Positions 1-64,000 of a stretch of DNA of 64,000 bases are shown here, in pieces. The stretch is from an uncultured Alphaproteobacteria bacterium (lineage in GTDB: Bacteria; Pseudomonadota; Alphaproteobacteria; Micropepsales; Micropepsaceae). The notes beneath the pieces are model-generated. The model ran no database searches and was not told where the DNA came from. It saw only the letters and a program-made list of their open reading frames with translations. Every line of letters begins with the position of its first letter. The stretch's first letter is position 1. The translations under genes were made by a program, and so were the position numbers. The stretch lies in the NCBI GenBank assembly GCA_903862715.1, contig CAIOYY010000087.1, forward strand, positions 110,377 through 174,376, written 5' to 3'.

Positions 1-335
1 AACAGCGGGGGTGAATTCGTTTTCCGGAATTCCGAACGCGGCGGCGTTTGGCACGCCCCCCCGTGCCCGCCGCGGTAAGAGACGCAGACGCTGCGGTGGC
101 GTAGGTTTCGACAAGGGGCGTTACGGCCCTCATTTCGTCGAGTCGGTCGATCATCAAAGCCCCTGCCGCACGACGTCACCAACGGCGAATCATCGGCGGC
201 ACGGGAGCTATTCCGCCACGTCCCGAATGCGCGACAAGACGGCCCAAAGCGAGGGTGGCTCGGGTCGAATGAAGTCCCTATACTCCGCCGCTTCGCGCCG
301 CGAGGGCGCACATATTGGCCATGCAGACTGCGTAA

Positions 336-866
336 ATGCCCAGGAAACCAGCACCCAAAAAACAAGTCGCCCGGAAGCCCAAAATCGGGATCATCATGGG
401 CAGCAAATCGGATTGGCCGACGATGAAGCTCGCCGCCGATATCCTCGATGTTCTGGGCATTCCCTATGAAGCCCGGGTCGTGTCGGCGCATCGCACGCCC
501 AAGCGCCTTTACGACTATGCGGGCAGCGCGATGGCCCGCGGGCTCAAGGCAATTATCGCCGGGGCGGGCGGCGCGGCCCACCTGCCGGGAATGGTCGCAT
601 CCATGACGCAATTGCCCGTTCTCGGCGTGCCGGTGGAATCCAAGGCCCTTAAAGGGCTGGACAGCCTCCTCTCCATCGCCCAGATGCCTGGCGGTATTCC
701 GGTCGCCACTTTCGCCATCGGACCGGCAGGAGCCAAGAATGCCGGCCTGTTCGCCGCCGCGCTGCTTGGCCTTGAGGACCCCGCCCTCGCCCGACGCCTT
801 GGCATCTGGCGCGAGCGCCAGACGCAGTCGGTTGTCCTTTCTCCCGAAGACCCGGACCCCTCATGA
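336..866 (+). CDS. purE: 5-(carboxyamino)imidazole ribonucleotide mutase
   Basis: [21 protein letters not shown]...[13 protein letters not shown]; overlaps purK start. Confidence 0.97.
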
Positions 867-1954
867 GTGAAGCAAAGTCTCTGACGGCTCCCTTGGAGCC
901 GGGGGCAACCATTGGGATTCTGGGGGGCGGACAGCTTGGCCGCATGCTGGCGGAAGCCGCGATCGACCTCGGTCTCAAGACCCATATCTATTCGGACGAA
1001 CGCGACGCGCCTGCCTTTCAGATTGCCGATGAAGCGACCTATGGGCGATATGACGACGAAAAGGCCCTGGAGGCATTTGCCCGCACCTGCGCCGTCGTTA
1101 CCTTCGAATTCGAAAATGTGCCGACCGCGACCGCCGAGTTTCTGAGTCGCCTTGTTCCGATGGCGCCCTCGCCGCGCGCGCTGCAAATTGCGCAGGACCG
1201 CTTTCTTGAAAAAAGTTTTGTCGCAGGATTGGGGATTGCGACCGCTGCGTTTCGCGACGTCGCGAATGAAGAAGACGCCCGTGCGGCGTTTCGCACACTG
1301 GGTGCAGCCGCGATTCTGAAAACGCGACGGCTCGGTTATGACGGTAAAGGCCAGCAGAAAGTGCGCAGTGAAGACGAGGCCGCACGCGCTTTCGTGCAGT
1401 TCGGTGCCGTGCCTGCGATCCTCGAAGATTTTGTCGATTTCTCCTATGAGGCGTCGGTCGTTGCGGCGCGCGGGCGCGACGGGGCATTTGCCGCTTATGA
1501 TCCGCCGAAGAACGAACATGAAAACCATATATTGCGGCGCTCGACCGTGCCCTCTCCGCTGCAGAACGAAAAGGCGGCCGAAGCCATTGTCATCGCCCGA
1601 CGTATCGCGGAGGCCCTGGATTATGTCGGCGTTCTTGGTGTCGAATTATTCGTCGGTGCAGACGGCACGCTGACAGTCAACGAAATTGCGCCGCGCGTTC
1701 ACAATTCCGGCCACTGGACCATCGAAGCCTGTGCCACCAGCCAGTTCGCGCAGCACTTGCGCGCTGTCGCCGGATGGCCTTTGGACGATCCCTCTCGTCA
1801 CAGCGATGCAGTGATGGAGAACATTATCGGCGATGAAGTGACGTCCTGGATGGGAATGACCGAGCCGCCCGAGGGTCTTCATCTTTACGGCAAGGGCGAA
1901 CCGCGCCCCGGGCGCAAAATGGCCCATATCACGCGGACCAAACCGCGCAGCTGA
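863..1954 (+). CDS. purK: 5-(carboxyamino)imidazole ribonucleotide synthase
   Basis: [19 protein letters not shown]-grasp; [14 protein letters not shown]; follows purE. Confidence 0.97.
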
Positions 1955-1962
1955 TCGGAAGA

Positions 1963-2598
1963 TCAGGGCGTGCGGCGGCTTCGCAGGCTTTCAAGGATGC
2001 TCAAGGGATTTGGGAATTGCGCCAGCCCGCGTTCCACGCTGCCGCGCGCCTGCTGAATTTTCATGACATCACCGATGCGCCCATCGAGAAATGTCCAAGT
2101 GTCGGCATGATCCTCGCTGGAATCACTCAACCAATACAGCAGGGTCGAACCGTAGACACCGGCGAGCAGTGCGCGCTTGGTGTAATAATTGAAATCGCTC
2201 GTCTGGTCCCCTGCCGCGCGCCATATCGCATCGACCGTTGAGAAAAGCAGTCTTGCTGCGAGCGGCGCATTCTGTGGCAAAGCGAGAAACGCCGCCGCGC
2301 GCCGGGCGGATTCTTTGTGGGGCGTCATGACCTCGATGCGGGCACGCACGCCTGCGGCGATCCGCTCACGCATTTTCAGCACCGGCATCTGCGCCATTTG
2401 CACGCGCATTTTCGCATCGGCCCATTCGGAAAAGAATTCGACAAGACTTTCACCGCCGCGCGGAAATTGTTTGCGCATTTCGGAAACATCGATACCCGCG
2501 CTCAAGGCGGCGGCGCGCAATGCTTCATCGGAGAACCCGGCGAAGGGAATTTCCTTCAGCGCTTCGAGGAGAATCGTTTCCTTGATGTCATCGGTCAT
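1963..2598 (-). CDS. COQ9 family protein
   Basis: Alpha-helical COQ9-like sequence (ETILLEALKEIPFAGFSDEALRAAA...), divergent from rpsU as is usual for this family. Confidence 0.8.
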   Translation of the reverse strand: MTDDIKETILLEALKEIPFAGFSDEALRAAALSAGIDVSEMRKQFPRGGESLVEFFSEWADAKMRVQMAQMPVLKMRERIAAGVRARIEVMTPHKESARRAAAFLALPQNAPLAARLLFSTVDAIWRAAGDQTSDFNYYTKRALLAGVYGSTLLYWLSDSSEDHADTWTFLDGRIGDVMKIQQARGSVERGLAQFPNPLSILESLRSRRTP

Positions 2599-3171
2599 TT
2601 ATTGCGCCGCTTCTTCGTCAGACGATTTCGGTTCGAGCCAATGATGTATTTCGCTCTCGAAAATCAGTTTGGACACGTCACCCATCCGCGCGGGATAAAG
2701 GATGCCGTCGAGATGGTCGCATTCGTGCTGTACGACGCGGGCATGGAAGCCCCGCGCGGTCCGCGTCAGCCGGTTGCCCTTCAGGTCGAACCCCGAATAA
2801 CGGATATGGAAGGGACGCTCGACCCAGCCGCGCAGGCCGGGAACCGAAAGGCAGCCCTCCCAACCCCCTTCCCGGTCATCCCCCAGCACGTCGATGACGG
2901 GATTCACGAGAACAGTCAGCGGGGCGGTGTGGTCAAAGTGTTCGGCGTCGGAAAGGCCTTCCGCCGCACGGGCCCCGGGCGCCTGGAACACCACGACCCG
3001 CAAAGACACACCGACCTGCGGCGCCGCGAGGCCAGCCCCGTTAGCGTGCTCCATGGTTTCCACCATATCCGCCACGAGACGGGCGATTTCGGGCGCCGTA
3101 GGGTCTGCCACGGGCGCTGCGGGCCTTCCCAGTACCGGGTGGCCCATACGGGCGATTTCCAAGATAGCCAT
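2599..3171 (-). CDS. def: peptide deformylase
   Basis: GAGLAAPQVG, EGCLSVPG and QHECDHLDG motifs; start MAILEIARMGHPVL chosen inside ORF 2599..3252. Confidence 0.95.
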   Translation of the reverse strand: MAILEIARMGHPVLGRPAAPVADPTAPEIARLVADMVETMEHANGAGLAAPQVGVSLRVVVFQAPGARAAEGLSDAEHFDHTAPLTVLVNPVIDVLGDDREGGWEGCLSVPGLRGWVERPFHIRYSGFDLKGNRLTRTARGFHARVVQHECDHLDGILYPARMGDVSKLIFESEIHHWLEPKSSDEEAAQ

Positions 3172-3346
3172 GGAAGAATATATGGCCTTAGCGTCGGCCA
3201 GCGTCAAAGGCGGCGGCGCGCCACGAACCGGCAAATTATCGCGGTAAACCATGGCGAAACGCGAGTGCCGGGGTGGACAGGAACGAGGCCGTCTGTTAGT
3301 TACCCGGCCCTCAAGCCGGAAATTTCACGGGAAATACCCCGGCATA

Positions 3347-3571
3347 ATGGAGCCGCCTTTGCAGATCATCGTTCGCGACAACAATATCGACCAAGCGCTG
3401 AAAGCACTCAAAAAGAAGATGCAGCGTGAGGGTATTTTCCGCGAGATGAAGCTCAGGGGCCATTTTGAGAAGCCGTCGGAAAAGCGCGCCCGCGAACGGG
3501 CCGAAGCGATCCGCCGTTATCGCAAGCTGCAGCGCAAGCGTCTGCAGCGCGAGGGGCTTCTCCCGCGTTAA
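3347..3571 (+). CDS. rpsU: 30S ribosomal protein S21
   Basis: [50 protein letters not shown]; start inside ORF 3251..3571. Confidence 0.95.
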
Positions 3572-3594
3572 GGCAAACACCTTTGGAAATGAGC

Positions 3595-3620
3595 AGGCCG
3601 CACCGTGAGGAGCGGCCTTT
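3595..3620 (+). terminator. Rho-independent terminator after rpsU
   Basis: AGGCCGC...GCGGCCT followed by TTTT. Confidence 0.75.
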
Positions 3621-3792
3621 TTCATATCTGGGCATCGGCCCCCTATCGGCATCACCACATCGTCAACGCAGCGGCGATGGCGCCAGTCTTCTTGGCCCGT
3701 ACGCTCCTGTACTATGCTTCTCGCCTCCGAGGGGGATGGCAAAGCCGCGCCCGTCATAACGATAGAATAGCGGCAACCAGGAGAGATACGAC

Positions 3793-4845
3793 ATGCCGAG
3801 CAAACGGCTTTTCCTTTCTGCGCTGTCCCTTGGCGTTGTGTTGGGACTTGCGGCCTGCGGCAATGCCAATCCGGCCGCGCAGTCCACCGGAGACGCTTCT
3901 GGCGAAATTCAGGGCGACAAAGACTATTTCCGGGGAAAGACCGTCACCTTTATCGTGGCAACCGCGCCGGGTGGCGGGTACGACACCTATGGCCGCCTTA
4001 TCGCGCGTTACATGCAGGAATATCTTCCGGGAAGCCGGTTCATCGTCCGCAATATTCCGGGCGCGGGCCAGATCATCGGCGCCAATACGATCTATGTGTC
4101 GAAGGCCGACGGCCTGACCATCGGGACGTTCAATACCGGATTGATCTACGCGCAGATTCTGCAGCAGGAAGGCGTGCAGTTCGATCTCGGCAATATGAGC
4201 TGGGTCGGCAAGATGGCTGAGGAAGGTCGGAGCCTCGCTATATCGAGCCTCTCCGGATTTCAGTCCGTGGACGATTTACGCAATGCACCGCAGCCGATTG
4301 TCCTGTCCGCCGCAGGCATCGGTTCGGCCTCCTATATCGAAACCCGCATCATGGCGCAGGTCATGGATCTCGACATCCAGATCGTGACGGGTTTCGACGG
4401 CAATGAAACGCAGCTCAGCATGATGCGCGGCGAGCTGAATGGCGTGCTCGGAGCGGCAAGCTCGAACATGGATTTCGTCAATCGCGGCGACGGAAAGTTT
4501 CTGGTTTCTATCGCGGGGGCGCGTTCCGCGCTTCCCGGCGTTCCACAGGTCCGCGAATTCGTCACCGCTCCTACGGATCTGCAACTATTGAATCTCGTCG
4601 AGACAATGGCAGAACTGGGCCGGCTGGCTGCAGGCCCGCCTGACATCCCCCCCCATATTCTTCTTGCGCTGCGCGATGCGTTCAATACGGCCCTGCACGA
4701 CCCTGATCTGCTGGCCGATGCCGAGCAACTTCTCATCCCGATCACGGCGGGCACGGGAGAGGAAGTGGAAGGCAAGGTGCGCATGCTGCTCGATCAGCCC
4801 CCCGAAGTGGTTGATCTACTGCGGATGGCCTCACAGGGCCCCTGA
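3793..4845 (+). CDS. Bug/TctC-like tripartite tricarboxylate transporter substrate-binding lipoprotein
   Basis: Lipobox-like LGLAACG; FRGKTVTFIVATAPGGGYDTYGRLIARYMQEYLPG; NIPGAGQIIGAN. Confidence 0.85.
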   Translation: MPSKRLFLSALSLGVVLGLAACGNANPAAQSTGDASGEIQGDKDYFRGKTVTFIVATAPGGGYDTYGRLIARYMQEYLPGSRFIVRNIPGAGQIIGANTIYVSKADGLTIGTFNTGLIYAQILQQEGVQFDLGNMSWVGKMAEEGRSLAISSLSGFQSVDDLRNAPQPIVLSAAGIGSASYIETRIMAQVMDLDIQIVTGFDGNETQLSMMRGELNGVLGAASSNMDFVNRGDGKFLVSIAGARSALPGVPQVREFVTAPTDLQLLNLVETMAELGRLAAGPPDIPPHILLALRDAFNTALHDPDLLADAEQLLIPITAGTGEEVEGKVRMLLDQPPEVVDLLRMASQGP

Positions 4846-4905
4846 ACAGGGTCGCTTTAGAACTGCGGTTCCCGCTCGCAGACACTGACGAATAGGCATA
4901 AAAAA

Positions 4906-4931
4906 GGGCGCGGAAATCTCCGCGCCCTTTT
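4906..4931. terminator. bidirectional Rho-independent terminator
   Basis: GGGCGCGGA / TCCGCGCCC perfect 9-bp stem flanked by A and T runs between convergent genes. Confidence 0.85.
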
Positions 4932-4951
4932 GCTTAACTTGAACGATGTCG

Positions 4952-6187
4952 TCACATAGAGGCGTAAAGGGTCCAGGCGCTGGATACGGGCACCATCGCC
5001 GGAGATTGCGAGGCCTGCTGAAACGCCGCCTGCGCTTCCGCCTTCTTGCCCTGTTCCAGAAGAACGATGCCTAGCAGAACCTGCACATCCGCCGCATCTT
5101 GCAACCCACCTTTGGCGATACCGGCCCGGATAGCAGCTTCTGCTTCCGCCGCGCGACCAAGCGCGAAAAGCGTCTCGCCATACTGAATTTGCGCGTCACC
5201 GTTCGCAGCGCCGGCGGCGACAGTGGCAAATTCCGTCAGCCCCGCTTCCGCTTCGTTAGACGATGCCGTCGCATCGGTGAGCGCCGTGCCAAGCTCGGCG
5301 GCATTCAATTTGCCCGCAGCGATACCTTCTTCGAGAGCTGACTTCGCTTCAGCAGCAAGGCCCATATCATAGGCAAGGTTGGCCATGGCGGCGTAGTCAC
5401 CACCTTCCATGGCATTCGTTTCGCGACGCAGACGGTAGAGGTTCAGCAATTGCCGATCGCTGAGGCCGGGCGCCATAAAACCGTAATCAACCACGCGCGC
5501 CCAATTCTGAGGCGTCGGATCGACTATCGCGATCTGCCCAGCGGTCTGCTGTGCTTCGGCTTCTTTGCCTTGCTCCTGCTGCGCCGCATGCAGCACCGTC
5601 AATATTTCGATGGTGGGCTTCATTCCCGCCGCTTCCTTGCGGGCAACAACGCTCTGGGCAAAGGCCTCGGCGCCGGGAAGGTCCCCACTGAAGTAATAAG
5701 CGTTCGCCAAAACCTGATCGTTGGTGTCATCCCAGCCAGGGTAATTGACCGCTTCGGTTCCATACATAATCGCCCGCGCGCGGTCCGCCTGGTTCACAAG
5801 CGTCGCAATACGAAGGAAGCGTTCCTTGTCCTCCTGCGGCAGCACACCCGTATCGTAGGCGGCATTAAAACGCGCAGCCGCCTGCTCGAGATTTTGCTCC
5901 TGCAAAAAGAGCTGAAAATCAAGAATTTCGATCGTGTAGATTTCCCACAGCGTTAACTCCGGGAGCGCCCGCGCTTCCGCAAGGAAACCGTGCGCTGCAG
6001 GAAAATCCATGTCCTCCTGAAACGCTTCAGCCGCGTCACTGTAAAGTTCGGCGACTTCGTCGCTGATTTCCGTGTCCACGCCTTCTGGCGCTTCCACTGC
6101 GAGCACGGGGGTTGCCGCCGTCAATGCTGCGAACGACCCGCCGCAAAGCAGGAAGGCCATCGCTGCGCTCTTAAATGTCTTATTCAT
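4952..6187 (-). CDS. secreted tetratricopeptide-repeat protein
   Basis: Signal peptide; TPR-like Ala-rich helical repeats; last gene of TonB/ExbBD cluster. Confidence 0.75.
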   Translation of the reverse strand: MNKTFKSAAMAFLLCGGSFAALTAATPVLAVEAPEGVDTEISDEVAELYSDAAEAFQEDMDFPAAHGFLAEARALPELTLWEIYTIEILDFQLFLQEQNLEQAAARFNAAYDTGVLPQEDKERFLRIATLVNQADRARAIMYGTEAVNYPGWDDTNDQVLANAYYFSGDLPGAEAFAQSVVARKEAAGMKPTIEILTVLHAAQQEQGKEAEAQQTAGQIAIVDPTPQNWARVVDYGFMAPGLSDRQLLNLYRLRRETNAMEGGDYAAMANLAYDMGLAAEAKSALEEGIAAGKLNAAELGTALTDATASSNEAEAGLTEFATVAAGAANGDAQIQYGETLFALGRAAEAEAAIRAGIAKGGLQDAADVQVLLGIVLLEQGKKAEAQAAFQQASQSPAMVPVSSAWTLYASM

Positions 6188-6324
6188 TGGTGACCTCTTT
6201 CCCAGATGAACCGCATACGGGGGAGTTTCGCGGTCCTATTGTTTCCAAGACGCAACAAAGCCGGTCCATGAGCACACCCCCATGTACCGCGCCAAGTCGC
6301 TATTCTGACCTGAAGCCTAATATA

Positions 6325-7524
6325 TCACTGCCTGGCGTAGATAGACCACAAACGCGCTATGACAGCGTTGGCGTTGCCGTCGGCATAACCTTCAACGGCA
6401 TTGAACTGCTGCACCGCTCCGGCGTTGTCGCCCTTGCCCAAAAGTGCATGGCCGAGCCCAATTTGAGATATCTGCAGATTGGCCCCAGTCACACCCTTCG
6501 CTATCGCCGAACGGAACGCGGCTTCCGCTTCATCGAACTGCTGGTAGCTGAGATAGGCCTGCCCGAGCTTCATGGAGACAAACCCGGTTGCATCGGCAGC
6601 TGCACTGGTGACCGCGCCGGCCATCTGCGCCTGATGGGTAGTCGCACGATCATTGGTCATGTTGATGAGACGCGTGCTGCGCTCGCCTTCGAGCATCATC
6701 GCTTCGGCGGCAAGATCAAGAACACGCTTCGCTTCGCCGGGATAGTTGGCGATAATCGCGAGCTGAGCCATTTCGCTGTATTCGGCCGGCGTTTTAAAGC
6801 CGCCCGTCAAAAGCCGCAGACGGGAAATTTCCAGTGACTGTTCGTCGTTCAGGCCTGTGACCGAACGGCGGACATTGCGCAGTAGAGCGTCCCAGGCTTC
6901 AGGCGTCGGATAATGCAACGCAATCTGCTCAAGGATCGGCCGCTGGCCGGCAAAATCATCTTTCGCGAAGTAGCAGGCGGAAAGAAGATCGAGCACACCT
7001 TTTTGCGGCGTATTCACCCGCGCAAGCGGGGTCGCCAGACGAATGCATTCGTCGTGATCGCCACGGTCATAGGCGGCCTGCGCGGTGAACACCGCGATGT
7101 CGCCGGTACGGCCAAGCTGGCGGGCATATTCTTCCGCTTTGGCGGTATTGCCCAGATTGAGAGAGAGGCGGAGAGCCGATTCCAGATTCTGGTTACGATT
7201 GCCGACATTGCCCGCAATCATCGCCTCGACCTGGGTCAACGCGGGCTGATACTGCCGCGCCTGCACCATGTAGGAAAGGATCGACTGCTGGATAAAGCTG
7301 CGCTCCGCGCCACTGATGCCCGCGACCTGTTCGGCGCGGCGCATGGCGGCGATGGCGGCCGTATAGTTGCCGGCAGCGGCAGCGGTGGTGGCTTCCTGGA
7401 CCGGGGTAGCAAGCGCCGGGTTGGTGATCTCGAGTTGCGCCTGCGCAGGTATCGAGGTCGACACAAATGCGGCGGCGCCGAGAAGCAATGCCCCGATGAG
7501 TTTGCTAGTGGTATGCGATCTCAT
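6325..7524 (-). CDS. secreted tetratricopeptide-repeat protein
   Basis: Signal peptide; TPR-like repeats; paralogous to 4952..6187. Confidence 0.75.
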   Translation of the reverse strand: MRSHTTSKLIGALLLGAAAFVSTSIPAQAQLEITNPALATPVQEATTAAAAGNYTAAIAAMRRAEQVAGISGAERSFIQQSILSYMVQARQYQPALTQVEAMIAGNVGNRNQNLESALRLSLNLGNTAKAEEYARQLGRTGDIAVFTAQAAYDRGDHDECIRLATPLARVNTPQKGVLDLLSACYFAKDDFAGQRPILEQIALHYPTPEAWDALLRNVRRSVTGLNDEQSLEISRLRLLTGGFKTPAEYSEMAQLAIIANYPGEAKRVLDLAAEAMMLEGERSTRLINMTNDRATTHQAQMAGAVTSAAADATGFVSMKLGQAYLSYQQFDEAEAAFRSAIAKGVTGANLQISQIGLGHALLGKGDNAGAVQQFNAVEGYADGNANAVIARLWSIYARQ

Positions 7525-7637
7525 TGGTATTCCTCACATTTGGCGGCAAAACCACCCCCACGGCTCGGCCGCGAAAGTTCCATAAATCCATCCGAGTCAA
7601 TTTATAACCCTCAATTCAGGTTACTTCTTGACCGCAT

Positions 7638-8066
7638 TTAGTCCGCAAATTGTCCGGTTCCGACAAAACCGATCTTCTCGACACCCAGTCTCTGGGCATC
7701 GGCTAGGACGCTGGCGACGGTTTCGTACCGCGCCAAACGGTTGGGACGAAGATGGATTTCCGGCTGGGGATCCTGGACTTCAATCTGTTCGAAGAAGCTA
7801 CGCAGGGTTGCCCGGTTGGGAACCGCGCTGCCGTTCCACAAAACGGTGCCGTCGAAATCGATTTCAAGATCGATGACCACGGATACCGCATCGGTCGGCG
7901 GCGGCGGAACCCGCGGATCCGGCATGTCGAGCTTCACGGCATGAGTCTGGATCGGAATCGTAACGATAAAAAGAATGAGCAGAACGAGCATGACGTCGAT
8001 GAGCGGGACGAGATTCATCTCGACCAATGCTTCGCCTTCGCCTTCGCTGCCAACACTAAACGACAT
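7638..8066 (-). CDS. exbD: ExbD/TolR family biopolymer transport protein
   Basis: EMNLVPLIDVMLVLLILFIVTIPIQTHAVKLDMP. Confidence 0.93.
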   Translation of the reverse strand: MSFSVGSEGEGEALVEMNLVPLIDVMLVLLILFIVTIPIQTHAVKLDMPDPRVPPPPTDAVSVVIDLEIDFDGTVLWNGSAVPNRATLRSFFEQIEVQDPQPEIHLRPNRLARYETVASVLADAQRLGVEKIGFVGTGQFAD

Positions 8067-8088
8067 GACGGCTTCCTTTTAAGTTCTT

Positions 8089-8532
8089 CTACTCGGCGAA
8101 AACGCGGGGTTCGGGATTGGTGATGAACCCGACCTTCAGGATCGACGCGCGCTGCAGATTGTACATAACGCGCCCGACATACTCGAACCGGACATCCTTA
8201 TCGGCGCGGATATGGACTTCAGGCTGCGGCTCAAGCACCGCAACTTCGGCCAACCGCGTAAACAATTCCGCGCTCGTTGCCAGATACTCGTCGTTCCAAT
8301 AGGTATTTCCGTTGGTGTCGACGGCGATGGTGATGTTCTCCGGCGTCGTTTCGGTGACGATATTCGTCGCCACCGGAAGCGTCAGAGGCACCGACCTAAT
8401 CACCACCGGGATGGTGATCATGAAGATGATCAGCATCACGAGCATCACGTCCACGAGCGGAATGACGTTGATGTTCGAGTTAACCGAGTCGTCCTCGCCC
8501 CCCGAAGACATCAGGTCCAGTTTGGCCTTCAT
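8089..8532 (-). CDS. exbD: ExbD/TolR family biopolymer transport protein (second copy)
   Basis: INVIPLVDVMLVMLIIFMITIPVVIRSVPLTLP. Confidence 0.93.
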   Translation of the reverse strand: MKAKLDLMSSGGEDDSVNSNINVIPLVDVMLVMLIIFMITIPVVIRSVPLTLPVATNIVTETTPENITIAVDTNGNTYWNDEYLATSAELFTRLAEVAVLEPQPEVHIRADKDVRFEYVGRVMYNLQRASILKVGFITNPEPRVFAE

Positions 8533-8576
8533 CGTCTCAATCTTCCTTTGGTTCCGACCGTATGAAGCGCGTCGAA

Positions 8577-9500
8577 TTAGCGCTTGGACGACAGCAGGAA
8601 GGTCTGAAGGTCGGAGGCAAACGAGCGATATTTCTCGTTGATGACCTTATTACGACGAACAAGCAGGTTGTAGGTGATAACCGCAGGCACCGCCACGGCG
8701 AGACCGATGGCCGTCATGATAAGCGCTTCACCGACAGGACCGGCAACGCGGTCGATTGATGCCTGACCGGCAATACCGATGGCGGTAAGAGCGTTCAAGA
8801 TACCCCACACCGTACCGAAGAGACCGACGAACGGCGCCGTCGAGGCCACGGAAGCGATGAAGGAAATGCCGCCCTGGAGACGCGCGCTTTCTTCTTCAAC
8901 CGCACGGCCGAGCGACATCGACACCCAGTCGGCCTGCGTGAGCATGCCGCCTTCGCGCGCCATCGCCTGCTGACCGCGCTCCGCGACGTTGCGGAACACA
9001 TTGTTCTTACCGAGCTTCTCGATCCCTTCTTCGAGCGAGTTCGCCGTCCAGAATTTCTTTTCAGCGACTTTGGACTGGCTGAGCACGCGATGCTGTTCCC
9101 AGTACTTCACGAAGAAGATGTACCAAGAGCCGGCCGACATGATCACGAGAATGAAGAGAACGGTTCTGGCCACCATGTCGCCTTCTTCCCACATATGGAC
9201 GATACCATAGGGGTTTTCGACAACTTCGGTGGTGGGCTCTTCAATGCCGGCCGGGCCAGCTGCCGGAGCAGCGGCGGGGGCATCCGCGGTCGGAGCCGCG
9301 AACGGGTCGGCGGCGGGAGCCGCAAACGGGTCAGCCGCAGGAGCGGCAAACGGATCGGCTGCCGGCGCGGCAGCGGCTGGTGCCGCTGCATCCGCGGCAG
9401 GAGCCGCATCCATGGCATTGGCAGGGCCAAAGCCCATCATAAGGGCAACGATTGCTGAGGCGATCGTCAAGGTCTTCGCGTTCATTCTACTCTGCTCCAT
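8577..9500 (-). CDS. exbB: MotA/TolQ/ExbB proton channel family protein with signal peptide and Ala/Pro-rich N-terminal extension
   Basis: VASTAPFVGLFGTVWGILNALTAIG...GPVGEALIMTAIGLAVAVPAVITYN. Confidence 0.93.
   Translation of the reverse strand: MEQSRMNAKTLTIASAIVALMMGFGPANAMDAAPAADAAAPAAAAPAADPFAAPAADPFAAPAADPFAAPTADAPAAAPAAGPAGIEEPTTEVVENPYGIVHMWEEGDMVARTVLFILVIMSAGSWYIFFVKYWEQHRVLSQSKVAEKKFWTANSLEEGIEKLGKNNVFRNVAERGQQAMAREGGMLTQADWVSMSLGRAVEEESARLQGGISFIASVASTAPFVGLFGTVWGILNALTAIGIAGQASIDRVAGPVGEALIMTAIGLAVAVPAVITYNLLVRRNKVINEKYRSFASDLQTFLLSSKR
9270..9380 (-). repeat. short in-frame tandem repeat encoding PAADPFAA units in ExbB N-terminus
   Basis: PAADPFAAPAADPFAAPAADPFAAPTADAP. Confidence 0.85.
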
Positions 9501-9589
9501 CCTTACGGACGCCTCGCGTCCCTAGTGCAAAAGAAACGGTATCCAAATTTCATGAAACTCAAATCTTTAGATTGTCCCGACGAGGGGCT

Positions 9590-10249
9590 CCGCTATTGGA
9601 GTGCCCAACGCACCGCCTGGTTTTGGCAAAAGCGAACCGCCTGATCACCCTGCATGGCAGGGTTATAGTCGAACCTGCCGCGCACCATGCGAATGGTTGC
9701 CTCATCCAGACGTTCAAAGCCGCTCGATTCGACCATCGTCACATCGCTGACGTCGCCATTGGCTTCGACGCACACATTCACGACGACTCGGCCCTGCTCC
9801 TTCAAGCGAATAGAGATCTGCGGATAGTCACGCGCGGTCACGCGGTTTCCATTACCCGAGTCCGTAAACGGACGAATGGGCGGCGGCGGCGGCGGCGCAG
9901 CGGCCGGCGGCGGCGCCGCGCGATCGGTGACCTGCTGGATGGCCGTCGTATTCTGCGCAGGCGCAGGCGCAAGATTGATCACGACGGACGGCGGCGGCAC
10001 AACCGGCGGCGGCGGCTCGAAATCGGGCGGCGGCGGCGGCGGCGCGAGCTCTTCGACCATCTCTTCGGCGACAACAACCGTTTCGAGGTTACCGCGCACA
10101 AGATCCATCGTCGCGCTGGCCAAACCGTTAATCAGGGCCCACACCAACAACAGATGCAGAGCCACAACGAAGAGGATACCCGGCAAGCGGTTCTTCTTCA
10201 TTTTCTTCAGCGGCGGTGGCCGCAAATTTTGCATTCCTGCGTCTGACAT
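9590..10249 (-). CDS. tonB: energy transducer TonB
   Basis: Single N-terminal TM, proline-rich spacer PPPPPPDFEPPPPVVPPP, C-terminal GRVVVNVCVEANGDVSDVTMVESSGFERLDEATIRMVR. Confidence 0.9.
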
Positions 10250-10906
10250 TTTCGATCTACCCGAAGAGCCATTCCTGGCAAGATTTGCTGAGCGCGATGC
10301 TCATGCGTGTTGGCTTCCCCCGCCTATTGGGTCGTTGCCCAGAGGCGCATCCTATTACCCCATTAGGAATAATTTTAACACCCCCTTCATAATGGTCCAG
10401 TCCCGAGATCGATTATTTTAAAACCCGCCATAACAGGCGATCACGCCCATTGCGAGGCAAGTCCCCGGATCAACACCACTCCCCCAATACGCGAGATATT
10501 TATGTGTTCGCGTAACCTTCATAACGGGATCAATGTGCAATCTAACACTTCGATTGCAAGCAATTTTTTTGCGTCACTACCTTCCTTGCAGTGCAGCAAA
10601 AAGCTCTCGCGTTGATCACATTCCCAAAAGACGCGAATCCTCTGGAAAATCCTAGAATGTTTGGACCCGCATACCCCAAAACTGTGACAGTTCGCGCAAG
10701 GCTGAAACGTTTTGGACGCGCCCCAGGGTGCAGAAAAATTTGCGGTAGGACGCGTGCAGGACGAGGATGTATAGGGGCACAGCACCCATCTACCAGCGTC
10801 CCTCGCCGCTCCAACACCGGCAAAATACGCGCTAATCCTTCGCGGTTTAAGCTCTTCTAAGTTCTGTCAACCGCGAGACGCCGTTGCCGTCCCGCTTCCC
10901 ATCGCA

Positions 10907-13900
10907 TCAGAATCGGCTGGTCATGGTTACGGTCGCGGACTGGGCAAAGGCACCGGAGGTTTGCGCCGCGTCATAGTTGAAACCGGCCGACCAATTGTCG
11001 AACAAATACTGGAAACTCGCGCCGCCGATAAGCCGGGAGTCGCTGGATTTGGGCCCCACGACGGAGAAATCAGATCCCGCCACTGCCTCAAATGAGGCAT
11101 CGATAACCGGACGGTCACTGATAAGCTCCTGGCTCCAGCCCGCGAGAATTTGCGGCTTCAGAATACCGTCATCGAGCATGAATTCGGTCTGGGCGATCAC
11201 GCCAGCAAACAAACGCACGGAACTGGTCGTGCGTGAATCGAGATTGAGGTTCACGCCATTGCCGCCAAAACGTTCCGTATAGGCGGTTTCATACATATAG
11301 AGACCATCGACGCTGATATGCGGGATGATATCGAAGCCTCCAACATTGAACAGGAAGCCCGACGAAACGCCGCCCGAAGTGAGGTAGGTGCTCCAGTCGG
11401 AGATCGGGGTGCGGGTAATCGCACCCGCTACGACACGGCGGCGATTGTCATAGGAGGCATAGCCGACATTGACCTGCGGTGTGATGAAGAAATTGTTCCA
11501 GCGCCAGTTCGCATAAGCCGAAACAAGATTCAACGCGATGTTCTCCTTGGTCGCGCGCGGATTGCTCTCGGTCACCTGTCCAGCGAAATAGCTATAGCTG
11601 ATGCCGTACCGTGCGTTGGGAGAATCACCCCACTCGACGCCGCCGGAGACGCCCAGACCACTGCCGAAATAGCTGGTGGATGAGGATGTCGTGGCGCCGT
11701 TCATGTCTTCGTAAAATTGCTGGCCCCAAAAGCGCAGCCCCTCTTCCGGATTGGTAACGAGATTACGTTGCCGTCTGCCGATCGGCCCATTCACGCTGTC
11801 GGTAACCGCGACGGTGAGCGCGCGCGCGCCCGCGCCAATATTTGGAACGAGTGAATCCAGCGCTTCTTCCACACCGGCCTGGTTGGTGATCGAAATCAGT
11901 CCCCGCCCGAAAAGATCGTCCTCGCGCGCGGCCAGCGCTGCGGCCTCATAAATCGCCGCGCGATTTCCGGTCAGTCCCAAATCGGCAGCGGTTTTGCGTT
12001 GAAGCGAGAGGCTGAGCACATCTTCGCCAACCAGCGCATCGTCGAAAATGAAGGAGGTCGTATAAAGATAAGGCGCAGCGAATGCTGTTGCCTCTTCGTA
12101 GTTCTGGAACGTGATGCCGCCTTGCGCCGAGACAAGGTCGAAAATCCCGCCATCGGGCAGAAAGGAAAGCGAGGAGAAGCCGACGCGCGAGCCCTCCTGA
12201 AAGGCGACCGAACCGCTGGCGACGACAATCGGTTCGTCACCCGGTTCGAGCGCGAGTACGAATTCCAGCGTACCCTGACTGTCACTATCGGTGCCCGGAC
12301 CGGTGCCCGGACCTATCGTTATATCGCGCGCCTGCGCTTCCGCAGTGCGTAATGTACCGTCGGTGATCTTGATATCTACGCCGCCGCCATTCGGCGTTAG
12401 AATGCGGCCCTCGACGAGCGCTCGCGAAACACCATCATCATTGCTGATCCGTCCGTTGATATTCAGAACGTTGTCGACGGCGGTGCCAAAGAGGATGTCG
12501 CCACGAATGGCGGCAGCGCTGAGGCCATTTTCCTTCTCGGTGTTGTTAATCGTGACCTTCGTCGTAGCCGCGGAAACATCGATGGCAATCGCTCTCGAGC
12601 CCGGATCGGTAGTCGTGACCGTGGTTTCAATAAAGCCCGTATTGTTGATTGTCGTCAGTGTTCCCGACAGATCTCGAATGCCGTAGGCGACAATGTTGTC
12701 ATTCTCGACGTCCGTGGTCACGGAAGAAGCATTGATGGCCGAATTATTATTGATCAGCGGAAGATTACCGCCGTCCTCGATCAGGATGGCCGTCGCTGTA
12801 CCGCCCTCGGGCCCACTGGTCGATGCGCTGACATTGCCATTATTATAAAGCTGCGGAACGGATGCGCCCTCGCCGATGATCAACCCTGTGGCATTAGAGG
12901 GAAGGGGGTTTTGCAGTTCGGCCGCGGTCAGCAACGTGCTGCTCGACGCGGTCGCTCCGATACCCCCATTGTTGTAGATGCCGCCAGCGAACGTAACGGT
13001 GTGGACGCCATCGCCCTCTATCCGGAAGCCTTCCGAATTCACGCCGGGTTCAAGGCCATCGGTTTGAACGGTGCCTCGGTTCACGAAGGAGAAATTGCCG
13101 ACATTGTCCACGACGATCGGATCGTCGTCGTCATAACCTTCGAACAGACCGATGGCGACGTTTCCGGTGGCACCACCGACGGTCGGCGAAATATAGACGG
13201 CGGGCGCACTGCCGACCGAACGGATCTGCGCCGGAGCGTTGCCGTCGAGGTCGGTGATGGGGCCTTGAACATAAAAGCCGCCGGTGACATTGGCTCCGAT
13301 GGCCACGGTTGCGCCAGACAGAGGATCAAGATCGGTCGCGGAAGGAAGCGCCGTTCCGCGCGTAACCACATTGGCATTGAATACGATCTGGCCATCTATT
13401 TCGGCTGCCGTGACGATGCCCCGGGAATTTAAACCGTTTACGGCGATGGAGCCGTCAAAGGTTAGATCTCCGACAATCCTTCGATTGATCGCAACCCCTG
13501 TGGACTCGTCGCCGTAAAGAACAAAAGTAGCCGCGTTTCCAAAAGAAATATTGCCGGTAAAGGGGTCAAGCGTGTCCCCGTCGCGACCGACCATAATACC
13601 GGTAAGATTGGTGCCGACCTCGATGTCGGGGTTGGTTTCACCCATCAAGAGACTGCCCGAAAAACTCAGATTCCCGGTATTTCCCGATTCAATATAGATG
13701 CCGATTCCATCGTCGCCCGCCGAATGGGTCAGCTGGGCGCCGCTTTCCACCGTGATGTCGTTGTTGGAATCGAGATTGAGAATGGCAACGCCTTCATCGT
13801 CGATGGTCACACGGCCGGTGTCTTCAACCGTGATATCGCCGGAAGTCGATGTCGAAGCGGGTGTCGTCCGTGTGCCGTCGATAACCAGTTCCGGATCGGC

Positions 13901-13996
13901 CGCCCATGCAGCGCCCGTCAGCGCCGAAGCGAAAAACGCAGTTCCAATTATTCCGGCGCCGAAGGCGCCCGACATCAATACAGTGCGTTTAGCCAC
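10907..13996 (-). CDS. autotransporter domain-containing protein (type Va)
   Basis: Signal peptide, repetitive beta-rich passenger (GDITVEDTGRVTIDDEG...), C-terminal beta-barrel ending ...SATVTMTSRF. Confidence 0.88.
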   Translation of the reverse strand: MAKRTVLMSGAFGAGIIGTAFFASALTGAAWAADPELVIDGTRTTPASTSTSGDITVEDTGRVTIDDEGVAILNLDSNNDITVESGAQLTHSAGDDGIGIYIESGNTGNLSFSGSLLMGETNPDIEVGTNLTGIMVGRDGDTLDPFTGNISFGNAATFVLYGDESTGVAINRRIVGDLTFDGSIAVNGLNSRGIVTAAEIDGQIVFNANVVTRGTALPSATDLDPLSGATVAIGANVTGGFYVQGPITDLDGNAPAQIRSVGSAPAVYISPTVGGATGNVAIGLFEGYDDDDPIVVDNVGNFSFVNRGTVQTDGLEPGVNSEGFRIEGDGVHTVTFAGGIYNNGGIGATASSSTLLTAAELQNPLPSNATGLIIGEGASVPQLYNNGNVSASTSGPEGGTATAILIEDGGNLPLINNNSAINASSVTTDVENDNIVAYGIRDLSGTLTTINNTGFIETTVTTTDPGSRAIAIDVSAATTKVTINNTEKENGLSAAAIRGDILFGTAVDNVLNINGRISNDDGVSRALVEGRILTPNGGGVDIKITDGTLRTAEAQARDITIGPGTGPGTDSDSQGTLEFVLALEPGDEPIVVASGSVAFQEGSRVGFSSLSFLPDGGIFDLVSAQGGITFQNYEEATAFAAPYLYTTSFIFDDALVGEDVLSLSLQRKTAADLGLTGNRAAIYEAAALAAREDDLFGRGLISITNQAGVEEALDSLVPNIGAGARALTVAVTDSVNGPIGRRQRNLVTNPEEGLRFWGQQFYEDMNGATTSSSTSYFGSGLGVSGGVEWGDSPNARYGISYSYFAGQVTESNPRATKENIALNLVSAYANWRWNNFFITPQVNVGYASYDNRRRVVAGAITRTPISDWSTYLTSGGVSSGFLFNVGGFDIIPHISVDGLYMYETAYTERFGGNGVNLNLDSRTTSSVRLFAGVIAQTEFMLDDGILKPQILAGWSQELISDRPVIDASFEAVAGSDFSVVGPKSSDSRLIGGASFQYLFDNWSAGFNYDAAQTSGAFAQSATVTMTSRF

Positions 13997-14209
13997 GCTA
14001 ACCTCGCGATAGACCCGAATTTTAAGACTTTTCCCGCCAGTGGGGGCGCGAACCGCCGCACCCTATCCAAGCTGGGATATAAGCGAAAGGCTAAATTTTC
14101 TTTCCGGGACGAGGCCTTATCTCGCTTTATGGCCCGTCCATTAAGCCGCTGTTAGCGAGCCCTGAGACACACTCACGCTACTCCGAACCCCTTTTAGGCC
14201 CGAGATGAA

Positions 14210-14920
14210 ATGACCATCGGAAAAATCAGGGACAAACCGCGGCGCGCCGGCTGTACGAAGCTCACGGAGAAGCAGGCGTCTTCCGCCGCCTCCCGTCATG
14301 AATTGCTCTACTCGGGCCGGGTTGGGGGTGCGCGGGCTGTATTTGCCCATTGCGATCTTTCCGGCATGGACCTGTCTGGACGCAACTTGTCGGATGCCGA
14401 TTTCACCGGCGCCTACCTAGAGGAAACAAACCTTTCTGGAGCGCGGCTCGATTCGACCTGTTTCGGCGGCGCGTCGCTGATTCGGGCGAATTTGACGGGG
14501 GCGTCCATGCGCCGGGCAGATCTGCGCGGGGCTCAGATTCAGGGCGCCAATTTGATCGGCGCAGACCTTTATGAGGCGGATATGCGCCGCGAGATCGGGA
14601 CAGAGGCCCTCTCTCTGCTGGCGGGCGGCCATTCCAGCGGCGAAATCGGCCAAACGGATCTTTCCGATGCCCTGCTGGCCTCGGCCAATCTGGAGCGCGC
14701 GAAAATGCCGGGCGTGCTGGCCTGCCGTGCCGATTTCAGCGATTCCACCATGCGCCATTGCGATCTGAGCGACGGCAATCTCAGCTATGCCAAACTGACC
14801 GGCGCCAATCTGGAGCGAGCGAATCTTCGTAACTGTGATCTTACCGGAGCAGATCTCGCCCATACGGTTCTGGCAGGCATCCTTTTTTCGACGACGCACG
14901 GACCGAAGGCGCCAATATGA
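14210..14920 (+). CDS. pentapeptide repeat protein (N-terminal ORF; probably part of a split gene)
   Basis: Repeated A(D/N)LxG units; ends in ATGA overlap with next ORF. Confidence 0.85.
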   Translation: MTIGKIRDKPRRAGCTKLTEKQASSAASRHELLYSGRVGGARAVFAHCDLSGMDLSGRNLSDADFTGAYLEETNLSGARLDSTCFGGASLIRANLTGASMRRADLRGAQIQGANLIGADLYEADMRREIGTEALSLLAGGHSSGEIGQTDLSDALLASANLERAKMPGVLACRADFSDSTMRHCDLSDGNLSYAKLTGANLERANLRNCDLTGADLAHTVLAGILFSTTHGPKAPI

Positions 14921-15540
14921 CGGGTGCTCTTACGGACGAGATCGTAGGCCGCTCTGTAGCGGAATTGCCGGGCGGGCTTCAGGCTGTCCTTGAAGCACAT
15001 ACGCGTTGGGTCGACAGCAACGGTCGGGAAGGCTTGCCAGGCGATCTTTCGGGCGTGGATTTGCGGGGAACGCGTCTTTTTGCACATGCGAATCTCGCGG
15101 CCATTATTTGTCCGGGCGCCATCTTCTATGGGCTTGATCTGAGGGGCGCGCGCCTGCAGGGTGCCCAGCTGGAAGGCGCCGATTTGCGCTATGCGCGTCT
15201 TGCCGGCGCCGATTTACGCGGGGCAAATTTAAAGAATGCCAAACTTGCCAATGCTGATCTGCGCGATGCGAACCTCGGCCCCCTGTTGATCTCGAACGAA
15301 CGCCTTCTTCCGGCAAGGCTGGAACGCGCGGACGCACGCCACGCCGATTTTCGCGGAGCGGAACTGCGGCAGGCGATTTTCGCCGAGGCGGACCTCGCTT
15401 ATGCCGATTTAACCGGCGCCAATATGCGGGCGGCGGATTTCCGGGGCGCCATGCTGCAGGCGATGAAGATGTCGCTCAGTGCGGCCGTAGATGCGATTTT
15501 TGACGAAACGCGCTGCGACCAGACCGCGATTGCGGTTTAG
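14917..15540 (+). CDS. pentapeptide repeat protein (C-terminal ORF; probably part of a split gene)
   Basis: GADLRYARLAGADLRGANLKNAKLANADLRDANL; pentapeptide pattern continues upstream of its ATG in the same frame. Confidence 0.85.
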   Translation: MTGALTDEIVGRSVAELPGGLQAVLEAHTRWVDSNGREGLPGDLSGVDLRGTRLFAHANLAAIICPGAIFYGLDLRGARLQGAQLEGADLRYARLAGADLRGANLKNAKLANADLRDANLGPLLISNERLLPARLERADARHADFRGAELRQAIFAEADLAYADLTGANMRAADFRGAMLQAMKMSLSAAVDAIFDETRCDQTAIAV

Positions 15541-15552
15541 CTTACCGACCGT

Positions 15553-16497
15553 TCAACTACCGATCGCTGCATGGGGAGCCATTTGGTCTGGAGCGCCATC
15601 AGCGGTTCGTGCCCGCAAAAACTGACCCATCCGGGCAAGCGAGACCTTGGCTTCCGGCGCCGACGACTGCGCCTGAAAGACATGATGCATGCCATCATAG
15701 ATTTCCACCGAAACCGGCACGTTGGCCGCCGCCGCGAGTTCTCCAATACGGCTGGCGTCATCGCGCAATATTTCCTGCGAACCGGCATGCACCATGATGG
15801 GGGGAAAGTCGCGGAAAGAGCCAAAAACCGGCGAGGCGTAAGGGTCGGACGGGTTGTTGCCGTTCAAATAGTGCCGCGCACTGACGAACAGCAATTCCCA
15901 ATTCAGCACCGGATCCTTGCGCGCATTTTCAAGCATCGACCAGCCGGACAGCGAAAGATACGCCCAGGGCGAAAGTGCAAGACATGCGGCCGGCATAGGC
16001 AGCCCTGCATTACGAATGGCAAGGAGACTCGCGAAAGCCAAACCTCCGCCCGAACCGTCGCCCGCAAAAGCGATTGAGTTCGCCGGAACCCCTTTCGCGA
16101 TCAGGAACCGGTAGGCATCGATGACGTCGCGCAAGGCTGCGGGGAAAGGGAATTCCGGACCGAGGCGGTAATTCAGCGCTAGTGCGGAAGCACCTCCCGC
16201 CTTGCAAAGCCGGGCGATCAACGGGCGATGGGTTTGCGGGGATCCCGCGATATAGCCGCCCCCATGGAGATAGACGATAAGGCGCCTCGACTGGGTTCCC
16301 TCGACGCGCAACCACTCGCCCTTCACCTGCCCGAGTTGCGCGGGCTCGATCAGAATGTCGCGCGGAACGGTGCCATAGCGCTCGCTCATATAGTCGTATT
16401 GACGCCGAAGATCGGCGAGCGACATCCGCGCCTCAACCTCCCGAGGCTTCAATAGACGCGACAGGCGCGCGGAAAGAGCAATCTGCCAACTGGGCAT
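15553..16497 (-). CDS. alpha/beta hydrolase, hormone-sensitive lipase family
   Basis: YLHGGGYIAGSPQTHR; FAGDGSGGGLAFA. Confidence 0.9.
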   Translation of the reverse strand: MPSWQIALSARLSRLLKPREVEARMSLADLRRQYDYMSERYGTVPRDILIEPAQLGQVKGEWLRVEGTQSRRLIVYLHGGGYIAGSPQTHRPLIARLCKAGGASALALNYRLGPEFPFPAALRDVIDAYRFLIAKGVPANSIAFAGDGSGGGLAFASLLAIRNAGLPMPAACLALSPWAYLSLSGWSMLENARKDPVLNWELLFVSARHYLNGNNPSDPYASPVFGSFRDFPPIMVHAGSQEILRDDASRIGELAAAANVPVSVEIYDGMHHVFQAQSSAPEAKVSLARMGQFLRARTADGAPDQMAPHAAIGS

Positions 16498-16560
16498 AGC
16501 GACTCAAAAAAATGGGACGCGCGCAGTGTCGCGTCAAAGCCGTCCCTGCTCAAGAACAAA

Positions 16561-16597
16561 GAAAAGCGTGCGCTCCCTAAGGTGCGCACGCTTTTCC
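16561..16597. terminator. bidirectional hairpin terminator
   Basis: GAAAAGCGTGCGC...GCGCACGCTTTTC near-perfect inverted repeat. Confidence 0.8.
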
Positions 16598-16623
16598 GAT
16601 GTAGCGAAGCCAGCCCTTATAAG

Positions 16624-17115
16624 TCAGGCCGCGTTTGCTTTGGTATCGATAACCCTGCCGTCGCGACGTTCGCCCGCTGAAAGAGCACCGGTCGAAATGC
16701 TGATCTGTCGGGGCTTTTTCTCTTCGGGGACAATTCGTTCGAGATCGACGTGCAAGAGGCCATTTACCAGCCGCGCGCCTCGTACCTCGACATTCTCCGC
16801 CAGCTGAAAGCGACGGTCGAAGCTGCGCCCCGCGATACCCTGATAAAGGTATTGCTGCGGGTTCTCCGAGTTCGTCTTGTCCTCACGGCGGCCCTGGACC
16901 GACAACACGCCTTCGCGGACTTCGACGCTCAGATCCTTTTCTCCGAACCCGGCGACGGCCAGCGAAATCCGGTAATGGTTCTCGTCGGTGCGTTCGATAT
17001 TGTAAGGCGGGTAACTTGCGCCCGGATCAAACTGGGCAACGGAATCAAGCATGTCGGCAAGGCGATCAAAGCCGACGGTGGAACGAAAAAGCGGGGTAAG
17101 ATCGAAACTACGCAT
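16624..17115 (-). CDS. Hsp20/alpha-crystallin family small heat shock protein (IbpA-like)
   Basis: YPPYNIERTDENHYRISLAVAGFGEKDLSVEVREGVLSVQGRRE; ATG at 17115 with AGGAGGA upstream. Confidence 0.93.
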   Translation of the reverse strand: MRSFDLTPLFRSTVGFDRLADMLDSVAQFDPGASYPPYNIERTDENHYRISLAVAGFGEKDLSVEVREGVLSVQGRREDKTNSENPQQYLYQGIAGRSFDRRFQLAENVEVRGARLVNGLLHVDLERIVPEEKKPRQISISTGALSAGERRDGRVIDTKANAA

Positions 17116-17216
17116 GTGCACATCCTCCTAAAAGCGAAGTGTTTGCCGCGCGAAACTCGCGCCAGCCAAGTTCCGAAAGCCGAGCGGCCTTCCGGTTCGA
17201 TGGAGGTAGGAAGGCC
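17116..17216 (-). promoter_or_regulatory. candidate ROSE-like RNA thermometer in hsp20 5' UTR
   Basis: Two upstream hairpins (GGCCTTCC/GGAAGGCC; GCGCGA-GTT-TCGCGC) and an SD-proximal CACTTCGCTTTTAGGAGGATGTG with a UYGCU motif. Confidence 0.5.
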
Positions 17217-17274
17217 AAATGCCGCCTTCAAGAGCCCTGCGCAGTACGCAGCGCATTTCCGCAAAACCATGGTT

Positions 17275-17736
17275 TCAAGGAAAAAGCGAAAGCAGGGCCG
17301 GATCACCGAGAACCGAGAGATGGGCAAGGGCGAGACACCAGAGGCCCATAAGCAGGGAGTAGCAAACAATATCCGTGTGGCTCCGGCGTAGCGTTATCCC
17401 AAACATCCAGTGGACGATCACCGAGATGAACCGCCCTTCCTCCGGATGGAAGGCGTCGCGCCAGCACCCCGTACGCAGGAAAGATTCGAGATTGTTGATC
17501 ACACAGGAACTGCGATTGACCATCCACTGCATCGCAACAACGGGAAGAAGCAGCAGATAGAACATGAGCGCCGATGCGGAGGGCACGCTCCACCCGGCGA
17601 GAATGTAGACGCTCACGCCAAGGTGAAAAACGAAAAAGGAGATGCCGACATAGTCGCGCTTTGGACCTTTAGATTGTGGGGTATCAACAGACCCTTTGTT
17701 CTGAAACTTCGGATTCTCGCAATCGATAGAAGCCAT
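17275..17736 (-). CDS. hypothetical multi-pass membrane protein
   Basis: Several hydrophobic helices (FFVFHLGVSVYILAGW..., LMFYLLLLPVVAMQW...). Confidence 0.6.
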   Translation of the reverse strand: MASIDCENPKFQNKGSVDTPQSKGPKRDYVGISFFVFHLGVSVYILAGWSVPSASALMFYLLLLPVVAMQWMVNRSSCVINNLESFLRTGCWRDAFHPEEGRFISVIVHWMFGITLRRSHTDIVCYSLLMGLWCLALAHLSVLGDPALLSLFP

Positions 17737-17927
17737 CATGCACCGTCTCTTCCCAGGGCGATCCCCTCCCCAAGCGCCGGTTGGCATTCTTCTAGTCCCC
17801 AAATTCGGCAACGGCGTGGTGGCAAAACGGCTTTTTTTGTGGTGAACGCGGCGAAAACATTGCAGCCTCCCGCTCAAACGCCTCCTTGTGAGGCGGCGGC
17901 GGGGAATACGATGAGGAGAGTTCGCGC

Positions 17928-18890
17928 GTGAACGGGTCGTTCAAAGCACAGGGCTTGCAGGCACCCGATGGGCAGGCCCTGCGCGCGGGAACATGGTCCG
18001 TACCGGAAGGGGTTGCCGCGCGTGGCGTGTGCGTTCTGCTGCAGGGGCTCGCGGAATTTCTCGAGAAATACGATGAAGTGGCGGAAGAACTAAACGCGCG
18101 CGGGTTTATCGTCGTTAGCGTTGACTGGCGAAGTCAGGGCGCTTCCGAGCGCGGCGCGCGGGACAACCGGCTCGCACATGTCGACACCTTCGAGGATTAT
18201 GACCACGACCTTGCCATTTTAATTCAGAAACTCGCGCCTTCCGCCGAGATGCCCGTCATTGCGCTCGCGCACTCGATGGGCGCCCATCTTCTGTTGCGCT
18301 ATCTGCGCGAACACAAACGCCGCCTTGCCTGCGCCGTGCTTATAGCGCCGATGCTCGACATTTACACCGGGAAACATCCCCCTTCAGTGGCAAGAGCGGT
18401 GGCGCTTCTTCTGAGTATATGGCGGCCATCAAAACGCCCCCTTCCGGGAATGGAGGAGCGTGACCCCCTTACCGTTTCGTTTGAGCAGAACGGCGTCACC
18501 TCGGACCGCGCACGATTTGAACGCACGCAGCAGAAACTTCGCAGACAGCCCTTTCTCAGGATCAATGGTCCCTCCTTCGGATGGCTGCGCGCCGCGTTTC
18601 GCTCGATACGGCAGGTGGGCGCGCAGAAATTTGCCGAAGATATTGTTACGCCTCTGCTGGTGTTCGGCGCGGGCCGCGACCAGATCGTGAAAACCGATGC
18701 TATCCGTAACTATGCGCGAGAATTGCCGGAAGCGCAGTATGTCGAGATCGAAACGGCCCAACATGAAATTCTGATGGAAACAGATCTGGTGCGCGCGGAA
18801 TTCTGGCGCGCATTCGATTTGTTTGTGGACCAAAATCTTTCGGGAGAACGGAAGGGGCTTTTAGGCGCGCGCCGGGGCGAGCAGCGCTAG
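17928..18890 (+). CDS. alpha/beta hydrolase, lysophospholipase/serine aminopeptidase S33 family
   Basis: VCVLLQGLAEFLEKYDEVAEELNARGFIVVSVDWRSQGAS...ALAHSMGAHLLLRYL. Confidence 0.87.
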   Translation: MNGSFKAQGLQAPDGQALRAGTWSVPEGVAARGVCVLLQGLAEFLEKYDEVAEELNARGFIVVSVDWRSQGASERGARDNRLAHVDTFEDYDHDLAILIQKLAPSAEMPVIALAHSMGAHLLLRYLREHKRRLACAVLIAPMLDIYTGKHPPSVARAVALLLSIWRPSKRPLPGMEERDPLTVSFEQNGVTSDRARFERTQQKLRRQPFLRINGPSFGWLRAAFRSIRQVGAQKFAEDIVTPLLVFGAGRDQIVKTDAIRNYARELPEAQYVEIETAQHEILMETDLVRAEFWRAFDLFVDQNLSGERKGLLGARRGEQR

Positions 18891-19667
18891 AATTTCGGCA
18901 TGCACGCGGCGGTCGCTGCAGGCGAGCATGTTTCCGCCGCCGGTAATGCTGTTTCCCTGCCAGTCGCTGACGACGCCGCCGGCGCCTTCCACGATCGGAA
19001 CCAGCGCTGCCGTGTCCCAGGTCTGCAGGCGCGCTTCCATGACGACATCGATAAAGCCCATGGCGAGCAGTGCGTAGGAATAGCAGTCTCCGCCATAGCG
19101 TGAGAGCCGGGCTTTCGCCTCCACCGCAAAGAACTGATCGCGTTCCTCCGGCTGGAAATGCGCAAGCGGGTGCGTGGTATTGATCACGGCCTTGGAGAGC
19201 GTCGCGCAGGGACGGGTCTTCAGGGTTTCCGACCCGCGCGCGGAAAGAAATTCCGTCCCTTCCGACGTGCCCGTGAAGCGCTCCCTCAAAAACGGCTGGT
19301 CGAGAAGGCCAAGCACACGCTGGCCGTTTTTCTCCAGCGCGATCAGGGTGCCCCACATCGGCTGTCCGGCGATGAAGGCGCGGGTGCCATCGACCGGATC
19401 AAGGACCCAGCGATAGCCGCTTGTTCCCGGCGCCTCGCCATATTCCTCACCGAGGATCGCGTCATCGGGATAGGCCTCCGCGATCATGGCGCGGATTTTT
19501 TCCTCCGCGCCCCGGTCGGCCTGCGTCACGGGGTCAAAATCGCCGGCACATGTCGCCGCCTTTTCCGTCACGTCGATGCGCTGACGGAAAAAGGGAAGGA
19601 TCACCTGCCCCGCCGCATCGGCGAGGCGGTGGGCGAATGCCAGCCGTTCTGCGAATTCCCTGTCCAT
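18861..19667 (-). CDS. hisN: inositol monophosphatase family protein, likely histidinol-phosphatase
   Basis: ILGEEYGEAPGTSGYRWVLDPVDGTRAFIAGQPMWGTLIAL. Confidence 0.88.
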   Translation of the reverse strand: MDREFAERLAFAHRLADAAGQVILPFFRQRIDVTEKAATCAGDFDPVTQADRGAEEKIRAMIAEAYPDDAILGEEYGEAPGTSGYRWVLDPVDGTRAFIAGQPMWGTLIALEKNGQRVLGLLDQPFLRERFTGTSEGTEFLSARGSETLKTRPCATLSKAVINTTHPLAHFQPEERDQFFAVEAKARLSRYGGDCYSYALLAMGFIDVVMEARLQTWDTAALVPIVEGAGGVVSDWQGNSITGGGNMLACSDRRVHAEILALLAPARA

Positions 19668-19705
19668 CGCCCCGGTATAATCGGGGCGCGCCAAATTGGC
19701 GAGGG

Positions 19706-21526
19706 TCAGGCTGCGTCCGTCTTCCTTTTACGATTATGCGGCAGCAATTCGCGCTTTCTCAGACGGATCGATTTCGGTGTCACTTCGACCAGTTCATCAT
19801 CCTGGATGTAGGCGATCGACTGCTCAAGGGTGAGCGGGGTGATCGGCGTAAGACGAATGGCCTCGTCCTTGGATGTGGTGCGGATGTTGGTGAGCTGCTT
19901 CGTCTTCAGCGGATTCACGTCGAGGTCGTTGTCGCGTGAATGCTCCCCGACGATCATGCCCTGATAGGTCTTGGTGCCCGAAGTGACGAAAAGCTTGCCG
20001 CGTTCCTCGAGATACCAGAGCGCATAGGCGACCGTTTCACCGTCATCGGTCGAAATGAGAACGCCGTTACGACGGCCCTCAATGACGCCCTTGAAGGGGC
20101 CATAGGCGTGGAACATCCGGTTCATGACGCCGGTGCCACGCGTGTCGGTCAGGAATTCGCCGTGATACCCGATGAGGCCGCGCGAGGGCGCATAGAACAC
20201 AATGCGGGTCTTGCCGGCGCCGGTGGCGCGCATGTCCTGCATTTCCGCTTTGCGGGTCGACATCTTTTCGATGACGATACCAGCATAGGGTTCGTCGACG
20301 TCGATCGTGACTTCCTCGATCGGCTCGAGCTTCTGTCCGTCTTCGCCAGTCTGATAAAGAACGCGCGGACGGGAAATCGCGAGTTCAAATCCTTCGCGGC
20401 GCATCGTTTCGATCAGAACGCCGAGCTGCAATTCACCGCGGCCCGCGACTTCATAGGCGCTTTCGCCCGTTTCCTTGACCTTTATCGCCACATTGCCTTC
20501 CGCTTCACGGAAGAGGCGCTCACGGATGACGCGGCTCTGCACCTTGTCGCCCTCTCGGCCCGCGAGCGGCGAATCATTCACCATTAGCGTGATGGCAAGA
20601 GTCGGCGGATCGATCGGATTGGCGGGGAGAGGTGCTGAAACAGAAACATCGCAGATGGTATCGGCGACCGTGGTTTCTTCGAGACCCGCGATGGCGATGA
20701 TGTCGCCCGCTTCGGCGCGTTCGACCGGCACACGGGCGAGACCGCGGAAGGCCAGAAGACGCGTCGCACGCGAACGCTCGATTTCGCGGCCGTCATAGGA
20801 CAGCGATTTGATTGGACGGTTGAGCGTGATGACCCCGGATTCGATACGGCCCGTCAGGACGCGGCCGACATAGGGATCGGATTCCAGCGTCGTTACGAGC
20901 ATGCTGAACGGGAAGTCTTCGCTTGCCTTGGCGAGGGGTTTGGGCGGCGGAACGTCCGCGACGACGAGCGCAAAGAGCGGAGAGAGGTCTTTTCTTTCGT
21001 CTTCGAGATCGACGACGGCCCAGCCATTACGGCCCGAGGCGTAGAGCACATGAAAGTCCAGCTGATCGTCATTCGCTTCAAGTGCAAGGAACAGATCGAA
21101 AATGCTTTCCAGCGTTTCTTTCGGTTGCGCGTCTGAACGGTCGATCTTGTTGATCAGGACGATCGGCTTCAGGCCAAGCTTCAGCGCTTTGGAGAGCACG
21201 AATTTGGTCTGCGGCATGACCGACTCCGCAGCATCCACTAGCAACACGACGCCATCGACCATGGAGAGAATGCGCTCTACCTCACCGCCGAAATCGGCGT
21301 GGCCCGGCGTATCGACAATATTGATGCGCGTGCCGTTCCAGTCGACGCTGGTGCACTTGGCAAGAATGGTGATGCCGCGTTCGCGTTCGAGGTCGTTGGA
21401 ATCCATGGCGCGTTCCTGAACCTGCTGGTTCTCGCGCACGGCGCCGGACTGTTTCAGAAGCTGGTCTACGAGCGTCGTCTTGCCATGGTCGACATGGGCG
21501 ATGATCGCGATATTGCGAATATTCAT
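19706..21526 (-). CDS. typA: translational GTPase TypA/BipA
   Basis: [42 protein letters not shown]; full length. Confidence 0.97.
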
Positions 21527-21841
21527 GGGGATTGCGGCACCTTTCGGGAAGCCGGGGCTTATATAGGGGCCTTCCGCCCCCGGCAATGCCTGCAGGACAT
21601 TAAGATTCGCAAGATTTGATGAATGTGCCCATTTGGGTCGTGGCCGTGAGGAAATCGGGCGTCTCGGTTGGATTTCGTCCCATCTGTTAAGAATGCTCAG
21701 CCGGAGCTCGCCCTACGACCACGGACGATCTTTCCCGCCGCTAAGGACGATTCGATGCCTTTCCGCAGGCGGCGCGCCTTTTGACGGCAGAGTTCCGAGG
21801 CGAATGTCTCACAACCGGCAAACCGCCCTGTTCAGGAACAA

Positions 21842-22912
21842 CTACCCGATCAGCGCGAGGTTCTGGAGGAACTGCTCGGTGGAGGCGCGCCAGGAGCGTG
21901 TAAGCGCAAAACGCCGTGCCTGGGCGCGGGAAATGTCGAGAGCGCGAAGGCACGCCGACCGCAGATCGTTGTCCAGCGCCGCGACAGGCGCGCCGCCCAC
22001 CACATCGAGCGGACCGGATACGGGAAACGCCGCAACCGGCACACCGGAAGCAAGCGCCTCCAGTAGCACCAGTCCGAAAGTGTCGGTCCGGCTGGGAAAC
22101 ACAAATACGTCGCTGGCGCGATAGAATTCCGCGAGTTCTTCGCCGGAGCGCTGTCCGAGGAAGGTTACGCCGGGAAAGCGCACGGTAAGTTCAGGCCGTT
22201 GCGGGCCTTCCCCGATAACGACTTTGCTGCCCGGCAGATCGAGATTGAGAAACGCTTCGACGTTTTTCTCGACCGCCACACGTCCGACATAGAGAAAGAT
22301 GGGGCGCGGCAAATCGAGCCCCAATTTCTCGAAACCGTCGCGGGGGCCGGGAGTGAAGCCATCGGTATCCACGCCCCGCGACCACATCACGACATTCCGG
22401 AAGCCATGACTTTCGAGTTCGTTCTTGAGGGAGGCCGTTGACACCATCGTCGCACGCGCAGGCGCATGAAAAGATTTCAACGCCGCGAACACCATGCTTT
22501 CCGGAACGAAGGGAAAGCGCGCATGAACATAATCCGGAAAGCGAGTGTGGAAGGCCGTCGTGAAAGGAATATGGCGTTCGAGGCAAATGCGCCGTGCACA
22601 GAATCCCATCGTCCCTTCCGTCGCGATGTGCACGGCATGCGGCTTGAAAGAATCGATCTCGCTGATAAGGCCGGAGCGCGGATAGAGCGCGAGACGAATC
22701 TCCGGGTACGTCGGAAGCGGTAGGGTGGTCTGATTTTCCGGCGTAGCAAAACGCACCCGATGACCGAGCTTTTCCAGTTCCTGTCCGGTTGCGCGTATCG
22801 TGCGAACCACCCCGTTCACCTGCGGGGCCCACGCATCGGTGACGATCAGTATGCGCAAGGAAGTAATTGTGTCTTGCGCATTGCCGATAAAGGCCGTCGC
22901 TTCAATACCCAT
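21842..22912 (-). CDS. glycosyltransferase family 4/1 protein
   Basis: RILIVTDAWAPQVNGVVRTIRATGQEL...FLYVGRVAVEKN...FVFPSRTDTFGLVLLEALASGVPV. Confidence 0.92.
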   Translation of the reverse strand: MGIEATAFIGNAQDTITSLRILIVTDAWAPQVNGVVRTIRATGQELEKLGHRVRFATPENQTTLPLPTYPEIRLALYPRSGLISEIDSFKPHAVHIATEGTMGFCARRICLERHIPFTTAFHTRFPDYVHARFPFVPESMVFAALKSFHAPARATMVSTASLKNELESHGFRNVVMWSRGVDTDGFTPGPRDGFEKLGLDLPRPIFLYVGRVAVEKNVEAFLNLDLPGSKVVIGEGPQRPELTVRFPGVTFLGQRSGEELAEFYRASDVFVFPSRTDTFGLVLLEALASGVPVAAFPVSGPLDVVGGAPVAALDNDLRSACLRALDISRAQARRFALTRSWRASTEQFLQNLALIG

Positions 22913-22963
22913 ACCTGGCCCCTTGAAAGAGTAGGTGGCGAATATCCGCCATCCTATTGATGC

Positions 22964-23854
22964 TTATGCTGCCCTTAGGGCGCCGACGGGCGCCGTTGCC
23001 AGGGTCGCCGCATAGGTGTCTTCGCGCTGCGCAAATCCCTTCCAGGCGACGATTTCCAGGCGCCCGCGCGCATCTTCGGTGAGCGCCGTGCAGCTTTCAA
23101 CCCAATCGCCGTCGTTACAATACAGGATACCGTCGATGGTCTTGATCTGGGCATAGTGGATATGGCCGCAGACGATCCCGTCGACATCACGCCGACGCGC
23201 TTCCCCCGCAATGGCGGTTTCGAAATTAGAAATAAATTGCGCGGCGTTTTTTACCTTGGATTTCAGATAGGCGGAGAGCGACCAATAGGGCAGCCCCAGA
23301 AACCGGCGGGTGTGATTGAGAACTTCATTCAGGCGCAACGCGAAGGTGTAAGCGTGATCACCGAGCAGCGCGAGCCATTTGGCATAGGTCAGAACGCCAT
23401 CGAACTGATCGCCATGCATAACGAGAAGGTCGCGCCCATCGGCGGTGCGGTGCAGCGTCTCGCGCTTCAATTCGATGCCAGCGAACAGCAATCCGCAATA
23501 TTCGCGGAAAGCTTCATCATGATTGCCGGGGATGTATACGACGCGCGTACCGTCTTCGACCTTGCGTAATATCTCGTTCACAACACGGCTATGTGCATCG
23601 GTCCAGTACCAACTCCGCTTCAACCGCCAGCCATCGACGATATCGCCAACGAGATAGAGCGTGTCGCAATCATTATGGGCGAGGAAATCGGCGAGCAGAT
23701 CGGCCTTGCAGCCCCGCGTACCCAGATGCGTGTCGGAGATGAAGATGGTGCGGTGCCGGCGCACACGGTGCGGCGCCAATTGCGGATAAAGCCGCTGGGG
23801 CGAGGAACCCATCCCCAGAGGTGCATGTGCTTTGAGCGAATTTATGGTCTGCAT
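22964..23854 (-). CDS. UDP-2,3-diacylglucosamine diphosphatase-like metallophosphoesterase
   Basis: TIFISDTHLGTRGCKADLLADFL...LVGDIVDGW...IPGNHDEAFREY...VCGHIHYAQI. Confidence 0.9.
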   Translation of the reverse strand: MQTINSLKAHAPLGMGSSPQRLYPQLAPHRVRRHRTIFISDTHLGTRGCKADLLADFLAHNDCDTLYLVGDIVDGWRLKRSWYWTDAHSRVVNEILRKVEDGTRVVYIPGNHDEAFREYCGLLFAGIELKRETLHRTADGRDLLVMHGDQFDGVLTYAKWLALLGDHAYTFALRLNEVLNHTRRFLGLPYWSLSAYLKSKVKNAAQFISNFETAIAGEARRRDVDGIVCGHIHYAQIKTIDGILYCNDGDWVESCTALTEDARGRLEIVAWKGFAQREDTYAATLATAPVGALRAA

Positions 23855-24159
23855 GACGCCTCCCCGCTTACCTCAGACACTGCCTTACCACCGCGAAGCA
23901 CGGGGGAAGCTTGCCTGCGCGTGCTCTATGGCCATGCCATATGAAGTCGGAGTGGCAGTTCGATGAATCTTTATCGCGGCGGCAGGACGGTACACCGCCC
24001 TAGAGTTGTGCGTCGCAGCATCAATCCCAGAATTCGGAACTATCTTACTAGGCCAATGGGAAAGCTGATACTTTCTTACAAACCTGGCCGCTAAATAGTT
24101 CGATATTTTTGCTTGATTACGCAGTTGCAGCAGAGCATATTGTTGCAGCGCGGTATTAC

Positions 24160-24246
24160 GAACTCCCCGTTTGCGATATCGCAGCCCTTCCTGGGCGTTT
24201 CCTCCCTAAACTTGGCCGCCCCTTCCCGGGGCGGCCATTTTCTTTT
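24160..24246 (+). ncRNA. candidate trans-acting sRNA of the alpha-r8/MmgR type
   Basis: TTTCCTCCCT core at 24198-24207, preceded by GCCC-TTCCT-GGGC hairpin and followed by 9-bp GGCCGCCCC/GGGGCGGCC terminator with T-rich tail; no ORF; 5' end not determined. Confidence 0.6.
24214..24246 (+). terminator. Rho-independent terminator of candidate sRNA
   Basis: GGCCGCCCC TTCCC GGGGCGGCC ATTTTCTTTT. Confidence 0.85.
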
Positions 24247-24254
24247 CAAATCAG

Positions 24255-25205
24255 TTAGTTACGAGAGATTGGCGGATGCGCATCGACGATCCGGGCGATG
24301 AAGCGCGCCAGCGCCTCACGGCAGGCCGTAAACCCTGAGGACCTTTCCATCCGTTTTTCATCCAGATAGAGCCCGCGATTGACCTCGATCTGGATGGCAT
24401 GGACGCCTTCCTTGGGCTGCCCGTAATGGCTGGTCGTGAAGCCTCCCGCATAGGGACTGTTCCGGCCGACCGAGAACCCCTCACCCTTTAATATGCCTTC
24501 CACACGGGCGGAGAGTTCCGGCGCACAGGCACTGCCATGCCGATCGCCGATGATAATGTCATGGCCCTTGGGCACCGGCGGCATGGAGTGGCAATCCACG
24601 AGAATGGCTTGGCTGAACTGTGCCTTGGTCTGCCGGAGCAGGGTTTCCAGCGTCTCATGATAAGGCCGGTAAAAGGCTTCGAGCCGAAAAGCGGCTTCTT
24701 CGGGCGGAAGGCGCTTGCCGTAAATCTCGACGCCGTCGCGCACGACTTTGGGAATGACCCCGAGGCCTGCGGCGACCCGCGCGCTCAAGGGTACGCTCGG
24801 CTTGGTGCCGCCCTCGAACATCACCGGATCGATTTCATTGGCCGCGCGATTCACATCGACATAGGCCCGCGGAAAACGGGCGGAAAGCAGCAACGCGCCC
24901 TGCATTGGCACGGAGGCAAACAATTCATCGACAAAGGCATCTTCGGAACGGCGAAGCGCAAGGCGGTCCAGCCGTGTGGAGGCCACGAAACTCGGCGCAT
25001 AGGCATCGCCGCTATGGGGCGAGGTGAAGACGAAAGGCGCCCTCCGGACGCGCGGCTGGGTAATCGTAACGGGCCGCTCAATCAGGGCGGCCAACGTCGC
25101 ATCCGGACCCTCGGATGAGAGGCTGACGGCGGCAGAGCCTGCGGAAACGGATTCGGTCATTAGGGTTTCTACGCGAAATTCGGGCCGGGCGCGCGAGTGG
25201 ACCAT
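24255..25205 (-). CDS. N-formylglutamate amidohydrolase family protein
   Basis: FVFTSPHSGDAYAPSFVA...VDVNRAANEIDP...DCHSMPP...HYGQPKEGVHAIQIEVNRGLYLDE. Confidence 0.9.
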   Translation of the reverse strand: MVHSRARPEFRVETLMTESVSAGSAAVSLSSEGPDATLAALIERPVTITQPRVRRAPFVFTSPHSGDAYAPSFVASTRLDRLALRRSEDAFVDELFASVPMQGALLLSARFPRAYVDVNRAANEIDPVMFEGGTKPSVPLSARVAAGLGVIPKVVRDGVEIYGKRLPPEEAAFRLEAFYRPYHETLETLLRQTKAQFSQAILVDCHSMPPVPKGHDIIIGDRHGSACAPELSARVEGILKGEGFSVGRNSPYAGGFTTSHYGQPKEGVHAIQIEVNRGLYLDEKRMERSSGFTACREALARFIARIVDAHPPISRN

Positions 25206-25334
25206 CGCAGGCGCTTGCGATCAAGCTTGCGCGGGGGCAAAGAAAGAAGCGTGAAGCCGGAAATGCGACCCGGCGACCTGTCCGGTCCCTTGCCTTACCT
25301 TGCAAGGCATACGGCGTATCGCCCGAGGGGGGCC

Positions 25335-25694
25335 ATGGCCAGCATATTGCTTGCCGAAGACGACGAATCCTTGCGCCGCTTCCTCGCCGCCGCGTTGGAG
25401 CGCGCGGGTCATTTCGTCATTTCCTGCCCTGACGGCGCTGAAGCCTTTCTGCAATTGACCAGCTTCAAATTCGATCTTCTTCTCTCGGACATCGTCATGC
25501 CTGGCATGGACGGGATCGAGCTGGCCAAAAGGGCTGCCGAACTCGACCCCAAGCTCCGGATCATGTTCATCACGGGCTTCGCCGCTGTGGCGCTGCACCC
25601 CGCCTCCGAGGCCCCGAAGCAGGCGAAGGTTCTCTCGAAACCCTTCCATTTGCGCGATATCGTCGAGGAAGTAGAGCGGATGGTCGCGGCCTGA
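25335..25694 (+). CDS. cpdR: CpdR-type single-domain response regulator
   Basis: ASILLAEDDESLRRFLAAALERAGHFVIS...LSDIVMPGMDGIELAKRAAELDPKLRIMFITGFAAVAL...LSKPFHLRDIVEEV. Confidence 0.93.
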   Translation: MASILLAEDDESLRRFLAAALERAGHFVISCPDGAEAFLQLTSFKFDLLLSDIVMPGMDGIELAKRAAELDPKLRIMFITGFAAVALHPASEAPKQAKVLSKPFHLRDIVEEVERMVAA

Positions 25695-25799
25695 AGGCCA
25701 ACGCTTCCACCCCGTCCGGGCCGCCCCCAAAACTTCCCAAAAACCCGCCTTGCCAGCCGCGTAAGCTGAGGGCTATAGAACGCGACCCTTTCGACAGGC

Positions 25800-25874
<75 letters not shown>

Positions 25875-26009
25875 TTTTCCTCCAATTCCTTCTTTCACTT
25901 CCCGCGCGGCCCCGCCGCCGCGGCGGGGATCTGCCGTTCCGCGCTTCGGGGCTGGCGGCCCCGGCGAAATCCCCCCAAGATGACCGCAAAACAACGGGGA
26001 GGATTTGGG

Positions 26010-26501
26010 ATGGGGTTGGGAGGACGGGCGGCGCTCGCCTGCGCAGTGGGATTCGCATTGTTCGCGCCCGCGCAAGCACAAGTCGTCATGCAGCGTAACG
26101 TGTCTCTGGAACTGGCGCGCGCCATCGGCGAAGCCGCACTCGGCGCCTGTCAGGCACTGGGCTACAATACGTCGATTGCAGTGGTCGATCGCGCAGGCGA
26201 CACGGTTCTTTTGATGCGCGGCACCAATGCTACGCCGCAAACCGCCGAAATGGCGCGGCGCAAAGCTTACACCGCGCGCATGTGGCGGCGTTCCTCGCAG
26301 CAATGGGCGGCGGAAACGCTGGAAGACCCGGAACGTTTTCCGCAGCGTGATCTTGCCGACGTATTGGCGCTTTCGGGCGGCATTCCGATTTCGGTCGGGG
26401 ACGATACGTTTGGCGGAGTCGGCAGCGCCGGATCGACCCTTCAGCAGGATCACGATTGCGCGCAGGCAGGCATCGACGCGGTCGCAGACCAGCTTCAGTA
26501 A
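26010..26501 (+). CDS. secreted GlcG/HbpS-family (haem-binding/degrading-like) protein
   Basis: Signal peptide ending AQAQ; LARAIGEAALGACQALGYNTSIAVVDRAGDTVLLMR...SGGIPI...DTFGGVGSAGS; start could be 25980. Confidence 0.82.
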   Translation: MGLGGRAALACAVGFALFAPAQAQVVMQRNVSLELARAIGEAALGACQALGYNTSIAVVDRAGDTVLLMRGTNATPQTAEMARRKAYTARMWRRSSQQWAAETLEDPERFPQRDLADVLALSGGIPISVGDDTFGGVGSAGSTLQQDHDCAQAGIDAVADQLQ

Positions 26502-26527
26502 GCATCTTCACGAAAAGGGTTTCGGCT

Positions 26528-27331
26528 ATGAGACAGATAGCGTTTCTCTGTGCGTTTTCCGTCGCTGCGATTGCCGTGAATGCGGCCGCGCAACAGGCGG
26601 TGCCGGACATTTCAGGCTATTGGAGCCGCGGCCAACCGGTGCATTCGGCGTTTCGCCCCCCGGAAAACGGTGGCCCGGGTCCTGTCATCAATATGAACCC
26701 GCCGCCCCCGGAAGCAGGCGGCGGATTCGCTATGATCTGGGAGGGCGATCATACCAACCCGATATTGCAGCCCTGGGCGGCCAGTATCGTGCAAGAGAAC
26801 ACGGTAACCGCGCTTGCCGACAACCCGCCGCTTTCCGCACAGCAATCCTGTCGTCCGCATGGTGTACCCTACATCCTGCAGCTGAACGACACCGTGCAGT
26901 TCCTGCAATCCCCGGAGATCACCACGATCCTCTTCTCGCGCGAGATGCGGGCGCGGCTCATTTATATGAATGTCGGCCACCCCGCCGATTGGGAGCCGAC
27001 CTATTACGGCCACTCGGTCGGACATTGGGAGGGCGATACGCTGGTCGTAGATACGGTCGGATTGACCGACGACACATGGACCGATCGGTTCGGAACACCG
27101 CACACGGACAAGCTTCATGTCATCGAGCGCTATCGCAAGGTTAGCGACGATGAAATTCGCGTCGATTTCACCGTGATGGATCCCGGCGCCTTCACGACAC
27201 CATGGTCGGCCTGGGTCACCTATCATCCCGAGGACAATCTCTATCTCGAACAGGTCTGCGCGGAGAACAACCGCGATCCTGTAACCGATACCGAATATCC
27301 GATCCCACGAGACGAGACGCCGGATTTCTGA
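26528..27331 (+). CDS. conserved hypothetical secreted protein
   Basis: MRQIAFLCAFSVAAIAVNAAAQ signal peptide; PDISGYWSRG...GHWEGDTLVVDTVGLTDDTWTDRFGTPHTDKLHVIERYRKV. Confidence 0.75.
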   Translation: MRQIAFLCAFSVAAIAVNAAAQQAVPDISGYWSRGQPVHSAFRPPENGGPGPVINMNPPPPEAGGGFAMIWEGDHTNPILQPWAASIVQENTVTALADNPPLSAQQSCRPHGVPYILQLNDTVQFLQSPEITTILFSREMRARLIYMNVGHPADWEPTYYGHSVGHWEGDTLVVDTVGLTDDTWTDRFGTPHTDKLHVIERYRKVSDDEIRVDFTVMDPGAFTTPWSAWVTYHPEDNLYLEQVCAENNRDPVTDTEYPIPRDETPDF

Positions 27332-27338
27332 TAACGAA

Positions 27339-28955
27339 ATGAACCGCAACCCACGCTATGATTACATCATTGTCGGCGCGGGCTCGGCAGGCTGTGTGCT
27401 CGCCCATCGGCTCAGCGAGGACGGTGCAGCGCGCGTGCTTCTTCTGGAAGCGGGCGGGCGCGATATACACCCCTTCATTCATGTGCCGCTCGGCCTTGGC
27501 CACATGCATAAGAAACGCATGTTCGACTGGGGTTATGAGAGCGAACCCGAACCCCATCTGAACCATCGGCGCATTGAAGCGATGCGCGGCAAAGTGCTTG
27601 GCGGTTCTTCGTCTATCAATGTGATGGCATTCACACGCGGCGCCCCCGGCGATTACGACCGCTGGGCAGCAAATGGCGCTACGGGCTGGTCCTATAAGGA
27701 CACGCTTCCCTATTTCAAGCGCGTCGAAACCTGGGAAGGCGGTGAAAGCGAAAGACGCGGCGGTGAAGGCCTTGTGGGCGTCGAATGGGCCAGGACCAGA
27801 GACCCGCTTTACGACGCCTGGATCGAAGCTGCGAAAGTTGCGGGTTATGGCCACACCCCGGATTATAATACCGCACCGCATGAAGGTTTCGGACGCAGCC
27901 AATATTCAATCCGTAACGGACGGCGTTCATCGTCGGCGACTGCGTATCTGAGGCCGGCCGAAAAGCGAAAGAATTTGACAGTTGTAACGCATGCTCTGGC
28001 GTTGAACATTTTGGTCGAGAACAGCAAAGCCATCGGCATCGCCTATGCGCGCGGAAATGAAAGGGTCCATGCCGAGGCCGAACGCGAAGTGATCCTGTCG
28101 GCCGGAACCTTCAATTCGCCGCAACTTCTGATGCTGTCGGGAATAGGCCCCGCCGCGCATCTGAAAGACATGGGCATCGAGACGATTGCCGATCTGCCCG
28201 TCGGCGAGAACCTTCAGGATCACCTCGCGGTGCAGATGATGTATTCGCGTCCCAATGCCGGGCCGTTCCGAGATGTCATGCGCTTTGACAGAATGACGCT
28301 GGGGCTGGTGCAAGCCTATCTTTTCGGATCGGGCGTGGCGACGATCGTCCCGGGCGGACTGCATGCCTTCATCAAGACGAAACCCGACCTTGCCGTGCCC
28401 GATGTCGAATTCATGTTTCGTGGCACGGCGCTGGGCGCACATCTGTGGTTTCCGTTTCTGCGCAAACCCTATCTCGACGGATTCGGCATACGCCCCACGC
28501 TGCTGCATCCGAGAAGCCGTGGCCGTGTGCGCCTGAAGTCTTCCGATCCGAAAGATCCCGTGCGGATCTTTCTGAATCTTTTGTCCGAACCGGAAGACCT
28601 TCCCGTGTTGCGCGACGGCGTGCGGCGGGCACGCGAAGTCGCGCATCAGGCTCCGCTCGATGCCTATCGCGGTGTCGAGACCGCGCCCAGCCTGAAGGCG
28701 AAGACCGACGAGGAAATAGATGCCTGGATTCGGCGCGTGGCCGTGACCGCGCATCATCCGGCAGGAACCTGTGCGATGGGCACAGGTTCCCACGCGGTGC
28801 TCGATCCGGAATTACGCGTGCGCGGCGTTGAGAATCTGCGCGTCGTAGATGCTTCGGCGATGCCCGATGTTGTCTCGGCCCATATCAATGCCTGTGTATT
28901 GATGATGGCCGAAAAGGCCGCCGACATGATCCGGGGCAAAGCCCCGGCGGCATAA
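27339..28955 (+). CDS. GMC family FAD-dependent oxidoreductase (choline dehydrogenase-like)
   Basis: [52 protein letters not shown]. Confidence 0.95.
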
Positions 28956-28993
28956 AGCGTTTGTATTCGGCGATAGAACCCGGAGGATCTCAG

Positions 28994-29857
28994 ATGGAAA
29001 ACACGACCAGGACAAGGCTCGAAATCATTCCGCTGACGAAATATATCGGCGCGGAAATCCGGGGCGTTGATTTACGGGAGAAACCGGACGCCGCAACGCT
29101 GCGCGCGATCTACCAAGCGTGGCTCGATCATCTGGTCGTTGTCTTTCGCGGACAGGAACTGTCGCAGGAAGACCTTGTCCGGGCGACGTCCTATTTCGGC
29201 GAACTCGGCGACATCGACCGGCCCGAGAAACATCACCCCAAGGGCTTTGCCCGCATGCTGCCCGGCATCATGCTGATTTCCAACATCCGCGAGAATGGCG
29301 AGCCCATCGGTGCGCTGCCGGATGGCGAGATGATGTTTCACCACGACATGATCCATCGCGAAGTTCCATCCCGGGCGACCATGCTCTATTCGGTCGAAAT
29401 CCCATCGTCAGGCGGCGACACGCTGTTTGCCAGTGGCTATGCGGCTTACGACACGCTCGATCCGCAAATCCGGTCGCGGCTCGAAGGCAAACGAGCCTTT
29501 CACCACTATAATTACGGTTCGACCCAGAAGGGCGACGGACGCGGCACCGAAGCGTTCAGCGAAGCCTCGCATCCCGTCTTCCGCACCCATGACGAAACAG
29601 GACGCAAGGCGGTTTACGTCAACCGTCTGATGACGGTCCGGGTCGAAGGCATGGAGGAGCACGAAAGCGACCGCTTGTTACAAGCGGTCTTCGATCACGC
29701 GGAAAAGCCGGAATTCGTTTACACCCATGTCTGGAGGACGGGTGACGTTCTTCTTTGGGACAATCGCTGTTCCAGCCATGCACGCACGGATTTTCCCTCG
29801 ACCGAGAGACGCCTTTTGATGCGCACGACGCTGAAAGGTTCGTTGCGGCCACAATAA
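28994..29857 (+). CDS. TauD/TfdA family Fe(II)/2-oxoglutarate dioxygenase
   Basis: GAEIRGVDLREKPDAATLRAIYQAWLDHLVVVFRGQ; MMFHHDMIH; DVLLWDNRCSSHARTDF. Confidence 0.93.
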   Translation: MENTTRTRLEIIPLTKYIGAEIRGVDLREKPDAATLRAIYQAWLDHLVVVFRGQELSQEDLVRATSYFGELGDIDRPEKHHPKGFARMLPGIMLISNIRENGEPIGALPDGEMMFHHDMIHREVPSRATMLYSVEIPSSGGDTLFASGYAAYDTLDPQIRSRLEGKRAFHHYNYGSTQKGDGRGTEAFSEASHPVFRTHDETGRKAVYVNRLMTVRVEGMEEHESDRLLQAVFDHAEKPEFVYTHVWRTGDVLLWDNRCSSHARTDFPSTERRLLMRTTLKGSLRPQ

Positions 29858-29963
29858 CGGCGTTTTCTTACGGTTATGTGGTAGAAAGAATGTAACGCGT
29901 ATTTGCGGCGGTCGCGGCGCGGGACTAATCTTTCTTCATATTTCAATCCTTCCGGGGGACGTC

Positions 29964-32900
29964 ATGTCCAACTTCCAGCGTGTCTACACGATCGCTTTTG
30001 CGGCGGTCGCGGTTCTGCTTGTCGGCTTTTTCGTTTTTCATAAACAACTGGGCGTCGAATTCGCGCCGCTCGCCGGCACCGGAACCCCCCATATGGAGGG
30101 AACGGGCACGGCCGATGCGGCCGCGCTGACAAGAGACGATCTGAACCAGGCGGAGTTTGCGTTTCGCCGTCTTGAAATCGACACGTCGCAACCGTAGGCC
30201 CAAGCCTGTCTGGTTTTCACCCGCACGCTCGATGCGTCCGGTCTGACACATTACGAAGACTATCTCGGCATCACCCCCGAAGTGCCGATCGCCGTGCGCG
30301 CCACCGAAAACCGGCTCTGCATCGCAGGCTTCGCCTATAATGAAGCCTACAATGTCGAACTGCGCACCGGCCTACCCTCCGCCGATGGCGAGACACTGGA
30401 ATTTCCCGAAACCGTCGCTGTCGAATTGCGAGACCGCCGTCCGCTGGTGCGCTTCGAAGGTGGCATTCTTCTGCCGCGCGACAATGCCGAAGGTGTTCCG
30501 GTCACGACCGTCAACATTGCAACGCTCGATGTGAAGCTCATGCGCGTTGGCGACCGCCTCCTCAGCCAGCTGGAAAGCGGCATCGTCGATCAGCGCGCGC
30601 TCTATTGGTATGAACGCGACCAGCTCGAGAGCGCCCAGGCCTCTGTCGTCTGGACGGGTCAGATGGATGTCGCGTCGATTCCCAATCAGACCGTGACGAC
30701 CCTTGTGCCCATCCGTGACATGCTGCGCGATCAGGCGCCGGGCGCCTATGTAATCATGGCGACCGATGCGGCCAAGCCGGTCGGCGAATATGATTACTCC
30801 GCCGAGATCGCCACCCAATGGGTCATTGATTCCGATATCGGCCTGACCTCGTTTCAGGGCACGCATGGCCTGAGTGTCTTCGCGCGCGATTTTTCCAACG
30901 CCGAACCCCTGTCCGCCGTGCGCCTGACGCTGATCGCGCGCAACAACAACATTCTTCAGGAACGCCGCACCGATGTTTTCGGCCGTGCCGATTTCGACCC
31001 GGGTTTCTTTCGGGCCACCGGCGCCGAGGAACCCGTCGCCATCATGGCCTATGACGACAATGAGGACTTCACCTATCTCGATCTCCGCCGCCCCGATTTC
31101 GACCTGACCGATCGCGGCGTGACGGGCCGCGCCGCGCCGGGCCCGGTGGATGCGTTTCTCTACACCGAACGCGGCGTCTATCGTCCGGGTGAAACCGTGC
31201 ATGCGGTCGCCCTGCTGCGCGATTCCACCGCGAATGCCCTCTCCGTACCATTGACGCTGGTAACGACACGGCCGGACGGCGTTGAATTTCGCCGCACCAC
31301 CGTAACCGCGGATGCGCTGTCCTCCAGCGCCTCGCATTGGGCGATCACGCTGACCGCCGGTGCGCCGCATGGCCGCTGGCAGGTCGCCGCCTTTATCGAT
31401 CCGACCGGCGAACCCGTCGGCCGCGCCGGCTTCGACGTCGCCGATTTCGTGCCGCAACGTCTGGAACTGCCCCTGACGCCGGAAAGCGAATTTCTGGCCC
31501 CGTTCGAAAATTTCCGCGTGCGCATTGAAAGCCGTTTCCTCTATGGCGCACCGGCGGCGAACCTTGCCGGTGAAGGCGAAATACGCGTCACCCGCAATCC
31601 CGATCCCTTCCCCGCTTACCCCGGCTATCAATGGGGCCGCGATAACGAGACCTTCGAAGACGTGCTCGTTCCGCTCGGAATTCCCGAGACGGATGAGGCG
31701 GGCGTGACCTTTGCCGATGAAAATCTTGGCGAGCTTCCCGACACGTCGCTGCCGCTGAAAGGCGATGTCACGCTGTCGATTCAGGAACCTGGCGGGCGCC
31801 TGACGACCGATCAGATCACCCTTCCGATCCAGACTCGCGACACATGGCTGGGCCTGCGTCCGAATTTCGACGGCGGCTCGGTGGCGGAAAATACCCGCGC
31901 CGGATTCGAAGCTATCGCGGTGAACGCCGACGGTGAGCGCATTGCCACCAACGGCCTGCAATATGAATTTGTGCGCGAGGAAACCTATTACGCCTGGTAT
32001 CAGGAATATGGCGAGTGGCGTTACAACGCCCAGGTGCGCACCCGCATCGTGGCGGGTGGCGCGTTCGATATAGGCGCAGGCGATCCCGCAACGCTGGCCG
32101 AAACACTTCCCTGGGGCAGCTACCGCCTGACGGTCAGCGATCCCGCAACCGGCGCCTCCACCAGTATCGGCTTCTGGTCGGGCTGGTCGGGCGCCAATGA
32201 CGGCGCGCGTCCCGACCGCATCGCGGTCGCCGCCGACAAGCAGACCTATCGCATCGGCGAAACCGCGCGCATCAATATTGCGCCGGAACTGGACGGCAAG
32301 GCGCTGATCGTCGTCGCAGGCGACGGCGTCCACGAAACGCGTCTCATCGACGCGCCCGCAAGCGGCGCTTCCTTCGATCTTAACGTCGATGCCGATTGGG
32401 GTGCAGGCGCCTATGTACTTGTCACCCATTACCGTCCATTGAACGGCGGCACCGAATATGCGCCCGTGCGCTCCGTTGGTCTCGTCTGGCTGGAAGTCGA
32501 TAACAGCGAACGCACGCTGACGCCGGAGATTGCAACGCCCGACACCATGCTGCCGCGACAGACCTTGAGTGTACCTGTCACCGTTGCCGGGCTTAACGGC
32601 AACGAAGAAGCCTACATCACTGTTGCCACAGTCGATGAAGGCATTCTGCAACTAACCGATTACGCGACGCCCGATCCGGCTGATTATTATTTCGGCAAGC
32701 GTCGTCTCGGCGTCGGCATGCGCGACGATTACGGTCGTCTCATTCAGGCGGAAGGCGCGGTCGGTGAAATCCGCACTGGTGGTGACGGCTTCGGCGGTCG
32801 CCCGCTGGCGGTTGTTCCGACGCGCACCGTCGCTTTGTTTGAAGGTCCGGTCCGGTTGCAGGACGGCTCGGCAACGGTCGATTTCGCCATACCGGATTTC

Positions 32901-34859
32901 AATGGCGAATTGCGCCTCGTGGTCGTCGCGTTCTCGAACGGCAAAGTCGGCAGCGCTTCGAAGCCCATCACCGTGCGCGATCCCGTCGTCGCCGAAATGG
33001 TTCTCCCGCGCTTCCTCGCGCCGGGCGACCGCGCCGAGGCCGCGATCAATCTCCATAATCTCGAAGGCGCACCGGGCGAATACACCGTGACCGTTTCGGC
33101 GACCGGGGGCGTTGCGGTTCCTGGCGTCGTTCCCGAAACGCGCATCACCCATATGCTCGCCGCGGGCGAGCGGGTTCTCGATACCGTTCCGCTGCAGGGC
33201 GTGACGGCAGGCATCGCCACCATCAATCTGACCTTGAACGGCCCGAACGGTTATGCGCTGAACCGAGCCTGGCCGATTGAAGTCCGCCCCAGCCAATTGG
33301 CGGTCAGCCGCACGGAAGTCGCGGTCATCCAGCCGGGGCAGAACTGGGTGTCGAACGCGGCGCTGGCGCAGGGGCTCATCCCCGGAACCACCAATGTCGC
33401 GCTCACCGTTTCTTCGACGCAGAGCTACAATGACGTGGTCGGCATGCTGCGCTGGCTCGACCGCTATCCGTTGGGATGCCTCGAGCAGACGACCAGCCGC
33501 GCCATGCCGCTTCTGGTCTTCAATGATCTCGCACCACAGGCGGGGCTGCCGCAGGACGCGGCGCTCGTTCCACGCATTCAGGAAGCGGTCGACCGTGTGC
33601 TCGACATGCAATCGCCCTTTGGCGGCTTCGGTCTCTGGGGGCCCAATGGCGAGGTGCAGCCCTGGCTGTCGGTGTATGCGCTCGATTTCCTCTATCAGGC
33701 GAAGGAGCGCAACTTCATCGTTCCCAAAGAAGGGCTTCGCCGGGGCGCGCGTTATCTTCAGGACACCGCTGCCTCCGACTACGCCGATGACGCCTCGCGC
33801 GCTTACGCCTTCTATGTTCTGGCGCGTGAAGGTCTCGCCAATCTTTCGGACCTGCGCTATTTCGCCGATGTGCGCACGCCCGAAATGACGAACGCCATTG
33901 GCCCTGCGCTTGCGGGCGACGCGTTGGCGCAGGCGGGCGATGTCTCGCGGGCAAGCTTTGCCTTCGACCGCGCGCGCAACATCGCGCTCGCCGCCGATCC
34001 GGCCGTGTATCAAGCGGGTGACGAGTATGGCTCGCTTCTGCGCGATCTCGCAGGCGTGACGGCGCTGGCCATCGAGGGCGGTAATGCCGATCTCGTTCCG
34101 GCGCTGCTGGAGCGTTCGGAGAACCTCAATATGAGCCTCAACGCCACGACCACGCAGGAAAAAGCGTGGATGCTGCGCGCGGCCTACGAACTGGGCACCG
34201 AACGCGCGCCGCTGAATGTTGCGGCGGAAGGCGCGATAGCGGATGCGCGGGATGGCACGCTTCGTCTCTCGCCATCCTTCGCCGAACTAGAGCAGGGCGT
34301 GACGCTGACGAACAATGGGGATGCGCCGGTGTGGCGCACCGTTTCCGTCGATGGCATGGCCGATGCGCCGCTGCCGGTAGAACAGAACGGCGTCAGCCTC
34401 TCCAAGACCGTGTGGACGCTTGACGGTCAGCCTGCCGATCTCGGCAATCTGCGGCAGAACGACCGTGTGATCGTCATTCTCGAAGGACAGATGGACAATA
34501 ATCTCTTCCGTCGCATGGCGCTGATCGATCTTCTGCCCGCAGGGCTCGAGATTGAAACGACGCTGGCCGGGGAAGAAGGACAGATCTATCCGTTCCTGGG
34601 CGAGCTTTCGTATCCGACGATCCGCGAAGCGCGCGACGACCGGTTCGTCGCCTCTTTCGAAGTCGGATCGCGCTACCGCGCGCCCGTAGATCCCTACAAC
34701 CCGCAACCCGAAGCACGACCGTTCTTCCGTCTCGCCTATGTCGCGCGCGCAGTATCGCTCGGCGACTTCGCCATGCCAGCGGGGGTGGTCGAAGACATGT
34801 ATGCGCCGGATGTCGTGGCGCGGACAGAAATGGACCGCGTCTCGGTCGCGGCACAATAA
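29964..34859 (+). pseudogene. bacterial alpha-2-macroglobulin family protein interrupted by one in-frame TAG (30195-30197)
   Basis: N-terminal anchor 29964..30197 and A2M ORF are in the same frame with no indel; thioester motif GCLEQ and MG domains intact downstream. Confidence 0.85.
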
Positions 34860-34878
34860 GAGGGCAAGAACCCACGCG

Positions 34879-36972
34879 ATGGCGCGGTTCGTCTCCTGTC
34901 TGATCGTTGCGGGCTTCACGGTCCTTGGCCTCGCGGGTGCGCTCGCGGCGGCCGATGCCGCGAACCCGCCCGATCTGACGCGGGCCCAAACTCTGTCGCG
35001 CGAAGTACGTGACCGGGCCGGCGTTCTGCTCCGACCCTTCCTGGCGGCGGATGATTCCTGGCGGCTGCAGACGTCCTCTGAAGAGGTGCATCCGCGCTAT
35101 CTCGAAATCCTCATGGCCTATGAGGATCAACGCTTCTATTCCCATATCGGCGTCGATCCGGTCGCGGTGATGCGCGCCGCCCTGCAATGGTGGGATGCGG
35201 GGGTGGTCGTGTCCGGCGCCTCGACGCTGACCATGCAGGTCGCGCGCCTTCTGGAACCGGGACAGCAACGGGGTTTCGCTACAAAGCTCAGACAGGCGGC
35301 GCGCGCCCTGCAATTGGAGCTGCGCTATTCCAAGGAAGAGATCCTTGGTCTCTATCTGACGCTGGCGCCGTTCGGCGGCAATCTCGAAGGCGTGCGCGCA
35401 GCCTCTCTCTCCTACTTTGGAAAAGAACCCCGCGCGCTGTCATTGGCCGAAGCCGCCCTGCTCGTGGCGCTGCCGCAATCGCCCGAACGCGTGCGGCCTG
35501 ACCGCAATGCGCAATTTGCCGGAGAAGCCCGCGACAAGGTTCTCGCGCGCCTTCTCGAACGAGGCATGATTGCACAGGACGAAGCGGACGAAGCGCGGGC
35601 CGAACCCATTCCCCATCTGCGCCATCCGCTTCCGATGGAGGCGCCGCATCTCGCCGAGCGCCTGCAACGCGAAACGACGGAAACGATAACCGTCTCCACG
35701 CTCGATAGCGGGTTGCAGCAGGCCGTGTCGTTCCTCGCCAAAAGCGAGGCTTTGTATTTCGACGACAATGCCAATATCGCCATCGTCATCGTTAAAACCG
35801 ACACGCGCGAGGTGATGGCTGAACTTGGCGGCGTCGATTATTGGGGTGAAGCGGGCCAGGTCGATCTCGCTTCCGCGCCGCGCTCGCCCGGTTCGACATT
35901 GAAATCCTTCATTTATGGCATGGCCTTCGACGAGCTGGCGCTGCATCCGGCGACGGTCATGAACGACGCGCCCACCTTGTTCGGCGATTACGCGCCGCAA
36001 AATTTCGACGGTGGCTACACCGGCGCGGTCACGGCACGCGACGCCCTGCGCATGTCGCTGAATGTGCCTGCCGTCGCGGCACTGGAACGGGTCGGTCCCT
36101 TGCGCTTCACGCAATCCCTGCAGCACGCGGGCGCGACGCTTTTATTTCCGCATGACGACGACACGCCAAGCCTGCCGATAGCGCTGGGAGGCGTCGGCAT
36201 TTCGCTACGCGATCTCACCATGCTCTATGCCGGCCTCGCCGATAATGGCGAGGCGCGGGCATTGCGGGAAACGATGAACGCGCCGGAAAGCGAACCCTTC
36301 CACCTCTTCGGTCCCGCCGCGGCCTTCTATGTCCGTGATATTCTGACGGGCGCCGCGCTGCCTGATGGCTGGGCGATGGGCCAGGGCCTCTCTCGCGCGC
36401 GTAATATCGGATTCAAAACCGGAACGTCCTACGGCTACCGCGATGCATGGGCCGTCGGCTTCTCCAATGATTACACTATCGGCGTCTGGGTCGGCGTGCC
36501 CTCGGGCGCACCGCGTGCAGGCCGCATGGGCCGCGCCGAAGCGGGCCCCATTCTGCTGAAACTGTTCGATCTCCTGCCGGCCGACCGCAACATCACACGC
36601 CCGCCGCCGGTGGATGCCATTGTCGCCAGCCGCGCGGATCAATTGCCGCAAGCACTTCGCCGCTTCACGCGCGAAGACGCGCGCACACGCAATGTCTCCT
36701 CCCGCGTGCCGCCGCCCGCGATTTCCTTTCCGCCCGACGGCGCAACCGTCAGTCTCGCAGAAACGGAAGAATCGCAGAACGGGATTCAGCTCAGCGCCAA
36801 TGGTGGACGCGCGCCGCTCACCTGGCTCGTGGATGGCGCAGTACTGGGAAGCTTCGACCGTTATCAGCAGACTTATTTTACGCCCGATGGCGAAGGCGTC
36901 GCGCGGATTACCGTCGTCGATGCGGATGGCCGCAGCGCCACATCGCGCGTGCGTTTCAAGACTGAGAATTAG
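34879..36972 (+). CDS. pbpC: penicillin-binding protein 1C
   Basis: Transglycosylase ILMAYEDQRFYSHIGVDP...GASTLTMQVARLLEP; transpeptidase RSPGSTLKSFIYG and KTGTSYGYRDAW; biPBP C-terminus. Confidence 0.95.
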   Translation: MARFVSCLIVAGFTVLGLAGALAAADAANPPDLTRAQTLSREVRDRAGVLLRPFLAADDSWRLQTSSEEVHPRYLEILMAYEDQRFYSHIGVDPVAVMRAALQWWDAGVVVSGASTLTMQVARLLEPGQQRGFATKLRQAARALQLELRYSKEEILGLYLTLAPFGGNLEGVRAASLSYFGKEPRALSLAEAALLVALPQSPERVRPDRNAQFAGEARDKVLARLLERGMIAQDEADEARAEPIPHLRHPLPMEAPHLAERLQRETTETITVSTLDSGLQQAVSFLAKSEALYFDDNANIAIVIVKTDTREVMAELGGVDYWGEAGQVDLASAPRSPGSTLKSFIYGMAFDELALHPATVMNDAPTLFGDYAPQNFDGGYTGAVTARDALRMSLNVPAVAALERVGPLRFTQSLQHAGATLLFPHDDDTPSLPIALGGVGISLRDLTMLYAGLADNGEARALRETMNAPESEPFHLFGPAAAFYVRDILTGAALPDGWAMGQGLSRARNIGFKTGTSYGYRDAWAVGFSNDYTIGVWVGVPSGAPRAGRMGRAEAGPILLKLFDLLPADRNITRPPPVDAIVASRADQLPQALRRFTREDARTRNVSSRVPPPAISFPPDGATVSLAETEESQNGIQLSANGGRAPLTWLVDGAVLGSFDRYQQTYFTPDGEGVARITVVDADGRSATSRVRFKTEN

Positions 36973-36979
36973 GCTGACG

Positions 36980-38239
36980 TCAGCGCTGCGTCTGCCGTTC
37001 GTTGAGTAGCCGCGTCAGCAGCGTGGCGCTCGGGAAACCATCCGGTGTCATACCGCGCGTACGCTGAAACTCGCGAATCGCGGCGCGCGTATTGGGGCCG
37101 ATGATACCGTCCGCACCACCGGTGTCGTAGCCCAGCTGTTCCAGCCCTTCCTGCAACGCGATGCGCTGTGCAAGATTCAACTGCTCCTCGCCATAAGGCC
37201 ATGCGCCGATGATTCCCGGCCTTCCGCGCAGCCGGTCGGACAATACGCTGATGGCGAGCGCATAAGACGTCGCCGAATTGTAAGCCATGATGGCCCCGAA
37301 ATTCTGGGTGATCAGAAAGGCCGGCCCGTTCGCGCCGACGGGAAGCAACACTTCCGCTTCCATGTCGCCCAATGGCAAAGGATCCCCATTGATGCGCTTG
37401 AGGCCGAGCGCCGCCCACGCGCTCAAAGTGCGTTCGTCGTCGGCATTGGCCTGTTCGTAATTGAAGTCCTCGGGAAGCGCGACCTCGAAACCCCAATCGC
37501 GATCTCCACTCCAGCCCGAACGCTGCAGATAGGACGCGGCCGAAGCGAGCGCGTCGGCAGAGGAATGCCACAGATCGCGTTTGCCGTCGCCATCGCCATC
37601 CACCGCATGGGCGAGGAAGGTCGTCGGAATGAATTGCGTGTGTCCGAAGGCGCCCGCCCAGGACCCGGTCATCTCGGAGGGAGGAATGCCTTCCTGCTGC
37701 GAGATCTTCAGCGCCGCGATGAGCTGGCTTTTGCCAAAATCCTGGCGCCGCCCGTCATAGGCGAGCGTCGCAAGCGCCTGAAACAAATTCATCCCGCCCA
37801 TGTTCCGGCCGAAATTGGATTCCATGCCCCATATTGCCGCCAGCACCTGACGGGGCACCCCATAGGTCGCCTCCAGCCGGTCGAACAACTGGGCATTGGC
37901 GTCGATCTGCTCGCGCCCCAGTTCCAGGCGGCGCTCCGACACCGCGCCATCGATATATTCCCACATCGGGCGCACGAATTCGGGCTGGCTGTTGTTCAGC
38001 TCGACCACCCGGACATTGGGCGACAGGCCGCTCATCGCCAGATCATAGGTCTCGGCGGTGACGCCCTCGGCAAGAACCTCGGAACGGAAGGTGCTGATGA
38101 AGGTCTGGAACCGGGCGTTGTCTTCGTCGGACACGCCCTCAGCGCCAAGAGCCACCACGGGAGCGGAAAGGGCGAGAAGACAAAGAGCCGATACCGTCCC
38201 TGATCGCAGCAGACGTCCGATTTTACCCATGAGGCTCAT
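36980..38239 (-). CDS. MltB-family lytic murein transglycosylase with peptidoglycan-binding domain
   Basis: GVPRQVLAAIWGMESNFGRNMG...GAFGHTQFIPTTFLAHAVDGDGDGKRDLW; C-terminal GADGIIGPNTRAAIREFQR. Confidence 0.93.
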   Translation of the reverse strand: MSLMGKIGRLLRSGTVSALCLLALSAPVVALGAEGVSDEDNARFQTFISTFRSEVLAEGVTAETYDLAMSGLSPNVRVVELNNSQPEFVRPMWEYIDGAVSERRLELGREQIDANAQLFDRLEATYGVPRQVLAAIWGMESNFGRNMGGMNLFQALATLAYDGRRQDFGKSQLIAALKISQQEGIPPSEMTGSWAGAFGHTQFIPTTFLAHAVDGDGDGKRDLWHSSADALASAASYLQRSGWSGDRDWGFEVALPEDFNYEQANADDERTLSAWAALGLKRINGDPLPLGDMEAEVLLPVGANGPAFLITQNFGAIMAYNSATSYALAISVLSDRLRGRPGIIGAWPYGEEQLNLAQRIALQEGLEQLGYDTGGADGIIGPNTRAAIREFQRTRGMTPDGFPSATLLTRLLNERQTQR

Positions 38240-38454
38240 GTCCGAACTCCCCCGCCGGTGTGTATACCCATCAGGCCGAGAACGTGCGCCCCCATTAAAA
38301 GCACCACGAAAATCGCCAAAAGCTGTACTAAAGTGTAATTGATCATCCGCACCTTGAAGGGGTCGGCTGGCTGGCGCGCCCGCCAGGCGGCAAACACGAA
38401 AAGGCCAAGCCCGAGGACGAGAATCGCCAAAGTGAGAGGCAAATCAAGGGTCAT
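38236..38454 (-). CDS. small two-TM membrane protein (HIG1-like)
   Basis: 72 aa, two hydrophobic helices, overlaps start of the transglycosylase gene. Confidence 0.5.
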   Translation of the reverse strand: MTLDLPLTLAILVLGLGLFVFAAWRARQPADPFKVRMINYTLVQLLAIFVVLLMGAHVLGLMGIHTGGGVRT

Positions 38455-38607
38455 TCGCCCTCATACCATGCCCCTCCAAATCCCGCGAAGCCCAATAAAA
38501 TTACCCGGTTAGACGGAAAAGATCGCCTTAAGCGTTGACAGGGGTAAGACCCTTAAATAGGTTCCGCGCTCTCTAAAAAACGGGCGCCCGAAGGGCCGGA
38601 GACGACG

Positions 38608-38733
38608 ATGAAAGTGCGCAATTCGCTGAGGTCGCTAAAGAAGCGGGACAAGGACTGCCGCATTATTCGCCGCAAGGGCCGCGTCTACGTCATCAATAAG
38701 AAGAATCCGCGCTTCAAAGCCCGCCAGGGCTAA
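38608..38733 (+). CDS. rpmJ: 50S ribosomal protein L36 (C-minus, zinc-independent type)
   Basis: [41 protein letters not shown]; 41 aa, below the ORF-track cutoff. Confidence 0.95.
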
Positions 38734-38825
38734 GTCGCTCTTCCCGGTTATCTGCCGGGATTCGTGAACGCATCCTCCGCCATACACCGGTCGCCAGCGC
38801 GAATTTGTTGCGCTAAGCTGCTCTT

Positions 38826-39500
38826 ATGCGTTCGCTCTGTTTCTCCCTTGCGCTTCTTGTGGTGTTCGGTACACCCGCCGCCGCACAGCTCCTTGACCCC
38901 TTCAACCCGCCCGGTCCGGACCGCGAAGGCCCACCGGGTTTTGAGGCGCCACCAGGGTCGGAACTGCCACCCGGATTCGAACTACCCACAGAAGAAGCGC
39001 CTGAGGCCGCGGCGCCGAAGCCACCGACGGAAGCCGAATTGCTCGCCGATCTCGCGGTCGCCAAAAGCGAGGACGAAGCCCGGAATCTGGAACGCCGGCT
39101 TCATACGCTGTGGTCGCGCTCCGAAAGCGCGACGGCCGATATTCTTCTCGCCCGCAGCAACGAGGCGATGGAAGCGGATCAACCCGATATCGCCGAAGAC
39201 CTCGCAGAGAAACTGACCGAACTCACGCCGAATTTTGCGGAAGGCTGGCATCAGCGCGCGCTCATCGCCATCCATCAGGAAAATTTCGAAGATGCCGTAA
39301 CCTCGCTGCGCCATACGCTGGCGCTGCAGCCGAAACATTTCATTGCGCTCGCGGAACTTGGAAGCATTCTGGAGGAATTCGGCGACAATGAACGCGCACT
39401 TGCTGCCTACCGCGAAGCTTTGGCGCTAAATCCGTTCATCGATGGTCTTTCCGAACGCATTCGGGAATTGACACGCACCGTCGAAGGCCAAGGCATTTAA
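38826..39500 (+). CDS. secreted tetratricopeptide-repeat protein
   Basis: Signal peptide, TPR motifs FAEGWHQRALIAIHQENFEDAVTSLRHTLALQPKHFIALAELGSILEEFGDNERALAAYREALALNP. Confidence 0.85.
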   Translation: MRSLCFSLALLVVFGTPAAAQLLDPFNPPGPDREGPPGFEAPPGSELPPGFELPTEEAPEAAAPKPPTEAELLADLAVAKSEDEARNLERRLHTLWSRSESATADILLARSNEAMEADQPDIAEDLAEKLTELTPNFAEGWHQRALIAIHQENFEDAVTSLRHTLALQPKHFIALAELGSILEEFGDNERALAAYREALALNPFIDGLSERIRELTRTVEGQGI

Positions 39501-39929
39501 GTGGCTTCAGGCGTACAGCGTTTCCTGTCCGTTTCCGGATCGATCTTCGCGACCTTTCTTCTGGCCGCAAGCCCTGAGCCGCTTGACCCTGTCGGTCTTT
39601 GGTATGGCGAAGGCCAGCCCCACGATCCCAACATCCTCTATCTCGACCAGTTCGGTGCGGACGGCACCTTTCGCAGCGAATTCCGCCGCTACGAGCGCTG
39701 TGAAATCGTCTGGCAGCAGGTCGAAGAAGGGCGCTGGAATATGGAAGGCGATCTCATCATCACCATCATCGACAAGGTGAACGGAATTCCGGCCCTCGGT
39801 TATCAGGAATACATCGTCGAGGAATTGCTGGAGAACGAAATCCGCCTCCGTCATACGGAAACGGAATTTCTCTTCATCGAACGGCGCATCGACAGGCTTG
39901 AATTTCCCGGCTGCTTTATCGGCTCCTGA
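39501..39929 (+). CDS. hypothetical secreted protein (GTG start)
   Basis: Follows TPR gene immediately; signal-like N-terminus; GLWYGEGQPHDPNILYLDQFGADGTF. Confidence 0.65.
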   Translation: MASGVQRFLSVSGSIFATFLLAASPEPLDPVGLWYGEGQPHDPNILYLDQFGADGTFRSEFRRYERCEIVWQQVEEGRWNMEGDLIITIIDKVNGIPALGYQEYIVEELLENEIRLRHTETEFLFIERRIDRLEFPGCFIGS

Positions 39930-39940
39930 GCCGCTGCGGC

Positions 39941-41362
39941 CTATTTCGGATTGACGATGGCCACGCGCAGCAGATTGGTTGCGCCGGGCGTCCCTAAAGG
40001 AAGCCCCGCCGTCACGACGATACGATCGCCACGCTTAGCGAATTCCTGATCCAGCGCGATCTGACAGGCGCGTACCGCCACATCGTCAAGATCATGCGCA
40101 TCTTCGGTTTCGACGCAGTGCAATCCCCAGGCAAGCGTGAGCCGCCGCGCCTGCGCCTTGTTCGGCGTAAGTGCGAGAATCGGTACGGCAGGCCGTTCGC
40201 GCGCACCGCGAAGTCCGGTCGAACCCGACTTTGTCCAGCATACAATGGCCGCGGCGCGAATGGTGTTGGTCACATCGTGCACCGCCGAGAGAATGGCGTC
40301 CGGCATGGTGGCTTCCGGCGGCACACGTTGCGCTTCGATAATGCTGCGATAATTGGGATCGTTCTCGACTGATTGCGCCGTACGGTCCATCACCTGCACC
40401 GCTTCGACGGGAAATTGTCCCGCTGCGGTTTCCGCCGACAGCATGACCGCGTCGGCGCCTTCGAACACGGCGGTTGCGACGTCGGACACTTCGGCGCGGG
40501 TCGGGATCGCCGTCGTGATCATTGATTCCAGCATCTGCGTTGCGACGACGACCGGCTTTCCCGCTTTGCGCGCCGCTCGCACGATCTGCTTCTGCCATCC
40601 GGGAACCTGTTCCAACGGCAGTTCGACGCCGAGATCGCCACGCGCCACCATCACCGCATCGGACATTTCAATGATCTCCGCGAGCGCGTGCAACGCCGCA
40701 GGTTTCTCGATCTTGGCCAGAACGCCGGCGCGCCCCGCAACTTCTTTCCGCAATTCCGCCACGTCGATGGCGCGCTGCACGAAGGACAGCGCAATCCAGT
40801 CGATGGACAATGACAACGCATAATCCAAATCGGCGCGGTCCTTCGCCGTCAGTGCCGGAATTGGCAGCAATGTGTCGGGCAGATTCATGCCCTTGTGGTT
40901 CTTCACCGTGCCACCCTGAAGGACGGTTGCCCTGACACGATCCTTGGACACTTCATCGGCGCGCAGACGCACCTTGCCGTCATCGATCAGGACATTCGCG
41001 CCCTCACTCAGTGCATTGAAAATTTCCGCATGGGGGACGGGAAGCGCGTTCGCTTCGTCGGTGGTCTCGCCGCGGATCAGAAGGATTTCGGAACCCGTCT
41101 CGAGGCGTCTTTCGCCTCCGGTCAGTTTTCCAAGGCGGAGTTTGGGTCCCTGCAGATCGACAAGAATGGCGATGGGCCGTCCGACGTCCGTTTCAACATT
41201 GCGCACCGCATTCACGAGTTCGGTGAGCTTGTCGTGAGGCGTATGGCTCATATTGATGCGAAACACATCGACGCCCGCGAGGAACAGCGCCTTGATCTGT
41301 TCTTGCGTATTGCTGGCGGGACCTAAAGTGGCGACGATTTTGGTCTTGCGGCTACGGCGCAT
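39941..41362 (-). CDS. pyk: pyruvate kinase
   Basis: KIVATLGPASNTQEQIKALFLAGVDVFRINMSH; MVARGDLGVELPLEQVPGWQK. Confidence 0.97.
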   Translation of the reverse strand: MRRSRKTKIVATLGPASNTQEQIKALFLAGVDVFRINMSHTPHDKLTELVNAVRNVETDVGRPIAILVDLQGPKLRLGKLTGGERRLETGSEILLIRGETTDEANALPVPHAEIFNALSEGANVLIDDGKVRLRADEVSKDRVRATVLQGGTVKNHKGMNLPDTLLPIPALTAKDRADLDYALSLSIDWIALSFVQRAIDVAELRKEVAGRAGVLAKIEKPAALHALAEIIEMSDAVMVARGDLGVELPLEQVPGWQKQIVRAARKAGKPVVVATQMLESMITTAIPTRAEVSDVATAVFEGADAVMLSAETAAGQFPVEAVQVMDRTAQSVENDPNYRSIIEAQRVPPEATMPDAILSAVHDVTNTIRAAAIVCWTKSGSTGLRGARERPAVPILALTPNKAQARRLTLAWGLHCVETEDAHDLDDVAVRACQIALDQEFAKRGDRIVVTAGLPLGTPGATNLLRVAIVNPK

Positions 41363-41365
41363 GTG

Positions 41366-41821
41366 TCAATCCGAAAGAGTTTCGGTCCAGTCGGCCGCAT
41401 CGCGCGTATCGACCTGAAAGAACCGTTTGCGATCAAAACCCCGGGCGAGGCATTCGTTTCGCCCGCGAATGCGAAACATATCGGTGCCGACACAGAAGCT
41501 GCGATTTCCGTCCCATGCGCCCCCGACCTCTTCATGTACGGCATAAAGATAATAATAGCGCGCGGGAAGAGGACCGGCGATCAGTTCCGCGCACCCTCCC
41601 GCTTCGACCCGCCACCAGCCCTCACTACCCCATTCCTCACCATCGAACAGGCCGATAGCGATGGAGGCGGGGTGCTCGGTCCGATTGCAGACGCTGAAGC
41701 CTGCGGACGCCGGGGAGGCGTAACCGGCGATCCATGCCCCTGCGAGCGCGCCTAGAATATATCGACTCACAGGGTCCAAGGGTGGCGAGCGACGCCTTTC
41801 TGTCAATAACGCGAGCGCCAT
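41366..41821 (-). CDS. DUF1036 domain-containing protein
   Basis: GFSVCNRTEHPASIAIGLFDGEEWGSEGWWRVEAGGCAELIAGPLPARYYYLYA; exact start uncertain. Confidence 0.85.
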   Translation of the reverse strand: MALALLTERRRSPPLDPVSRYILGALAGAWIAGYASPASAGFSVCNRTEHPASIAIGLFDGEEWGSEGWWRVEAGGCAELIAGPLPARYYYLYAVHEEVGGAWDGNRSFCVGTDMFRIRGRNECLARGFDRKRFFQVDTRDAADWTETLSD

Positions 41822-41859
41822 GGCAGGAAAACTTTCATATCGCCTATAGTCGGCCCGTC

Positions 41860-42933
41860 ATGAACACGCCCCGCCCCGATCTTTTGTTTCTCTGCGACCA
41901 TGCGTCGAATGCGGTTCCGCCGGAGCTGGAGACGCTCGGCCTGCCGGAATCCGCCTTTCACACCCATATCGCTTATGACATCGGCGCGGGCGCCCTGACC
42001 GAAGCGCTGGCGGCGCGGTTTTCCGCGCCCTCGATACTCGGACAGTGGTCACGCCTTGTGGTCGATCTCAACCGCGGCAGCGACGATCCGACGGTCGTCA
42101 TGCGCCTCTCCGATGGACGGATCATCCCCCGCAACCGCGACATCGATCGCGGCGAAATCGCGGACAGGATCCGGCGTTATCACGCGCCCTATCATGCGGA
42201 GATTACGGCGCACCTTGAGCCCTTCCGCGCGAGCGGGCAAATTCCGGTTCTAGTCTCGATCCACAGTTTTACGCCCGTCTGGCGCGGCGCCGCACGTCCC
42301 TGGCATTTTGGCATTCTGTGGGACCGCGACGACCGGCTGGCACGGCCATTGATCAACCGCCTTGGCCGCGAGACGGACTTCGTCACCGGCGACAACGAAC
42401 CCTATGACGGCGAACTGGAGAATGACTGCCTCTACCGGCACGCTACGATGAACGGGTTTCCGCACGTCCTGATCGAAGTACGGCAGGACCTGATCGCGGA
42501 TGCTGCGGGCGTGGCGATGATTGCCGCGCGGCTGGAACCCGTGCTGCGCGATGCGCTGGCGGCCATGGGACCTGCACAACTCGGTTTTACCCGGGCTTTG
42601 CCCGGCCCCCTCAATGAAAAAGGAGAACCCGTCATGGACGAGAAAACGCGCACCGAGCTGGAGGCTGCGGCGTTCCGGCGTCTGGTCGGTCACTTACGCG
42701 CCCGCACGGATGTTCAGAATATCGACCTGATGAACCTCGCCGGGTTCTGCCGCAATTGCCTTGGCGACTGGTATCGCGAAGCCGCGGCCGAAAAGGGTAT
42801 CGCGCTGGAGAAGGACGACGCCCGCGAAATCGTTTACGGCATGCCGCCCGCCGAGTGGAAAAAACGCTATCAGAAGGAAGCGTCCCCGGACGCCGCGGCG
42901 CAATTTGCAAAAAGCCACAAGACTCACAGCTAA
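41860..42933 (+). CDS. N-formylglutamate amidohydrolase fused in frame to a C-terminal DUF1244 domain
   Basis: LLFLCDHASNAVPPELETLG...LVVDLNRGSDDP...; C-term LEAAAFRRLVGHLRARTDVQNIDLMNLAGFCRNCLGDWYREAA. Confidence 0.88.
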   Translation: MNTPRPDLLFLCDHASNAVPPELETLGLPESAFHTHIAYDIGAGALTEALAARFSAPSILGQWSRLVVDLNRGSDDPTVVMRLSDGRIIPRNRDIDRGEIADRIRRYHAPYHAEITAHLEPFRASGQIPVLVSIHSFTPVWRGAARPWHFGILWDRDDRLARPLINRLGRETDFVTGDNEPYDGELENDCLYRHATMNGFPHVLIEVRQDLIADAAGVAMIAARLEPVLRDALAAMGPAQLGFTRALPGPLNEKGEPVMDEKTRTELEAAAFRRLVGHLRARTDVQNIDLMNLAGFCRNCLGDWYREAAAEKGIALEKDDAREIVYGMPPAEWKKRYQKEASPDAAAQFAKSHKTHS

Positions 42934-43018
42934 AGCGGTGAACGGGCGCCTCCGCCCCTTTCCGTAACCGGTGCGCCCGGTCTATCTCATCGGCGCAAGC
43001 GACAGATGGGAGCGACGC

Positions 43019-43261
43019 ATGGCCAAATCGGGCTTTGCCGCAGGTCAACTCAAATCACTGATCGAGCGTATCGAACGCCTCGAAGAGGAAAAGGCCGCTC
43101 TCGCCGCCGATATCCGTGAAGTCTATTCCGAAGCCAAGGGCACCGGCTTCGACGTCAAGATCATGCGTCAGATCATTCGCATGCGAAAAGTCGAGAAGGC
43201 CGACCTGCAGGAGCAGGAAGCCATTCTCGATCTCTATCTCTCCGCGCTGGGAATGCGCTGA
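43019..43261 (+). CDS. gapR: GapR/DUF2312 nucleoid-associated protein
   Basis: IERIERLEEEKAALAADIREVYSEAKGTGFDVKIMRQIIRMRKVEKADLQEQEAILDLYLSALG. Confidence 0.95.
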   Translation: MAKSGFAAGQLKSLIERIERLEEEKAALAADIREVYSEAKGTGFDVKIMRQIIRMRKVEKADLQEQEAILDLYLSALGMR

Positions 43262-43267
43262 GGTTCC

Positions 43268-44770
43268 TTAAGCGCTGGCGCGCTTGGCCTCGGGCATGTC
43301 GTCTTCCTCTTCCGTGCCCTCACCGACATCAAGGCCGAATTCCTTCAGCTTGCGATAAAGCGTGGAACGTCCAATGCCGAGTCGGCGCGCGACTTCCGAC
43401 ATGCGCCCCTCGTAGCGACCGATGGCCATGCGAATGACTTCGGCTTCGAGTTCTTCCAGCTTGCGCATATGATCGGCGGCGTCCGTGCCCAGAATCGCGT
43501 AGGGCGACTCGTTGCGGGACGGCGTGCCGCGCGTCGCGGGGACGGCGGAGATGGTTCCCGACGCGCTGCGCGCTTCCGGAGAAACGCCCATCGCACTTGC
43601 GATCTGCGGAAAATCCATCACATCCAGCGCATCGGTGTCACACAGGACAATCGCGCGGAAGATGGTGTTCTCCAGCTGGCGGACATTGCCCGGCCAGTTA
43701 TAGGAATCGAGTAGCGCCATGGCTTCATGCGTGAAGCCCGAGATCGGCTTGTTTTCCTCCGCCGCAAAACGCGCGACGAAATATTGCGCCAGCGCCTGCA
43801 CGTCTTCGTGTCGTTCGCGCAAGGGCGGAATGTGAATGGGAAACACGTTGAGACGGTAATAGAGATCCTCACGAAACTTGCCGTCGCGCGTATGATCGGC
43901 GAGATCGCGGTTGGTTGCCGATACGATGCGGACATCGACCTTTACCGGGCGCTTCGCACCAACCGGGTCGATTTCGCCTTCCTGCAGGGCGCGCAGGAGC
44001 TTAACCTGCATGTCGAAGCGCAATTCGCCGATTTCGTCGAGGAACAGCGTACCGCCATCGGCTTCCTGAAATTTGCCGAGATGTTTGTCGGTCGCGCCGG
44101 TAAACGCGCCCTTTTCATGACCGAATAGAATGCTTTCGATCAGATTTTCCGGAATGGCGCCGCAGTTCAGTGTGACAAAAGGTTTGCCCGCGCGGTCGGA
44201 GCAGCCTTGAATCGCGCGTGCGATCAGTTCCTTGCCGACGCCGGATTCGCCTTCAATCAGAATGGGAATATTCGATTGCGCGGCGCGCTGGCCGAGGCGA
44301 ATCACCTGGCGCATGGCCGAACTTTTCGCAATCAGGTCATCGAATACCAGAAGATTGCTCTGCTTCTTCTTGAGACGCGTCACTTCACCGGACAGAACGC
44401 CAAGCTTCAACGCATTCTGGATCGATACCTTGATCCGTTCGGGTGAGGCGGGCTTGACCAGAAAGTCAGTTGCGCCGGCGCGCATCGCTTCCACCGCGGA
44501 ATCGATCCCGCCTTTGGCGGTCAGCACGATGACAGGAATTTCCTGATTAACGGCGCGCAGTTTCGTCAGCACCTCGATGCCGTCAATGTCAGGCATGACT
44601 AGATCAAGGAGCGTCAGCGAAATGGTTTCGCCGCGCGGGGAAAGAAGAAGATCGAGCGCAGGCCCGCCGCCCGGTGCGGTAACAACCGTCAGGCCGAGAC
44701 GGCTGATCGCCGCTTCTAAGAGGCGGCGCTGAACCGGATCGTCATCGACAATGAGAATTGTTTGAGCCAT
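43268..44770 (-). CDS. sigma-54-dependent response regulator (NtrC family)
   Basis: Receiver domain, AAA+ [20 protein letters not shown] loop, C-terminal Fis-type HTH. Confidence 0.95.
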
Positions 44771-44934
44771 GAGCCGCTGAGACACCCTATTTTGTTCGGG
44801 CGATCATGCCCCCTTAAGTGTAAAAGCAAGTTTAAACGTCCCGAAATGTGCCACCGATTATGGGAAAAAACCGGTTTCGGTTGGTGGACCTGCCTTGATG
44901 ATTAATAGAACCTTTCCGTGAGACCGCGCAGATA

Positions 44935-45966
44935 ATGGATCTCTCCCATCATAGCGACGCGTTCTGGGATATCTTCATCGGCGAATGCATTCGCCTTAAG
45001 GCTCCGCTTTACCGGCGCTTGACCGAGGGTGTGCGTGACGACGCGGAATTGCGGGCGATGGCGGCGCAGGCGAAACCGGGACAGCCCATGGCGAATATGC
45101 TTTTCGCCGCAGTCCACTATCTTTTGTTGCGCGGCGCGCAGCATCCGCTTCGCTCGCATTACGCGACGTTGGGACCGGTAGAAGCTTTCGGCGATCCCTT
45201 TCCGCTGTTTCGCGATTTCTGCCTTTCGCACGGCGAAGAGATTTCGGCCCTCATTGTGTCGCGCGTCACCAACACCAATGAGGTCGGGCGCTCGGCACTG
45301 CTCTATGCCGGATTTTCCGTCCTTGCATCGCGGGCCGAAGCGCCGCTTCACCTGATCGAGATCGGACCCAGCGCAGGCCTCAATATGTTCTGGGACCGCT
45401 ACGCTTATCGCTTCTTTCAGGATGGCGTTGCATTGAGGGCAGGTGGCGAAGACGCGACGCCCGTCATCGACATGGAAGTATCCGGCGGCATGCCGCCTCT
45501 GGGGCCGCCGCCGGATATCGGAGTGCGGCTCGGCCTTGAGCGCGATCCCGTGGATCTGTCCCTCGAAACTGACCGCGACTGGCTGCGGGCTCTTATCTGG
45601 CCCGACCATCCGGGCCGTTTCCGTCGGCTCGAAGCCGCGCTTGCCGCTACGCGGAATGTGCATCCGGATATCCGTAAAGGTGACGCCCTCGACCTCATCG
45701 GCGGCGCCATGGCGAACATGCCTCGCAGCGGCACGCTCTGCGTCTTCCACACCATGGCGACCTATCAATTTTCCCGTGAAGACCGCGAGGCGCTGGACGC
45801 CCTGCTGACCATTGCCGGTCTTCGCCGCCCGGTCTGGCGGCTTTCCATGGAGTGGCATGAAGGGGATTACCCGCTGATGCTGACGCGCTACCGCGACGGG
45901 TTCATGGAGCCTCAGTGCCTCGCGCACTGTGACCCGCATGGCCGTTCAATGGTGTGGCGATCGTGA
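44935..45966 (+). CDS. DUF2332 family protein
   Basis: FWDIFIGECIRLKAPLYRRLTEGV...GRSALLYAGFSVLASRAEAPLHLIEIGPSAGLNM; methyltransferase-like motif. Confidence 0.82.
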   Translation: MDLSHHSDAFWDIFIGECIRLKAPLYRRLTEGVRDDAELRAMAAQAKPGQPMANMLFAAVHYLLLRGAQHPLRSHYATLGPVEAFGDPFPLFRDFCLSHGEEISALIVSRVTNTNEVGRSALLYAGFSVLASRAEAPLHLIEIGPSAGLNMFWDRYAYRFFQDGVALRAGGEDATPVIDMEVSGGMPPLGPPPDIGVRLGLERDPVDLSLETDRDWLRALIWPDHPGRFRRLEAALAATRNVHPDIRKGDALDLIGGAMANMPRSGTLCVFHTMATYQFSREDREALDALLTIAGLRRPVWRLSMEWHEGDYPLMLTRYRDGFMEPQCLAHCDPHGRSMVWRS

Positions 45967-46070
45967 TACACGCAAAGGTTGTATACCGCGCCTTTAAGCC
46001 GCCCGTAACGAGCCTTGCACCGGGCAATCCTTTGCGGTTACTTCGCGGGATATAATTAAGAGGGGATGAC

Positions 46071-46241
46071 ATGGCTCACCACACCCATGACGGCGATCAT
46101 CACGACCATTCCGCCCACGGCACAATGGACATCAGCGAACATCTGAAGACCTGGAACGGCTTCTGGGCGGGCACGAAATGGTCCACGATCGGTCTGGTCC
46201 TGCTGGCCATCTTGCTTGCGATTTTCCGCACCAATCCCTGA
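46071..46241 (+). CDS. aa3-type cytochrome c oxidase subunit IV
   Basis: MAHHTHDGDHHDHSAHGTMDISEHLKTWNGFWAGTKWSTIGLVLLAIFLAIFRTNP; upstream of pntAA as in many alphaproteobacteria. Confidence 0.9.
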   Translation: MAHHTHDGDHHDHSAHGTMDISEHLKTWNGFWAGTKWSTIGLVLLAILLAIFRTNP

Positions 46242-46304
46242 TTCAAGCGCCTGACGACTGGTTTCCCGCCTTTCGCTCCTTCTTAAGACGAAGGTTTCCC
46301 GGTC

Positions 46305-47435
46305 ATGATCATTGCGATTCCCAAAGAGCGCCACACGGGCGAAACCCGCGTAGCCGCGACTCCGGAAACCGTTAAGAAGCTCAAGGGCCTGGGCCTCGAC
46401 ATCGTAGTCGAGACAGGCGCAGGCGCGTCGATCCGCGTGCCCGACACCGATTATGAAGCCATGGGTGCAGCGATTGCGCCGAACGCCGCCGATACGCTGC
46501 GCTCCGCCGATATTGTTCTGAAGGTACGCCCGCCTGGAAGCGACGAAATCGCGCTGATGAAGCGCGGCGCGATTCTCGCGGCGCTTCTCTCGCCCGCCAC
46601 CGAGAAAGATTCGATCCAGAAGCTGGCCGATGCGGGCGTCGACGCGTTCGCCATGGAATTTCTGCCGCGTATTTCGCGCGCACAGGCGATGGACGTGTTG
46701 TCCTCGCAGGCCAATCTTGCCGGGTATAAAGCCGTAATCGACGCCGCTGCCGCCTTCGGGCGCGCCATGCCGATGATGATGACGGCCGCGGGCACCATCG
46801 CCCCTGCGCGCGTGCTCGTGATGGGCGCGGGCGTTGCAGGATTGCAGGCCATCGCCACCGCGCGGCGCTTGGGCGCCATCGTGTCGGCCACTGACGTACG
46901 CCCGGCGACGAAAGAACAGGTCGAATCCCTGGGCGCGACCTTTGTTGCGGTGATGGACGACGAATTCAAGCAGGCGCAGACCGCCGCCGGTTACGCCAAG
47001 GAAATGTCACCGGAATATAAGGCCAAGCAGGCCGACCTGATCGCCGAGACGATCAAGAAACAGGATATCGTCATCACCACCGCGCTGATCCCGGGCCGCA
47101 AGGCGCCGGTGCTGGTCACCGAAGAGATGGTGAAGACGATGAAGCCCGGCTCGGTCATCGTCGATCTCGCCGCAGAGCAAGGCGGCAATTGTCCGCTCAC
47201 CAAACCGAATGAAGTATGCGAAATCCATGGCGTGACCTTTATCGGCTACACCAATCTGCCGGGTCGGCTCGCCATCGACGCATCAAGCCTTTATGCGCGC
47301 AACCTGTTCAATTTCGTCAGCCTCTTCGTCGATAAGAAAACCGGCGAAGCAAAGCTCGACTGGAACGACGACATTATTAAAGGCTCCGGCGTAACCCGCG
47401 ACGGCGCCTTCGTTCACCCGGCGCTCAAAGGATAA
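46305..47435 (+). CDS. pntAA: NAD(P) transhydrogenase subunit alpha part 1
   Basis: [64 protein letters not shown]. Confidence 0.96.
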
Positions 47436-47439
47436 GATC

Positions 47440-47748
47440 ATGGAAGCGATCGACCCGTTCGTTTTCCGTTTTTCGATTTTCATTCTAGCCTGCTTCGTCG
47501 GCTATTTCGTCGTCTGGAGCGTGACGCCGGCATTGCACACGCCATTGATGAGCGTGACCAACGCCATTTCCTCCGTGATCGTGGTCGGCGCGCTGATCGC
47601 GCTTGCCGTGCCCGCGGTGTCTGCCGAATCCTGGCTCTCCAAGGGGCTCGGCTTTGTTGCGCTCATTCTGGCTTCGGTGAATATTTTCGGCGGCTTCCTG
47701 GTCACCCAGCGCATGCTCGCCATGTACAAGAAAAAAGAAAAGAAATGA
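47440..47748 (+). CDS. pntAB: NAD(P) transhydrogenase subunit alpha part 2
   Basis: [34 protein letters not shown]; between pntAA and pntB. Confidence 0.95.
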
Positions 47749-47762
47749 GCGCGGGGGAATAG

Positions 47763-49160
47763 ATGAACGCCAATCTCGCCGCGATTGCCTATCTCGTCTC
47801 GGGTGTTCTTTTCATCCTTGCGTTGCGCGGACTTTCGAGCCCCGCCACATCGCGTGCGGGCAACCGCAACGGCATGATCGGCATGGCCATCGCCATCGTC
47901 ACCACGCTTCTGGTGACGGGCGAAAAAGACGCGCTTACCTGGGGGCTGATCATTCTTGGTCTCGCCATTGGCGGCGGCATCGGCGCGCTTACGGCCAAGC
48001 GCATCGCCATGACGGCCATGCCGCAGCTCGTTGCCTTCTTCCATTCGCTGGTGGGTCTGGCGGCGGTGCTTGTCGCGGCGGCGGCGCTTTACAGCCCCGA
48101 GGCCTACCATATCGGCGTGGCCGGCGGGATTCACGCCTTCAGCATCATCGAGATGAGCCTGGGCGTTACGGTCGGCGCCATTACGTTTACCGGTTCGATC
48201 ATCGCCTTTGCGAAACTGAACGGCAACATGTCGGGGGCGCCGATCATTCTGCCCGCGCGCCACCTTATCAACATCGCACTGCTGGCCGGCATTGTCGGTC
48301 TCAGCCTCTATTTCATCAGCGCGCAAGAACCCTGGATCTTCTGGGCCATCACGGTGCTGTCGCTAATTCTCGGCTTCACTCTTATCATTCCCATCGGCGG
48401 CGCGGATATGCCGGTCGTCGTTTCGATGCTGAATTCCTATTCGGGCTGGGCAGCGGCGCTGATCGGTTTCACGCTGGAGAACACCGCGCTGATCATCACC
48501 GGCGCGCTGGTAGGTTCTTCGGGCGCCATTCTTTCCTACATCATGTGCAAGGGCATGAACCGGTCCTTCATCTCCGTCATCGCAGGCGGCTTCGGCGGCG
48601 AAATGGCGGCGGCCAGCGGCGCGGTGGAAACACGCCCGGTGAAGCAGGGTTCGGCGGACGATGCCGCCTTCATCATGAAGAATGCAGGCTCGGTCATCAT
48701 TGTCCCGGGCTACGGCATGGCGGTGGCGCAGGCGCAGCATGCGCTTCGCGAAATGGCCGACAAGCTGAAAGCCGAAGGCGTGAAAGTCTCCTACGCCATT
48801 CATCCGGTGGCGGGCCGCATGCCCGGCCACATGAACGTGCTGCTCGCCGAAGCGAATGTGCCTTACGACGAAGTCTTCGAACTCGAAGACATCAATTCTC
48901 AATTCGCGCAGGCGGATGTCGCCTATGTCATAGGCGCCAATGACGTGACCAATCCGGCCGCGAAGTCCAATCCGCAATCGCCGATCTTCGGTATGCCGAT
49001 CCTCGATGTCGAGAAGGCGAAAACCGTCCTCTTCATCAAACGCGGCATGGGTTCAGGCTATGCCGGCATCGAGAACGAACTTTTCTTCCGCGACAACACG
49101 ATGATGCTGTTTGCCGACGCGAAGAAGATGACGGAAGAAATCGTCAAGGCCCTGGGCTAA
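47763..49160 (+). CDS. pntB: NAD(P) transhydrogenase subunit beta
   Basis: Multi-TM N-term; VIIVPGYGMAVAQAQHALREMADKLKAEGVKVSYAIHPVAGRMPGHMNVLLAEANVPYDEV. Confidence 0.97.
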   Translation: MNANLAAIAYLVSGVLFILALRGLSSPATSRAGNRNGMIGMAIAIVTTLLVTGEKDALTWGLIILGLAIGGGIGALTAKRIAMTAMPQLVAFFHSLVGLAAVLVAAAALYSPEAYHIGVAGGIHAFSIIEMSLGVTVGAITFTGSIIAFAKLNGNMSGAPIILPARHLINIALLAGIVGLSLYFISAQEPWIFWAITVLSLILGFTLIIPIGGADMPVVVSMLNSYSGWAAALIGFTLENTALIITGALVGSSGAILSYIMCKGMNRSFISVIAGGFGGEMAAASGAVETRPVKQGSADDAAFIMKNAGSVIIVPGYGMAVAQAQHALREMADKLKAEGVKVSYAIHPVAGRMPGHMNVLLAEANVPYDEVFELEDINSQFAQADVAYVIGANDVTNPAAKSNPQSPIFGMPILDVEKAKTVLFIKRGMGSGYAGIENELFFRDNTMMLFADAKKMTEEIVKALG

Positions 49161-49181
49161 TCCCGGTCCGGAAAATTCTTC

Positions 49182-49667
49182 ATGACCGACTTCTCCATCC
49201 GCGAGGGAATTTTCCCCAAGGACAAGCCCTTGGCGATCCGCTTCATAACCGGACTGCAGCGCTTCGAGAGCGCGTTCGAAAAGGATCGCCGCCTCGATTC
49301 CACCTATGCCGAAGACTTCTTCGCCATTCAGATGCAACGCGTGGCCACCAAACATGGCCGCGTTTTCTTCGCCGAAGATGCAAGCGGCAACGCACTCGGA
49401 TGGGCCATCGCCCATGAGGCGGAAGCGGAGGTCTATGTTGTCCCTGAGGACCGCATCTATGGCTTTGTCGGAGAGCTGTTCGTCGAGGAAGCGGCAAGAG
49501 GCCAAGGCGTCGGACGCGCGCTCATGAAGGCCTGTGAGGACTGGGCCAGGGAACGCGGGTTGAAGCTCATCATGGTCGCAGCGCTGAACGGGAATGACGG
49601 CGCCCTCGCCCTCTACAAGGCCACGGATTTCGTCCCCTATCTGACGACATTACGCAAATATATTTGA
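49182..49667 (+). CDS. GNAT family N-acetyltransferase
   Basis: IYGFVGELFVEEAARGQGVGRALMKACEDWARERGLKLIMVAALNGNDGALALYKATDF. Confidence 0.9.
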   Translation: MTDFSIREGIFPKDKPLAIRFITGLQRFESAFEKDRRLDSTYAEDFFAIQMQRVATKHGRVFFAEDASGNALGWAIAHEAEAEVYVVPEDRIYGFVGELFVEEAARGQGVGRALMKACEDWARERGLKLIMVAALNGNDGALALYKATDFVPYLTTLRKYI

Positions 49668-49719
49668 CTCTTCATTGCCGGGCCTCGCCTAAGCCAGGTC
49701 TTTCGCGCAAAATGCGGCT

Positions 49720-50430
49720 ATGCATGGATTTCTGACCGCCGCGGAATGGGAGGCGCTTGCGCTGTCGTTTCGCGTGGCGAGCATCGCCGTACTCTGCGGC
49801 CTACCCTTCGCGTTCTTCGCGGCGCTTCTTCTCGCGCGCACGCAATTTCGCGGCAAGGCACTGGTGGACGGGCTTGTTCATCTGCCGCTGATCCTGCCGC
49901 CTGTCGCCATCGGGTATCTTCTGCTTGTCAGCTTCGGCACGCGCGCGCCGCTCGGTGCCTTTCTCTATGAGACCTTCGGCATTCGTTTCGTGTTCAGCTG
50001 GACGGGCGCGGTACTGGCCTCGGCGCTTCTCACCTTTCCCTTTCAGGTGCGCGCGATCCGCCTCGCGCTGGAATCCGAACCGGCCGGCCTGAAAGAAGCC
50101 GCGCAAGCGCTGGGTGCCAATCGCTGGGACCGTCTCTGGAGTCTGCATCTGCCGCTCGCGACGCCCGGTATCATCGCGGGAATGGTCACCGCTTTTGCCG
50201 CCTGCCTCGGTGAATTCGGCGCGATCATCACCTTCGTCTCCAACATTCCGGGCGAAACACGCACGATACCGCTAGCGATCTACACCGCGATTCAAAGTCC
50301 CGGCGGCGAAATGATGGCCGCGCGTCTTTCGGCGCTGTCCATCGCGCTGGCGCTCGGCGGATTGCTGCTGGCGGAATTTCTTGCGCGACGCGCCCGTGAG
50401 GCGACGGGTCAGGGGCCATTATCCCGATGA
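49720..50430 (+). CDS. modB: molybdate ABC transporter permease
   Basis: HLPLILPPVAIGYLLLVSFGTRAPLG...EAAQALGANRWDRLWSLHLPLATPGIIAGMVTAFAACLGEFGAIITF. Confidence 0.93.
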   Translation: MHGFLTAAEWEALALSFRVASIAVLCGLPFAFFAALLLARTQFRGKALVDGLVHLPLILPPVAIGYLLLVSFGTRAPLGAFLYETFGIRFVFSWTGAVLASALLTFPFQVRAIRLALESEPAGLKEAAQALGANRWDRLWSLHLPLATPGIIAGMVTAFAACLGEFGAIITFVSNIPGETRTIPLAIYTAIQSPGGEMMAARLSALSIALALGGLLLAEFLARRAREATGQGPLSR

Positions 50431-51512
50431 GCGCCGACATTTCCCTTCGTCATCGGCAGGGCGATTTCACGCTGGATGCAGCCTTTGGTTTTTCGGGCCC
50501 CGGCGTTACCGCTTTGTTCGGCCCTTCCGGCGCGGGAAAATCTACAATCCTCCACGCCATCGCCGGACTTGTTCGCCCCGACGCAGGCCGCATCACTGTT
50601 GACGGCGAAACGCTGTTCGACAGCGAAAGGAATATCTTTGTTCCGGCCCATAACCGCCGCGTGGGAATCGTCTTTCAAGATGCACGTCTGTTTCCGCATC
50701 TGAACGTGAAAGCCAACCTTCTCTACGGGGCAAAACGCGCGAAGGAAAAGCCGGGCGACAACGAGACGGCTTCCGTCATCGCGCTGCTCGGACTGGAAAC
50801 GCTCCTTGCACGTCAGCCGCGACATCTGTCGGGTGGCGAGCGTTCACGCGTCGCGCTAGGCCGCGCGCTTCTGATGCGCCCGCGTGCGCTTCTGCTCGAC
50901 GAACCCCTATCCGCGCTCGACGCCGCACGCAAAAGCGAAATCCTTCCCTATTTTGAACGTTTGCGCGATGAAAGCCGCATTCCCATCCTTTATGTCAGCC
51001 ATTCCATGGACGAGGTCGCGCGTCTCGCCGATCGGATTGCCATACTGAATGCGGGGCGCATTGTGGCGGAAGGTTCGCTGTTCGACGTGACCGCCAATCT
51101 CGACCTCATCGGCGGCGGCGCGCAGCTTCCGGGAACGGTTCTGGAGGCCAGCATAGCCGGCCATGACGCGGCACATGACATGAGCGAACTTGCCTTTGGC
51201 GGCGAACGGCTTTTCGTTCCTGCTCTGGGAAAACCGGCGGGCGCGCGCATCCGCATACGCATTGATGCACAGGATGTGATGCTGGCGCTGACGCGGCCCG
51301 AAGGAATCAGCGCCAATAATGTACTTGCCGCTATGGTGCTGGAGCTGAGGCCGGGGAACGGCGCCTATGAGGACGTATTGCTTGCGATCGGCGATATGCG
51401 GCTTGTCGCGCGGATCACCCGAAAATCCGCCGCACGGCTGAACCTCACGCCGGGTCTTTCTCTTTTTGCTGTCATCAAATCGGTGACTGTCGGCGGGCGC
51501 GACCCGCGTTAA
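50427..51512 (+). CDS. modC: molybdate ABC transporter ATP-binding protein
   Basis: ALFGPSGAGKSTILHAIAGLVRPDAGRI; LSGGERSRVALGRALLMRPRALLLDEPLSALD; C-terminal Mop-like domain. Confidence 0.93.
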   Translation: MSADISLRHRQGDFTLDAAFGFSGPGVTALFGPSGAGKSTILHAIAGLVRPDAGRITVDGETLFDSERNIFVPAHNRRVGIVFQDARLFPHLNVKANLLYGAKRAKEKPGDNETASVIALLGLETLLARQPRHLSGGERSRVALGRALLMRPRALLLDEPLSALDAARKSEILPYFERLRDESRIPILYVSHSMDEVARLADRIAILNAGRIVAEGSLFDVTANLDLIGGGAQLPGTVLEASIAGHDAAHDMSELAFGGERLFVPALGKPAGARIRIRIDAQDVMLALTRPEGISANNVLAAMVLELRPGNGAYEDVLLAIGDMRLVARITRKSAARLNLTPGLSLFAVIKSVTVGGRDPR

Positions 51513-51805
51513 TCCCAGACCGGCTTGTTGATCATGCTCTGGAACATGTCTTCCAGCGCCGTCTCCAATTCCGGGATCGTCACGGTTTTCTCAAGGTGCC
51601 ATTGCGGGGAGGCGCCGTGCAGATTTACGCGCCCGTCCTCCTGTTTCTCCAACCACATATGCCCGGCGCTCTCATGATGCTTGCCGCGCCAGTAATAGAT
51701 GATCAGCGACCGCAACGGCGGAAAGCGGTCGCGCACATAGACATGGAGCTCATGCTTCTCGGCCCAGGGCTTCAAAATCATGTCGATGTCGGCGTAGTCC
51801 GTCAT
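51509..51805 (-). CDS. conserved hypothetical protein
   Basis: MTDYADIDMILKPWAEKHELHVYVRDRFPPLRSLIIYYWRGKHHESAGHMWLEKQEDGRVNLHGASPQWHL. Confidence 0.6.
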   Translation of the reverse strand: MTDYADIDMILKPWAEKHELHVYVRDRFPPLRSLIIYYWRGKHHESAGHMWLEKQEDGRVNLHGASPQWHLEKTVTIPELETALEDMFQSMINKPVWD

Positions 51806-52007
51806 TTTCTTTCCATTTTCCGAAAGGTTCGTCCCTGTGCGGCCACGCATAGCATATTTGGCCCCAAGGCAAGAAACGGCTTTGATGCCGGTCAAAAAGA
51901 GGCGATCTGCAACGGGACGCGCGTCACGCCGTACAACCCATGCTAGATTTTCCGCAAAACGGGGCAATGCTGGCGGGGCACCGTCCGGCGGGAAAAGGGG
52001 AAATGCC

Positions 52008-52994
52008 ATGTCGAGAATACGATCGCGCGTTCTTCTGGGTTCAGCCATAGCCATTGCGCTCGCCGCTGCGGCCTATGCCGCCCTTGCTCCCGCGGACGGA
52101 GCAAGCTGGAGCGTAAAGGGCACCATGCCCTTCGCGCGCGCGGAAATCGCTGTCGCAGAGCATGGCGGCAAAGTCTACATCATGACCGGTCAGTCGCCCG
52201 GCGTAGAAGCGAATGGCTTCATCCAGGAATACGACCCCGCATCCGGCAATTGGCGTGATCTTTCCTTCATGCCGACCGTTGCCTCGCATGCTGGGGCGGC
52301 CGTGCTGAACGACAAGATTTATCTCGTCGGCGGTTTCGTCGCCAATGTGCATGTCGGCGCGGTCGCGCGCGTCTTCGAATATGATCCCGCCGCCGACAGC
52401 TGGCGCGCCGTGGCGCCGCTCGCCGCGCCGCGCGGGTCCGCTGGCGTCGTGGCGCTAAACGGAAAAATCCACGCCATCGGCGGACGTGACCCGGCGCTGA
52501 ACGTGGTTGCCACGCATGAAATATACGACCCCGCCACCGATAGCTGGTCCTATGCCGCGCCGCTGCCCGTGGGACGCGATCATCTCGGTATCGCGGTCAT
52601 CGACGGATTGATCCATGTCTTCGGCGGACGTACCGGGGCATCCGTGGCGCTGGTCGGCAATCACGATGTCTATGATCCGGCGACCGATGTATGGACCAGC
52701 GCGGCGCCGCTGCTGACGCCGCGCAGCGCAGGAGTTGGCCTCGCAATGGATGGCCGCATTATCTATGCGGGCGGCGAATGCAAGGACGCCACCACCAGCC
52801 CGCGCCTGACCTTCGACGAGGCTGAACTCTACGATCCCGCGTCGGATACATGGGAGGCGCTTCCGCCCATGCCACAAGGCATTCACGCCGCGGCAGGCAT
52901 TGTGGTCGGCGAGGAAGCTTTGTTCATCGGGGGCAATGGCGGTTGCGGCGGCGAGCTTCCGCAAAATCAGATTCTGGCGCTGACCTTTCCCTGA
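52008..52994 (+). CDS. secreted Kelch-repeat protein
   Basis: Signal peptide; repeated (V/I)xxxGG...YDPAtDsW motifs. Confidence 0.88.
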   Translation: MSRIRSRVLLGSAIAIALAAAAYAALAPADGASWSVKGTMPFARAEIAVAEHGGKVYIMTGQSPGVEANGFIQEYDPASGNWRDLSFMPTVASHAGAAVLNDKIYLVGGFVANVHVGAVARVFEYDPAADSWRAVAPLAAPRGSAGVVALNGKIHAIGGRDPALNVVATHEIYDPATDSWSYAAPLPVGRDHLGIAVIDGLIHVFGGRTGASVALVGNHDVYDPATDVWTSAAPLLTPRSAGVGLAMDGRIIYAGGECKDATTSPRLTFDEAELYDPASDTWEALPPMPQGIHAAAGIVVGEEALFIGGNGGCGGELPQNQILALTFP

Positions 52995-53047
52995 CGGAGA
53001 GCCTTGCGCGGGCCCCCATCCGCGGAGAGACTTTCGCGGTACCGACT

Positions 53048-54208
53048 ATGACCGCCTTCGATCGGGATGCTGGCGCGCACATGGAATTCCGGCGGCATTA
53101 TCTGGGGATGCTCGGGATAAGTACGGCGATCATTGTCGCCCTTCTCGCTTTGTCCTAGGAGAGCGCGATACGCAATCCCTATGTGCAGTTTTTGGTCGAT
53201 TATGATCTCGGCTTCCTGCGCCGTGCCTTTGCCGGGGAAATTTTCTCCCATTTTCTTCCCGAGGTGTCGCAGTTTTCGGTTGGCGGCGTCGGCGCGGGAG
53301 CAATCCTTCTCGCAGGGGTGCTCTATCTAACGCTGTTCCGCAGGGATTTCGGCTTCACACGCGCTTCATTGCCGCTTCTGGTCTTTATCATTGCCTCTCC
53401 CTTCTTTTTCAAAATGTTCGCGCGGCACCTTGGGTATTTCGACATATACGGATTCATTCTCGCCTGCGTGGCGCTCCTTCTGCCCTTGAGAAAAGCTTAT
53501 CCGGCGATCATTACGCTGGGAGCGATCGCCCTGATCCTCACCCATCATCTCCATTTCCTGCTCTATATTCCGCTTATCGGGTTCGTCTGCCTGCTCCGTT
53601 ACCTGGCGGAGCGGCGACGCCTTGCGGCATGAGAGAGGGTATATGCCGCCATCTGCATGTCCGGTGTCGGTTTCGCATTTATGGCGGTGCTGCTGTGGGG
53701 CGGCGCACCGGTCCCGCGCGAAATATTGCTGGAACATATGCAGTCGCGAGCCATCGACGGATTTGACTCCAACCTTGTCGAAATCTGGTATCGCAGCATT
53801 TTCGACGAGATGCGCCGCACCTTTGCGCGCCTTGATGAGCAGGCCGTATTTCTTCCGCTTTATCTGTTGACGCTGCTTATTCACTGGCCGCTATTCGCGG
53901 CCCTTGCCGGTGGGTTACGCGCGCTCAAAGAGAAATCGCACCGCGTTATCGTGTATGCGGGTCTCGCCGCGATCTGCCTTGGCTATTTCGCCATCTTCGT
54001 GATGATCTTCGATTATAATCGCTGGCTATCGAATTGGGCCGTCTGCATGATCCTGGCCTTGCATGCGATTTCCCGCCTGCCCTCCAGCACACCAAACCCC
54101 ATGCACATTGCCGTCGACCGGCGGCGCAACATCTATCTCGGCTGGCTTGTCGCGCTGGATTTTCTTGGGGGGCCCGGAACGCCCGGTTTTCCTCCGGGGC
54201 TGCTCTGA
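53048..54208 (+). pseudogene. polytopic membrane protein gene interrupted by in-frame TAG (53156-53158) and TGA (53630-53632)
   Basis: Three consecutive open segments all in the same frame (387 codons) encode continuous TM-rich protein across both stops, with no frameshift. Confidence 0.8.
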
Positions 54209-54224
54209 GCCAAGCATCAAAGCA

Positions 54225-54257
54225 AAAAGCCCGGTCTTGTGGACCGGGCTTTTCTTT
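54225..54257. terminator. Rho-independent terminator
   Basis: AAAAGCCCGGTC...GACCGGGCTTTT. Confidence 0.85.
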
Positions 54258-54261
54258 TGGG

Positions 54262-54334
<73 letters not shown>

Positions 54335-54419
54335 TCATTAAGGGTGCGGGGTATAGGTGATCGACCATGCTCTGTCCACCCCCTTAGGGACGACTAGAAT
54401 AGGCTGTAAAATCCGGGGT

Positions 54420-54974
54420 TTAAGCAGCCCGTCCGGCGGCGCGGCGTTCCGCAAGCCGCGACGGGATATCGGAGATCTCATAGGCGCCAAGTTTGAGTGC
54501 GGCGGCGATGGCGACCTGCGCGCAGGCCATCGCGTCCTCGGCGGCGTTGTGGTGCTTGAAGGTAATGCCGAGGTGGCGCGCGAGATGGCCGAGCGCCTTC
54601 GACTTCAGTTCCGGCCAGACCTGCCGCGCGATCATCAGTGTGCAGAGGAAATCCATGCTCGGCGGCTTCACACGGTAGGATTTCGCACAGCCGTGGAACA
54701 CGCCTTGGTCGAAACCGGCATTATGCGCAAGCACCAGCGCGCCTTCGAGATCGCCCCGGAACTCTTCCAGCACTTCCGGGAATTCCGGCTTGTCCCAGAC
54801 ATGATCAGCGGTAATGCCGTGGCACCAGGTGAAGGTGAAATTCATGTCGCGCGGGCGGATATAACGTTCCTCCACCCGCGTGATGGTGAGCCCGTCGATC
54901 CAGGCCAATCCGATCTGGCAGGCATTGCCCGGTTCCGGACAGGCCGTTTCAAAATCGAGAGCGATGATTTTCAT
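54420..54974 (-). CDS. 3'-5' exonuclease (DnaQ-like)
   Basis: MKIIALDFETACPEPGNACQIGLAWIDG; LVLAHNAGFDQGVF; HHNAAEDAMACAQV. Confidence 0.92.
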   Translation of the reverse strand: MKIIALDFETACPEPGNACQIGLAWIDGLTITRVEERYIRPRDMNFTFTWCHGITADHVWDKPEFPEVLEEFRGDLEGALVLAHNAGFDQGVFHGCAKSYRVKPPSMDFLCTLMIARQVWPELKSKALGHLARHLGITFKHHNAAEDAMACAQVAIAAALKLGAYEISDIPSRLAERRAAGRAA

Positions 54975-55027
54975 GACCGGACCATATTTGAGTCGGCACT
55001 CTATCGACAACCGGTCTCGAGACAGCA

Positions 55028-55063
55028 AAAAGGCCCCGTATCGTGAAGATACAGGGCCTTTTG
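55028..55063. terminator. Rho-independent terminator
   Basis: AAAAGGCCC...GGGCCTTTT inverted repeat, T/A-rich flanks. Confidence 0.75.
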
Positions 55064-55079
55064 TCCTTAGGCGAAGCGA

Positions 55080-56216
55080 TCAACCAGGATAGACCGGTAC
55101 TGTAACCCGGTCGCCGAATACGGCCTGAAGGCCGGCAATCGCGCAGGCTTCGTCACCGCCGCCGGCACCGCCGCCGACGCCGAGCGCACCGATCAGTTCG
55201 CCATCGACGACGATCGGAAGGCCGCCGGATACGGCGTAGAAATTATACCAGAACACCGAACGCGGCATTCCCGACGGATCATTGCGAAGGCCGGCGGCGC
55301 GCACCGAGGTCGGCTGCTTGGTCTTGAGCGCCGTCTGCGCTTTCAACATCGCCGTATACATATTGTTGTAAACCTGTCCGTCCATCCGTTCGGAATGTAC
55401 GAAATTGCCCGACGGATCGAGAATGAACATCGACATCGTGCCGCCATGCTCCGCCGCCCAGGCGCGGCATGCCACAGCCACGCCGCGCGCGGCTTCACCC
55501 GAAATCTGGTTGGCGTCATAGATGCGGCCAGCCGCAGGTCCGGAGACAACGAATTCCGGCGGAAGGTTGGACGCTGGCGGATTGGCGATGCGGAAGGTCG
55601 GAACCGGCGCAGGATTGGCAGGCTCCGGCTGCTCGGGCTGCGGCAGATCTTCGAGCAGCGGCGGCTGGGGGCCGAGCACTTCCGTCAGCGCTTTATGGGC
55701 GCAGATTTCATCGCTCCAGCCTTCGGCGACACGCGGGGCGGAACCGCCCACGCCAATCGCGCCGATGAGCTGATTGTTGACGATGATCGGAAGGCCGCCC
55801 GAATTCGGGAAAAAGCCCAGTTGAATCTGTTGAAATTCCGCGAGGGGATTTTCGATCACGCGGTTCATGCGGTCCTTGCTCGGGATGCGGCCCATAAGCG
55901 CCGTACGCGCTTTCATTTCGGCCGTCGCAATCTGAATCCAGCCCTGACCATCCATCCGGTGCATGTAAACGGTGTTGCCGTCATTATCGAGAATATGAAT
56001 GCTGACCTGCACATTCTCTTCCGTCGCAAGACGTTCGCACGCCTGTGCGATGCGCTCGGCCGTTGCAAGATTGATCGTCGTGTAGTCGAGAATCTCTGCC
56101 GCCGTTTCGCCCGACACGACGAATTCGGCGGGAACATTCTGCGCGCTCGCGCCCGCCGCGATGGCCATAACCGCAACGGCCGAAAGCAATCCCATTCCAT
56201 AATAGCGTTTTTTCAT
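55080..56216 (-). CDS. secreted two-domain GlcG/HbpS-like protein
   Basis: Signal peptide ending GASAQ; two tandem domains with PAEFVVSG / PPEFVVSG starts and GGLPIIVNNQLIGAIGVGG / GGLPIVVDGELIGALGVGG. Confidence 0.87.
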   Translation of the reverse strand: MKKRYYGMGLLSAVAVMAIAAGASAQNVPAEFVVSGETAAEILDYTTINLATAERIAQACERLATEENVQVSIHILDNDGNTVYMHRMDGQGWIQIATAEMKARTALMGRIPSKDRMNRVIENPLAEFQQIQLGFFPNSGGLPIIVNNQLIGAIGVGGSAPRVAEGWSDEICAHKALTEVLGPQPPLLEDLPQPEQPEPANPAPVPTFRIANPPASNLPPEFVVSGPAAGRIYDANQISGEAARGVAVACRAWAAEHGGTMSMFILDPSGNFVHSERMDGQVYNNMYTAMLKAQTALKTKQPTSVRAAGLRNDPSGMPRSVFWYNFYAVSGGLPIVVDGELIGALGVGGGAGGGDEACAIAGLQAVFGDRVTVPVYPG

Positions 56217-56386
56217 TTGTTACCCTCCCAATGCGAAGAATGCCTTCGCCGTGAGGCAATCTTGCCCCTTCACCGGTAACGGTACAACCGCCGCAAGACG
56301 GTTCGCACCGCAGCAAAAAGGCCCCGCGCCAACATGACGCGAGGCCTGTTTCGCACTGCCGCAAAGGCGAGAGGGATCAGAACGGA

Positions 56387-57037
56387 TCAGTCACACGTTC
56401 CGCCCGTTGCGGGATCCGGGCCCGCGCCGCCGCGGCACCAGATCGGTTCGCCGGTAAAGGGATGGCGCGGCGGCTCGACGGGAAGAAGCGCCGGCTGCGG
56501 ACCGATCACTTGTGTCAGCGCATGATGGGCGCACATTTCATCGGTGAATTCCGGGGAAGCGGGCGCGCCGCCAACGCCGACACTGCCGATCAACTGATCA
56601 TTGACCACAATCGGCAGACCACCGGAATTGGTGAAAAGCCCATGCGCGCTCATCTGATACAGTTCATAGAATGGATTCATTCGCGCCTGATTCATACGCG
56701 CATGCGAGGGCTCGCGGGTGAGAAGCGCGGTGCGCGCTTTCATTTCCGCGGTGCGAATATTGTTCCAGCCTTGGCCATCCATACGATGCATATCGACATG
56801 GTTTCCGAACTGATCGAGGACATAGATGCTGACGCTTGTATTGTGTTCGGTCGCAAAGGCCACGCAGGAATCGACAATCGCTCGCGCGGTTGCCGCATTG
56901 ATCTGATTGAATTCCCTTATGTCACGTGCGGCTTCGCCCGAGACCACGAATTGTTCCGGCACATCCTGCGCCGATGCGCCCGCCGCCAGACAAAGTCCCG
57001 CGGAGAAAATCGCTGCCCCTAAAATGCTCTTTCTCAT
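56387..57037 (-). CDS. secreted GlcG/HbpS-like protein
   Basis: Signal peptide; PEQFVVSGEAA; GGLPIVVNDQLIGSVGVGG; DEMCAHHALTQVIGPQPALL. Confidence 0.88.
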   Translation of the reverse strand: MRKSILGAAIFSAGLCLAAGASAQDVPEQFVVSGEAARDIREFNQINAATARAIVDSCVAFATEHNTSVSIYVLDQFGNHVDMHRMDGQGWNNIRTAEMKARTALLTREPSHARMNQARMNPFYELYQMSAHGLFTNSGGLPIVVNDQLIGSVGVGGAPASPEFTDEMCAHHALTQVIGPQPALLPVEPPRHPFTGEPIWCRGGAGPDPATGGTCD

Positions 57038-57170
57038 TTCCACCCTCCGTAACGCGAAGAACGGCCTTCGCCCGTAGCCATCTTGCGTAGCCCTGAGAGG
57101 CCGTCAACGGGCGGATCTGAAACCGGTACGTTTTACCGATGAACCGTCAGTGCAAGGACGCGGCCAAGGC

Positions 57171-57614
57171 CTACCAGTTGGCGGTGTTGGGCATGGATGC
57201 CCAGGGTTCTTGCGGCGCGAGACGTTCGCCCTTTTGCAGCAATTCGATGGAAATGCCGTCAGGCGAGCGCACAAACGCCATCCAGCCATCGCGCGGCGGA
57301 CGATTGATCGTAACGCCTTTGTCCATCAGGCGTTGGCAGACTGCGTAGACATCATCGACCGCAAAGGCCATATGGCCAAAATTGCGCCCACCCGTGTAAT
57401 CCTCGGTGTCCCAGTTATAGGTCAGTTCCACCATTGGTGCTTCGGCGTTCGAGCGAGCCCGCGCCTCATCACTCGGCGCCGCGAGATAGACGAGGGTGAA
57501 TCGTCCCTTCTCGTTCTCGGTCCGGCGAATTTCCGTAAGGCCGAGCTTGTCGCAATAGAAAGCGAGGCTTTCCTCGAGATCTTTTACCCGAACCATGGTG
57601 TGCAGATACTGCAT
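57171..57614 (-). CDS. gloA: lactoylglutathione lyase (glyoxalase I)
   Basis: MQYLHTMVRVKDLEESLAFYCDKLGLTEIRR...LTYNWDTEDYTGGRNFGHMAFAVDDVY. Confidence 0.93.
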   Translation of the reverse strand: MQYLHTMVRVKDLEESLAFYCDKLGLTEIRRTENEKGRFTLVYLAAPSDEARARSNAEAPMVELTYNWDTEDYTGGRNFGHMAFAVDDVYAVCQRLMDKGVTINRPPRDGWMAFVRSPDGISIELLQKGERLAPQEPWASMPNTANW

Positions 57615-57656
57615 CGACGTCCTCTCAATCGGCGCTCTCACGGAGCCTGTTTCGTT

Positions 57657-59096
57657 TTAGCTTAAACCAAGGGGCGGCGTTCCCGCACGCCAAATTTCCG
57701 CGTTCAGATGATCGGCGGCGTCGGCTTTCAGTCGCTCGGGAACGACAAATGTTTGTCCGGCCCGGAGTGCATCCAGCATGCGCCGGCGCGATATTTCCGC
57801 CGACGTGAAGGCCAACGTCTCCAGCCAGGCGAGATTGACGGGCGCAGGTCCGTACAACGACGAAAACCGTTCGGCCAACACCAGTTGCTCAAGCGTACCG
57901 CCAAAAAACCAGTCCTGCTGATTTTTTCCTGGATCGATCGCATCGAAACGAGGGTTGGCCGGCCAGAAAGGCTCGTCCAAGGTTCGGCTTCCCCGCTGCA
58001 GGATTGCGGAAAAAGCATAAAGTGCATTTACCGTATGAATGCGCCGCCCTGTTTCCCAGCTTGCGCGCGCAAGGGTTGAGAGCCGCGCAAGCGTCGGACG
58101 CGTTTCGCAAAGCCGGGCAAGCGTCTGCTCGGAAAATTCCAGCGCAGCATGACGCTCGTTCAAAGGGAGCGCCGCGTCCTTCCATGCTGCGAGACCGGCG
58201 AGGGCATCTCGGTAAAGTGGATCGAGCGGTGTGTGTTTCTCGAATAGTCCCGTGAACGCGTCTGCATAGGCAAAGCGGCGCGGCGCTTCGAGCGCTTTGG
58301 CGCGCGCCGCTTCATCCGGAATCCACTTCGGAATGGAATTGACAAGAAGTCCTTCTGCGGCGAGGTGTGCCACCCGATCCGCTTTCGCCGCGAAAAGATT
58401 GAGTTCGAAGATATCCAATGGCGCGTTCGCATCGAATGGAACGAGAAGCGGCGAGCCGCCAAGGGCGCGGAACACACGATAACCCAGCGCTTCCAGGTAG
58501 GGTAGCAAATCGAGACTGGGTTTATCGCCTGCCTTTATCTCGAACATCACCAACGGCGAGTGGCGGGAAAAGAACGCCTGCGCTCCCTTTACGATACGCA
58601 CCTCTTCGCCTTCGGCATCGATCTTGACCAAGTCGGGGGACGGCCAATCCCTTATGTTGTCATCCGCATCAAGCGAGGTAATGGAAATGTTCTCACCCGT
58701 GCCGCGGCCGCCGAGGCTGTGAAGTTCGCCTGAACCGCCATGAAACAGAAAACCGTAACGTGGTGTATCGGAAAGCGCGGCAGGAAGGATATCCAGGTTC
58801 GTGAGGCCGTTTGCCTCTACGCTCCGCCGCAGATAACTGCGCGCCTCCGCTGCGGGCTCATAGGCGTAGACATGCCCACCGGGACCGACTTTGCGTGCCG
58901 CCGAAACGGCATAGACTCCGAGATGAGCCCCAATGTCGATGACGCACATTCCCGGTCGCAGCCACGCGTCGAGGAAGATGACCTCCTTCTCAAACCATTT
59001 TTCCTGCTCTAACAGGACGTAAGTCGTAATCGCCTCCAGAGAGGGCGGCACGACCAGAATGGTGCCGCCGGCAAGACGGAGCGATAGTGCGTCCAT
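57657..59096 (-). CDS. FkbM family methyltransferase with long C-terminal extension
   Basis: MCVIDIGAHLGVYAVSAARKVGPGGHVYAYEPAAEARSYLRRSVEANGL...DLVKIDAEGEEVRIVKGA. Confidence 0.87.
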   Translation of the reverse strand: MDALSLRLAGGTILVVPPSLEAITTYVLLEQEKWFEKEVIFLDAWLRPGMCVIDIGAHLGVYAVSAARKVGPGGHVYAYEPAAEARSYLRRSVEANGLTNLDILPAALSDTPRYGFLFHGGSGELHSLGGRGTGENISITSLDADDNIRDWPSPDLVKIDAEGEEVRIVKGAQAFFSRHSPLVMFEIKAGDKPSLDLLPYLEALGYRVFRALGGSPLLVPFDANAPLDIFELNLFAAKADRVAHLAAEGLLVNSIPKWIPDEAARAKALEAPRRFAYADAFTGLFEKHTPLDPLYRDALAGLAAWKDAALPLNERHAALEFSEQTLARLCETRPTLARLSTLARASWETGRRIHTVNALYAFSAILQRGSRTLDEPFWPANPRFDAIDPGKNQQDWFFGGTLEQLVLAERFSSLYGPAPVNLAWLETLAFTSAEISRRRMLDALRAGQTFVVPERLKADAADHLNAEIWRAGTPPLGLS

Positions 59097-59221
59097 AGAA
59101 CCGGAACCTTTTTCAAAAAGCGGCTACGCCGTATCAGATCTGGGTGCGAATCGGGAGGCAGCCGGGAACCGAAGGGCGTCACCGCCGCTTTCTATATAGC
59201 CCCCGCTTTGCCGGATTATCC

Positions 59222-60109
59222 ATGCTTCGCGCCGTCTGGAAAACCCTACAGGAATCCGTCGACATTTTCTTCGCGGCTTCGGGCCCTACGCGGGGCGCGG
59301 CGATCTCCTTCTACGCGGTTACAGCCTTCGTTCCCGTGCTCGTCATCGCCATTGCCATCGCCGGCTTCTTCTTCGGCGAAGAGGCGGCGAGGGGCCGTAT
59401 CGTCTATGAGCTCCGCGGACTGATCGGCGAGGACGGCGCCGGACTTCTTGAGAGCGCCATCCAGAGCGCGTCGAAGTTGTCGGAAGGTACCTTCGCCACT
59501 CTGGTCAGCATCGCCGGTTTCGTCGTCATTTCTTCCGGCGTTTTTCTTGAACTGCGCGACGGCCTGAATGACATCTGGAAAGTACAGCCGCGAGGCGAAA
59601 CGCTTTCGCGCTTTATCAGGGCGCGCGCCGCTAGTTTTGGCCTCGTTGTTGCGATGGGATTTCTTCTCCTGATTTCGCTGGTCACCGACGCGGCCATTAC
59701 ATTCTTCACGGATGCGCTCAATGCGCGCCTGCCCTTCGGCGCCGCGATTCTGAGGGGACTGAATTTTTTCGTTTCCTTTGCCATCATCGCTGCCGTCTTC
59801 GCCGCGATCTATCGGATTCTGCCCGCGAAGAACCTGACATTCCGCAATGTGGCGCTGGCCTCCATCGTTACGGCAGCTTTATTTCAGGTTGGAAAGGTTC
59901 TGATTGGCACTTATCTTGGAAGCGGCAGCGTCGGATCGAGTTATGGGGTTGCGGGCGCGCTTATCGCCCTTCTTTTCTGGGTGTATTACTCGGCGCAGAT
60001 TTTTCTGTTCGGAGCCGCGCTGTCGCACGTTCTGTTGCGAGAACGCCCCGATCTTACCGGCAGGGAGATCCCCACCCGAGAAGAGCAAGTCCCTTACGCC
60101 CCAAACTAG
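59222..60109 (+). CDS. YihY/BrkB family membrane protein
   Basis: GAAISFYAVTAFVPVLVIAIAIAGFFFGEEAARG...GSVGSSYGVAGALIALLFWVYYSAQIFLFGAAL. Confidence 0.92.
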   Translation: MLRAVWKTLQESVDIFFAASGPTRGAAISFYAVTAFVPVLVIAIAIAGFFFGEEAARGRIVYELRGLIGEDGAGLLESAIQSASKLSEGTFATLVSIAGFVVISSGVFLELRDGLNDIWKVQPRGETLSRFIRARAASFGLVVAMGFLLLISLVTDAAITFFTDALNARLPFGAAILRGLNFFVSFAIIAAVFAAIYRILPAKNLTFRNVALASIVTAALFQVGKVLIGTYLGSGSVGSSYGVAGALIALLFWVYYSAQIFLFGAALSHVLLRERPDLTGREIPTREEQVPYAPN

Positions 60110-60119
60110 CGATGCACCG

Positions 60120-60159
60120 AAAATGAACAAGGCCCCGAAATCGGGGCCTTGTTCATTTT
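60120..60159. terminator. bidirectional terminator between convergent genes
   Basis: Perfect inverted repeat AAATGAACAAGGCCCCGA-AA-TCGGGGCCTTGTTCATTT. Confidence 0.88.
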
Positions 60160-60174
60160 GCGCGAACGAAATGC

Positions 60175-60741
60175 CTAAGGATCCTGCGTGAGCGGCGGCT
60201 GTCCGCCGATCACTTCTTCCAGCGCACGATGGGCACATATCTCGTCGCTCCATTCCGGTGGGCGGGCATTGGAGCCGCCCACCCCGATGAAACCGATGAT
60301 TTGATCGCCAGCCCAGATGGGAAGCCCGCCCGCATTAGGGAGCAATCCAAGATAGATCTCCCGCGTGGTCGCATTAGGATCGCGCGTCACATTGTTCTGA
60401 CGCAGATGCGTAGGCGCGCGTGTCAACCGTGCCGTCGCGGCCTTGCGCTGGGCAAACATGACCGACGTCAGCGTGTTGCCATCCATGCGGCCGGCATAAG
60501 TAAGACTGCCGAGATTATCGGTAATGACGATCGCCATGGTTTCACCGCGCTCAGCGGCAATTCTCATGCAGGCTTTGGCAATCGCCTCGGCGGTTGCGAA
60601 ATTGATGGCATTCATTTCGCCGGTCATCGCGGCGACGTCGCTGGAAACGATAAAGCGCGGATCGACCTGCGCAGCAGCGGGCATCGACATCGTGAAAATC
60701 GCACCGAACAGGGCAAGCCGTGTGAAAATGCTATGTCTCAT
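60175..60741 (-). CDS. secreted GlcG/HbpS-like protein
   Basis: Signal peptide; VDPRFIVSSDVAAMTGEMNAINFATAEAIAKACMRIA; NAGGLPIWAGDQIIGFIGVGGS; DEICAHRALEEVIGGQPPL. Confidence 0.88.
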   Translation of the reverse strand: MRHSIFTRLALFGAIFTMSMPAAAQVDPRFIVSSDVAAMTGEMNAINFATAEAIAKACMRIAAERGETMAIVITDNLGSLTYAGRMDGNTLTSVMFAQRKAATARLTRAPTHLRQNNVTRDPNATTREIYLGLLPNAGGLPIWAGDQIIGFIGVGGSNARPPEWSDEICAHRALEEVIGGQPPLTQDP

Positions 60742-60836
60742 GTGAACCCCCGAATGGAATTGTCCGAAAGGTGTCGCCCCAAAAAACAGGGCAGAGAGGG
60801 CGTTGCCGTATGGCGAGGCCCTCTCTGTTCCACGAT

Positions 60837-61421
60837 CTAGTTGCGGGGCAGATCCTCGACCAGCGCCGGCTGCGGGCCAATGACCTCTTCCAGCGCACGA
60901 TGGGCGCAAATTTCGTCGCTCCATTCCGGCGGTCGCGGGTTCATGCCGCCGACGCCGACAAAGCCGATGATCTGATTGCCTACCCAGATGGGCAGGCCGC
61001 CGGCATTCGGGAAGTAGCCGAGATTCCATTCGCGCACTTCCGACGCCGGGTTCTGGATGACGGCGTTCATGCGAAGCTTGGAAGGACGGCGCGTGAGGCG
61101 CGCGGTTTCGGCTTTGAGTTCGGCGGTGTGGATCGCGGTGTAACGCGCCGCGCCGTCCATACGGTGCTGATGCACGACATTGCCAAAATTATCGAGAATG
61201 ACAATCGCCATACCCATATTGTGTTCGACCGCCATGCGTTCACACGCTTCCGCGATGCCTTTGGCCGTCGCGGCATTGATCATGTTCATTTCGCCGTTTA
61301 CCGCGGCGTCCTCACCGGTAATAACAAATCGCGCATCGACCTGCGCCAGCGCATTCGCGCTCGCCATTGCCGAAAAAGCGCCAACCATCAGACCGCCGAC
61401 CCAATTTTTATTGAGCTTCAT
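60837..61421 (-). CDS. secreted GlcG/HbpS-like protein
   Basis: Signal peptide; VDARFVITGEDAAVNGEMNMINAATAKGIAEACERMA; GGLPIWVGNQIIGFVGVGG; DEICAHRALEEVIGPQPALVEDL. Confidence 0.88.
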   Translation of the reverse strand: MKLNKNWVGGLMVGAFSAMASANALAQVDARFVITGEDAAVNGEMNMINAATAKGIAEACERMAVEHNMGMAIVILDNFGNVVHQHRMDGAARYTAIHTAELKAETARLTRRPSKLRMNAVIQNPASEVREWNLGYFPNAGGLPIWVGNQIIGFVGVGGMNPRPPEWSDEICAHRALEEVIGPQPALVEDLPRN

Positions 61422-61621
61422 TCTTCCCTCCCATAGGTTACTGGATGCTTCTGCGCATCTCGTCGGGGAGCATGCCAAGGCCGGGGTTCCAAGGCAATTC
61501 CGGCGCGCGTCACTGGGCGAGAACCCGCCGTTGTGACGGGCTTTTTTGCAGCAGGAACGCCCTATTCTGGGTTCGTGCGTTATAAGTTCAGTGTGCTGAC
61601 CCCAACCCCGAAGAAGGCCAA

Positions 61622-62122
61622 ATGACACAGGAAACGTCCCCTCGCTCGCTTGTCCGGGATGCTGCGGCCCTGGCCGGATTCCTGGTTCTTTGCTTCGCCA
61701 TATCGGGTCTAGGTGCGTGGGTAACCTCAACCAGTGTCGACACCTGGTATCAGACCCTCAACAAGCCCTCCTTCAATCCGCCGGCATGGGTGTTCGCGCC
61801 GGTGTGGACCACGCTCTATATCTTCATGGCCATCGCAGGCTGGCTTGTATGGCGCAAAGTCGGGTTTGGGCAGGCGCGTCAGGCGTTCGTCTGTTACTTC
61901 CTCCAGCTCGCGCTCAATCTCGTCTGGTCGTTCCTTTTCTTCGGGGCGCAAAGTCCCGGCGCCGCCTTCATCGAGGTCCTCGTCTTTCTGATTGCGATCA
62001 TCATGACCGCGACCCATTTCTCCCGTTTCGACAGAATCGCGACGCTGCTATTCGCGCCCTATATCGCATGGGTCGCGTTCGCCTCCGTCCTGAACGGAAC
62101 GATATGGTATCTGAATGGATAG
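61622..62122 (+). CDS. tspO: TspO/MBR family protein
   Basis: WYQTLNKPSFNPPAWVFAPVWTTLYIFMAIAGWLVWR; LNLVWSFLFFG; PYIAWVAFASVLNGTIWYLN. Confidence 0.95.
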   Translation: MTQETSPRSLVRDAAALAGFLVLCFAISGLGAWVTSTSVDTWYQTLNKPSFNPPAWVFAPVWTTLYIFMAIAGWLVWRKVGFGQARQAFVCYFLQLALNLVWSFLFFGAQSPGAAFIEVLVFLIAIIMTATHFSRFDRIATLLFAPYIAWVAFASVLNGTIWYLNG

Positions 62123-62155
62123 AAGCTGCGCCTTCCGTCAGGCGTGGCCACTTTC

Positions 62156-62767
62156 TCAGGGTGTCGCGGGACCGGGACGACTTTCCCATTCTTCCGCTTC
62201 GAGATTTTGCGGAAGCGGGGGCTGCGGCCCGACGACGGAAACCACCGCATCATAGGCGCATTTGTCTTCGTCATAAGTCGCGTTGCGATGCGCGCCGGGA
62301 ATGCCGCCCACGCCAATGGCGCCGATCAATTGTCCATCGACGATTATGGGCAGCCCACCCTCCTGCACGGTCAGATCGTAGCCAAACATGTGCGTCTGGG
62401 TAAACCGATCTTCGAAATTGCGATTGGTGAGAAGAACGGTAGGCCGACGGGTCCGCAGTGCGGTCATCGCCTTTTGTTGTGCGGCATTGATCGAGACGTA
62501 ACCCTCTCCATCCATCGCATGCTGATGAATGACCAGACCGTAGGGATTGAGGATTACGACGACCACGCGGCTATTGTTGCGCACTGCAATGGCTTCGCAG
62601 GCTTCAGCGATCGCCCGTGCGGTGGCGGCGTTGATCGAGATGCGGTCGTAAAGTTGCTCGGATTCCTCGCCACCAATGACGAATTGCGGATTCACCTGTG
62701 CCAGCGCAGTACCGAACGATACCGTTACCGCCGCCATCCCCAGACAGACTGCCCGACGAATGCTCAT
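62156..62767 (-). CDS. secreted GlcG/HbpS-like protein
   Basis: Signal peptide; VNPQFVIGGEESEQLYDRISINAATARAIAEACEAIA; EGGLPIIVDGQLIGAIGVGG; DKCAYDAVVSVVGPQPPL. Confidence 0.87.
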   Translation of the reverse strand: MSIRRAVCLGMAAVTVSFGTALAQVNPQFVIGGEESEQLYDRISINAATARAIAEACEAIAVRNNSRVVVVILNPYGLVIHQHAMDGEGYVSINAAQQKAMTALRTRRPTVLLTNRNFEDRFTQTHMFGYDLTVQEGGLPIIVDGQLIGAIGVGGIPGAHRNATYDEDKCAYDAVVSVVGPQPPLPQNLEAEEWESRPGPATP

Positions 62768-62912
62768 TCCCGCCTCCCTATTTTTTTGCTCTGCATGCGA
62801 ACGCATGGGCTAGCGAGCTTGGCGCAGCACACGTAACGCACGCAAGTAAAGAGAAGGGCAAGAAAATAGATCAATGAGAGCAAGGGTTAAGAGGTGGGCC
62901 TTAGGGTTCTGC

Positions 62913-63329
62913 TCATCCGCCGCAAAGAGCGTAACGATGTGCCTCGCCCTGTTCGTCCATGAAATCAGCTTCGTCGTCGCCAACCACTCGAATGCGTACT
63001 TCGCGCTCCCACACACGGCCTTCGCCTCGGCAGGTAGCGCGGGTGCCGAACAGATCCGGATCTTCTCCTTCTGGAGTTAAGGCGCCAAACCGGCAGCGCG
63101 AGTCGAAATAGGCGATTTCGTTGGGAAGAAGCGTAATGAAGACATCCTCGCCGAATGCCGCGAAGGCTTCGGGCCTATGTGTGACCGTGCAGGCTGCGGA
63201 GTCCGATGCGTAAACACCGCGCCGCAATTCATATTGGGAGTGTTCGCCGGCCCTGATCGCGGGCTCCGAGCAGGCCGCCGCGAGACAGCTAAGGGCAAGC
63301 AGCAGTGCGGACGGAAACGGGCGTGTCAT
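62913..63329 (-). CDS. hypothetical lipoprotein
   Basis: MTRPFPSALLLALSCLAAACSEPAIRAG signal with lipobox LAAAC. Confidence 0.65.
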   Translation of the reverse strand: MTRPFPSALLLALSCLAAACSEPAIRAGEHSQYELRRGVYASDSAACTVTHRPEAFAAFGEDVFITLLPNEIAYFDSRCRFGALTPEGEDPDLFGTRATCRGEGRVWEREVRIRVVGDDEADFMDEQGEAHRYALCGG

Positions 63330-63398
63330 GGACGTCTCCGCAACGGAAACAAAACAAACGCTACGAGACACTCCAAAAGTCGAACGATCCAAAATGCA

Positions 63399-63429
63399 AA
63401 AAGCCCCGCAGGAATACTGCGGGGCTTTT
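63399..63429 (-). terminator. terminator downstream of the rRNA operon
   Basis: AAAAGCCCCGCAG GAATA CTGCGGGGCTTTT. Confidence 0.85.
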
Positions 63430-63472
63430 GAATTTCGTTGTGATGCGGGGTTACTAAAACCGTGCTTGGCAG

Positions 63473-63589
63473 GCCTGGCAGCGACCGACTCTCCCACGTC
63501 TTAAGACGCAGTACCATAGGCGCTGGGGGCTTTAACGGCCGAGTTCGGAATGGGATCGGGTGGAATTCCCCCGCTGTGACCACCAGGCC
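63473..63589 (-). rRNA. rrf: 5S rRNA
   Basis: rc CCTGGTGGTCACAGCGGGGGAATTCCACCCGATCCCATTCCGAACTCGGCCGTTAAAGCCCCCAGCGCC...GTCGGTCGCTGCCAGG. Confidence 0.95.
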
Positions 63590-63689
63590 AGCAAAGAACG
63601 GGTATTAGGGTTTCGTAATATCTCGAACCATCGATCGCGTTCACGCAACCGAGATTTTCTCTCCAGACATGGAACTAAAGTGCCGAGTG

Positions 63690-64000
<311 letters not shown>

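Follow-up and report, generated by a model that had tools for sequence, protein, structure and literature searches.

A tandem array of putatively secreted HbpS-like (DUF336) genes and a genus-wide expansion of the family in an uncultured alphaproteobacterium

Organisation of the array locus

The window analysed here, a stretch of 64,000 nucleotides from an uncultured bacterium of the Micropepsaceae, carries an array of HbpS-like genes together with several unrelated genes (Table 1; array genes are named by their first coordinate). All five minus-strand array genes match PF03928 (HbpS-like, GlcG, or DUF336) in a profile search, with six domains in total and scores of 73–162 bits (E 1e-47 to 3e-20) against a curated cut-off of 25 bits. 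An earlier note, made from the sequence of this DNA, had described five genes and six GlcG/HbpS domains, two of them in the first gene, and had proposed this search as a check; the search places all five genes in the family. The motifs that the same note had picked out, a GGLPI...IG.(I/V)GVGG core and a DE.CAH.AL..V.GPQP.L tail, are real in the alignment of the array domains. Their paralogy also shows in the DNA itself: in-register repeats run across all six domains, with 62–74% identity to the reference copy.

Table 1. Features of the array locus and its surroundings in the window
Feature	Position	Strand	Remarks
Further HbpS-like gene, domain part	26088-26501 (ORF from 25980)	+	PF03928 107 bits; putatively secreted; different subclade; GMC oxidoreductase adjacent
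tRNA-Met(CAT)	54258-54334	-	ARAGORN; downstream border of array locus
Two-domain HbpS-like (PF03928) protein, putatively secreted	55080-56216	-	378 aa; two PF03928 stretches, d1 ~aa 43-183 and d2 ~aa 233-369
Single-domain HbpS-like protein, putatively secreted	56387-57037/57043	-	PF03928 E 6e-23; d1 side of tree
Glyoxalase I (lactoylglutathione lyase)	57171-57614	-	TIGR00068 122.9 bits, cut-off 120; embedded in array
FkbM-family methyltransferase domain protein	57657-59096	-	PF05050; at array also in G001 and G006
Single-domain HbpS-like protein, putatively secreted	60175-60741	-	PF03928 E 4e-21; paralogue of 60837
Single-domain HbpS-like protein, putatively secreted	60837-61421	-	PF03928 E 3e-20
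TspO gene	61622-62122	opposite to array genes	Inside array
Single-domain HbpS-like protein, putatively secreted	62156-62767/62806	-	PF03928 E 1e-21; separate lineage
5S rRNA	63473-63587	-	Rfam; upstream border of array locus
LSU rRNA	63687-64000		Rfam; beside 5S rRNA

The longest ORF at 60175 (to 61029) is over-extended, with the signal peptide beginning near 60741. The resulting protein is 60% identical to that of 60837 (dN/dS 0.23), and 60837 itself has an 81% identical copy on another contig (C102, locus L031; dN/dS 0.18). Pairwise dN/dS values of the HbpS-like copies, paralogues and orthologues included, are 0.13–0.28, and therefore purifying selection acts on these copies.

In alphaproteobacterial rRNA operons, the 5S gene is usually followed directly by tRNA-fMet, so that about 9 kb now separate 5S from tRNA-Met at this locus. 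The arrangement of the array between the 5S/23S rRNA genes and tRNA-Met(CAT) is found in this genome and in G006, and tRNA-Met also lies at the array end in G002 and G003. The embedded glyoxalase I gene is the sole strong TIGR00068 match in the genome, and the single strong glyoxalase I gene of G001, G002, G003, and G006 likewise adjoins the HbpS array, that is, in five of the five species with a full-length copy. In three genomes of other genera, G015, G016, and G018, glyoxalase I lies far from the HbpS genes or on another contig. Because the adjacency is a single inherited arrangement, its weight is modest; at one locus it could have arisen by chance, with an estimated probability of roughly 10%. 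Glyoxalase-superfamily genes are weakly enriched near HbpS-like genes in general (6 of 43 within 5 kb vs. about 2 expected). Several other HbpS-like copies adjoin genes for GMC oxidoreductases, molybdopterin enzymes, UbiD-like proteins, amidohydrolases, or metallo-hydrolases, as assigned by Pfam and in some cases by eye.

A terminator-like hairpin lies between 56387 and 55080 (56347-56319), and two genes of the region, 59222 and 61622, are on the opposite strand; the array is therefore not a single operon. A search for a common upstream motif of the HbpS genes was unconvincing, since its top 9-mer is merely GC-rich and occurs in 8 of 62 genes, where shuffled sequences gave maxima of 4–7. Genes for NHL-repeat proteins are abundant among the neighbours and have no general link to HbpS-like genes.

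A genus-wide expansion of putatively secreted proteins

Most of the HbpS-like copies of this genome sit outside the array. A profile search found 22 genes with 23 PF03928 domains in 2.59 Mb (completeness 88.9%), and the seven genomes of the genus have 6–23 domains each, the lowest numbers being those of incomplete or fragmented assemblies; copy number also differs between species of the genus. Elsewhere in the order, 0–7 domains per genome are found in 81 sampled genomes. Other Pseudomonadota have at most five in an even sample of 248 genomes of at least 90% completeness, a search that scored just 16 of this genome's own candidates, so the usable count for this genome is the 23 domains of the former search. 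Genomes outside the genus that were reached via the two-domain protein have 2–11. The copy number is thus exceptional and confined to the genus, and the expansion that the earlier note had seen in the array turns out to be larger than claimed. A literature search found no paper on such a DUF336/HbpS-like expansion; its scale and the cross-phylum two-domain family described below appear new to the literature, the fold being already known.

The Sec signal peptide that had been claimed for each array gene agrees with the signal-peptide-like N-termini found by a heuristic in five of five genes, which is supporting evidence only because the heuristic is unspecific and 35% of neighbouring genes also pass it. 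Most of these N-termini end in A-x-A^Q, and they look Sec-type rather than Tat. By the same heuristic about 19 copies of this genome look secreted, while L025_010 and L028_010 resemble cytoplasmic GlcG and L030_016 is cut by a contig end. From these N-termini we infer that the HbpS-like proteins are exported by Sec.

Phylogeny of the array domains and the two-domain family

The earlier note had explained the array by repeated local duplication of one module. This is only partly borne out: 60175 and 60837 are close paralogues, but a single clade for the six array domains is rejected in the domain tree (p-AU 9.2e-7). The array members lie inside a well-supported clade that also includes genes elsewhere in the same genomes. 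Within it, 56387, 60175, and 60837 group with the d1 side, and 62156 represents another lineage, in a clade with L038_006 and L052_004; its relatives are found at other loci in other species, and one of them adjoins a molybdopterin enzyme gene in G006. Genes from other loci or other species are among the nearest relatives of both 60837 and 62156. The copy at 26 kb falls into a different subclade from the array.

The two-domain protein encoded by 55080 has orthologues in Acidobacteriota, Alphaproteobacteria, and Gammaproteobacteria, which are 54–72% identical over the whole protein. Its domains d1 and d2 form separate clades in this family, each spanning phyla (SH-aLRT 96 each), which speaks against duplication of one module within the array and places the fusion of d1 and d2 before the spread of the two-domain protein. 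In the whole-protein tree of the family, members from the genus are placed among Acidobacteriota. This suggests transfer of the two-domain gene between Acidobacteriota and the genus, paralogy and mis-binned contigs being the alternatives. No tandem array was seen around the two-domain gene in the Acidobacteriota and Gammaproteobacteria MAGs, where its neighbours differ. A DUF6152 gene adjoins it in several MAGs of Gammaproteobacteria and Rhodospirillaceae. Co-location with DUF6152 genes is not general: there are 19–20 copies per genome, and of 58 copies only 4 have an HbpS gene within 5 kb, which is about chance. A literature search found no paper on DUF6152.

Structure models and ligand-site residues

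AlphaFold2 models of the 55080 protein (pLDDT 80.9, pTM 0.82) and the 60837 protein (pLDDT 90.3, pTM 0.83) have the profilin-like alpha-beta fold of the GlcG type. The top 18 Foldseek matches in the PDB are all of the DUF336 family with probability 1.00; the best match of the 55080 model is a DUF336 entry, and the 60837 model matches only DUF336 entries at E<1e-6. Together, the matches of the two models at this threshold are OrfY, NahX, EfgA, HbpS, 4nkp, and the C-terminal domain of PduO (PduOC).

Residues with a known role in three of the characterised relatives are unevenly kept. In PduOC, the axial ligand of haem is His18 (PMC4923194); the equivalent residues of the six array domains are K, E, R, E, R, and R, none of them a haem-ligating histidine. 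HbpS has E78xxE81 as its core iron motif, and the double mutant E78A/E81A loses most binding (PMC3754957). The motif is intact in none of the six array domains, in which position 78 is A, Y, R, H, M, and N and position 81 is E, M, E, E, Q, and Q. Across the genus, 28 of 66 domains do have Glu at position 78, and some copies outside the array might therefore still bind iron. For EfgA, the proposed formaldehyde site consists of K57, S114, and D121 (PMC8153426). All six array domains have the Lys of K57 and an acidic residue at D121 (Glu in 62156), and all six have Gly at S114, so the full EfgA pocket is missing. The Lys (K57 of EfgA, K83 of HbpS) is kept in 65 of 66 genus domains. Since the K83-D143 salt bridge of HbpS is conserved in HbpS-like proteins (PMC3754957), this Lys-Asp pair is a mark of the family and not of a ligand, and it is uninformative on aldehydes.

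A cysteine, Cys60 in the numbering of 60837, is characteristic of the secreted clade, and Cys172 is found in 99 of 101 domains with Cys60 vs. 31 of 46 without it, counts in which relatedness is uncontrolled. The 60837 model puts the two residues on its first and its last helix. In this fold these helices pack side by side in antiparallel orientation (PMC4923194), and a Cys60–Cys172 disulphide is therefore likely on the basis of the model.

Possible functions of the array

Tentatively, and with slightly less than an even chance of being right, we place the array within an amplification of secreted DUF336 modules that spans the genus; the modules would bind small ligands, likeliest carbonyls or carboxylates. 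An old two-domain member, shared or exchanged with Acidobacteria, would anchor the amplification. The proteins would be exported by Sec to the periplasm, where each domain would retain the family pocket around the invariant Lys (K57/K83) and the acidic residue (D121/D143) and be stabilised by the Cys60–Cys172 disulphide. They may form oligomers, the two-domain form being a built-in dimer, and may bind small organic molecules so as to sequester, buffer, or present them, with different paralogues covering different ligands. Reactive carbonyls or carboxylates are preferred as ligands over haem held in the manner of PduOC because the haem and iron residues are missing, because EfgA, which senses formaldehyde, is a documented aldehyde-binding DUF336 protein (PMC8153426), and because of the glyoxalase I neighbour and the enzyme genes beside other copies. 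On the doubtful side is a bolder version, in which about 20 diversified, disulphide-stabilised modules would form a periplasmic carbonyl- and carboxylate-binding repertoire distinct from the known families of solute-binding proteins, and at its core would be a two-domain protein that had passed horizontally between Acidobacteriota and Proteobacteria.

The Pfam family is named for haem binding, HbpS and PduOC both bind haem, and HbpS also binds aquo-cobalamin (PMC4923194), so the array proteins could be secreted haem or tetrapyrrole binders, either haemophores or haem-degrading sensors like HbpS of Streptomyces. The lack of His18 counts against this, although HbpS binds haem weakly without the histidine of PduOC (PMC4923194); moreover, the array has no two-component partner. 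The TspO gene inside the array might be taken as a clue to tetrapyrroles, but no other species has TspO at its array, and in four of the seven genus genomes TspO was not found. The earlier proposal of periplasmic tetrapyrrole or cofactor binding thus gains no support from the residues or from the locus; haem binders of this kind are unlikely, and haem held in the known manner is probably not the ligand of the array, as far as the residues tell. Very doubtful, too, are iron-sequestering cages like the HbpS octamer, which would guard against Fenton chemistry: the fold is that of iron-bound HbpS (3fpw) and iron protection by HbpS has been demonstrated (PMC3754957), but the motif whose mutation abolishes most binding in HbpS is broken in every array domain.

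Carbonyls would also be the ligands if the array sensed reactive carbonyls in the periplasm and this sensing were coupled to the embedded glyoxalase I, which would detoxify them in the cytoplasm. Formaldehyde sensing by EfgA (PMC8153426) and a sole strong glyoxalase I gene in or adjoining the array of five species are in line with such coupling, which is nevertheless quite unlikely: the locus has no signalling partner, glyoxalase I is cytosolic, S114 of EfgA is not conserved, and the terminator-like hairpin argues against one operon. Finally, the position between 5S rRNA and tRNA-Met and the variation of copy number among species would fit a near-functionless amplification through recombination close to the rRNA operon. 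This is most improbable, as it is disfavoured by the low dN/dS among paralogues and orthologues, by the majority of copies lying elsewhere in the genome, and by retention of the locus in several species.

About 20 putatively secreted paralogues in one genus, together with a two-domain form kept at up to 72% identity across phyla, provide natural variation for tracing the ligand and what determines specificity. They also suggest that many secreted proteins, a large group, may be wrongly labelled "haem-binding" or "haem-degrading".

Comparison with known DUF336 proteins

DUF336 proteins are common, and only HbpS, PduOC, and EfgA are biochemically well characterised (PMC8153426). HbpS of Streptomyces reticuli (PDB 3FPV/3FPW) shares with the array proteins the PF03928 fold, secretion (predicted for the array), and the Lys/Asp pair K83/D143. 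It differs in having Tat export, E78xxE81, and the SenS-SenR system, whereas the array proteins have Sec-like signals and neither the motif nor such a partner. EfgA of Methylorubrum extorquens (PDB 6BWS/6C0Z) has the same fold, equivalents of K57, T60, and D121, and the single-domain form, but it is a cytoplasmic formaldehyde sensor, while the array proteins have Gly at S114, look secreted, and carry the Cys pair. The C-terminal domain of Salmonella PduO (PDB 5CX7) is alike in fold; the array proteins lack His18 and the adenosyltransferase domain and are probably not cytoplasmic. The nearest structures by both profile and Foldseek are OrfY of Klebsiella (PDB 2A2L) and NahX of Pseudomonas (PDB 9JTH), which differ in being single-domain proteins without an equivalent of Cys60 in the aligned sequences. 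The two-domain array protein is orthologous over both domains to an unnamed HbpS-like family of the same make-up from MAGs of Acidobacteriota and Gammaproteobacteria.

Borders and gene content of the HbpS array locus

In Alphaproteobacteria, 5S rRNA and tRNA-Met genes usually stand side by side. Here they are about 9 kb apart, with the HbpS array included between them (window 54258-63587), and likewise in G006, another species of the genus, the array is flanked by 5S rRNA on one side and tRNA-Met on the other. The glyoxalase I gene inside the array is the sole strong glyoxalase I match in the genome holding the window, and its adjacency to the array is found in four further species of the genus. 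The TspO/MBR gene is not kept at its position in the array loci of the relatives compared.

Features in and around the HbpS array and the related cluster
Feature	Position	Strand	Location
Glyoxalase I	window 57171-57614		inside array
TspO/MBR	window 61622-62122	opposite to array genes	inside array
Additional secreted HbpS-like gene with neighbours	window 25980-29857	one strand	
Two-domain gene/DUF6152/aldo/keto reductase cluster	L085 9122-12637		also L086, L106

Other HbpS-like genes and the DUF6152 family

The additional secreted HbpS-like gene in the window, outside the array, is accompanied on its strand by genes for a GMC oxidoreductase, a TauD-like protein and a secreted protein without a Pfam family. 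Secreted DUF6152 (PF19649), for which a literature search turned up no paper, is likewise expanded in the genus, at 19-20 copies per genome (whole genomes G000, G002 and G006). After the two-domain gene in loci L085, L086 and L106 come DUF6152, two secreted Pfam-less proteins, one more DUF6152-like protein and an aldo/keto reductase. This whole series of genes forms a conserved cluster in these Gammaproteobacteria/Rhodospirillaceae MAGs.
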